From positions 1-33,196 of the forward strand of contig JARYLT010000021.1 of NCBI GenBank assembly GCA_029907515.1: a DNA stretch of 33,196 bases. Reading direction: 5' to 3'. Shown here piece by piece: positions 1 to 33,196 of the stretch. Source of the stretch: Spirochaetota bacterium (GTDB taxonomy: Bacteria; Spirochaetota; UBA4802; UB4802). The notes beneath the pieces were generated by a model that did not search any database, had not been told where the DNA came from, and was given only the letters and a program-made list of their open reading frames with translations. The first letter of the stretch is position 1. Each line of letters opens with the position of its first letter. Position numbers and translations under genes: made by a program.

Positions 1-66
1 ATGCTATTATATGTATGCAAACACTATAATGATAATGTAGTACACAATTACAATAACGTCAACATA

Positions 67-1239
67 TTATTTACTCTTAACCTGTATTGACCGCATAATA
101 TATATATAAAGAATCAGCGCAATAAGTTCACTAATAAATGCAAAGATCATAATATACTGTACATCAATTTCATATAACCATCCCATTATACTGGCTCCAA
201 AAAACATGCATACACCATACGCTGTATTAAATATACCATAGCCAGTTCCTCGTTTCTTAAGTGAGGTTAAATCGGCTATTGCTGCACGCATGATTGTTTC
301 ATGTATTGCCATCACCAGCCCCCACAGAATAATGCCCATAGTCACAGCTATCCAGTTAAAAGCAAAGGAAAGCACAGGAACTATCGCTGAAGCTACTGGA
401 ATTATAAATAATACTTTCATACCTTTTGTATCATATAGTTTGCCAATAACTATCGCAAATACTGCATCTACACCCATTGCTATTGCGTACAGCAGTGGAA
501 TGCTCATGTCTGAAACTATAGTATGCGACTTCAAATGATACGCAATGATTGGAAAGCTTGCAAACCCAATAATGGCAAACGCAGAAAATGCTGTGTAAAG
601 CCAGAATGTGGATGTCAACTTTTCAGGACCACTTTGGCCTGTGGCCTTTGTTTCAAATGTATCAGGATGAGGCACAAGCACCCTGGCTAACGTCAACACC
701 GCTATTAGAAGCACAAACGGAATCCACATGATTGTGTAACCCAGATTGTAATCAACTATATAGGCAAAGATTGCTGTAAAGATCAACGGCCCTGCAATAG
801 CACCTATCTGGTCCATTGCTTCATGCAAACCAAAACCCAAACCACGCCCAACCTGCGTTGTTACCTGTGATAAAATGGTATCCTTAGCTGGGCTGCGCAA
901 CGCTTTCCCCAATCGCTCAGCAACCATTAAAAGCGCAGCCACCTGCCATAGCCCCGTAAGTGCCAGAAGCGGTACTGAAATAAGCAACCCATAACCAATG
1001 AAGGTAAAAAGCCAGTATGCCTTAGTCTTATCACTCAAGTAGCCTGAAACAAGCCGTATGGCATAACCAATGAACTCCCCCAAACCAGCAACAACACCAA
1101 CCCACAGCGCATTTGCACCCAATTCTTTTAAATACTGCGCATTGACGCTTCGTGCACCTTCATAGATGATGTCGCCAAGTAAGCTTATGATTCCAAAAAG
1201 GATTATAAACTGGTACGCTCGTTTTTTAATGTCAGTCAT
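67..1239 (-). CDS. MFS transporter, 12-TM
   Basis: Major facilitator superfamily permease of 390 residues in the inner membrane. The sequence is hydrophobic throughout, with about 12 membrane segments. Between the third and fifth segments it has the basic loop RLGKALRSPAKD (about residues 109-120), followed by GLGFGLHEAMDQIGAIAGP, a pattern typical of drug- or metabolite-efflux MFS proteins. The substrate cannot be read from the sequence. The start ATG overlaps the stop of the upstream peptidase gene by one base (TGATG), so the two are probably translationally coupled. It is the last gene of the minus-strand run that begins with the reductase at 4254. The 66 bases to the left edge show no feature. 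Confidence 0.85.
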   Translation of the reverse strand: MTDIKKRAYQFIILFGIISLLGDIIYEGARSVNAQYLKELGANALWVGVVAGLGEFIGYAIRLVSGYLSDKTKAYWLFTFIGYGLLISVPLLALTGLWQVAALLMVAERLGKALRSPAKDTILSQVTTQVGRGLGFGLHEAMDQIGAIAGPLIFTAIFAYIVDYNLGYTIMWIPFVLLIAVLTLARVLVPHPDTFETKATGQSGPEKLTSTFWLYTAFSAFAIIGFASFPIIAYHLKSHTIVSDMSIPLLYAIAMGVDAVFAIVIGKLYDTKGMKVLFIIPVASAIVPVLSFAFNWIAVTMGIILWGLVMAIHETIMRAAIADLTSLKKRGTGYGIFNTAYGVCMFFGASIMGWLYEIDVQYIMIFAFISELIALILYIYIMRSIQVKSK

Positions 1240-2384
1240 CAGTTTTCCTCCATATCACGTATTGCAAAAATCCAGCGCAGGTAACGCTTGATATCAACAA
1301 GGCTCATATTATAACCAAGATAAATTCCGTCAACCCACAATTCAAAGTGAAGATGCTGTCCCCATTTTTGGCCCTGTGCTTCGCCAAGCAATCCTGAGTT
1401 GCCTACCCATCCTATACGCTGCCCTTTCTTTACCCGCACACCTGTATTGATCTTCCCATCAATTTTTGAAAGATGGTTGTAGGTAGATAGTATCCCATTA
1501 CCATGATCAATCCATACCTGTCTGCCGCCAAATGAACGCTTGATGAATGTTGCAGGATTTTTTTGATAGTATTGCGATAGGGACTTCCATTCCTCCTCGG
1601 TAGGTGGCACATAGTCAATATCAGCACGCACCACCACACCATCAGCACAGGACAACACTGGCGTAGTTTCATCTACAGGGATTGGCAGGAAATTATCTTC
1701 TTTGAAATAATAAAAGATATCAAGCCCGTAATGAATTCCACCGCGGTACCCTCGAGGTGCATTGGGATAGCCTGAATCATTTTCAGGAAACAACCCATTT
1801 TTTATGGGGAAACAGAGATTATACAATCGTTTATCAAAATATTGTAATTTGGCGCTTCCTGCATATACAGCAATCTCTGCTATTGCTGCATAACCGTCAA
1901 TGGTTGCATCATGTGGTATTAATATTCTGAATGTACTGGCATCAATGCCCTTTACATTTACTTTAACAGTCCTTTGATATGTACTATCTCCAAAAAAACC
2001 TTTTTTATCTTTCTGTATAAAATTAACCCGTGAATAATCAAACCATTTACCATCATACATGAATTGCAGGATGCAGTATGTGATGGTGTTGTAATTATCT
2101 TTTGTTCCTGCAGTAATTACTATATCAGTTATTATACGTTTTACACCAAAATCTATTTCAATCCACTGATCATCACCTTTAGCTGAAATCCATGAAGTGG
2201 TTTCATCATCATCCAGTGCTTTTTCACCTTTATGGTTTTTACTGAAATTGCTGCTTGTGGCATAGTATATTTTTTGCTGAGTATTGTTGCCACATATGAT
2301 ATATTCTTTGCCCTGCGTGCTCCGCTGAGGAACAAAATTTGAAATTAGCAACAACGATAGTAACGAAGCAATGGTTTTAGCCAT
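1239..2384 (-). CDS. Exported M23 (LytM-type) peptidase with discoidin-like domain
   Basis: Predicted periplasmic or surface peptidoglycan endopeptidase of 381 residues. An N-terminal hydrophobic stretch (residues 6-18) reads as a signal peptide. Residues about 40-175 resemble an F5/8-type-C (discoidin, galactose-binding-like) domain: DDETTSWIS, then DDQWIEIDFG, then the beta-strand IITDIVITAG. The C-terminal half is a zinc M23 domain with HYGLDI (metal His and Asp, about residues 217-222), a GNGILSTYNHLS segment and the closing HLHFEL (HxH, about residues 344-349). All expected M23 metal ligands are visible, so it is probably active. AGGA lies about 11 bases before the ATG, inside the preceding microprotein gene, which ends 3 bases upstream. 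The carbohydrate-binding role of the first domain is inference. Confidence 0.85.
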   Translation of the reverse strand: MAKTIASLLSLLLISNFVPQRSTQGKEYIICGNNTQQKIYYATSSNFSKNHKGEKALDDDETTSWISAKGDDQWIEIDFGVKRIITDIVITAGTKDNYNTITYCILQFMYDGKWFDYSRVNFIQKDKKGFFGDSTYQRTVKVNVKGIDASTFRILIPHDATIDGYAAIAEIAVYAGSAKLQYFDKRLYNLCFPIKNGLFPENDSGYPNAPRGYRGGIHYGLDIFYYFKEDNFLPIPVDETTPVLSCADGVVVRADIDYVPPTEEEWKSLSQYYQKNPATFIKRSFGGRQVWIDHGNGILSTYNHLSKIDGKINTGVRVKKGQRIGWVGNSGLLGEAQGQKWGQHLHFELWVDGIYLGYNMSLVDIKRYLRWIFAIRDMEEN

Positions 2385-2387
2385 AAT

Positions 2388-2477
2388 TTATATTTTCCTA
2401 CAAAATTTTTTATATTTATTTCCACTGCCACATGGGCATGGAGCATTACGTCCTATTTTATTGATTACCATAATCAT
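2388..2477 (-). CDS. SEC-C motif microprotein (29 aa)
   Basis: A 29-residue open frame beginning MIMVINKIGRNAPCPCGS and continuing with the pattern G-N-K-Y-K-K-F-C. This is a complete SEC-C zinc-binding motif (CPC-x8-C, here with one terminal Cys visible), the module normally found at the C terminus of SecA and of YchJ/UPF0225-type proteins. Here it is free-standing: a TAA stop lies immediately before the first ATG, so it is not the tail of a longer protein in this frame. It ends 3 bases before the peptidase start and carries that gene's ribosome-binding site. No strong Shine-Dalgarno sequence precedes it. It could be a real zinc microprotein or the surviving tail of a decayed SEC-C gene. The motif is certain and the expression is not. 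Confidence 0.6.
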   Translation of the reverse strand: MIMVINKIGRNAPCPCGSGNKYKKFCRKI

Positions 2478-2552
2478 TTAAAAACAACTTTTGAAACTTT
2501 AAAATTCTTTATCCATTTAGAAATGGTTATCGGTAACTTTTGTTTATATGTA

Positions 2553-3308
2553 TCATCTCCTTCTTGTTTTTGCAAGCAATCGTAATATCTCAAGATATAA
2601 CCATATCAAAGTAACCATTAAACCAAAAGCAGCATACCACTCCATATATTTTGGAGCACCATATTCAGCACCTTTCTCAATAAAGTCAAAGTCTATCACA
2701 AGATTTAAAGCTGCTATAACCACTACAAACAGTGAAAAAAGAATACCCCATATACCAGCTTCATGAATAAAAGGAATACCTATATCAAAAAAACGTAAAA
2801 TAAAATTACATAAATAAACCACAAATATCCCGCCCGTTGCAGCAGCCACACCAAGTTTAAAATTTTCAGTAGCCTTAATTAAACCTGATTTATAAGCCAG
2901 AAGAAGCGAAAAAAGTATTCCAAAGGTAAGTCCAACTGCCTGCAACACTATACCAGGAAAACTTTTTTCAAATAGCATTGATACTATTCCAAGAAATAAG
3001 CCCTGTATTGCAGAATAAACAGGTGCTGTCCATGGTGAAAGTTTTTTCATAAAAATAGTAAGAAGTGCTACTATAAAACCCAAAATTGACAAAACTATCA
3101 GAAACATATGGAGATAATTATTGAAAAGCAAGTTTTCTATATGATACCAGCTTAACGTTGCAAAACCAACAACTATCAGTAATAAAATGATAGTCTTATT
3201 CACACCGCCTTCAATGGTCATTACATCAGTTACAGGCTCCCCAATTTCTTTTGTAAATGGATCACTTCTGAGCACAGGATTTCCGCTTCTAACAAGACTA
3301 TTTGCCAT
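2553..3308 (-). CDS. Bax inhibitor-1/YccA family membrane protein
   Basis: Multi-pass inner-membrane protein of 251 residues. A polar N terminus of about 40 residues is followed by seven hydrophobic segments, as in the BaxI_1 branch of the BI-1/TMBIM superfamily. The N terminus MANSLVRSGNPVLRSDPF resembles bacterial members of this branch. The ATG at 3308 is preferred over an upstream in-frame TTG at 3323 because GGGAGGG lies a few bases before it. This start overlaps the end of the reductase gene by 11 bases, indicating coupled translation. Family members act as calcium-leak or stress-related channels, or as FtsH partners. The role in this organism is not shown by the sequence. Confidence 0.85.
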   Translation of the reverse strand: MANSLVRSGNPVLRSDPFTKEIGEPVTDVMTIEGGVNKTIILLLIVVGFATLSWYHIENLLFNNYLHMFLIVLSILGFIVALLTIFMKKLSPWTAPVYSAIQGLFLGIVSMLFEKSFPGIVLQAVGLTFGILFSLLLAYKSGLIKATENFKLGVAAATGGIFVVYLCNFILRFFDIGIPFIHEAGIWGILFSLFVVVIAALNLVIDFDFIEKGAEYGAPKYMEWYAAFGLMVTLIWLYLEILRLLAKTRRR

Positions 3309-4254
3309 GATACCCTCCCTCAATAAATTTAATTAATCCAGTTATCACTTCATTAACAGGTGTATTAACACCATGCTGTTTAGCTAATGCAACAACAGCT
3401 CCGTTCATTGCATCTATCTCAGTACGGCGCTTTGCCTGTATATCCTGCAGCATTGATGAACGATGCTCCCCCGTTGATGGAAGCAATCGAGAATAAAATA
3501 CATCCATATATTCTTCTGCACTTTTATAATGTGTGCTGTAACCTGCCTTATGCATGGTTTCAAATATCTCATGAAATATATCATTCATGATGGCTTTTGT
3601 ATATTCAGACTTACCTAACTCCCCATACGGCACATTGAAGATAGCACCTAATGGATTTAACGCGCAGTTGTACAGCATCTTTGCCCATATATCTTTACTC
3701 ACATGTTCGGTCACTTCAGCAGGCATGCCACCTTTTGTTAACTCACTGGCAAGCGATAGTAATTTTGTAATATCACCACCATACAATGAACCAATATGGA
3801 TTGCATCAGCATGAACCGTGATATCAACATGGTGAAGCGCTGGCTTAATGTATCCTGTCATAACACGCGCATTGAAGATTGTATCTTTTTCAAAATATTT
3901 TATAAACTGTTCAGCATTGCCCCATCCATTTTGAAACAATATTATGGGACAGGTACCAATTATATGTTCGTATTGTTTTAATACCTGTGCGATAGTTTCT
4001 GATAAGTATGATTTAATACATACACAGATATAATCAATTTTGACATTGCCTATTTTTGCCAATGAATCATAGACTTTAAATGTACCAGGCTGTATAGTAA
4101 ATTCCCCCAACACACCTGTTTGCACAATACCTTTTTCTTTCAGTGCACTGACCGTTGGTTCAACATCAATAATAGTTACATCGTTGCCTGCAGTAATAAG
4201 GCTTCGCGCTAAACCCAATCCAACAGCACCACCACCAAGTATTAATATATTCAT
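3298..4254 (-). CDS. Ketopantoate reductase family (2-dehydropantoate 2-reductase, PanE/ApbA-like)
   Basis: NADPH-dependent reductase of 318 residues, expected to convert 2-dehydropantoate to pantoate in coenzyme A synthesis. The N-terminal Rossmann fold shows NILILGGGAVGLGLARSL (GxGxxG-type loop). The C-terminal helical domain shows the catalytic Lys context IWAKMLYNCALNPLGAIF and the signature SSMLQDIQAKRRTEIDAMNG with the conserved Glu. Length is slightly above the usual 290-310. The family also contains paralogues of other function, and no other pantothenate gene is nearby, so panE is not asserted. The ATG at 4254 has AGG eight bases upstream. An in-frame TTG at 4260 would sit only two bases from it. 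This is the first gene of the leftmost minus-strand run. Confidence 0.8.
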   Translation of the reverse strand: MNILILGGGAVGLGLARSLITAGNDVTIIDVEPTVSALKEKGIVQTGVLGEFTIQPGTFKVYDSLAKIGNVKIDYICVCIKSYLSETIAQVLKQYEHIIGTCPIILFQNGWGNAEQFIKYFEKDTIFNARVMTGYIKPALHHVDITVHADAIHIGSLYGGDITKLLSLASELTKGGMPAEVTEHVSKDIWAKMLYNCALNPLGAIFNVPYGELGKSEYTKAIMNDIFHEIFETMHKAGYSTHYKSAEEYMDVFYSRLLPSTGEHRSSMLQDIQAKRRTEIDAMNGAVVALAKQHGVNTPVNEVITGLIKFIEGGYHGK

Positions 4255-4371
4255 GGGCAATACCTTTTATAGTAAAGATAGCACTTCCATTCCAGAATGC
4301 CATATACGTTTGTAAGCTCAAGCAAAAAATCAAAATAGCAGGAAGTTACATAAAAGGTCTTTTTTTATAAG

Positions 4372-6171
4372 TTACTGCCACAATCGCTGCCGCAAACCAG
4401 AAGAGCGTATGGTAGGATTTTTCATCATATATTGCAGAATTTTTTTATTTCCAATAATAGTAAGCTTATTGCGTGCACGAGTAACTGCGGTATAAAGAAG
4501 TTCACGCGTTAACAACATCTTCCAGTGCTCATTATTGCCAATATCGATATGCGGTAAAATCAGCACTACATGATTAAATTCTGAACCCTGACTTTTATGT
4601 ACCGTTATACTGTATGCAGGAACATAGTTGGTCAAAAGCGATGTATTGATCTTTCTTGAACCATCTGCAGATACAAAATACACTGCATCATCACTGCTCT
4701 TATGAATACCCACATCACCATTGAACACATCAAGGTTATAGTCATTGGCAGTAATCATGATAATTCTACCATTATACCACTCGCCACTGATTGCAGGTCT
4801 TAATTGTTTTTCAATCAACGCATTAAATGTTTCTACTCCCCACGGTCCCCTGTTAAACGGAGTTAGTATGCATAACTCTGAAAGTTTATTAAATACATCA
4901 CTGATGTTATGCTGATCAGAAATATAACTAATAATGCTATAGTATGTTTTTGCATATCCCTGAATTGCATTATACAACCATTCAAGTGAATCATATTCCT
5001 TTAATTCAACATCGGCAAAGTTGTTGGATAGCACGTCAATTGCTTTATGTTCATCATCATTTCGTATTGCTGAAGCCAGAGCTGCTATTCCGCTATCGGC
5101 ACCAAATCTGAACGTTTTATTCAATATGACGATAGCATCTCTCAGTGGATGTGATTGCTTTTTCTTATCGTCAATGTTGCAGTTGCAGTAATCCAATAAT
5201 TTCTTTCCACTATCAGTATATGAAAATTCCGTAGTACCCCAGCATACATCACCAAAAAAAGCACCCGCTTCAACCGATGATAGCTGATCTTTATCACCAA
5301 CTAAAATTAAACGAGCAGTGCTTTTTAACGCCTTAGTCAATTTTGCCATAAGCGGAATATCAACCATAGAACACTCATCAACAATAACAACGTCATATGG
5401 CAAAGGATTTTGTTCATTATAATAAAATTCAAGCTCGCCTTTCTGATAGCCAAGGAGTCGGTGAATGGTAAAAGCTTCAGCTGGGAAATTCATCTGACTA
5501 TTGGCCACATACGTCTCTTTAAAATGAGCTATCGCCTGCATTAAACGCGATGCTGCTTTCCCCGTTGGTGCACATAATGCTATAGAACAGTCAGGATTAC
5601 TGCGTAACAATTGATATACTATTGCAGCAATTACTGTGGTTTTACCTGTACCTGGCCCACCGGAAACTACACAAAATCTGTGTTTCAACGCAGTCAACTG
5701 CGCAAGAACTTGCTCATTTGCAAAGTGAATCCCTTTTGATTGCAATTCTTCAATGGCTTTACTGCAATCTTCATAAATAGTGTTGATTTCACCCTGTGAT
5801 AGTATAAAAAATTGCAAGATTGTATTTTCATAATTAAAGTAACGATACAGGTAACAATTCCCATCCCTGTATACAAGTGGCTTTATGTGATGTTCAGTTT
5901 TTGCAAAAGCATCGCAATTCAGCACATATTGTTTTAGAGATTTTTCGTCAGGGAATACTATATCATCAATTTCAATACTTTCATCATAGATAATATTGCG
6001 CAATGATTTACTGGCGATAGTTCCCAATGAAAGGCAACTATGTCCGTTAGCTGCCATGTAGCTTACACAAAATAGTAATGCGTTCAATACTTCATCATGA
6101 CAATGATACTTACTGCAAATGAAGTTGGCAAAGTGATGGTGAATGGTTTTGGTTTTATCAATTAATTTCAT
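4372..6171 (-). CDS. recD: Exodeoxyribonuclease V alpha subunit RecD
   Basis: SF1 5'-3' helicase subunit of RecBCD, 599 residues (E. coli RecD is 608). Visible motifs in order: Walker A in VVSGGPGTGKTT (about residues 168-179), Walker B in VIVDECSMVDIPLM, motif III in LILVGDKDQLSSVEAG, and the C-terminal YSITVHKSQGSEFNHVV and YTAVTRARNKLTIIG, matching motifs V and VI. All catalytic residues appear intact. Its ATG overlaps the recB stop by four bases, and it is the last gene of the recC-recB-recD operon. About 117 bases separate it from the next gene, with no clear intrinsic terminator. Confidence 0.95.
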   Translation of the reverse strand: MKLIDKTKTIHHHFANFICSKYHCHDEVLNALLFCVSYMAANGHSCLSLGTIASKSLRNIIYDESIEIDDIVFPDEKSLKQYVLNCDAFAKTEHHIKPLVYRDGNCYLYRYFNYENTILQFFILSQGEINTIYEDCSKAIEELQSKGIHFANEQVLAQLTALKHRFCVVSGGPGTGKTTVIAAIVYQLLRSNPDCSIALCAPTGKAASRLMQAIAHFKETYVANSQMNFPAEAFTIHRLLGYQKGELEFYYNEQNPLPYDVVIVDECSMVDIPLMAKLTKALKSTARLILVGDKDQLSSVEAGAFFGDVCWGTTEFSYTDSGKKLLDYCNCNIDDKKKQSHPLRDAIVILNKTFRFGADSGIAALASAIRNDDEHKAIDVLSNNFADVELKEYDSLEWLYNAIQGYAKTYYSIISYISDQHNISDVFNKLSELCILTPFNRGPWGVETFNALIEKQLRPAISGEWYNGRIIMITANDYNLDVFNGDVGIHKSSDDAVYFVSADGSRKINTSLLTNYVPAYSITVHKSQGSEFNHVVLILPHIDIGNNEHWKMLLTRELLYTAVTRARNKLTIIGNKKILQYMMKNPTIRSSGLRQRLWQ

Positions 6172-9100
6172 AGCTTCAGCGCACCTAACAGGTTATCAAA
6201 CTTGTGTACAAATGTAACGTCTGGTTTATCATAAAATATTCCATATTCATTTCCACGATTAGCATCAACACCCCGTACAAACATATAGAACACACCGCCA
6301 AAATGTTTGTCATAGCTATATCCCTTGCCTAACAATAATTGTAAATATCTGTGAAGGGCAACAGTATAGATAGAATACTGTAAGAAATATAGATGCGAAA
6401 CAATTGCACTTCTTAGCTTAGTGTAATGATAGTCTTCTAATGAAGTGCCAAGCAGATTTGTTTTCCAGTCTACAATATAGTAGGCATTTTCATATTCAAA
6501 CACCATATCAATATAGCCATGCATAAAGCCACTTATATCTTCAAATGATAACTGTTGCAGTGCTGATGCATAATCCATGGTAAAAAGGCTGTGTTCATTA
6601 AAAAGTTGAACTAAATGCCTGCTACCAAGTTGTTCTACTGGATAATAAAACTCAATTTCATGACGCCGCTTATTGTCATGGATTTTAGATAGAACAAGAT
6701 CTTTCTCTTTTTGCAATTGTACTTTTAGCACATTGACAACCATCTTTGTTACGACATCAGCCCACACGGTATCAATGTTGTATTGTTTCAGAACATCACT
6801 GGCAATCTGCAAGATACTTGTACCATCGGCATTAAAATCAATTGTTTCAAAAATCGTATGAATGCATAAACCACTAATACTTCCCGCAGGAAACGTAAAA
6901 ACAGAGTGCTCTTTTATTTCTTCTTTACTAACAACAGGAATCTGTATTTCATCACTTTTTTCATCCTCGCGCCTGTACGATAACGATGTATAGCTTGTAA
7001 GCTGCCATCCCTGGGGAACCGATCGTTCTATTACACGCACTCCCTTTGGTTCAGGATATACGGTAACAACAGCATCAAAAGGCTTTAGTGTGATATCCGA
7101 TATTTCTTTAACAGCGATGACGCCCCCTGAATCCTGTTCTATTTTTTGTAAATCTTCCAACAATTCTTCAGAAGAAAGGTCAATACCTTTTATAAAATTT
7201 TCTTCTATGTTGTCGGCTCTATTGAGATGAAAAAGGTACCGCAAAGCTGATGTTTCCGTACTATTTATATTTCCCCATCCAACATAGCATTTAAACTTTG
7301 CACGGGTCATTGCAACATAGGCAATTCGAAGAGACTCAGCAAGTTGTTCACGTTTGGCAATATATTCCATTTCATTATAATAATTATCTGGGAATAATGA
7401 TTTCATTTCCTCAACGTCCTCTTTACTAAATCTAAAGGACACATGAGTTTTGTAGTTATTATCTGTACTATCGTGAAAAACGAATATTCTATCTAATGAA
7501 GAAGCATCAAAAAGATAAGGACAAAAAACTATAGGATACTCCAGTCCTTTACTTGCATGTATAGTAACAATTTTAACAGCATTGGCATCGGATTCCAGAC
7601 GTAATTGCTGCTCTTCAGTATCAGCTCCCACATATATGGCCTTTTTCAACCACTCAACCAGTGCTACGGGTTCTAATTTTTTCTGGCGTTCAGTATCGGC
7701 AAGTATTTCAGCACAGTGCAGTATGTTGGTTATCACCCTTTCACCATCGTAGTATTGCAAAAGCCTCCTGGCAACGGTATCGCTCTCATTTTCTTTTTTT
7801 ACTATCACATCATCATGAAGAAGGCGCTGCAGCATAACAATAACACCTTTTGCTTTCCAGGTATCAAGATATGCAGCACAGCGCATCTTCACAGTATCCA
7901 ATGTTCCCTGTTCTTCCATTTGTATAATATCATTTCCACAATACCCAAATAAGCTTGTTACCAGTGCCCGCTTTATGGCTTTTGTTGATGAGGGATTTAT
8001 AATTGCCTCAAGCACATGCAACAATTCCCACACTTCAGGTGTAGTAAATACTGACTGCCTGCTATATAAAACACTATTAATACCGTACTGTCTTAAAATA
8101 TCCTGCATCAGTTCTGCTTCATGATGCTTTCGTACCAGTATTGCTATGTCACTGTATTGTAATGCTTTGCCATCAATTTCATAGGAACCATGCGCTAACG
8201 TATGAATTTCATGGGCTATATTTTTGGCTATTATCTTACGTGCTACACCAATAGATATACTCTTTTCATTATCACTATCCCGAATAAACCATATGTCTAA
8301 TGCTCCCTGGCTAAAACATGACTCATGTATCTTAGATTCAACTGGATGATACATAATTTCATCAAATACAAACGGGTTTTCAACTCGACCAAAAATATAA
8401 TTTATAGCTCTGGTTAACGATGGTGTTGATCTGAAACTTTTAGTTAATGTATATGCAGTATCTGCACTTTGACGTGCTTTAATATACGCAAAAACATCAG
8501 CTCCTCTGAAGCTATAAATTGCCTGCTTGGGATCACCAATGATATAGAGGGTATAACCTTCTTTCCTGAATATTGTGGTAAAAATAGTATATTGTAACGG
8601 ATCAGTATCCTGAAATTCATCAATGAGTGCTGCTTTGAAACGCTCCCGAACTCGAACAGCCAATCTGCTGTCCGTACCTTGCTGTAATGCTTTATGCATA
8701 TCTTTCAGGATATCCCTGAATGAAATAATATTCCAGCGATCGCGATACCATGAGTACTGTTTGTCACTGTATTGGATAAATTCACGATATGCGGCTATTA
8801 TCTGTATCTTTATAGCAACAATAGTTTTTCTGCATTCATCAAGAAGTGTAAAAAATTCATGCCATGTATATTGCTTTTCATTTTTTTTGTATGCACCGAT
8901 CAGCCTGGACAACAAACCTGAAACTGAAAATTTTTTTATATGTTTACTAATATCTTCCTGAAACACTGTGAATTCAGAAAGCATTTCTATAGCTTGCTGT
9001 AATGTCAGTAAATCTTCTTCATTATACGATCTGCTATTCAGGACGCGCTCTGCCAGTGCTTTGAAATAATTATTCTTTATTGCATCAAACTCACGATTAA

Positions 9101-9827
9101 ATTTTTCACGAATAGCTCCAATCTGCATTGTTAGCGTATGTACCAGTTGTTTTACTTCTTTTGGGTTAAACGGTATAACAGGCATGATGGTAATATCAGG
9201 ATCATCAGGCAGTTTACGAAGAATTTCCATAAACCACCTGACAAAGTTTTCATTTTTTTGAAAAAATAATGCAACAAACTCCTCTCCAAGCGGTGCTATC
9301 TTAGAATAATAAAAATCTTCAATGACTCTTTGCATGAAAGGTGTTTCATCTTCAACAAGTTTGCTTCCATACAATGAACGGCTTTCAAAAGCAAATTCAC
9401 TTAATGTGCGGCTGCAAAAACTGTGAATGGTATAAATATGTGCTTTATCAATATCAGCAAGCGCTATTTTTAAAATATCACGTATCTCTTTTTGTGTTCG
9501 ATAGTTACTGCTATTGTTGGTAGATAAAGATTGCAGATATTCATATAACTCACTGTATTTTTGCTTTACTGCATCTTCACATCTTCCTTCAAGCATATCG
9601 TATGCAATTTTTATCAATGAACGTATCCGTGATCGAAGCTCATCAGTTGCTGCATTGGTAAATGTTACAACAAGAATATTATCAATACTGAGTCCTTTTT
9701 CAATGATAAGCCGTAAATACAGATGGCTTATGGTATAGGTTTTTCCTGTACCAGCACTTGCCTCAATGCAGTTGATGCCATCTAAAGAATATTCCCAAAA
9801 ATTGTTAACACTGCAAGGATTGTTCAT
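6168..9827 (-). CDS. recB: Exodeoxyribonuclease V beta subunit RecB
   Basis: SF1A 3'-5' helicase and nuclease subunit of RecBCD, 1219 residues (E. coli 1180). Helicase motifs: CIEASAGTGKTYTISHLYL (Walker A, about residues 20-38), ALIDEFQDTDPLQYTIF (motif II), YIIGDPKQAIYSFRGAD (motif III), VKIVTIHASKGLEYPIVF (motif V) and RIAYVAMTRAKFKCYVGWG (motif VI). The C-terminal nuclease domain has MHGYIDMVFEY (about residue 1102) and YIVDWKTNLLG (about residue 1119), giving the Asp, Asp-Trp-Lys active site, so nuclease activity is expected. ATGA overlaps join it to recC upstream and recD downstream. The recC-recB-recD order differs from the Enterobacteria, where ptrA interrupts the cluster. Confidence 0.96.
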   Translation of the reverse strand: MNNPCSVNNFWEYSLDGINCIEASAGTGKTYTISHLYLRLIIEKGLSIDNILVVTFTNAATDELRSRIRSLIKIAYDMLEGRCEDAVKQKYSELYEYLQSLSTNNSSNYRTQKEIRDILKIALADIDKAHIYTIHSFCSRTLSEFAFESRSLYGSKLVEDETPFMQRVIEDFYYSKIAPLGEEFVALFFQKNENFVRWFMEILRKLPDDPDITIMPVIPFNPKEVKQLVHTLTMQIGAIREKFNREFDAIKNNYFKALAERVLNSRSYNEEDLLTLQQAIEMLSEFTVFQEDISKHIKKFSVSGLLSRLIGAYKKNEKQYTWHEFFTLLDECRKTIVAIKIQIIAAYREFIQYSDKQYSWYRDRWNIISFRDILKDMHKALQQGTDSRLAVRVRERFKAALIDEFQDTDPLQYTIFTTIFRKEGYTLYIIGDPKQAIYSFRGADVFAYIKARQSADTAYTLTKSFRSTPSLTRAINYIFGRVENPFVFDEIMYHPVESKIHESCFSQGALDIWFIRDSDNEKSISIGVARKIIAKNIAHEIHTLAHGSYEIDGKALQYSDIAILVRKHHEAELMQDILRQYGINSVLYSRQSVFTTPEVWELLHVLEAIINPSSTKAIKRALVTSLFGYCGNDIIQMEEQGTLDTVKMRCAAYLDTWKAKGVIVMLQRLLHDDVIVKKENESDTVARRLLQYYDGERVITNILHCAEILADTERQKKLEPVALVEWLKKAIYVGADTEEQQLRLESDANAVKIVTIHASKGLEYPIVFCPYLFDASSLDRIFVFHDSTDNNYKTHVSFRFSKEDVEEMKSLFPDNYYNEMEYIAKREQLAESLRIAYVAMTRAKFKCYVGWGNINSTETSALRYLFHLNRADNIEENFIKGIDLSSEELLEDLQKIEQDSGGVIAVKEISDITLKPFDAVVTVYPEPKGVRVIERSVPQGWQLTSYTSLSYRREDEKSDEIQIPVVSKEEIKEHSVFTFPAGSISGLCIHTIFETIDFNADGTSILQIASDVLKQYNIDTVWADVVTKMVVNVLKVQLQKEKDLVLSKIHDNKRRHEIEFYYPVEQLGSRHLVQLFNEHSLFTMDYASALQQLSFEDISGFMHGYIDMVFEYENAYYIVDWKTNLLGTSLEDYHYTKLRSAIVSHLYFLQYSIYTVALHRYLQLLLGKGYSYDKHFGGVFYMFVRGVDANRGNEYGIFYDKPDVTFVHKFDNLLGALKL

Positions 9828-12800
9828 TGTGATCTTTCACATTCCTGTATCATAGTAAATATTTCTTCAGCTAATTCAGTAAATTCATAAAATACTTCTT
9901 TATTTCTAAAAATATCAACTTTGTAAAATGCTCGTCTGATATATGGCTCTGAATAATCAGGGATATTATATTCATTTTCCTCATAGAATTTTCCTTCAAT
10001 TTTATATTGAATAAATCTTCCCTTATCCTTATTCATTAACTTATAATATTCACCTGAGGTTTCTGGGAAAAACGGCAAAATGCGTTTATTTCCTTCAATA
10101 AATATATCAATACACTTTTCTAAATAGGTTTTTGCTTGATCACAAGAAATGTTTCCATAAACTATTGGTCCTACTTTATTTTTGACTATAAGATATGACG
10201 TAACTCCAAGTTCCATAGTGGCACATACAAATATATGCCATAAAAATGCCTGCAGCCTATCTCTTACTTTTTCATTGGCATACCTGTAAAAAACCTGGTT
10301 TCCACCATATAACACTGGCTTGCCTGTTATTGTTATTCCTCTTTCTGATGTATATGCCAATTCATAACTTTGTCTTTCACCTATACAATATTGCTTAACC
10401 TTATTTGCAAAATATGCCACCTCTGCATCTTTCTTTTTAACAATGATATCGCCTAACATGCCATCAGGGATAATTCCTTCTTTCTTTTTAATATACATAA
10501 ATTGATGTATATCATTACCATCTATTTTCCAGGTTACTATCTCACTATCTAATAAATAGTTATCCAGATTATCCGAAATGCTTAACAGTTCATCGCCTGT
10601 AAGCTCTATTACCTCATCACGCAAATAGATACCAAGAACTTTTGTAATAAAATGTCTAGCTGGGTTTTTAAAAAACTGAATAAGTTCATCAATAGTAATA
10701 TCAGTAATCTTTATTGGCAAATCTATCTGTGAAATTAGTGGTTGATAATCCTCTTTTTCCCCATATAATGCCCTGCTTTCTTCAAACCACAGTCTTGAAT
10801 AGGAAAAATATTTCCTGTGTTCCTGAAAGTATGCCGGATGAAAGTGATGTAAATGGTGCCTGGTAATAAGGACATCACGGATTGATGTAGATTGATCCTT
10901 TACATAAAATCCACGTTCAATATACTCAAGCAATTCACTGACAACAACAGATGGCTCTTTAAGGCTTAAGTCCTTTGGGTTTTGTCCCTGATAGCTTATA
11001 AAAAGATATTCCTGTGCTGAAATTATGCTTTCCAGAAATAAATAACGGTCATCATTGCGTTTTGAACGAATGCAGCGTGGCAATGCATCTTTGTATGTTT
11101 CATTGCGTAATATATCAAAGCTTATGTGTTCATCAAGTCGTGGGAACTCTCCATCATTCATACCAAGCAGGCACACAACCTTAAAAGGGATACTTCGCAT
11201 GGGCAGAAGCTGGCAAAAGGTAATGCCTTTACTTAAAAAATTACTGCTGACTCTTTGCTCAGAAAGAAAATCATCAATCCAGCTTTTTATAACCAAAAAC
11301 TCTATATCTTCATTAAGATTAATGTCAGTAACTATCGCCCGTAATAATGACAACAATTGTTGAATATTTTCATAATCCTGCAAATGGCTCTCCACATCAA
11401 GCATGGTGTTTATGAGGTTGTCACAAAAGTTTATCCAATCTTCCCGTTTTTTTGGTTGTTGCGCTTCATCAAAAAAACCAAATAGCGCTTCAAGAAAATT
11501 TAAAAAACATCCCAGCACAACAGCCGATGAACCTTCAACACAATCAAAGGGGATAACATCATCAACAATGCCTGCCGCATGTGGCACAGCATACCCCATC
11601 AGTAAGCGCTCAATAGCATACTGCCAGGTAAACGCATTACTTTCAGTGTGTGTATATTGTTTGCGGTGAGAAGCATCCTTCCCCCATCGTACATTGAGTT
11701 CTTCCACCCACTGATGAAAAGCCATAACAAAATGCTTTTCTATTCCAAATCTTTGAGTTATTTCTTCATAGTCAAGAAGCTCACAAACCTTATCAGCTTC
11801 AAGCCTGCCTGCCAAAACTTCAAGCACATCAGAAAATGCTGAAATAAAACGGCTTGTATTTTTATATGATTGGTCAGCAATAGCATACGGCAATACAGGC
11901 AATCCTTCCCTGTGTAATACCTGTTCATCAAATACAGCTTTGATGAATGGTGCATACACATCTATATCAGGTGCCATGACAACAATGTCATTAGGAACAA
12001 TTGCAGTAGTGTTTAATATATTGATGATATAATCACGCAGAACTTCAATCTCACGCAGTGGAGAATGACATGAATGAATTGTTATTGAATTATCATCAGG
12101 GGATATTGCCATCTTTTCATGATTACCATTTCCACGTTCAATGCAGTGTAATATATCATTTTGAATGTGGGCTAGTAACGTTGAACTATTACGAATTGTA
12201 TATTGTCCTTCATCAGTGATAGTATCATACGCATTATAATCAAGAAGCAGACCAATATATTCCTGCCCCACTTTACCCAGCGATGCCAACAGTGGATTCC
12301 CAGGTTCAAAGTGCAAATCGTTTATATTAATATTTTTAGCCTTAATCTTTTGTTGTATACGCAATAGTGCTTTTTCACTGCGTATATCAAACCAGTACTC
12401 CTTTGATGGATTAAGCTGAAAAATATTAATAGGAACAATGCTGCTTACAGCATTGAATAGTGTAATGTAATACTCTGGCAATACGGTAATGCCAAATAAA
12501 AATACCCCATCAGCTAATTTTTCCTTCAACACCTGTGTATTCTTTGGATCATTTAACGCTTTAATAATATGTTCATGAAGTTGCGCTTTATGGCAAATTT
12601 TTGAATCAGCGGAAATGTTGTTTTTGATATATCGCCACAGCAACACCTGCCAGGCATTTGATGGTTCCTTTTCCCACTGAAGAATATCCCCGTAAAAATA
12701 CACACTATATTCATCATACATATAGGCAAGCCTGTGGGCAAGCTGATATAATCGCACCTGACTTATTGTACCATCAACTACAAGATACTGCTTAACTGGT

Positions 12801-13132
12801 TCAAATGGCTTTTCATCTAAACACTGTGGCAATAATGAAACAATAAGCCACACCAGAGCTTTATTGGTATACAGTGGCGATAGTTCATAGTCAGGAATCA
12901 CTGCCTTAAAAATTTCCTGGGCAAAGTTTTCCGGGAAAGGGAATCTGCAGTTTAAAAACACACCAAACTGCTGAGCCAACTTTAGCGAAATCCACCGTTG
13001 CATCCCCAAACTTTGAACAATAACAGTACTTGGGGACAGAATATTATTCTTTTTTTGATAAAGTTTTTTACCTAATTGCTTGGCTAAATATTCAAGGTTG
13101 TTACTGGTATAAAGATTAACCACTTTTCTCAA
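9824..13132 (-). CDS. recC: Exodeoxyribonuclease V gamma subunit RecC
   Basis: Inactivated-helicase scaffold and Chi-recognition subunit, 1102 residues (E. coli 1122). The N terminus VNLYTSNNLEYLAKQLGKKL matches the family opening. MQRWISLKLAQQFGVFLNC (about residue 45), LFGITVLPEYYITLFNAV, FLKSGITFCQLLPMRSIPF-like text and VVCLLGMNDGEFPRLD are typical RecC landmarks. No Walker A is visible, as expected for RecC. The start is a TTG at 13132 with GGAGG four bases upstream. That TTG overlaps the TGA stop of the truncated MNT frame (TTGA), so recC translation may depend on that leader. RecB follows with a four-base overlap. Confidence 0.93.
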   Translation of the reverse strand: MRKVVNLYTSNNLEYLAKQLGKKLYQKKNNILSPSTVIVQSLGMQRWISLKLAQQFGVFLNCRFPFPENFAQEIFKAVIPDYELSPLYTNKALVWLIVSLLPQCLDEKPFEPVKQYLVVDGTISQVRLYQLAHRLAYMYDEYSVYFYGDILQWEKEPSNAWQVLLWRYIKNNISADSKICHKAQLHEHIIKALNDPKNTQVLKEKLADGVFLFGITVLPEYYITLFNAVSSIVPINIFQLNPSKEYWFDIRSEKALLRIQQKIKAKNININDLHFEPGNPLLASLGKVGQEYIGLLLDYNAYDTITDEGQYTIRNSSTLLAHIQNDILHCIERGNGNHEKMAISPDDNSITIHSCHSPLREIEVLRDYIINILNTTAIVPNDIVVMAPDIDVYAPFIKAVFDEQVLHREGLPVLPYAIADQSYKNTSRFISAFSDVLEVLAGRLEADKVCELLDYEEITQRFGIEKHFVMAFHQWVEELNVRWGKDASHRKQYTHTESNAFTWQYAIERLLMGYAVPHAAGIVDDVIPFDCVEGSSAVVLGCFLNFLEALFGFFDEAQQPKKREDWINFCDNLINTMLDVESHLQDYENIQQLLSLLRAIVTDINLNEDIEFLVIKSWIDDFLSEQRVSSNFLSKGITFCQLLPMRSIPFKVVCLLGMNDGEFPRLDEHISFDILRNETYKDALPRCIRSKRNDDRYLFLESIISAQEYLFISYQGQNPKDLSLKEPSVVVSELLEYIERGFYVKDQSTSIRDVLITRHHLHHFHPAYFQEHRKYFSYSRLWFEESRALYGEKEDYQPLISQIDLPIKITDITIDELIQFFKNPARHFITKVLGIYLRDEVIELTGDELLSISDNLDNYLLDSEIVTWKIDGNDIHQFMYIKKKEGIIPDGMLGDIIVKKKDAEVAYFANKVKQYCIGERQSYELAYTSERGITITGKPVLYGGNQVFYRYANEKVRDRLQAFLWHIFVCATMELGVTSYLIVKNKVGPIVYGNISCDQAKTYLEKCIDIFIEGNKRILPFFPETSGEYYKLMNKDKGRFIQYKIEGKFYEENEYNIPDYSEPYIRRAFYKVDIFRNKEVFYEFTELAEEIFTMIQECERSQ

Positions 13133-13248
13133 CTCGCCTCCGATCCAAATAACAATAACGCTGCATCGGGATAGTGCATTTGTATTATTTTCTTTAACTC
13201 AAGTATTGCTTGCATTTCATCTTCTGGAAAAATGATTTCTTGAAACAT
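13129..13248 (-). pseudogene. Truncated duplicate of the MNT nucleotidyltransferase gene, leader of recC
   Basis: A 39-codon frame that reads MFQEIIFPEDEMQAILEL and then matches the intact MNT gene at 13664-14011 residue for residue through LKKIIQMHYPDA. It ends LLLFGSEAS followed by TGA. The intact copy continues GSKARGDSSNDSDID, so the copy stops exactly inside the catalytic GSxxRG motif and lacks the metal-binding Asp pair. It cannot be an active nucleotidyltransferase. The GGAGGCGAG that encodes its last residues is also the ribosome-binding site of recC, and its TGA overlaps the recC TTG. It may be a decayed gene retained as a translational leader. A ribosome-binding site for the remnant itself is not obvious. 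Confidence 0.75.
13161..13209. repeat. 49-bp perfect direct repeat, copy 1 (in MNT remnant)
   Basis: Begins ctgcatcgggatagtgcatt and ends caagtattgc. It is identical to the stretch at 13918-13966, in the same orientation, about 757 bases apart. Shorter similarity (gatccaaata) continues to its left in both copies. Recombination between the copies would delete HEPN and most of MNT. Confidence 0.9.
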
Positions 13249-13271
13249 TTCTATGTTTTAAATATAAAGCT

Positions 13272-13667
13272 CTAATTGCTTTCTTTAAAAGTATCAATAG
13301 TTTGTATAATTACTTTAACAAACTCTTCTGCCATCAATAACCACTCATGCACCAATTCTTTTTTAAATTCAACAAAATCTTCATAATCACCACGCTGTCT
13401 AAATTCAAACATTTTATTGTAAAATTCTCCATATTTAACAGGAACAATACCTGTTTTTATAAACTCTTTATTAAACAATCCCTTTACACCACTATGTTTT
13501 GATGAGGATAAATCTTTAACCAATAATAATGAAATAACTGCATAAAATAATGAATAATATATTCTATTAACTGTAGCAAACAACCTGTTATTGTTAAAAA
13601 GAAGTTTTGCTTCTTCAAGCGTTTCCAATGCGCGTGTTTTTCTATAATCAATTAACTCACGTTTCAT
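13272..13667 (-). CDS. HEPN domain protein (toxin-type partner of MNT)
   Basis: 131-residue helical protein of the HEPN superfamily (PF05168-like). The segment TVNRIYYSLFYAVISLLL (about residues 36-53) and the later FEFRQRGDYEDFVEFKKEL (about residues 87-105) match the family's conserved NR-YY-x-F-A and RxxADY regions. Many HEPN toxins are RNases with an Rx4-6H motif. I do not see a clear Rx4-6HxY here, so RNase activity is uncertain. It starts four bases inside the MNT stop (ATGA overlap), the standard layout of MNT/HEPN toxin-antitoxin pairs, and is followed 23 bases later by the MNT remnant and recC. HEPN/MNT pairs are known as toxin-antitoxin or abortive-infection modules. This pair's action is inferred. 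Confidence 0.8.
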   Translation of the reverse strand: MKRELIDYRKTRALETLEEAKLLFNNNRLFATVNRIYYSLFYAVISLLLVKDLSSSKHSGVKGLFNKEFIKTGIVPVKYGEFYNKMFEFRQRGDYEDFVEFKKELVHEWLLMAEEFVKVIIQTIDTFKESN

Positions 13668-14011
13668 TGTGTAATAACACCATCTTTTTGAATACTATCA
13701 TACAATGGAATATATTTAGCTTTATCAGAATACCACAACATTTTAGCTTCTACTATTATGCCAAATACCACATCATATTTTAATTCAATTTGATAGGCAA
13801 CATTGAAAATATTTTCCCTTACATAATCATCAACACTCCCATCAAGCAACATAAGAATATCGATATCGGAATCATTACTACTATCGCCACGTGCTTTTGA
13901 TCCAAATAATATTAACTCTGCATCGGGATAGTGCATTTGTATTATTTTCTTTAACTCAAGTATTGCCTGCCTTTCATTTTCCTTTAATGCTATTTCATCC
14001 AGTGTTTTCAT
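13664..14011 (-). CDS. MNT (minimal nucleotidyltransferase) antitoxin
   Basis: 115-residue protein of the polymerase-beta nucleotidyltransferase fold. It shows the family signature LILFGSKARGDSSNDSDIDI (about residues 33-52) with GSxxRG and the metal-binding DxD, so catalytic residues are present. Antitoxins of this type modify the HEPN partner by transferring AMP to a tyrosine. Here the partner is the overlapping downstream gene. A 49-bp internal segment is repeated in the truncated copy in front of recC. The start ATG at 14011 follows a long AT-rich leader without a strong Shine-Dalgarno sequence. It heads the apparent transcript MNT-HEPN-remnant-recC-recB-recD. Confidence 0.85.
   Translation of the reverse strand: MKTLDEIALKENERQAILELKKIIQMHYPDAELILFGSKARGDSSNDSDIDILMLLDGSVDDYVRENIFNVAYQIELKYDVVFGIIVEAKMLWYSDKAKYIPLYDSIQKDGVITQ
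13918..13966. repeat. 49-bp perfect direct repeat, copy 2 (in intact MNT gene)
   Basis: Identical to 13161-13209, same orientation. It encodes roughly residues 16-31 of the intact MNT protein, immediately before its catalytic motif. Confidence 0.9.
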
Positions 14012-14365
14012 GTTTTTTAAATCGTAATAACAAGATAAAGCATCAATATCATATTATGAAGCCATTATTCAAGAAATTTTTATTTTACGATTTTATAATT
14101 CTATGAATTTTTGTACCCTCAATATTGTAGGGTTTTTCCATACTCTTTCACAGTATGTATGACCTTATAATAATCAATATTCCTTCTAATAATTTTAATA
14201 TTATATCACCAGTGACATATAATGTCCCTCAATGAAAAAAAATATAGCTTATTTTAGAATCTTGGGAAAAGGAAAAATTAATAGATTAAAGCATAGGCCA
14301 TCTCATGAACATTCAGTAAACCCACACCAACCCATTGAACAAATACAAAATATAGTGATGCTATA
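14012..14365. other. AT-rich intergenic region upstream of the MNT gene
   Basis: About 350 bases without a convincing gene. It should hold the promoter for MNT-HEPN-recCBD, but no good -35/-10 pair stands out. Two structures are visible. One is an imperfect palindrome TATATCACCAGTGACATA at 14202-14219 (7 of 8 arm pairs), which could be an operator. The other is a short hairpin ACCCT...AGGGT at 14115-14133 followed by five T on the plus strand, with no plus-strand gene before it. Confidence 0.5.
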
Positions 14366-14572
14366 TTAGCTTTTTTCTTTAACTTTGTCCACAACCCGGC
14401 GGACATCAGATAAACATCACCTTTTTTCAGGGTGGTTTACTGCACAATTGCACTGATTAAGGCGTTTTGCAGCAACTATCCTTTCATATATAGTGGAAGA
14501 GCCATTGGCCTTTAAATCATTTATAATATCTTCTTCTGTATATTTGAAACAATAACAAATATATTCTTTCAT
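14366..14572 (-). CDS. CopZ-N/BFD-like [2Fe-2S] protein, candidate selenoprotein (in-frame TGA)
   Basis: A strong Shine-Dalgarno (GAGGTGA) precedes an ATG opening MKEYICYCFKYTEEDI. The product has CxC at residues 6-8 and CxC at 41-43, then NHPEKR, then a TGA at 14417-14419, then in the same frame C-L-S-D-V-R-R-V-V-D-K-V-K-E-K-S and TAA. The pattern resembles the [2Fe-2S] domain of CopZ and BFD-like ferredoxins, which as I recall ends NPxGRCC followed by a short helix. The TGA thus sits where the first Cys of that CC pair belongs, giving Sec-Cys if read through (68 residues). A SECIS-like hairpin follows. Without readthrough the product is 51 residues ending at Arg. Alternatives are a nonsense mutation in a once-normal Cys gene or natural termination. 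Family members carry or traffic metal or electrons, and the partner here is unknown. Confidence 0.65.
14386..14405 (-). promoter_or_regulatory. Putative bacterial SECIS hairpin
   Basis: On the minus strand the 7-bp stem TGTCCGC/GTGGACA (one G-U pair) closes the 6-base loop CGGGTT. The loop starts 18 bases after the TGA at 14417-14419. Bacterial SECIS elements lie directly downstream of the Sec codon, with the apical loop about 16-37 bases away and a G in its first two positions. This hairpin meets all three. A 7-bp hairpin can arise by chance, so it supports but does not prove Sec insertion. Confidence 0.5.
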
Positions 14573-14633
14573 AATGTCACCTCACTTATATGATAATAAT
14601 GTAAATAGATTATTTGAAACTGACTTATCTAAC

Positions 14634-14676
14634 GTTATAGTTATACGACAACCCGCACGCTTTGATATGAATCAAA
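14634..14676 (-). promoter_or_regulatory. FNR/CRP-family class II promoter upstream of the [2Fe-2S] gene
   Basis: TTTGATATGAATCAAA at 14661-14676 contains a perfect TTGAT-N4-ATCAA, the consensus site of FNR-type regulators. Reading toward the gene (minus strand), the -10-like hexamer TATAAC at 14634-14639 is placed so that the box centre falls at -41.5 relative to a predicted start near 14627, the classic class II activation geometry. The leader to the ATG at 14572 would be about 55 bases. No good -35 is present, as usual for activated promoters. Control by low oxygen or nitric oxide is inferred from the box type. Confidence 0.65.
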
Positions 14677-14748
14677 CCAGTAAATCAGGCAGTTCAATAT
14701 TTGTTGTTTTAGATATAATATTTCAAGAACCACAACATTTGATCTCTT

Positions 14749-14928
14749 TTACTTGTTTCTTGCAAGCAAACCATACGTGTCTTCAATGGATTTGCTAACA
14801 GGAATGATTTTTATTTCACCCTTTTCTAACCTGAAATACAATGTATCTCCAGTTTTAAGATTGAGATTATCTCTTACAACTTTAGGAATTGTAATTTGTC
14901 CTTTACCTGTCAAAGTTGAATAAGGCAT
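14749..14928 (-). CDS. AbrB/SpoVT-type DNA-binding protein (orphan antitoxin-like)
   Basis: 59-residue swapped-hairpin DNA-binding protein. The pattern MPYSTLTGKGQITIPKVVRD followed by NLKTGDTLYFRLEKGEI is the full SpoVT-AbrB domain. The rest is a short tail ending LLARNK, as in antitoxins of the VapB/PrlF type. The ATG at 14928 has GGGGA five bases upstream. An in-frame TTG at 14943 is less likely. Such antitoxins normally sit just before a PIN-domain VapC toxin, but none follows. The next 180 bases have only a short open stretch and then the FNR-type promoter. It may act alone as a regulator of the neighbouring gene or be left over from a lost toxin-antitoxin pair. Confidence 0.8.
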   Translation of the reverse strand: MPYSTLTGKGQITIPKVVRDNLNLKTGDTLYFRLEKGEIKIIPVSKSIEDTYGLLARNK

Positions 14929-14947
14929 AAAATCCCCACACAATGAT

Positions 14948-14972
14948 TTTTCCTTACTTAAGGCAAGGAAAA
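14948..14972. repeat. Inverted repeat upstream of the AbrB gene
   Basis: TTTTCCTT (14948-14955) and AAGGAAAA (14965-14972) form an 8-bp inverted repeat with a 9-base loop, about 20 bases before the AbrB-type start codon. A TATAAT-like hexamer (minus strand) lies at 14987-14992. The position suits an autoregulatory operator, since AbrB-type antitoxins usually repress their own promoter. It could also act as a weak terminator for the gene upstream. Confidence 0.45.
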
Positions 14973-15134
14973 TTTTAGCACTTTCAATTATATTTTCACT
15001 AAGTCTTTAAATTTTCTCAATTTATTCACATACTGCTTTTTGTTAAAAGTAAATAGAATTGTGCATACTGCAACTATTTCAGAAAAAATTATTAAGTCAA
15101 TTTAATACACACATTTTATTATTTATTTCTTTTA

Positions 15135-15788
15135 CTAATATGGCAACACATAGAAAAGTATTCCAAAGAAATGAGTGACCGTACCAGCAAGAACAAAAAG
15201 ATGCCACACAGGATGATTAAACGGCATTTTATTTTCCAGTAAAAAAACTATTGCACCCAATGAATAGCATAATCCCCCAATAACAAGCCACACTATTCCC
15301 ATCAAAGGGATAGATGTAATCATCTTTTTAAATGCAATAACAATAATCCATCCCATTGCTAAGTATACCACGGTAGAAAGTTTATCCCCACCAGTACCTA
15401 AAAAAGATTTTATAATAATTCCTGAAATTGCAAGCCCCCATACCAGACCAAACAGCGTCCACCCCCAGGGACCGCGCATATTAACCAGCACAAATGGCGT
15501 ATAGGTACCTGCTATCAACATGAAAATTGATGAATGGTCAACTATCTGAAATATTTTCTTTAACGTTACATTTTTTATTGAATGGTAGATAGTCGAAGCG
15601 CTATAAAGAATAATTATTGAAGCTCCATAAATTGAAAATGACACGATCTTCCAGGGATCACCTTTCATTGAAGCAAAAACCACAAGGATTGCAATGCCCG
15701 CAATACCTAAAGCAATACCAATACTGTGGGTTATAACATTTGCAATTTCTTCACGTTTAGTCTGATTACTGACAGGATTACGCTTCAT
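15135..15788 (-). CDS. Hemolysin III / PAQR family membrane protein (TrhA-like)
   Basis: Seven-TM inner-membrane protein of 217 residues, the usual length of bacterial hemolysin III/TrhA. Conserved zinc-site elements are present in order: EEIANVITHSIG near the N terminus, SASTIYHSIKN (about residues 63-73), IVDHSSIFMLIAGTYTPF (about residues 82-99) and the C-terminal HPVWHLFVLAGTVTHFFG with its HxxxH pair. Bacterial relatives affect membrane-lipid homeostasis. Hemolytic activity should not be assumed. It starts 13 bases after the small upstream gene and ends the minus-strand run that begins with the GNAT-like gene at 17135. Confidence 0.88.
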   Translation of the reverse strand: MKRNPVSNQTKREEIANVITHSIGIALGIAGIAILVVFASMKGDPWKIVSFSIYGASIIILYSASTIYHSIKNVTLKKIFQIVDHSSIFMLIAGTYTPFVLVNMRGPWGWTLFGLVWGLAISGIIIKSFLGTGGDKLSTVVYLAMGWIIVIAFKKMITSIPLMGIVWLVIGGLCYSLGAIVFLLENKMPFNHPVWHLFVLAGTVTHFFGILFYVLPY

Positions 15789-15801
15789 ACAATAATGCTA
15801 T

Positions 15802-16008
15802 TTATCTCTTCTTTAAACAATTCAGTATCCTTGCTACACGAATATCAACCTCAATTCCTTCTAATGGGTCTTCTGGTGGCAGCACTCCTAAATGCATGCC
15901 CAGCTCCCACATACCATCAAGCAACTTAAGAGAGTCATGGTAGCTTAAGGGGTGCTTTATTATACATTCCTTTTCAAATTCCTCTAACAGTTTTGCATTC
16001 TTAATCAT
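15802..16008 (-). CDS. Small hypothetical protein (68 aa)
   Basis: A 68-residue soluble, acidic-to-neutral, probably helical protein with no signal peptide, beginning MIKNAKLLEEFEKECIIKHP and ending with the basic tail NCLKKR. The segment SYHDSLKLLDGMWELGMHLG is followed by a proline-rich turn (LPPEDPLEG). I do not recognise the family. Its ATG overlaps the stop of the GNAT-like gene by four bases and the hemolysin-III gene follows 13 bases later, so it is very probably expressed as part of that operon. Confidence 0.7.
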   Translation of the reverse strand: MIKNAKLLEEFEKECIIKHPLSYHDSLKLLDGMWELGMHLGVLPPEDPLEGIEVDIRVARILNCLKKR

Positions 16009-17135
16009 ATCTTCTTTTCATAAATTCGATACGTCTTGTAAATTTGTCCTTTAAGAGGTTTTAAGGCACCTATCATTTTGTAATTAGTTTCCACTATCAG
16101 AGAACAGTCCGATTCGGTATAACCCAGCCGTATGCCATTTTCAATGGTATACAGATAGAATACATCATCAATTTTCTGCCCCCTATATTCAGGCAACACA
16201 CCCATGATGATAGTACGAATCTTTTTAACTTTTTTGATTGAACGCAACGCTTTAATCAAACGCCATGGATAAAGGTGACCGTTTAAAATCTTGAGTGCTG
16301 GATTCATATCAGGTAGCGATACAATAAACCCAACTGTTTTGCCATCCTTTTCTGCAAACACAATAAGTTCTGGCACAGCAACAAGCTTCAACTCATCAAC
16401 AAGCATATCAAACTGCTTCTGCGTTAAATCCAGATGCCCCCAGTTGCCATCCCAAGCTCTATTAAATATTTCATGAATCTCTTTGGCACGCTTTTTTAAT
16501 TCTTTAGGGCTATAGTATATATATTTTACATCCTGCGTCTTCATGATGTTTTCACGAACATCTTTTAAATATGGCTTAAAATCATCAATCTTTCTTACCA
16601 GAAAGCAATGCCAGTCAATACATTTGGTATAGCCACACGCTTCTGCATGATTTTTGTAATACGGAGCAAAATGGAAAAGCCCAACTACAGGCATGATATC
16701 CTCACCCAGCACTTCAAAGCCAACCGAGTCATAAATGGAAAAACTCTGCGGACCTTCAACTCGTGTTTTTCCTTTTTTCTTTAACCACCCTTCAGCAGCA
16801 GCAAACAAAGACTTTGCAACATCCAGGTCATCAATGGCTTCATAAAATCCAAAAAAACCTGTTTCTTTATTGTATTTTTCTTCATACATCCTGTTGGTGT
16901 GAGCAGTGATTCTGCCAACAGGCACACCATCCTTATACGCTAAAAAATATGCAACTTCACCAATTTCGTAAAAATAACCAGTCTTTGGATTAAAGAGCTT
17001 TTTTTGATCAGCAATGATGGGTGGCACCCACGCCGGGTCATTTTCATAGATCTTTGTAGTCCACGGAAGCATGATAAACTGCTTCATCATCTTTTTGTTT
17101 GTAATGTCAATTTCTTTTACCTCTATTGATGCCAT
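16005..17135 (-). CDS. GNAT-like acyltransferase of unknown substrate
   Basis: 376-residue cytosolic protein with features of the acyl-CoA N-acyltransferase fold. An N-terminal strand-rich region includes FYEIGEVAYFLAYKDGVPVG (about residues 54-73) followed by RITAHTN, the usual GNAT central strand and start of the cofactor loop. A second half contains VPELIVFAEKDGKTVGFIVS and IRTIIMGVLPEYRGQKIDDV, whose RGQ resembles an acetyl-CoA pyrophosphate-binding Q/RxxGxG/A loop. Homologous proteins of about this size are commonly annotated only as GNAT-like. Substrate and role are unknown. Its start follows GGGGGT with good spacing. The small gene downstream overlaps by four bases. Confidence 0.65.
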   Translation of the reverse strand: MASIEVKEIDITNKKMMKQFIMLPWTTKIYENDPAWVPPIIADQKKLFNPKTGYFYEIGEVAYFLAYKDGVPVGRITAHTNRMYEEKYNKETGFFGFYEAIDDLDVAKSLFAAAEGWLKKKGKTRVEGPQSFSIYDSVGFEVLGEDIMPVVGLFHFAPYYKNHAEACGYTKCIDWHCFLVRKIDDFKPYLKDVRENIMKTQDVKYIYYSPKELKKRAKEIHEIFNRAWDGNWGHLDLTQKQFDMLVDELKLVAVPELIVFAEKDGKTVGFIVSLPDMNPALKILNGHLYPWRLIKALRSIKKVKKIRTIIMGVLPEYRGQKIDDVFYLYTIENGIRLGYTESDCSLIVETNYKMIGALKPLKGQIYKTYRIYEKKI

Positions 17136-17183
17136 AAATGTACCCCCACAAAAGTTTAAAATTCTAAAGAGTATATATAAACT

Positions 17184-17216
17184 AATTGATGAAACCGTAA
17201 CCCGGTAGCATCAATT
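17184..17216. repeat. Hairpin between the UDG gene and the GNAT-like gene
   Basis: AATTGATG (17184-17191) pairs with CATCAATT (17209-17216), with an inner ACCG/CGGT helix around the loop TAACC. Transcripts coming from the glycosylase gene on the minus strand would fold it. The bases after it on that strand (AGTTTATATATAC) are only partly T-rich, so it could be a weak terminator or a regulatory stem-loop in the leader of the GNAT-like gene. Confidence 0.45.
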
Positions 17217-17277
17217 AAAAAAACATTGAATGGGCGATAGTTACCGCTATCCATACCTGATACTATATACAAACATG

Positions 17278-17985
17278 TTAAAACAAACTACCCTGAACCT
17301 CATCATCACGTTTCTCAGCACCAGCAACGTTAATACTGATATCTAAGGTTACCCCTGATTTTCCAAAAATAGCTTCAAACGTGATTTCACCATGTAAATA
17401 TGCAATAACCTTTTTGATGTCTTCCCACATAAGCCGTTTGAGTGGACTGGTATCACCACCATTTCGCAAAATATACGAAGGATGGAACGTGGGCATGACA
17501 GGAATGTTGTTATACAGGTGCCACACACCATGCACTTTTGTAATGCCTTCCTTTGGATTTACCAAAAATTTTGTAGAGGGGTTTCCTAATGTAACAATTA
17601 CTCTGGGATTTATAATTTCAATTTGCTTTTTTAAAAACGGCCCACAGGCTGCAACTTCTTCATCATCGGGTGGACGGTCACGCTTTAACTCTAAGTTCAC
17701 CGTTGGCCTGCATTTAACTACATTAGCAATATACACATCGCTGCGCTTAAGCTTCATCCCTTTTTCAATGACAGCTGTCAAAAGCTGTCCCGCTTTCCCC
17801 ACAAATGGTCTGCCCTGGGCGTCTTCATCCTTGCCTGGACCTTCGCCAATAAACATAACACTGGCTTCAGGATTACCTTCACCAAAAACAATGGTACTGC
17901 GCGTTGCGTGAAGTTTACAGCGTGTGCAATTTCCAATAGTATTATTGCGTAAATCCTCTAACAACTGTGCCTTGTTTTGTGCCAT
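17278..17985 (-). CDS. Family 4 uracil-DNA glycosylase (Fe-S type)
   Basis: Base-excision repair enzyme removing uracil from DNA, 235 residues. The iron-sulfur cysteines are visible: NCTRCKL (Cys20 and Cys23), VVKCRP and AACGPFL. The catalytic and uracil-binding motifs are FIGEGPGKDEDAQGRPFVGK, where family 4 carries GEAPG-D-GRPFVG-AG, and MPTFHPSYILRN near the C terminus. A C-terminal extension past about residue 200 lacks a recognised motif. I choose the ATG at 17985: GGTGG lies five bases before it and it overlaps the phospholipase stop by one base (TGATG). Upstream in-frame candidates at 17988 and 17994 are too close to that site. Confidence 0.9.
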   Translation of the reverse strand: MAQNKAQLLEDLRNNTIGNCTRCKLHATRSTIVFGEGNPEASVMFIGEGPGKDEDAQGRPFVGKAGQLLTAVIEKGMKLKRSDVYIANVVKCRPTVNLELKRDRPPDDEEVAACGPFLKKQIEIINPRVIVTLGNPSTKFLVNPKEGITKVHGVWHLYNNIPVMPTFHPSYILRNGGDTSPLKRLMWEDIKKVIAYLHGEITFEAIFGKSGVTLDISINVAGAEKRDDEVQGSLF

Positions 17986-18992
17986 CATATCCACCGCAAT
18001 ACCTTGCGTTTAATATCCTTCTCAACTCTTAGACAGGCTACATAACCTTCATTTAAAAGAAAATCAACTTTTGTAAAATCCAGTGTCCCTATATGGACAA
18101 GATCAGGTTCAATGAGTACATCAGGCTTATTATATGTAATCATGAGTGTTGTGTTCATGTATTCCATGATGTCAATTGTCCCGGCTACTATCTCAAAAAT
18201 ATTGGGCATAGTATCTTCATGTATCTTCTTATCATTTTCAATCTTTATGCCAAGCCACTTTTTAACCTGCGTCAGCCAACCCTTTGTCTGAGTAACTACT
18301 GTTGTTGTATCAAGTGATTCTGTATCAACGTGCTCAATAATATCATTTGATGAATTTTCATTGGTAGACTCTTGGTGCGGTTTTGAAATTGCAGGAGCTA
18401 TCGCCCGCTTAATCTTAATTGTTGGATGCAGGTTAACAGCTATGGTAATACCAGCACCCATCTTTTTAACCACATCAACAGGCAATGGATTACTTACTCC
18501 GCCATCTATAAGCACTGTATCCATATATTTAACCGGAACAAAAATTCCTGGTATTGAAATACTTGCCCTAATGGCATCAAGGACATTCCCTTTTGTAAAA
18601 ACCACAGGCTTTCCGCTATAAAAGTCGGTTGCAACAATGGCAACAGGCAGTTTTAAATCTTCAATATCAACACTTTTAGGAATAAATTTTGCAAGCAACT
18701 CCATTGCACGCCGGCCCTGCACCAGTCCTGTTTTTGGAAACACTGGATCAAAATATGCAAAGAGATCATTGCTTTTTATTGATTTTAAAAACGAAGTGAA
18801 TTCGGGCAATGCACCATATGCATACAGCGAACCAATCACAGCACCAATGCTTGATCCTGCAATCATTGAAACATGTATTTCTTTTTTGGCACAATAATCA
18901 AGCACAGCAATATGTGACACACCTTTAGCACCACCGCTACCAAGTGCAAGACCTACTTTTGTGTTTTTAAATATTTTAAATGGATTAAACAT
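17985..18992 (-). CDS. Patatin-like phospholipase (RssA/YchK-like)
   Basis: Serine hydrolase of 335 residues. The oxyanion loop ALGSGGAKGVSH lies near residue 15, the nucleophile elbow GSSIGAVIGS (GxSxG) near residue 43 and the catalytic Asp in LIDGGVSNPLPVDVV near residue 160, so the Ser-Asp dyad is complete. A long polar insertion rich in Asn, Ser, Thr and Lys (about residues 195-265) separates the core from the C-terminal segment and is longer than in typical RssA proteins. No signal peptide. The ATG at 18992 is preferred over the in-frame TTG at 19010 because it lies about 23 bases after a predicted start of transcription. The glycosylase gene follows with a one-base overlap. Confidence 0.85.
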   Translation of the reverse strand: MFNPFKIFKNTKVGLALGSGGAKGVSHIAVLDYCAKKEIHVSMIAGSSIGAVIGSLYAYGALPEFTSFLKSIKSNDLFAYFDPVFPKTGLVQGRRAMELLAKFIPKSVDIEDLKLPVAIVATDFYSGKPVVFTKGNVLDAIRASISIPGIFVPVKYMDTVLIDGGVSNPLPVDVVKKMGAGITIAVNLHPTIKIKRAIAPAISKPHQESTNENSSNDIIEHVDTESLDTTTVVTQTKGWLTQVKKWLGIKIENDKKIHEDTMPNIFEIVAGTIDIMEYMNTTLMITYNKPDVLIEPDLVHIGTLDFTKVDFLLNEGYVACLRVEKDIKRKVLRWI

Positions 18993-19021
18993 AATTTTTT
19001 GATAATACAAAAGATTAACTG

Positions 19022-19050
19022 ATGAAAAAGTAAATTTTTTATTTTGTCAA
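19022..19050 (-). promoter_or_regulatory. Sigma70-type promoter for the phospholipase gene
   Basis: On the minus strand a perfect TTGACA (19045-19050) is followed after 17 bases by TTTCAT (19022-19027, four of six matches to TATAAT). Transcription would start near 19015, about 23 bases before the ATG at 18992. Confidence 0.45.
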
Positions 19051-19369
19051 GAGGATTTTAGTAATTTATAAATCTGGATGTAATTCAATCATGACAATAC
19101 CAATATATTTAATCAAATATAATAGTGCCGCCACTTCAGATTCTGGTGCAGGATAAACATTTAACTCTGTAACACTGTTAGATATAGAGTGCACTGTAAT
19201 ATGCGATTATTATAATATTATTTATATCAGGAAAGCGGGGTGGAATTCAGCAGGTGGTTATAATATTTAATAATATATAAAATTTGTTATAAAGTATAAC
19301 ATACCATGTGGGATGTCAATATCTTTGCATTAACTATTGATTTATTTACATTCACAACACGTATATCTA

Positions 19370-19398
19370 TTGACATTAACATAGAATTACTTTACATT
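19370..19398 (+). promoter_or_regulatory. Sigma70-type promoter for the cyclase gene
   Basis: TTGACA at 19370-19375, a 17-base spacer, then TACATT at 19393-19398 (four of six matches to TATAAT). The predicted start near 19405 leaves a leader of about 25 bases containing the GGGGGA ribosome-binding site. Confidence 0.6.
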
Positions 19399-19429
19399 TA
19401 ATGCCAATATATTTGCGGGGGAAAAAATC

Positions 19430-20056
19430 ATGGCACTAAGAAGAGTAATTTCACTTAGCGCATCAGAAGACCGTCTTGAAAAACTTATTCAGGAACGTTT
19501 GCAGCCAGGTATTAATAAAGAAGAAATTGATAGGCGAATCTGGGATCTTTTTGGAGAGGTGTGGTGTGTGATGTTTACTGATCTGGCAGGCTTTTCAAGA
19601 AGAGTTGCTACATTTGGTATAATTCACTTTTTACAGATTATATACGAATCACAGCGCTTACTTGTTCCTATAATCGAAGATTATGATGGTATACTATTAA
19701 AAACTGAAGGCGACAGTATGCTGGTAATATTCAGAAATGTTGCAAAAGGTCTGGAATGTTGCAAAAAAATGCATCAGGTATTGAAGGATTATAACAAAAC
19801 TAAACCTGAAGAAGATCATATTGTATTATGTATTGGTCTGGGATATGGGAAAATGTTGCGTATTGGTGACGAAGATGTTTATGGAGCCGAAGTGAACGCA
19901 GCAAGTAAATTAGGTGAAGATACAGCAGGACCATGGGAAGTTCTTGTGACAAACTCAGTAAAAGAAAATGCTAAAGGAATCTCTAATATAACATTTGAAC
20001 ATATTGATTTTATCCCACCGGGTGCTGATGCAGCATATAGGGTTATTTTTCAATGA
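19430..20056 (+). CDS. Class III nucleotide cyclase catalytic domain (stand-alone)
   Basis: 208-residue soluble protein, mostly a single class III adenylate/guanylate cyclase domain after a short N-terminal helix (residues 12-40). Metal ligands Asp51 (FTDLAGFS) and Asp95 (KTEGDSM) are present. Lys91 and Asp149 (EDVYGAEVN) occupy the adenine-selecting positions, pointing to cAMP rather than cGMP. In the transition-state pair N-x3-R, Asn156 is present but the Arg is replaced by Lys160 (NAASKL). Two cysteines (CC at 110-111) are unusual but not diagnostic. No sensor or membrane domain is attached. The GGGGGA ribosome-binding site and a good promoter support expression. A cyclase with a weakened active site or a regulatory pseudo-cyclase are both possible. 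Confidence 0.85.
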   Translation: MALRRVISLSASEDRLEKLIQERLQPGINKEEIDRRIWDLFGEVWCVMFTDLAGFSRRVATFGIIHFLQIIYESQRLLVPIIEDYDGILLKTEGDSMLVIFRNVAKGLECCKKMHQVLKDYNKTKPEEDHIVLCIGLGYGKMLRIGDEDVYGAEVNAASKLGEDTAGPWEVLVTNSVKENAKGISNITFEHIDFIPPGADAAYRVIFQ

Positions 20057-20152
20057 TTTGAATGACTTTTTTAAAATTTTAATTTACAATTTCAAAGTGT
20101 CAATTTAATAATCACTTTTTATATTGTTCATTTTTTTTAGGAGGAATGTTTT

Positions 20153-21814
20153 ATGATCAGTGATCGCGTTAAGAAAGGAATTGAGAAAGCTCCTCATCGC
20201 TCATTGTTTAAAGCGTTAGGGTTAAATGATGACGAATTAGCAAAACCATTAATTGGCGTTGTTAACTCATTTAATGAGATAATTCCGGGACATATACATT
20301 TACGCAATATTGTAGATGCAGTTAAAAAAGGTGTCATTGCTGCTGGTGGCACGCCCATTGAATTCCCTACAATTGGAGTGTGTGATGGCATTGCCATGAA
20401 CCACATTGGCATGAAATATTCATTAGGTTCACGTGAACTTATTGCCGACTCAATTGAAATTATGTCAAAAGGGCATGCGTTTGATGGTCTTGTTATGGTA
20501 ACCAATTGTGATAAAATTGTCCCCGGTATGATTATTGCAGCTGTGAAATTAGATATACCAGCAATTATTGTGTCTGGTGGCCCAATGCTTCCTGGAATGT
20601 ATAAAGGCAAGCCTATTGCAGTTGACAATGTATTTGAAGCAGTTGGCAAAGCTGCAAAAGGAACTATCTCAAAAGAAGAATTGTATGAAATAGAATGTGC
20701 AGCATGCCCGGGCGCAGGCTCCTGTGCAGGACTTTTCACTGCTAATTCCATGAATTGTCTCACTGAAGCCTTGGGACTTGCTCTTCCCTATAATGGCACA
20801 ATACCTGCAGTTTTTGCCGAACGTATTCGCCTTGCCAAAGAAAGTGGAAAGAAGATAATTGAACTTGTTAAAAAGCAAATAACTCCCCGCAAGATAGTAA
20901 CTAAAAAAGCAATTGAAAACGCACTTGCTGTTGATATGGCAATAGGGGGCTCTTCAAATACCGCTCTGCATATTCCGGCAATAGCTCATTATGCAGGAAT
21001 CCCTATCAGACTAAAAGACATTCAGCCCATTTCTGAGCGTACACCTCATTTATGCAGCATTGCACCATCAGGACCGCACCACATGATTGACCTGCATTAT
21101 GCTGGTGGTATCCCGGCATTAATGAATGAACTGCTTAAACACGGACTTATTCATGGCACCTGCATGACAGTTACTGGCAAATCAATAGCACAAAATGTAA
21201 AAGATAAATCAATACTGGATACTTCAGTTATACGATTAGTTACTAAACCTGTTCATAAAGATGGCGGACTTGCAGTACTTACCGGGAATCTGGCACCTGA
21301 TGGCTGTATAGTAAAACAGGCTGCTGTTGACCCATCTATGTTGAAACATAGTGGGCCTGCAAAAGTCTTTGATTCAGAAGAAGAAGCAGTTAAAGCCATC
21401 ATGGGTAACCAGATTCAGAAAGGTGATGTCATAGTTATCCGTTACGAAGGACCGCGGGGAGGGCCTGGAATGCGTGAAATGCTAACACCAACATCAGTTA
21501 TTGCTGGTATGGGAATGGATAAAGAGGTTGCACTGATAACTGATGGCAGATTTTCTGGAGCAACACGTGGATCATCTATTGGTCATATTTCACCTGAAGC
21601 TGCTGCTGGTGGTCCACTTGCCATTGTTAAAGATGGTGATATTATTGAAATTGATATCCCTGCTAAAAAACTTACGTTAAAAGTAGATGATAACGAAATT
21701 AAAGCACGGCTTGCCAAATGGAAAGCACCAAAACCAAAGATTACTACTGGATATATGTACCGCTACAGCCTCATGGTATCATCCGCCGACCGCGGCGCTG
21801 TATTCGAAAGTTAA
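20153..21814 (+). CDS. ilvD: Dihydroxy-acid dehydratase IlvD
   Basis: Fe-S dehydratase of branched-chain amino acid and pantothenate synthesis: 2,3-dihydroxy-isovalerate to 2-ketoisovalerate, and the isoleucine analogue. At 553 residues it has the normal family length. Cluster cysteines appear in [10 protein letters not shown] (about residue 80), [11 protein letters not shown] (about residue 120) and [20 protein letters not shown] (about residues 185-204). The C-terminal active site includes [20 protein letters not shown] with the catalytic Ser. A strong AGGAGGA lies eight bases before the ATG. No other ilv or leu genes are in the window, so it is a detached member of the pathway. A strong hairpin follows. 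Confidence 0.97.
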
Positions 21815-21832
21815 TCTGCATATAACCCTACA

Positions 21833-21859
21833 GTGGGGTGTATCGCTTGTACACCCCAC
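21833..21859 (+). terminator. Strong hairpin after ilvD (no U-tract)
   Basis: GTGGGGTGTA pairs over 10 bp with TACACCCCAC around the loop TCGCTTG, 19 bases after the ilvD stop. The bases after it (catatacaca) are not T-rich, so it is not a standard intrinsic terminator. It more likely protects the 3' end of the transcript or works with a termination factor. Confidence 0.5.
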
Positions 21860-21951
21860 CATATACACAACATTCCTCACGTATAAAAAATTTCTTTACA
21901 TTGTATTTATTAATTATAATTTATATCTAATACTTTAAAATAACTTATATT

Positions 21952-23922
21952 ATGATGACATACTTTAAAGAGCTTCTTTATTTTTCTATTTTAACCTTAT
22001 TGTGTATTGCATTGCTTTCTTGCAATACCAATGTTTCTATAAAGCCTGGCGTAAATCAGGGAATTATCGACCTTAGAAATATTGAAGATACTATCGCAAA
22101 TCCTGTCAGGCTTGATGGAACATGGAAATTTTACTGGAACTATCTTATTGAAAGCAAAGAACAGTTAAAATTACAAAACCCGCCTATTGATTATATTACA
22201 GTCCCTGCACCATGGAATAAGCAAAAAAATTTCAAATCCTACCCTGCCCATGGGTATGGGACCTATCATATTACGCTGTTGCATTCAAAAAACACTATCG
22301 GCTCTATTATGTATATCAAAATGCCCTTTACACACACCTCACATGCAATATTTATTAATGGAATTCCAATAGCACGAAGTGGATTTGTTAACAGCAACAA
22401 GGAAACCATGATACCTAACCAGTTACCTTCAATAATACAATTTCTGGTAACATCCCCTACTACAGAAATATTCATACAGGTTGCAAATTTTCAGCAACGT
22501 AATGGAGGCATCTTACATCCTGTCTATTATGGGACACCTAAAATTATCGAGAGCTTTCATAATAATTCCATATATATTCAGCTTTTTGTATTTGCTTCAT
22601 TGTCTGTAATAGGTATCTATCATTTAGGGTTATATTTGATTAACAGGTCAAAGCAAAATATTTTCATAGGGCTTTTTTCATTGATTGTGGCTTTACGCAT
22701 TCTTGTTATCAACGAAATGCTTCTAATAAGCTTTTTCAACCCACCATGGAGCATCAATTTCAGGCTATCATACCTGACTGTAACCATAACACCAATACTT
22801 TTTTGCCATTTCGTAAATAGCGTCTATCCAGATAAAATTAAAAAGTATACCATACTTACAACAGACCTTTACTTTGGATTTTTCACTTTATTTGTTTGTA
22901 TTGCTCCTCTGCATATCTTATCTTCTTCCCTGGTATTCATACAACTGGCACTTGTATATATTTCCATCCGTCTTCTCATTATTCTTATTAAAGAAACTAG
23001 CAAAAACTTAAAAACAAAGCGAATTTTTTATGCTGGCCTTATTCTAGGTTTTGCTTGTCTTATAAATGATATATTGTTTTCGCATCAAATAATAAAGACA
23101 ATAAACTCCAGCCATTTTGGTATTCTTATATTTGTTGTAACTCAATCAATGATAGCTTTTGAAGAATATATCATTCAACAACAAAGGCTGGTTACATTAT
23201 CACATGAGATGAATATTGCCAAAAAAATACAAAGAAATATTTTGCCATCTGAACCACCTCGTCTTTCTGGCATCTCAGTTGACATTGTATATTTACCGGT
23301 TACCACCATTGGCGGTGATTTTTATCATTTTTTTGAGATAGACAATAAACACACAGGAATATTTATTGCAGATGTTACTGGACATGGAATTCCAGCATCC
23401 ATGATAGCATCAACTGTTAACATTGCTTTTACATTACAGTATAATCATGCTGCACATCCTGATATTGTATTACGTAATATCAATGATCTTTTGATTGGCA
23501 AAACTGGTAATCAGCCTATTACGGCATTATACTGTTATCTTGATATAGACCATATGATAGTACGTTTATCCCGCGCAGGGCATCCCTATCCATTATATTT
23601 TAATTCTAAAATGGGTACTGTTGAAGAGATTAAAATACAGGGAAACGTCATGGGTATATGGCCATCATCTGATTTTCATACAGCACAATTTACTATATAC
23701 AATGGTGATAAAATAATTCTTTATACTGATGGATTAATAGAAATACGAAATAAACACAATCACCAATACAATCTGGATAAGCTTAAAAAATCCATCATCG
23801 ACAATAAACATCTGAAAGCCAGTGAATTTACAAACACGATTATTAATGAAGTATTACAATGGGCTGGTAGCAAAGAAAACATTACAGATGATATAACCAT
23901 AATTACAATAGATGTAGGATAA
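21952..23922 (+). CDS. 7TMR-DISM receptor with SpoIIE/PP2C phosphatase domain
   Basis: Membrane-bound serine/threonine phosphatase of 656 residues. The N terminus has a lipoprotein-like signal (LCIALLSCNT). A periplasmic region of about residues 30-195 (GTWKFYWNYLI, then a jelly-roll-like HAIFINGIPIARSG) fits the 7TMR-DISMED2 sensor. Seven hydrophobic helices follow between about residues 203 and 400, ending FEEYIIQQQRL. The cytoplasmic PP2C/SpoIIE domain shows IGGDFYHFFEI, IADVTGHGIPASMIAS, LSRAGHPYPLYF, YTDGLIEIRNK and NITDDITIITI, which supply all metal-binding Asp residues. Such RsbU-like phosphatases dephosphorylate a STAS antagonist. None is encoded here, but an RsbW-like protein lies at 25434. 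No clear ribosome-binding site precedes the start, and ATG at 21955 is equally possible. Confidence 0.9.
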   Translation: MMTYFKELLYFSILTLLCIALLSCNTNVSIKPGVNQGIIDLRNIEDTIANPVRLDGTWKFYWNYLIESKEQLKLQNPPIDYITVPAPWNKQKNFKSYPAHGYGTYHITLLHSKNTIGSIMYIKMPFTHTSHAIFINGIPIARSGFVNSNKETMIPNQLPSIIQFLVTSPTTEIFIQVANFQQRNGGILHPVYYGTPKIIESFHNNSIYIQLFVFASLSVIGIYHLGLYLINRSKQNIFIGLFSLIVALRILVINEMLLISFFNPPWSINFRLSYLTVTITPILFCHFVNSVYPDKIKKYTILTTDLYFGFFTLFVCIAPLHILSSSLVFIQLALVYISIRLLIILIKETSKNLKTKRIFYAGLILGFACLINDILFSHQIIKTINSSHFGILIFVVTQSMIAFEEYIIQQQRLVTLSHEMNIAKKIQRNILPSEPPRLSGISVDIVYLPVTTIGGDFYHFFEIDNKHTGIFIADVTGHGIPASMIASTVNIAFTLQYNHAAHPDIVLRNINDLLIGKTGNQPITALYCYLDIDHMIVRLSRAGHPYPLYFNSKMGTVEEIKIQGNVMGIWPSSDFHTAQFTIYNGDKIILYTDGLIEIRNKHNHQYNLDKLKKSIIDNKHLKASEFTNTIINEVLQWAGSKENITDDITIITIDVG

Positions 23923-23925
23923 AAT

Positions 23926-24711
23926 CTATTTCCAGTTTTTTAAATACTGGTCAAATCCTTTAGAATTTGATTTGTTTTGTTCCAGAAAAACTCTGGTTTG
24001 CTGAACAATTGTATTTTCTCTTTCATAGCTTAGTTCACCCACCATTACTCTTGTTCGTAAAAACACAAAGTATGTGTCAAGAACATCTGAGATACAGTAT
24101 TCATGAATTTCTTCAATCTTTCCTGCTTTGTAAAGATCATACACATCATCACCACTCATTTCAACCTTGCCAGGTTTACCTATTACCTTAGCAAGTAAGT
24201 TTAACCCACCCTGCATCTTTATTGCACTGTAATTGGATAGCCAGTCGTGCAGATCAATATGCTTGGTGCCAAACCTGAAACGGGATGCAAATTTATCTTT
24301 GAAATGTCGTTTGGCAGTTACCCCAAATCTAAAAGCCATCAGTTCCATTAAGGGGAAATCAAATCCCCGACCATTGAACGTAACAAAAGAGGCATCGTTA
24401 TATTCGCCTTCAATAACATCCCAGAACTGCCTTACAATTTGTTCGGTCCTGAAATGAGGCTCATCCAGAGTCCGCATCTTTACTGGGAAAAACTTTTCAT
24501 CAACTTCAAGCATGGTTACTATTACAGGCAACTGGAATGTAACGGGAATGAACCACGTGGATCCATCAGATACATTTAATATTTCTTCCTGAAATTTAAT
24601 AACAGCATCATGTTCGCTAATAGATAAATGAGGATACTTTACCTGTTTTATCAAGTTTGCATCAGGCACCGACTCAATATCAAAAACAACATATTTAACT
24701 TTGGATTCCAC
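23926..24711 (-). CDS. PolB-type 3'-5' exonuclease (DEDDy-like, stand-alone)
   Basis: 261-residue protein of the family of stand-alone exonucleases related to the proofreading domain of family B DNA polymerases (DNA_pol_B_exo2). Exo I is VVFDIESVPD (DxE), Exo II is FVTFNGRGFDFPLMEL and Exo III is HEYCISDVLDTYFVF (YxxxD form), so the four acidic metal ligands are present. I prefer the GTG at 24711: AGGG lies eight bases upstream and the protein then begins just before the first catalytic strand. The longer frame from 24762 would begin inside the terminator hairpin of the HEAT-repeat gene. It converges with the phosphatase gene with only three bases between the stops. Confidence 0.85.
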   Translation of the reverse strand: MESKVKYVVFDIESVPDANLIKQVKYPHLSISEHDAVIKFQEEILNVSDGSTWFIPVTFQLPVIVTMLEVDEKFFPVKMRTLDEPHFRTEQIVRQFWDVIEGEYNDASFVTFNGRGFDFPLMELMAFRFGVTAKRHFKDKFASRFRFGTKHIDLHDWLSNYSAIKMQGGLNLLAKVIGKPGKVEMSGDDVYDLYKAGKIEEIHEYCISDVLDTYFVFLRTRVMVGELSYERENTIVQQTRVFLEQNKSNSKGFDQYLKNWK

Positions 24712-24728
24712 GTTTACAACCCTATTAA

Positions 24729-24764
24729 TAAAATAAAAATGCATGTGGAGATTACCCCACATGC
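24729..24764 (-). terminator. Intrinsic terminator of the HEAT-repeat gene
   Basis: On the minus strand GCATGTGG pairs with CCACATGC (8 bp plus an inner G-T pair) around a short loop, followed immediately by ATTTTTATTTTATT. It lies about 29 bases after the stop of the HEAT-repeat gene and just before the exonuclease start. Confidence 0.8.
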
Positions 24765-24792
24765 TTTATACATAAAATCTAATCTTAATAAT

Positions 24793-25263
24793 TTATTTTC
24801 CTTTAAACTTATCTTCCATTTTTTTGATCAGGTCCTTAATGAATGGATCCTGCTCACTTTCACGTGCTTTCTGAATAGCATCATATGAACTTTTTGAACC
24901 TATACGTGCTATCCCTAATAATACTGAATAACGGACATCAGCACTGGGATCATTCAGCAGTGCATTATTAAGGCTTTCTGCACTTTCTTCATCAGCAATT
25001 TCGCCCAGTGCTATGGCTGCATATAAACGCACTTTTACTCTGTTGTCACTGCGCAGAAGTTCGTGTAATTTTGGAAGTGCTGACTTCTCCTTATTATCTG
25101 CAATCCACTCCTCTGCAGCCACAACAGTTACTTCATCACTGCTTGAAAGATCAGCTATATATTCCTTAGCACTTTTCTTTTCCTTATCCTGGGCCATTCC
25201 TCCATCAGAAATTATAACAAACGAAAAGATAATACATAATGTTAGTAACATTATTTTTTTCAT
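24793..25263 (-). CDS. Exported HEAT-repeat protein
   Basis: 156-residue protein with a clear signal peptide (MKKIMLLTLCIIFSFVIIS, cleavage likely after GMA near residue 24). The mature part consists of about three PBS-lyase/HEAT-like repeats: ALPKLHELLRSDNRVKVRLY then AAIALGEI (residues about 67-94), ESLNNALLNDPSADVRYSVL then LGIARIG (residues about 99-128), and a degenerate first and last unit. Such repeats form protein-binding helical scaffolds in the periplasm, and the partner is unknown. GAGAGGTG lies five bases before the ATG. It has its own promoter and intrinsic terminator, so it is a single-gene unit. Its leader contains a 12-bp tandem repeat. Confidence 0.85.
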   Translation of the reverse strand: MKKIMLLTLCIIFSFVIISDGGMAQDKEKKSAKEYIADLSSSDEVTVVAAEEWIADNKEKSALPKLHELLRSDNRVKVRLYAAIALGEIADEESAESLNNALLNDPSADVRYSVLLGIARIGSKSSYDAIQKARESEQDPFIKDLIKKMEDKFKGK

Positions 25264-25280
25264 TGTGCACCTCTCATTTT

Positions 25281-25304
25281 TTGACGATAGTATTGACGAT
25301 AGTA
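25281..25304. repeat. Perfect tandem repeat, 2 x 12 bp
   Basis: TTGACGATAGTA occurs twice without a gap (25281-25292 and 25293-25304), in the leader of the HEAT-repeat gene. The unit contains CGATAGT, close to the dispersed octamer GCGATAGT. The two copies could be a paired regulator site. On the plus strand each also offers a TTGACG -35. Confidence 0.8.
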
Positions 25305-25314
25305 TATTTTATGT

Positions 25315-25344
25315 ATAGTATCCTTTTTTTGAAAAGAATGTCAA
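25315..25344 (-). promoter_or_regulatory. Sigma70-type promoter for the HEAT-repeat gene
   Basis: On the minus strand TTGACA (25339-25344), an 18-base spacer and TACTAT (25315-25320) predict a start near 25308. The leader of about 45 bases covers the tandem repeat and the ribosome-binding site. Confidence 0.6.
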
Positions 25345-25373
25345 TGATTTTCTTATGTAAATATATAATTTTT

Positions 25374-25403
25374 GCGATAGTTACTATTGACAGGAACTAT
25401 CGC
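25374..25403. repeat. Inverted repeat of the ACTATCGC element enclosing a TTGACA box
   Basis: GCGATAGTT (25374-25382) and AACTATCGC (25395-25403) are perfect 9-bp inverted arms around a 12-base spacer. The spacer carries TTGACA at 25387-25392. It lies 30 bases before the pseudoreceiver gene. The placement suggests an operator overlapping its promoter, although no good -10 is visible after the TTGACA. Confidence 0.7.
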
Positions 25404-25433
25404 CAGGTACTTTTTTTAAAGTAATGAGCTTCT

Positions 25434-26369
25434 ATGAATACGATATTATTAGTTGACCATACAGACTATAAACACGAAATACATAAATATCTTTCACAAA
25501 ATTATACCGTTTTGATGGCGGATTCAGCATATGACGCAATTACAACATTAAATATGCAGGATGTTGATCTGGTAATTTCACAGGTTGAGCTGCCTGGCGA
25601 TAATGCTTTTGATCTTTATAATTATTTACAAAAGCACTACACCTATATACCAGCAATTATGATTACTGAAAAAAATATGGATACCTTTTTTGATAAAATC
25701 TTTATTCAGGGTATTGGTAATGTATTGAAGATACCAGTTAATCAAAATGAATTTACCAATCTTGTTACTAAACTTATCACACGAAAAAATATTTTTGGCC
25801 TGGAAAATTATGTGGCCAACATAATTAATACAAATGCCATACGCATTAATGCTTCTCTTCAAATCCAGCCAGCAGTAGAAAAAATACTGGCTACCATAGA
25901 ATCATGGGGATTTACTATTAAAAATAAAAGCGTTTTAAATTTAATACTTAATGAAATGATTATCAATGCAGTGTACCATTCACATGGGTATACCCGTGAA
26001 AAGGAAATGCGAATTCCTATCCAGCTTAAAGAAGGTCAATTTGTTGATATCACCTTCTGTCATAATGCCAGGACCTATGCTATTGCAATAACTGATTATC
26101 AGGGAACTCTTACTAAAGAAAAAATATTACACAGTATTCATAAAGCCATTGAACAGGAGCAACTGATTCTTAAAGCAGCTGAAACCGGTGAAGATATCAG
26201 CGATAAAATTTCAGAAACTGGACGCGGCATTGACCTTATGCGTAAATTAGCTTCTGAATTTTATTTTATCATTCAACAAAACAAACGAACAGAAATCATC
26301 CTGCTTTTTGAATCAGACCCCAATGCAAAGAAATCAAGCTCATTAAAAATTATTGAGGACTACCAGTAA
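25434..26369 (+). CDS. Pseudoreceiver fused to RsbW-like ATPase domain
   Basis: 311-residue cytosolic signalling protein. Residues 1-118 have the receiver fold (MNTILLVDHTDY, then VDLVISQVELPGDNAFDLY, MITEKN, VLKIPVN). Thr78 and Lys99 of the receiver switch are present, but the phospho-acceptor Asp position is Gln50, so it should not be phosphorylated in the usual way. Residues about 140-300 form a GHKL ATPase of the RsbW/anti-sigma type: N-box LILNEMIINAVYHS (Glu174, Asn178), ITDYQGTL (DxxG) and ETGRGIDLMRKLA (G2). No HisKA dimerisation segment is present. A serine kinase acting on a STAS protein is inferred, with the phosphatase at 21952 as a possible opponent. No strong ribosome-binding site is seen. 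Confidence 0.85.
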   Translation: MNTILLVDHTDYKHEIHKYLSQNYTVLMADSAYDAITTLNMQDVDLVISQVELPGDNAFDLYNYLQKHYTYIPAIMITEKNMDTFFDKIFIQGIGNVLKIPVNQNEFTNLVTKLITRKNIFGLENYVANIINTNAIRINASLQIQPAVEKILATIESWGFTIKNKSVLNLILNEMIINAVYHSHGYTREKEMRIPIQLKEGQFVDITFCHNARTYAIAITDYQGTLTKEKILHSIHKAIEQEQLILKAAETGEDISDKISETGRGIDLMRKLASEFYFIIQQNKRTEIILLFESDPNAKKSSSLKIIEDYQ

Positions 26370-27542
26370 TCACTGGGATTCAGCACTTCGGCGCAAAAAA
26401 GCTGGGATATCCAGATCCTCATGTGAATAGTCTTTTACCCGCCGTTTTTCATAATCCAGTGAAAAAGACTTCATCTGAACTGGAACTTTTTTCTCCATTC
26501 TTTCCTTATTATTTCTGCCTTCAATAACTGTTAATGGAGTGCCAGTGGCTCTATCCAATTCATTGGGACGATTCAGCATATTAAGTTTGCGGTCAAACCC
26601 TGTTGCAATCACTGTTACCCTTATTTTGTCATCAAGTGCTGGGTCGATAGTTGCCCCAAAAATGATATTTGCATCCGGGTCAACCTGCTTATTAATAATT
26701 TCTGTTACTTCATTAACTTCATGTAATGATAAATCATTGCCACCAGCAATGTTGAGCAGCACTGCCTTTGCCCCATCAATTCCTGACTCTTCTAGTAGTG
26801 GGCTGTTTATTGCCATCTGTGTTGCTTCTATTGCTCTGTTTTCACCAACACCAATACCCACACCCATTATTGCATCACCGGTTTCCTTCATCACGGTTCT
26901 GACATCAGCAAAATCAACATTGACAAGACCAGTAACCATGATGATATCAGCAATTCCCTGCACACCCTGCCGCAAAATATCATCTGCCAGTTTAAATGCC
27001 TGATCTATAGGTGTATTACGATCAATAATCTTTAACAGAAGGTCATTGGGTATCACAATTATTGTATCAACTTTTTCTTTAAGATTTTTGATCCCTTCCT
27101 CTGCATGCTGCATTCTTCTTCGACCTTCAACACGGAATGGCTTTGTGACAACACCTACAACCAGCGCACCACATTCTTTTGCCACTTCGGCAACAATTGG
27201 CGCAGCACCTGTTCCGGTACCACCACCCATTCCCGCAGTGATGAATACCATATCAGCCCCTTTCAAGGCCTTTTCCAGTTTGTCTCTGTCTTCAAGTGCA
27301 GCTTCCCTACCAATTGATGGATCAGCACCTGCTCCCAATCCTCTGGTCAGCTTACCACCTATCTGGATTCTGTTTTGAGCCAGCGATGCCTTCAATTGCT
27401 GGGCATCCGTGTTCACAACAATATAGTCCACTCCTTCAAGGCCTGTTGCAATCATTCTGTTTACTGCATTGTTGCCTGCACCTCCAACGCCAACAACCTT
27501 GATAACAGTATTCATTTGTGGTTCTTCTTCAAATCTAAACAT
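26370..27542 (-). CDS. ftsZ: Cell division GTPase FtsZ
   Basis: Tubulin-like GTPase of 390 residues that forms the Z-ring. [17 protein letters not shown] (about residue 13) opens the GTP-binding domain. The signature loop is [20 protein letters not shown] and the T7 catalytic loop is [12 protein letters not shown] linker follows from about residue 320 to 370. The conserved C-terminal peptide LDIPAFLRR, used to bind FtsA, lies within the last 15 residues. GGAGG lies six bases before the ATG. It follows ftsA after 74 AT-rich bases that may hold an extra promoter (TTGAAT, 17 bases, TAAAAA). Its stop directly abuts the stop of the convergent pseudoreceiver gene, with no base between them. Confidence 0.98.
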
Positions 27543-27616
27543 TATTTCCTCCTTTTTAATTATGTCGCATTATTTTTTAAAAAAAATTAATAAAAAATTC
27601 AACTACAACACCTGTA

Positions 27617-28858
27617 TTATAAATAATCATTAAAAATATGCTTGAGTTTATCCTTAAAACTTGTAAAAGCACTTTTAGTTTTGCGTGTTTGCCTCACCTG
27701 GCTCATCTTAGCACCATATTTCAATAATCCAACACCATTGGCATACACGGGAGTTGACACAACATCCTTCAATCCGGCAATATTCTCTGGGACGCCAACA
27801 CGTACCGGCATTCCAAATACTCTTTCGGCTGCCTCCACGGTACCTTCTATCATGCTGCCACCACCAGTCAACACCACCCCAGCTGCCAGTATTTCTTTTT
27901 TACCACTCTTTACCAGTTCATTATCAATCATTTCCATTATCTCAATCATCCGCGGTTCAATTATCTGTGCCAGCTCATGCCTGAATAATCTCCGCGGTGC
28001 CCTTCCACCAACCGATGGCACCTCAATCGTCTCAGAAGCATCAACCAGATCTACCACTGCGCATCCATATTTCTTCTTGATAACTTCTGCTGAATCAATT
28101 GGCGTCCTTAATCCTATGGATATATCATTGGTAACATGTATGCCGCCTATCCCCAATACTGCCGAATATGCCACACCACCTTCTATAAAAATGATGATAT
28201 CTGTTGTTCCACCACCTATATCCACAAGCGCAACACCTAAATCCTTTTCATCACGGCTCAACGTTGCTTCAGCAGAAGCCAGAGGCGAAAATACTATGTC
28301 ATTACAGGTAAAGCCAGCTTTATTAATAGATTTCACCATATTCTGAATGCTTGTAGTAGAGCCAGTAATAATATGCACTTCAGCTTCAAGCCTTACACCA
28401 GTCATTCCTATAGGATCCTTTATACCTGTCTGATCATCAACAGCAAATTCTTTGGAGAGAACATGGATTATCTCTCTATCCATGGGGATAACGATAGCCT
28501 GTGCAGCTTCAATAACCCGTTTCATTTCAAGTGGCGTGATTGTACGGCTTCGGTTTGCAACAGCAACCACACCTCTTGAGTTTTCACCTTTTATATGCTG
28601 CCCGGTAACACCAACAAATACTGAACTTACTTCACAACCAGCCATCAACTCTGCATCTTCTATCGCCTTGACAATTGAAGAAACGGTATTATCAATATTT
28701 ACTATAACGCCATTTTTTAAACCTCGTGAAGGTGCAACCCCAACACCTACAACCTCAACCTGTTTATTCTCATTCAAAAAGCCAATGACTGCACAGGTTT
28801 TTGTTGTTCCGATATCCAGTCCTACAACAATGTTATCTAATATGGTATCTTCTTTCAT
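27617..28858 (-). CDS. ftsA: Cell division protein FtsA
   Basis: Actin-fold membrane tether of the Z-ring, 413 residues. VVGLDIGTTKTCAVIG is the phosphate-1 loop (about residues 10-25), ALVDIGGGTTDIIIF the phosphate-2 loop and AAGVVLTGGGSMIEG the adenosine loop. The C terminus SFKDKLKHIFNDYL is an amphipathic basic helix, the usual membrane-targeting sequence. The SHS2/1C subdomain lies between about residues 85 and 165. The ATG at 28858 has GGTGA five bases upstream and lies five bases after the ftsQ stop. An ATG at 28870 overlapping ftsQ is also possible and would add four residues. Confidence 0.96.
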   Translation of the reverse strand: MKEDTILDNIVVGLDIGTTKTCAVIGFLNENKQVEVVGVGVAPSRGLKNGVIVNIDNTVSSIVKAIEDAELMAGCEVSSVFVGVTGQHIKGENSRGVVAVANRSRTITPLEMKRVIEAAQAIVIPMDREIIHVLSKEFAVDDQTGIKDPIGMTGVRLEAEVHIITGSTTSIQNMVKSINKAGFTCNDIVFSPLASAEATLSRDEKDLGVALVDIGGGTTDIIIFIEGGVAYSAVLGIGGIHVTNDISIGLRTPIDSAEVIKKKYGCAVVDLVDASETIEVPSVGGRAPRRLFRHELAQIIEPRMIEIMEMIDNELVKSGKKEILAAGVVLTGGGSMIEGTVEAAERVFGMPVRVGVPENIAGLKDVVSTPVYANGVGLLKYGAKMSQVRQTRKTKSAFTSFKDKLKHIFNDYL

Positions 28859-28863
28859 ATCTG

Positions 28864-29550
28864 TCACCATACCACCATTCGTTTTTGTGTCACCATGGCA
28901 TTACCAGGATAAGCTTTTTTACTATCATATACTCCTACAACAGCATCAAGTAATGAAAGGCCATTGTATGTTTCATCCCATATACATCGTGATGTAAAAC
29001 CATGAAATTGCACATACGATACTTCGGGATCAGTACAATCAATGACTGAAATTCTGCTTACAATGGCATTGTTGTGTATCATGTTTTTCAGAATCATAAG
29101 AATATGAATTATTCTTGGCGATAGTTTACTGTTAATAACCTCTGCCTGGTTTATTTTAATTATCGGTCGGTCATAGGCATAAACTCTACTGGTTGGCATA
29201 ATATTCAGATTTGAATCCACCTCAACTGAAACAAGCGAATCTCCTTTATCATAGAGAATAATAGCCAGGATATCCTTTTCCACTACCTGTATTGTACATA
29301 TGTTCTTTTCGATAGTAATATTATACGATTCAATGATGATATTTTTCTTCAACCCTTCATTCAACACAGCAACATCCACGAAAATTTTTCCATCTTTCAT
29401 AAAAACGCCATGTTGCAATATTTCATGCTGGGTAACATATTTCAATCCCTGAAACCTCACATGAGTTACCTGCACCACATCTGCGTGCGTTACGGTGGGT
29501 ATAACTCCACAAAACAGTATCATTATCCAGATGTAAAAAGCAACCTTCAC
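28864..29550 (-). CDS. ftsQ: FtsQ/DivIB-like division protein with POTRA domain
   Basis: 228-residue bitopic or exported division protein assigned from both sequence and position between murC and ftsA. After an N-terminal hydrophobic stretch (residues 4-20), VTHVRFQGLKYVTQHEILQH is a POTRA-type opening (FtsQ alpha and beta region), followed by repeated beta segments such as NITIEKNICTIQVVEKDIL and VSVEVDSNLNIMP. The N terminus lacks the cytoplasmic tail usual for FtsQ and ends in VTHADVV, which resembles a signal-peptidase site. Similarity is weak, as usual for this family. A GTG start overlaps the murC stop by four bases. Confidence 0.8.
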   Translation of the reverse strand: MKVAFYIWIMILFCGVIPTVTHADVVQVTHVRFQGLKYVTQHEILQHGVFMKDGKIFVDVAVLNEGLKKNIIIESYNITIEKNICTIQVVEKDILAIILYDKGDSLVSVEVDSNLNIMPTSRVYAYDRPIIKINQAEVINSKLSPRIIHILMILKNMIHNNAIVSRISVIDCTDPEVSYVQFHGFTSRCIWDETYNGLSLLDAVVGVYDSKKAYPGNAMVTQKRMVVW

Positions 29551-30926
29551 CTTATCCCTTTACCCTCTATTACTGAAAGTATCTTTGGCCCAACTTTATA
29601 AATATCACCAGCACCCAGCGTCAGGATTACATCACCTTCTCTGGCTATCCTGCATACATATTCCGGAACATCATCTAAGTGCTGAATAATTTCCACATCT
29701 CTTCCCTCATGTTTCTTAACCGCCTGCTGTATCAGCTGGCTGCTGACACCTTCAATTGGTTCCTCACCAGCTGGATAAATTTCGGTTAAAAACAACTCAT
29801 CAGCCATTGCAAATGCCTGCCCAAATTCATCATACAGATACTGTGTCCTGGAATAACGGTGTGGCTGGAAAATAACTACAACTCGCCTCCCCAACTGTTT
29901 TACTGCCTCCAATGTTGCCCGTATCTCAGTTGGATGGTGACCATAGTCATCTACTACCAGAATGCCCCGGGCTTCTCCAATTTTCTCTAAGCGCCTTCCA
30001 ACACCTTTAAATGCGGCAATAGCATCAGCAATCTTTTCAAATGATAATCCTAATTCTAAGGCAACAGCAACAACAGCCAGTGAATTAATAATATTATGTT
30101 TGCCAAGTAATGTAAGAACTATCTCCCCTAACTTTTCCTCTTTGTAATAACAACTATACCTTGTTGAACCATTGAGTAGTTTAACATCACCTGCCCTAAA
30201 ATCAGCCTTTGGATTAAATCCATACGTTACAAATGGGCGTTCAATTTTTGGTAAAAGTTCAAAGACTACCGGATCATCAATACACACTACTGAATAGCCA
30301 TAAAATGGTATATTATTCATATAAGTAACAAAGGCTTCTTTAATCCCTTCAAAAAATTTATAGTGATCCAGATGATCCGCATCAATATTGGTAACAACTC
30401 CAATCGTTGGCATAAGTTTAAGAAATGACCCATCCGATTCATCTGCTTCAAATACTATATACTCTCCCTGGCCTACCCGCGCATTGCTTCCAAAGTTAAG
30501 CACTTTTCCGCCCACAACTGCTGTTGGATTGAGCCCACCATGATACAGCACATACGAAAGCATGGATGATGTTGTAGTTTTGCCATGGGTACCTGCAACA
30601 CCAATACCATGTTTTAACCTAACCAGTTCAGCAAGCATTTCTGAACGGTGTATAACAGGTATTTTTTTATTTTTCGCTTCAATAAGTTCAGGATTGTTTT
30701 TATGTATGGCACTGGACGTTACAACAACATGATAATCCTTTATATTAGAAGGATAATGCCCAATAAATATTGTTGCACCCATTTTTTGCAATCGTCTGGT
30801 TTGTTCTGATTCACGCAGATCTGATCCTGAAACCTCATAGCCTAAATTAATAAGGATCTCAGCAATACCGGACATCCCGATACCACCAATCCCAATAAAA
30901 TGCATCTTTTTTGACTTTCTGAACAC
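29547..30926 (-). CDS. murC: UDP-N-acetylmuramate--L-alanine ligase MurC
   Basis: Cytoplasmic ATP-dependent ligase adding L-Ala to UDP-MurNAc, 459 residues (normal length). The N-terminal UDP-binding fold is MHFIGIGGIGMSGIAEILI, the ATP loop is GVAGTHGKTTTSSML (about residues 108-122), the central domain shows TNIDADHLDHYKFF and the C-terminal domain shows VVDDYGHHPTEIRATLEAVK and VVIFQPHRYSRTQYL, all typical of MurC. A GTG start with AGGAG eight bases upstream fits. It begins 11 bases after the murG stop and overlaps ftsQ by four bases. Confidence 0.97.
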   Translation of the reverse strand: MFRKSKKMHFIGIGGIGMSGIAEILINLGYEVSGSDLRESEQTRRLQKMGATIFIGHYPSNIKDYHVVVTSSAIHKNNPELIEAKNKKIPVIHRSEMLAELVRLKHGIGVAGTHGKTTTSSMLSYVLYHGGLNPTAVVGGKVLNFGSNARVGQGEYIVFEADESDGSFLKLMPTIGVVTNIDADHLDHYKFFEGIKEAFVTYMNNIPFYGYSVVCIDDPVVFELLPKIERPFVTYGFNPKADFRAGDVKLLNGSTRYSCYYKEEKLGEIVLTLLGKHNIINSLAVVAVALELGLSFEKIADAIAAFKGVGRRLEKIGEARGILVVDDYGHHPTEIRATLEAVKQLGRRVVVIFQPHRYSRTQYLYDEFGQAFAMADELFLTEIYPAGEEPIEGVSSQLIQQAVKKHEGRDVEIIQHLDDVPEYVCRIAREGDVILTLGAGDIYKVGPKILSVIEGKGIR

Positions 30927-30937
30927 GTCCTGTACTC

Positions 30938-32050
30938 CTATTTTTTCAAATCACAATCTTTCACAATGAAATTTACTATATCCTGTGCAGCATTAATTCT
31001 TGCCAATGACTTTGCCTTTGCAGACATCCTGGACAGCAATGTTTCATTATCAAGCAAATCAAAAAGCAGTGGTGCCACCTTCTGAGCTGTCGCTTCACTA
31101 TTTTCAATCATTTCGGCTGCACCGGCTTTCACAAACTCCATGGCATTTTTCTTCTGATGGTCCTTTGCGGCATAGGGATAGGGAATTAATAGTGAAGGTA
31201 TTCCCCATGCTGCAAGCTCCATTAATACACCAGCACCGGCCCTGCTTATTGCAATATCACATGCCGCATACGAATTTTCAACATCAAGTATATATGGTGC
31301 AAGAAATATTGAAGCCCTGTGTGCCACATTCTGCAGCTTTTCCTTAAATTGTTCATATGAATATGTACCAGTGCTCCAGATGATGCCAGTATCAGTAAAA
31401 TTTTCAGGATACTGTGTTAGCATATCATACATGATTTCATTGAGTTTTAAGGCTCCCTGGCTTCCGCCTATTACCAGTATAACTTTTTTGCAATGCATCA
31501 TGTTGAAACGTTTTAATGCTACATCCTTATCCACCTGTTTTAACACATGTTTGCGGACAGGATTGCCAGTATGAATAATTGAATGGGCAATTTCAATATC
31601 ACAATAATCCGCCGTGGCTTCAAATGTTGTGAACAGTGCCTTTGCCCGTTTTGCAAATAGATTGGTTACCATTCCGGGAACAACATTCTGCTCACATAGA
31701 TATACTGGAATCTTTTTTAATAGTGCTCCAACCAGAGAAGGGGCTGAAACATATCCACCCATGCCTATGACTGCTGCAACATTATTTTTTGTAATAAACC
31801 TCATTGTCCACACTAATGCTGAAATAAACCGCACTGCAAAAGCGGGAAGATTAAAAATATTTTTCCACATCGTTGGCGCATTATAGGTGTACAAATTCTC
31901 TATTGTATTTAATGAAGAAAATTTTACATCGTTAGATCCTACTAATAATATGGGATTATATCCCAGTGATTTGAACTCCTCATATAATGCAATTCCCGGC
32001 ATAATGTGCCCGCCTGTACCTCCACCACTGATCAACACTGTTCCTTTCAT
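30938..32050 (-). CDS. murG: Lipid II synthase MurG
   Basis: Peripheral membrane GT-B glycosyltransferase that adds GlcNAc to lipid I, 370 residues. The first glycine-rich loop is LISGGGTGGHIMPG (about residues 6-19), the second is YVSAPSLVGALL, and the donor-binding region shows VILVIGGSQGALKLNEIM and ISRAGAGVLMELAAWGIPSL. The ATG at 32050 overlaps the ftsW stop by four bases and has GAGGTG about five bases upstream. An in-frame GTG at 32056 is less likely. Confidence 0.96.
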   Translation of the reverse strand: MKGTVLISGGGTGGHIMPGIALYEEFKSLGYNPILLVGSNDVKFSSLNTIENLYTYNAPTMWKNIFNLPAFAVRFISALVWTMRFITKNNVAAVIGMGGYVSAPSLVGALLKKIPVYLCEQNVVPGMVTNLFAKRAKALFTTFEATADYCDIEIAHSIIHTGNPVRKHVLKQVDKDVALKRFNMMHCKKVILVIGGSQGALKLNEIMYDMLTQYPENFTDTGIIWSTGTYSYEQFKEKLQNVAHRASIFLAPYILDVENSYAACDIAISRAGAGVLMELAAWGIPSLLIPYPYAAKDHQKKNAMEFVKAGAAEMIENSEATAQKVAPLLFDLLDNETLLSRMSAKAKSLARINAAQDIVNFIVKDCDLKK

Positions 32051-33196
32051 ACCCACACCTCGCCACTGTATTTAAGCTCCTGGGCAACTACCTCACGATA
32101 TTTTGAAATATTTAACAGAATACCCGTCCCAATCATGGTTATCACCAGCGATGATCCACCATAACTTATAAACGGCAAAGGGATTCCTGTTGTTGGCAAC
32201 ACACCAATAACAACACTAATATTCAAAAATGCCTGTACTGTAACAAGCAATGTTAATCCCATAGCTAGCAATCTTCCATATTCATCCGGTGCACGCAGGG
32301 CAATCTTTACCCCAAAGTAGAAAAAAAGCAAATAGAGAATCACCACGCTAAAAGTTCCTACCAGTCCTGTTTCCTCAGCAATAACAGCAAATATAAAATC
32401 TGTATGTGGTTCTGGAAGGCGTTTTATCTTCTGAGTACCTGAACCCAGACCTGCGCCTAAAAGCCCACCTAACTTAAATGCAATAAATGATTGTATAATA
32501 TGATACCCTTTCCCAAATCGGTCTGACCATGGATCCAAAAATGCAAGTATTCGTTCACGCCTGTATTCCACCTGATAAATTAAAAGATAAAACATTGGCA
32601 CACTCAGCACAGCAAGCCCAAGCATATACATCAATGGAAAACCTGAAACAAACAAAAGCACCACCGAAATAATTGCAACATCTATTGCTGTCCCAAAATC
32701 AGGCTGAAGCATTATAAGCAAAAAGAAAACACCAACGATAAGCAGTGGCAATAGCAGCTGTAATACATTAATATCCCGCTGATGCTCATAGGAAAAAACT
32801 TTTGCAAAATATATAACGATAAATAATTTAACAAGTTCAGAAGGCTGGAACCTTAGTAATCCATAGCCCAACCACCGTGAAGACCCTTTAACTGAAATAC
32901 CCAATCCTGGTATCAGCACCAGTACCAGCGTTACAAGAGTAAACACAAGCATTATTTTTGTGTATTGCTGATAGTTCCGGTAATCAATCTGCTGAACAAA
33001 CATCATTATTATAAAACCAATACAGCTCCATAACAATTGCCGTTTTAAGAAATACAGGGAATCACCAAATGTTCTTTCTGCAAAAAGTGCACTTGCACTG
33101 TAGGTCATGGCAATACCAATGCCAATGAGTATAAAAGCCACTATAAATAGCCCCATCTCAGGTTCGCCTTTTCTGCGTGTATCAATGACTGCCTTT
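32047..33196 (-). CDS. ftsW: Lipid II polymerase FtsW (5' end cut by window edge)
   Basis: SEDS-family peptidoglycan glycosyltransferase of the division site. Ten hydrophobic segments are expected. Signature pieces are MTYSASALFAERTFGD, RFQPSELVKLFIVIYFAKV, LLIMLQPDFGTAIDV (with the catalytic Asp), GLGSGTQKIKRLPEPHTDFI and the C-terminal TGIPLPFISYGGSS. An ATG occurs at 33156, but the frame stays open to the window edge through RRKGEPE, the polar N-terminal tail normally seen before the first membrane segment. The true start is therefore probably beyond 33196. It is first of the genes in the visible division cluster and overlaps murG by four bases. FtsW rather than RodA is supported by this context. 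Confidence 0.93.
   Translation of the reverse strand, partial: KAVIDTRRKGEPEMGLFIVAFILIGIGIAMTYSASALFAERTFGDSLYFLKRQLLWSCIGFIIMMFVQQIDYRNYQQYTKIMLVFTLVTLVLVLIPGLGISVKGSSRWLGYGLLRFQPSELVKLFIVIYFAKVFSYEHQRDINVLQLLLPLLIVGVFFLLIMLQPDFGTAIDVAIISVVLLFVSGFPLMYMLGLAVLSVPMFYLLIYQVEYRRERILAFLDPWSDRFGKGYHIIQSFIAFKLGGLLGAGLGSGTQKIKRLPEPHTDFIFAVIAEETGLVGTFSVVILYLLFFYFGVKIALRAPDEYGRLLAMGLTLLVTVQAFLNISVVIGVLPTTGIPLPFISYGGSSLVITMIGTGILLNISKYREVVAQELKYSGEVWV

Follow-up and report, generated by a model that had tools for sequence, protein, structure and literature searches.

Whether a TGA codon inside a small gene of a Spirochaetota bacterium is a stop or a selenocysteine (Sec) codon is the question raised by the window, the whole 33,196-nt stretch of DNA analysed here. 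The sequence-only reading had placed a small gene with a ribosome-binding site at 14366-14572, leaving its strand unstated; the coordinates are right and the strand is minus. The gene runs from ATG (14572-14570) to TAA (14368-14366) and has homologues with the same TGA; a purine-rich, Shine-Dalgarno-like GAGGTGA, read directly from the sequence, lies 4 nt 5' of the ATG (14577-14583, minus strand). The product of 68 residues starts MKEYICYCF… and runs QCNCAVNHPEKR-U-CLSDVRRVVDKVKEKS, the gene being read as MKEYICYCFKYTEEDIINDLKANGSSTIYERIVAAKRLNQCNCAVNHPEKR-U-CLSDVRRVVDKVKEKS and then TAA. As had been described, TGA at codon 52 (14419-14417, minus strand) is followed by coding sequence in the same frame as far as the TAA. 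This begins with TGT for Cys53 (14414-14416, minus strand), the partner of residue 52 in the alignment, and continues with a conserved C-terminal helix (LSDVRRVVDKVKEKS; 14369-14413, minus strand), which is part of the protein and is predicted by AlphaFold2 as helix 54-67. The alternative is an ordinary protein of 51 residues ending at the TGA, with the open frame and a hairpin beyond it present by chance, and translation of a UGA is invisible from DNA.

The genome of the window has selD, a tRNA-Sec, selA and selB on one contig (C8), each above its curated cut-off, with the tRNA assigned by ARAGORN as SeC with anticodon TCA; the host of the gene thus has the complete selA, selB, selD and tRNA-Sec(TCA) set of a selenoprotein-producing bacterium. 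The selD frame (L010, C8:4137-5063) contains its own in-frame TGA (SGUAAK), and the selenophosphate synthetase of this genome is probably itself a selenoprotein, so, counting the small gene, at least two TGAs are very probably read as Sec. An in-frame TGA that is read through could also arise if TGA were recoded throughout the genome (e.g., to Trp) or suppressed without Sec. However, of 17 long window genes counted, 8 end in TGA, which is therefore a normal stop, the aligned residue in homologues is Cys and not Trp, and a SECIS element comes together with the complete Sec machinery; genome-wide recoding was rejected, and this account is exceedingly improbable. In the preferred reading, UGA-52 is decoded as Sec by the SelA, SelB, SelD and tRNA-Sec of the genome itself, directed by the in-frame hairpin downstream.

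The first search for relatives covered 59 genomes, including that of the window. Two others have the gene, with one TGA each, namely a congener (82%) and the MAG Spirochaetes bacterium ADurb.Bin218 (75%), from another family of the same order. The gene is sporadic in this order, being found in 3 of 46 genomes, all with the same TGA. A named scan found TGA-bearing loci in MAGs of Nitrospirae, Deltaproteobacteria and Desulfobulbus, and relatives with a CC pair in Bacteriovoracaceae and Bdellovibrionaceae MAGs. Model searches, the group labels of the matches being taken from the seed loci, hit 114 of 258 genomes (~44%) in the class to which the Desulfobulbus genome belongs. Among the matches listed there, only five places are without TGA, three of them being fragments that stop short of residue 52. 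Of 296 genomes in the phylum of the Nitrospirae genome, 38 gave a match, 21 with TGA and the rest as Cys forms. In total, these searches of Desulfobacterota- and Nitrospirae-type genomes returned >130 TGA-bearing copies, and a plasmid search gave Cys-type relatives only, at 32-43% identity. Besides the window, 49 loci passed a strict pattern, giving 50 aligned TGA loci; L053, L061, L069, L083 and L084 fall outside this pattern, the protein being visible by eye in L053, L069 and L083. In L038, from a Desulforhopalus MAG, the homology to the Sec protein ends after ~24 residues and is followed by repeats with CCCCxTGAGGGG, perhaps marking a disrupted copy.

In the aligned column close relatives have TGA and more distant ones have Cys, the first of the family CC pair, and the helix downstream is kept in both; the in-frame UGA is thus kept between species, takes the place of a family cysteine and leaves the coding sequence to continue, as had been supposed. 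Since independent genomes have the same codon, a sequencing error at 14417-14419 is ruled out. Codon 52 is TGA in all 50 aligned loci, and the chalcogen residues C6, C8, C41, C43, U52 and C53 are invariant among them. When the Cys-form locus L037 is added (51 members, position 52 being Sec in the 50 and Cys in L037), the invariant columns are C6, C8, C41, C43, P48, 52, 53 and D56.

The distribution of the Sec machinery follows that of the codon, as selA was found in 6/6 TGA-form genomes tested (that of the window and five others) and in none of the six Cys-form genomes tested. The two forms also differ in architecture. The TGA forms are short, in most cases with a start codon a few residues ahead of the CYC, whereas nearly all of the Cys places of the Nitrospirae-seeded set are in open frames of at least 150 residues, and the Cys forms read individually have an N-terminal half with CxxC motifs. 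A stand-alone Cys form also exists (L037), so the correlation of Sec with the short form and of Cys with the long one is strong but not absolute. In L096 and L098, Cys-form CopZ-N relatives are seen by eye to run straight into a MerT-like membrane protein or to lie next to one, which for the Cys branch points to the handling of mercury or copper.

The hairpin (14386-14405, minus strand) has a stem of 7 bp, TGTCCGC/GTGGACA, and the loop CGGGTT; it starts 11 nt past the TGA, with the loop 18 nt away, exactly as the sequence-only reading had described. The hairpin region has 65% GC, against 32% over codons 1-51 of the gene. Its 20 nt fold at -8.8 kcal/mol, whereas synonymous recodings average -1.0 kcal/mol and 0.25% of them fold as well; a hairpin arising by chance was rejected on the rarity of such recodings. 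The fold of a 42-nt segment has a z-score of only -2.0 against dinucleotide shuffles, which makes the fold modest evidence when taken in isolation, a point in favor of the 51-residue protein. Published constraints for bacterial SECIS elements (bSECIS) ask for a loop of 3-9 nt, a stem of 4-16 bp, a G among the first two loop nucleotides, a distance of 16-37 nt from the UGA and an MFE <= -7.5 (PMC13188914). The window hairpin agrees with all of these (loop of 6, stem of 7, CGGGTT, 18 nt, -8.8 kcal/mol), and, together with the covariation described below, this supports the comparison with bacterial SECIS elements that had been made from the sequence.

From the TGA through the hairpin, the 50 loci align without gaps. 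Over the seven stem pairs, 95.6% of the cells pair and three pairs have changed on both sides, giving 14 compensatory cells against 4.3 in shuffles (0/500), while controls slid along the alignment have 21-62% of cells paired and 0-6 compensatory cells. In L066 the stem is swapped for GTTAACC/GGTTAAC, with the encoded residues altered accordingly. Averaged over the loci, the hairpin folds at -9.7 kcal/mol, while synonymous recodings that follow local codon usage average -2.3 kcal/mol; taken singly, 48 of the 50 loci are below 0.05. Between the window gene and that of the congener, codons 56-62 are identical (7/7), whereas 16 of the 51 upstream codons differ synonymously; in a more distant relative 2 of these 7 codons differ, both in the loop. 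Conservation across the 50 loci settles, as far as comparison of sequences allows, that the hairpin is not due to chance. For a protein ending at residue 51, these compensatory changes would be unexpected, as would the UC-x-x-D-V-x-x-V segment kept downstream across three phylum-level groups, the Cys homologues that continue through this position, and the presence of SelA with the TGA form (6/6) but not with the Cys form (0/6). The 51-residue protein is therefore very improbable, and it is nearly certain, from this comparative evidence, that the window has a genuine selenoprotein gene of the CopZ-N/BFD-like family.

Kinship with the CopZ N-terminal domain, another proposal made from the sequence alone, is confirmed by the NCBIfam matches (51/51 members match CopZ_Nterm_CC and 48/51 match CopZ_Nterm_CU) and by the family profile, which has one significant match among solved structures, PDB 2HU9 (E 6e-5). 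The title of this entry names a mercuric transport protein periplasmic component, and we take it to be the CopZ N-terminal domain of Archaeoglobus fulgidus. Its CYC...C...NPxGRCC aligns residue by residue with the window protein, the single-sequence alignment giving C6=C75, C8=C77, C43=C109, U52=C118 and C53=C119, all Cys in the structure; 2HU9 differs in being longer, with an extra N-terminal half, and in having no Sec. By these matches, the product is the stand-alone C-terminal half of the CopZ N-terminal domain, that is, the BFD-like [2Fe-2S] domain. The best family match is the metallochaperone model CopZ_Nterm_CC (NF047645, E 1.5e-11), which has CC and not UC and covers 138 positions, including an N-terminal half absent from the window protein; the score is 44.7 bits, over the C-terminal part only, against a cut-off of 100. 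The Csac_0668 family, CopZ_Nterm_CU (NF045877, E 1.7e-10), has a homologous C-terminal domain but carries Sec second in the pair (CU), and the window protein matches positions 98-159 only of its 161, with 41.1 bits against a cut-off of 190; membership in this family was rejected on account of the reversed place of Sec in the pair and a score far under the cut-off. In both cases the low score follows from the presence of only the C-terminal part of the model.

The gene is of a kind already known, since reviews list CopZ-family (2Fe-2S) selenoproteins of form 1 and form 2, the later one giving the motifs GxUC and CU (PMC13188914, PMC9312934), and it belongs to a widespread bacterial family listed among the known selenoproteins. 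Like form 1 (cd10141, WP_245779778.1), it has a UC pair, with Sec before Cys, in a CopZ-like BFD domain. Compared by listed motif only, form 1 has GxUC, while the window gene and the congener have KRUC, ADurb.Bin218 and many other relatives have GRUC, and some members have still other residues, so Gly is not invariant in the set. The sequence-only reading had considered a Sec-Cys pair at a metal-cluster position to be chemically unusual; the pair itself has precedents in these reviews, and its position at a cluster is predicted from homology. CopZ is not named in the main text of the 2008 source paper that the reviews cite. The short stand-alone form, the usually longer architecture of the Cys relatives and the adjacency to ACR3-like genes described below are apparently undescribed in the searchable literature, which leaves out most subscription papers. 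Within that literature, the additions made here are the breadth of the short form, the SECIS covariation, the split in architecture between Sec and Cys forms and the arsenic neighbors.

The AlphaFold2 model of the protein has a pLDDT of 92.6, and its top three PDB neighbors in Foldseek are Bfd ferredoxins (TM-scores 0.57-0.70), with E-values of 1.2-2.2 that are not significant, so the likeness to Bfd is suggestive only. The CxC start and the predicted fold are shared with Bfd, and residues 4-32 score 17.4 bits against PF04324 (Fer2_BFD; gathering cut-off 26). Bfd is not known to have the UC/CC pair. Binding of a [2Fe-2S] cluster is predicted from homology to CopZ-N/BFD, and C6, C8 and C43, with one of U52 and C53, would hold it. 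In Bfd the last ligand presumably comes immediately ahead of the final helix; as a lead, this would favor C53 as the ligand and leave U52 as the free selenol. That Sec52 is itself a direct ligand, which would give a natural selenolate-ligated cluster in a widespread family of anaerobes, with arsenic handling in some lineages, is improbable.

Beyond these four likely ligands, two further chalcogens would suit metal(loid) binding or redox work, and here it is proposed that the adjacent selenol-thiol pair together with C41 may form a soft-metal(loid) or redox site, in what would be a small protein that handles metal(loid)s or acts in redox chemistry in the cytosol. The protein may instead be a Bfd-type ferredoxin devoted to electron transfer alone, acting in cluster release or with a reductase partner, in which a Sec ligand tunes the potential and no metal(loid) site exists. 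The fold neighbors, the name of the homologous CopZ-N family ([2Fe-2S]-binding in NCBIfam) and the thioredoxin-like genes upstream in four loci fit such a ferredoxin; the two invariant chalcogens in excess of four ligands (C41 and either U52 or C53) and the arsenic-operon and MerR-type regulator neighbors in part of the family do not, and it is a serious contender that falls short of being probable. Sec-Cys pairs are typical redox motifs, and the U52-C53 pair could also, as a vicinal selenenylsulfide, be the active site of a selenium-dependent redox enzyme, to which a cluster, if present, would only feed electrons. Thioredoxin-like and ArsC-like neighbors in some loci agree with this, while no catalytic domain is found beyond the helical unit of 68 residues and no partner is constant across lineages, which makes such an enzyme unlikely. 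Taken as a whole, the preferred explanation is highly probable; for the metal(loid) or redox role considered separately, the case is tentative, slightly short of even.

The neighbors of the window gene give no functional clue. It stands alone, between a MazE/AbrB-like gene on one side and a HEPN-nucleotidyltransferase pair on the other, and among the genes scanned around it and its two close relatives no metal-resistance neighbors were found; in the congener, an RmuC gene follows the selenoprotein gene. Upstream, the MazE/AbrB-like gene of 64 residues (14749-14943, minus strand) is alone, with no adjoining toxin ORF recognised. The HEPN and minimal nucleotidyltransferase gene pair (13272-14011, minus strand) is toxin-antitoxin-like. 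The window also has a recC-recB-recD run (4372-13132, minus strand), in a spirochaete.

In other lineages, an ACR3-like gene is found within ~1.6 kb in 12 of the 49 other loci (10 Nitrospirae-seeded and 2 Desulfobulbus-seeded), in related genomes, so that this is not a count of independent events. Three of the ACR3-like genes, sampled from the Nitrospirae-seeded set, pass the ACR3 equivalog cut-off. In L071, L072, L073, L076-L081 and L088 the Sec gene is just downstream of ACR3-like arsenite efflux pump genes, and ArsR lies between them or close by, in some cases along with a thioredoxin-like gene. ArsR, LMW-phosphatase-type ArsC-like, MerR and thioredoxin-like neighbors recur in smaller numbers. 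The ACR3 of the window genome is on another contig than the selenoprotein gene. In L055, a gene adjoining the UC selenoprotein (L055:1075-1404) matches NF049942, 'DF family (seleno)protein', above the cut-off. In some lineages the protein may thus have been recruited to arsenic-resistance operons; no link of the family to arsenic was found in the literature searched.

Because of the in-frame TGA, and because no NCBIfam model scores it above its cut-off, this gene would probably be cut short or missed by ordinary annotation. With its fixed UC pair in a minimal domain of 66 residues, the protein offers a compact system for asking whether a natural Sec ligates an Fe-S cluster, and the arsenic-operon neighbors give the family a testable function.
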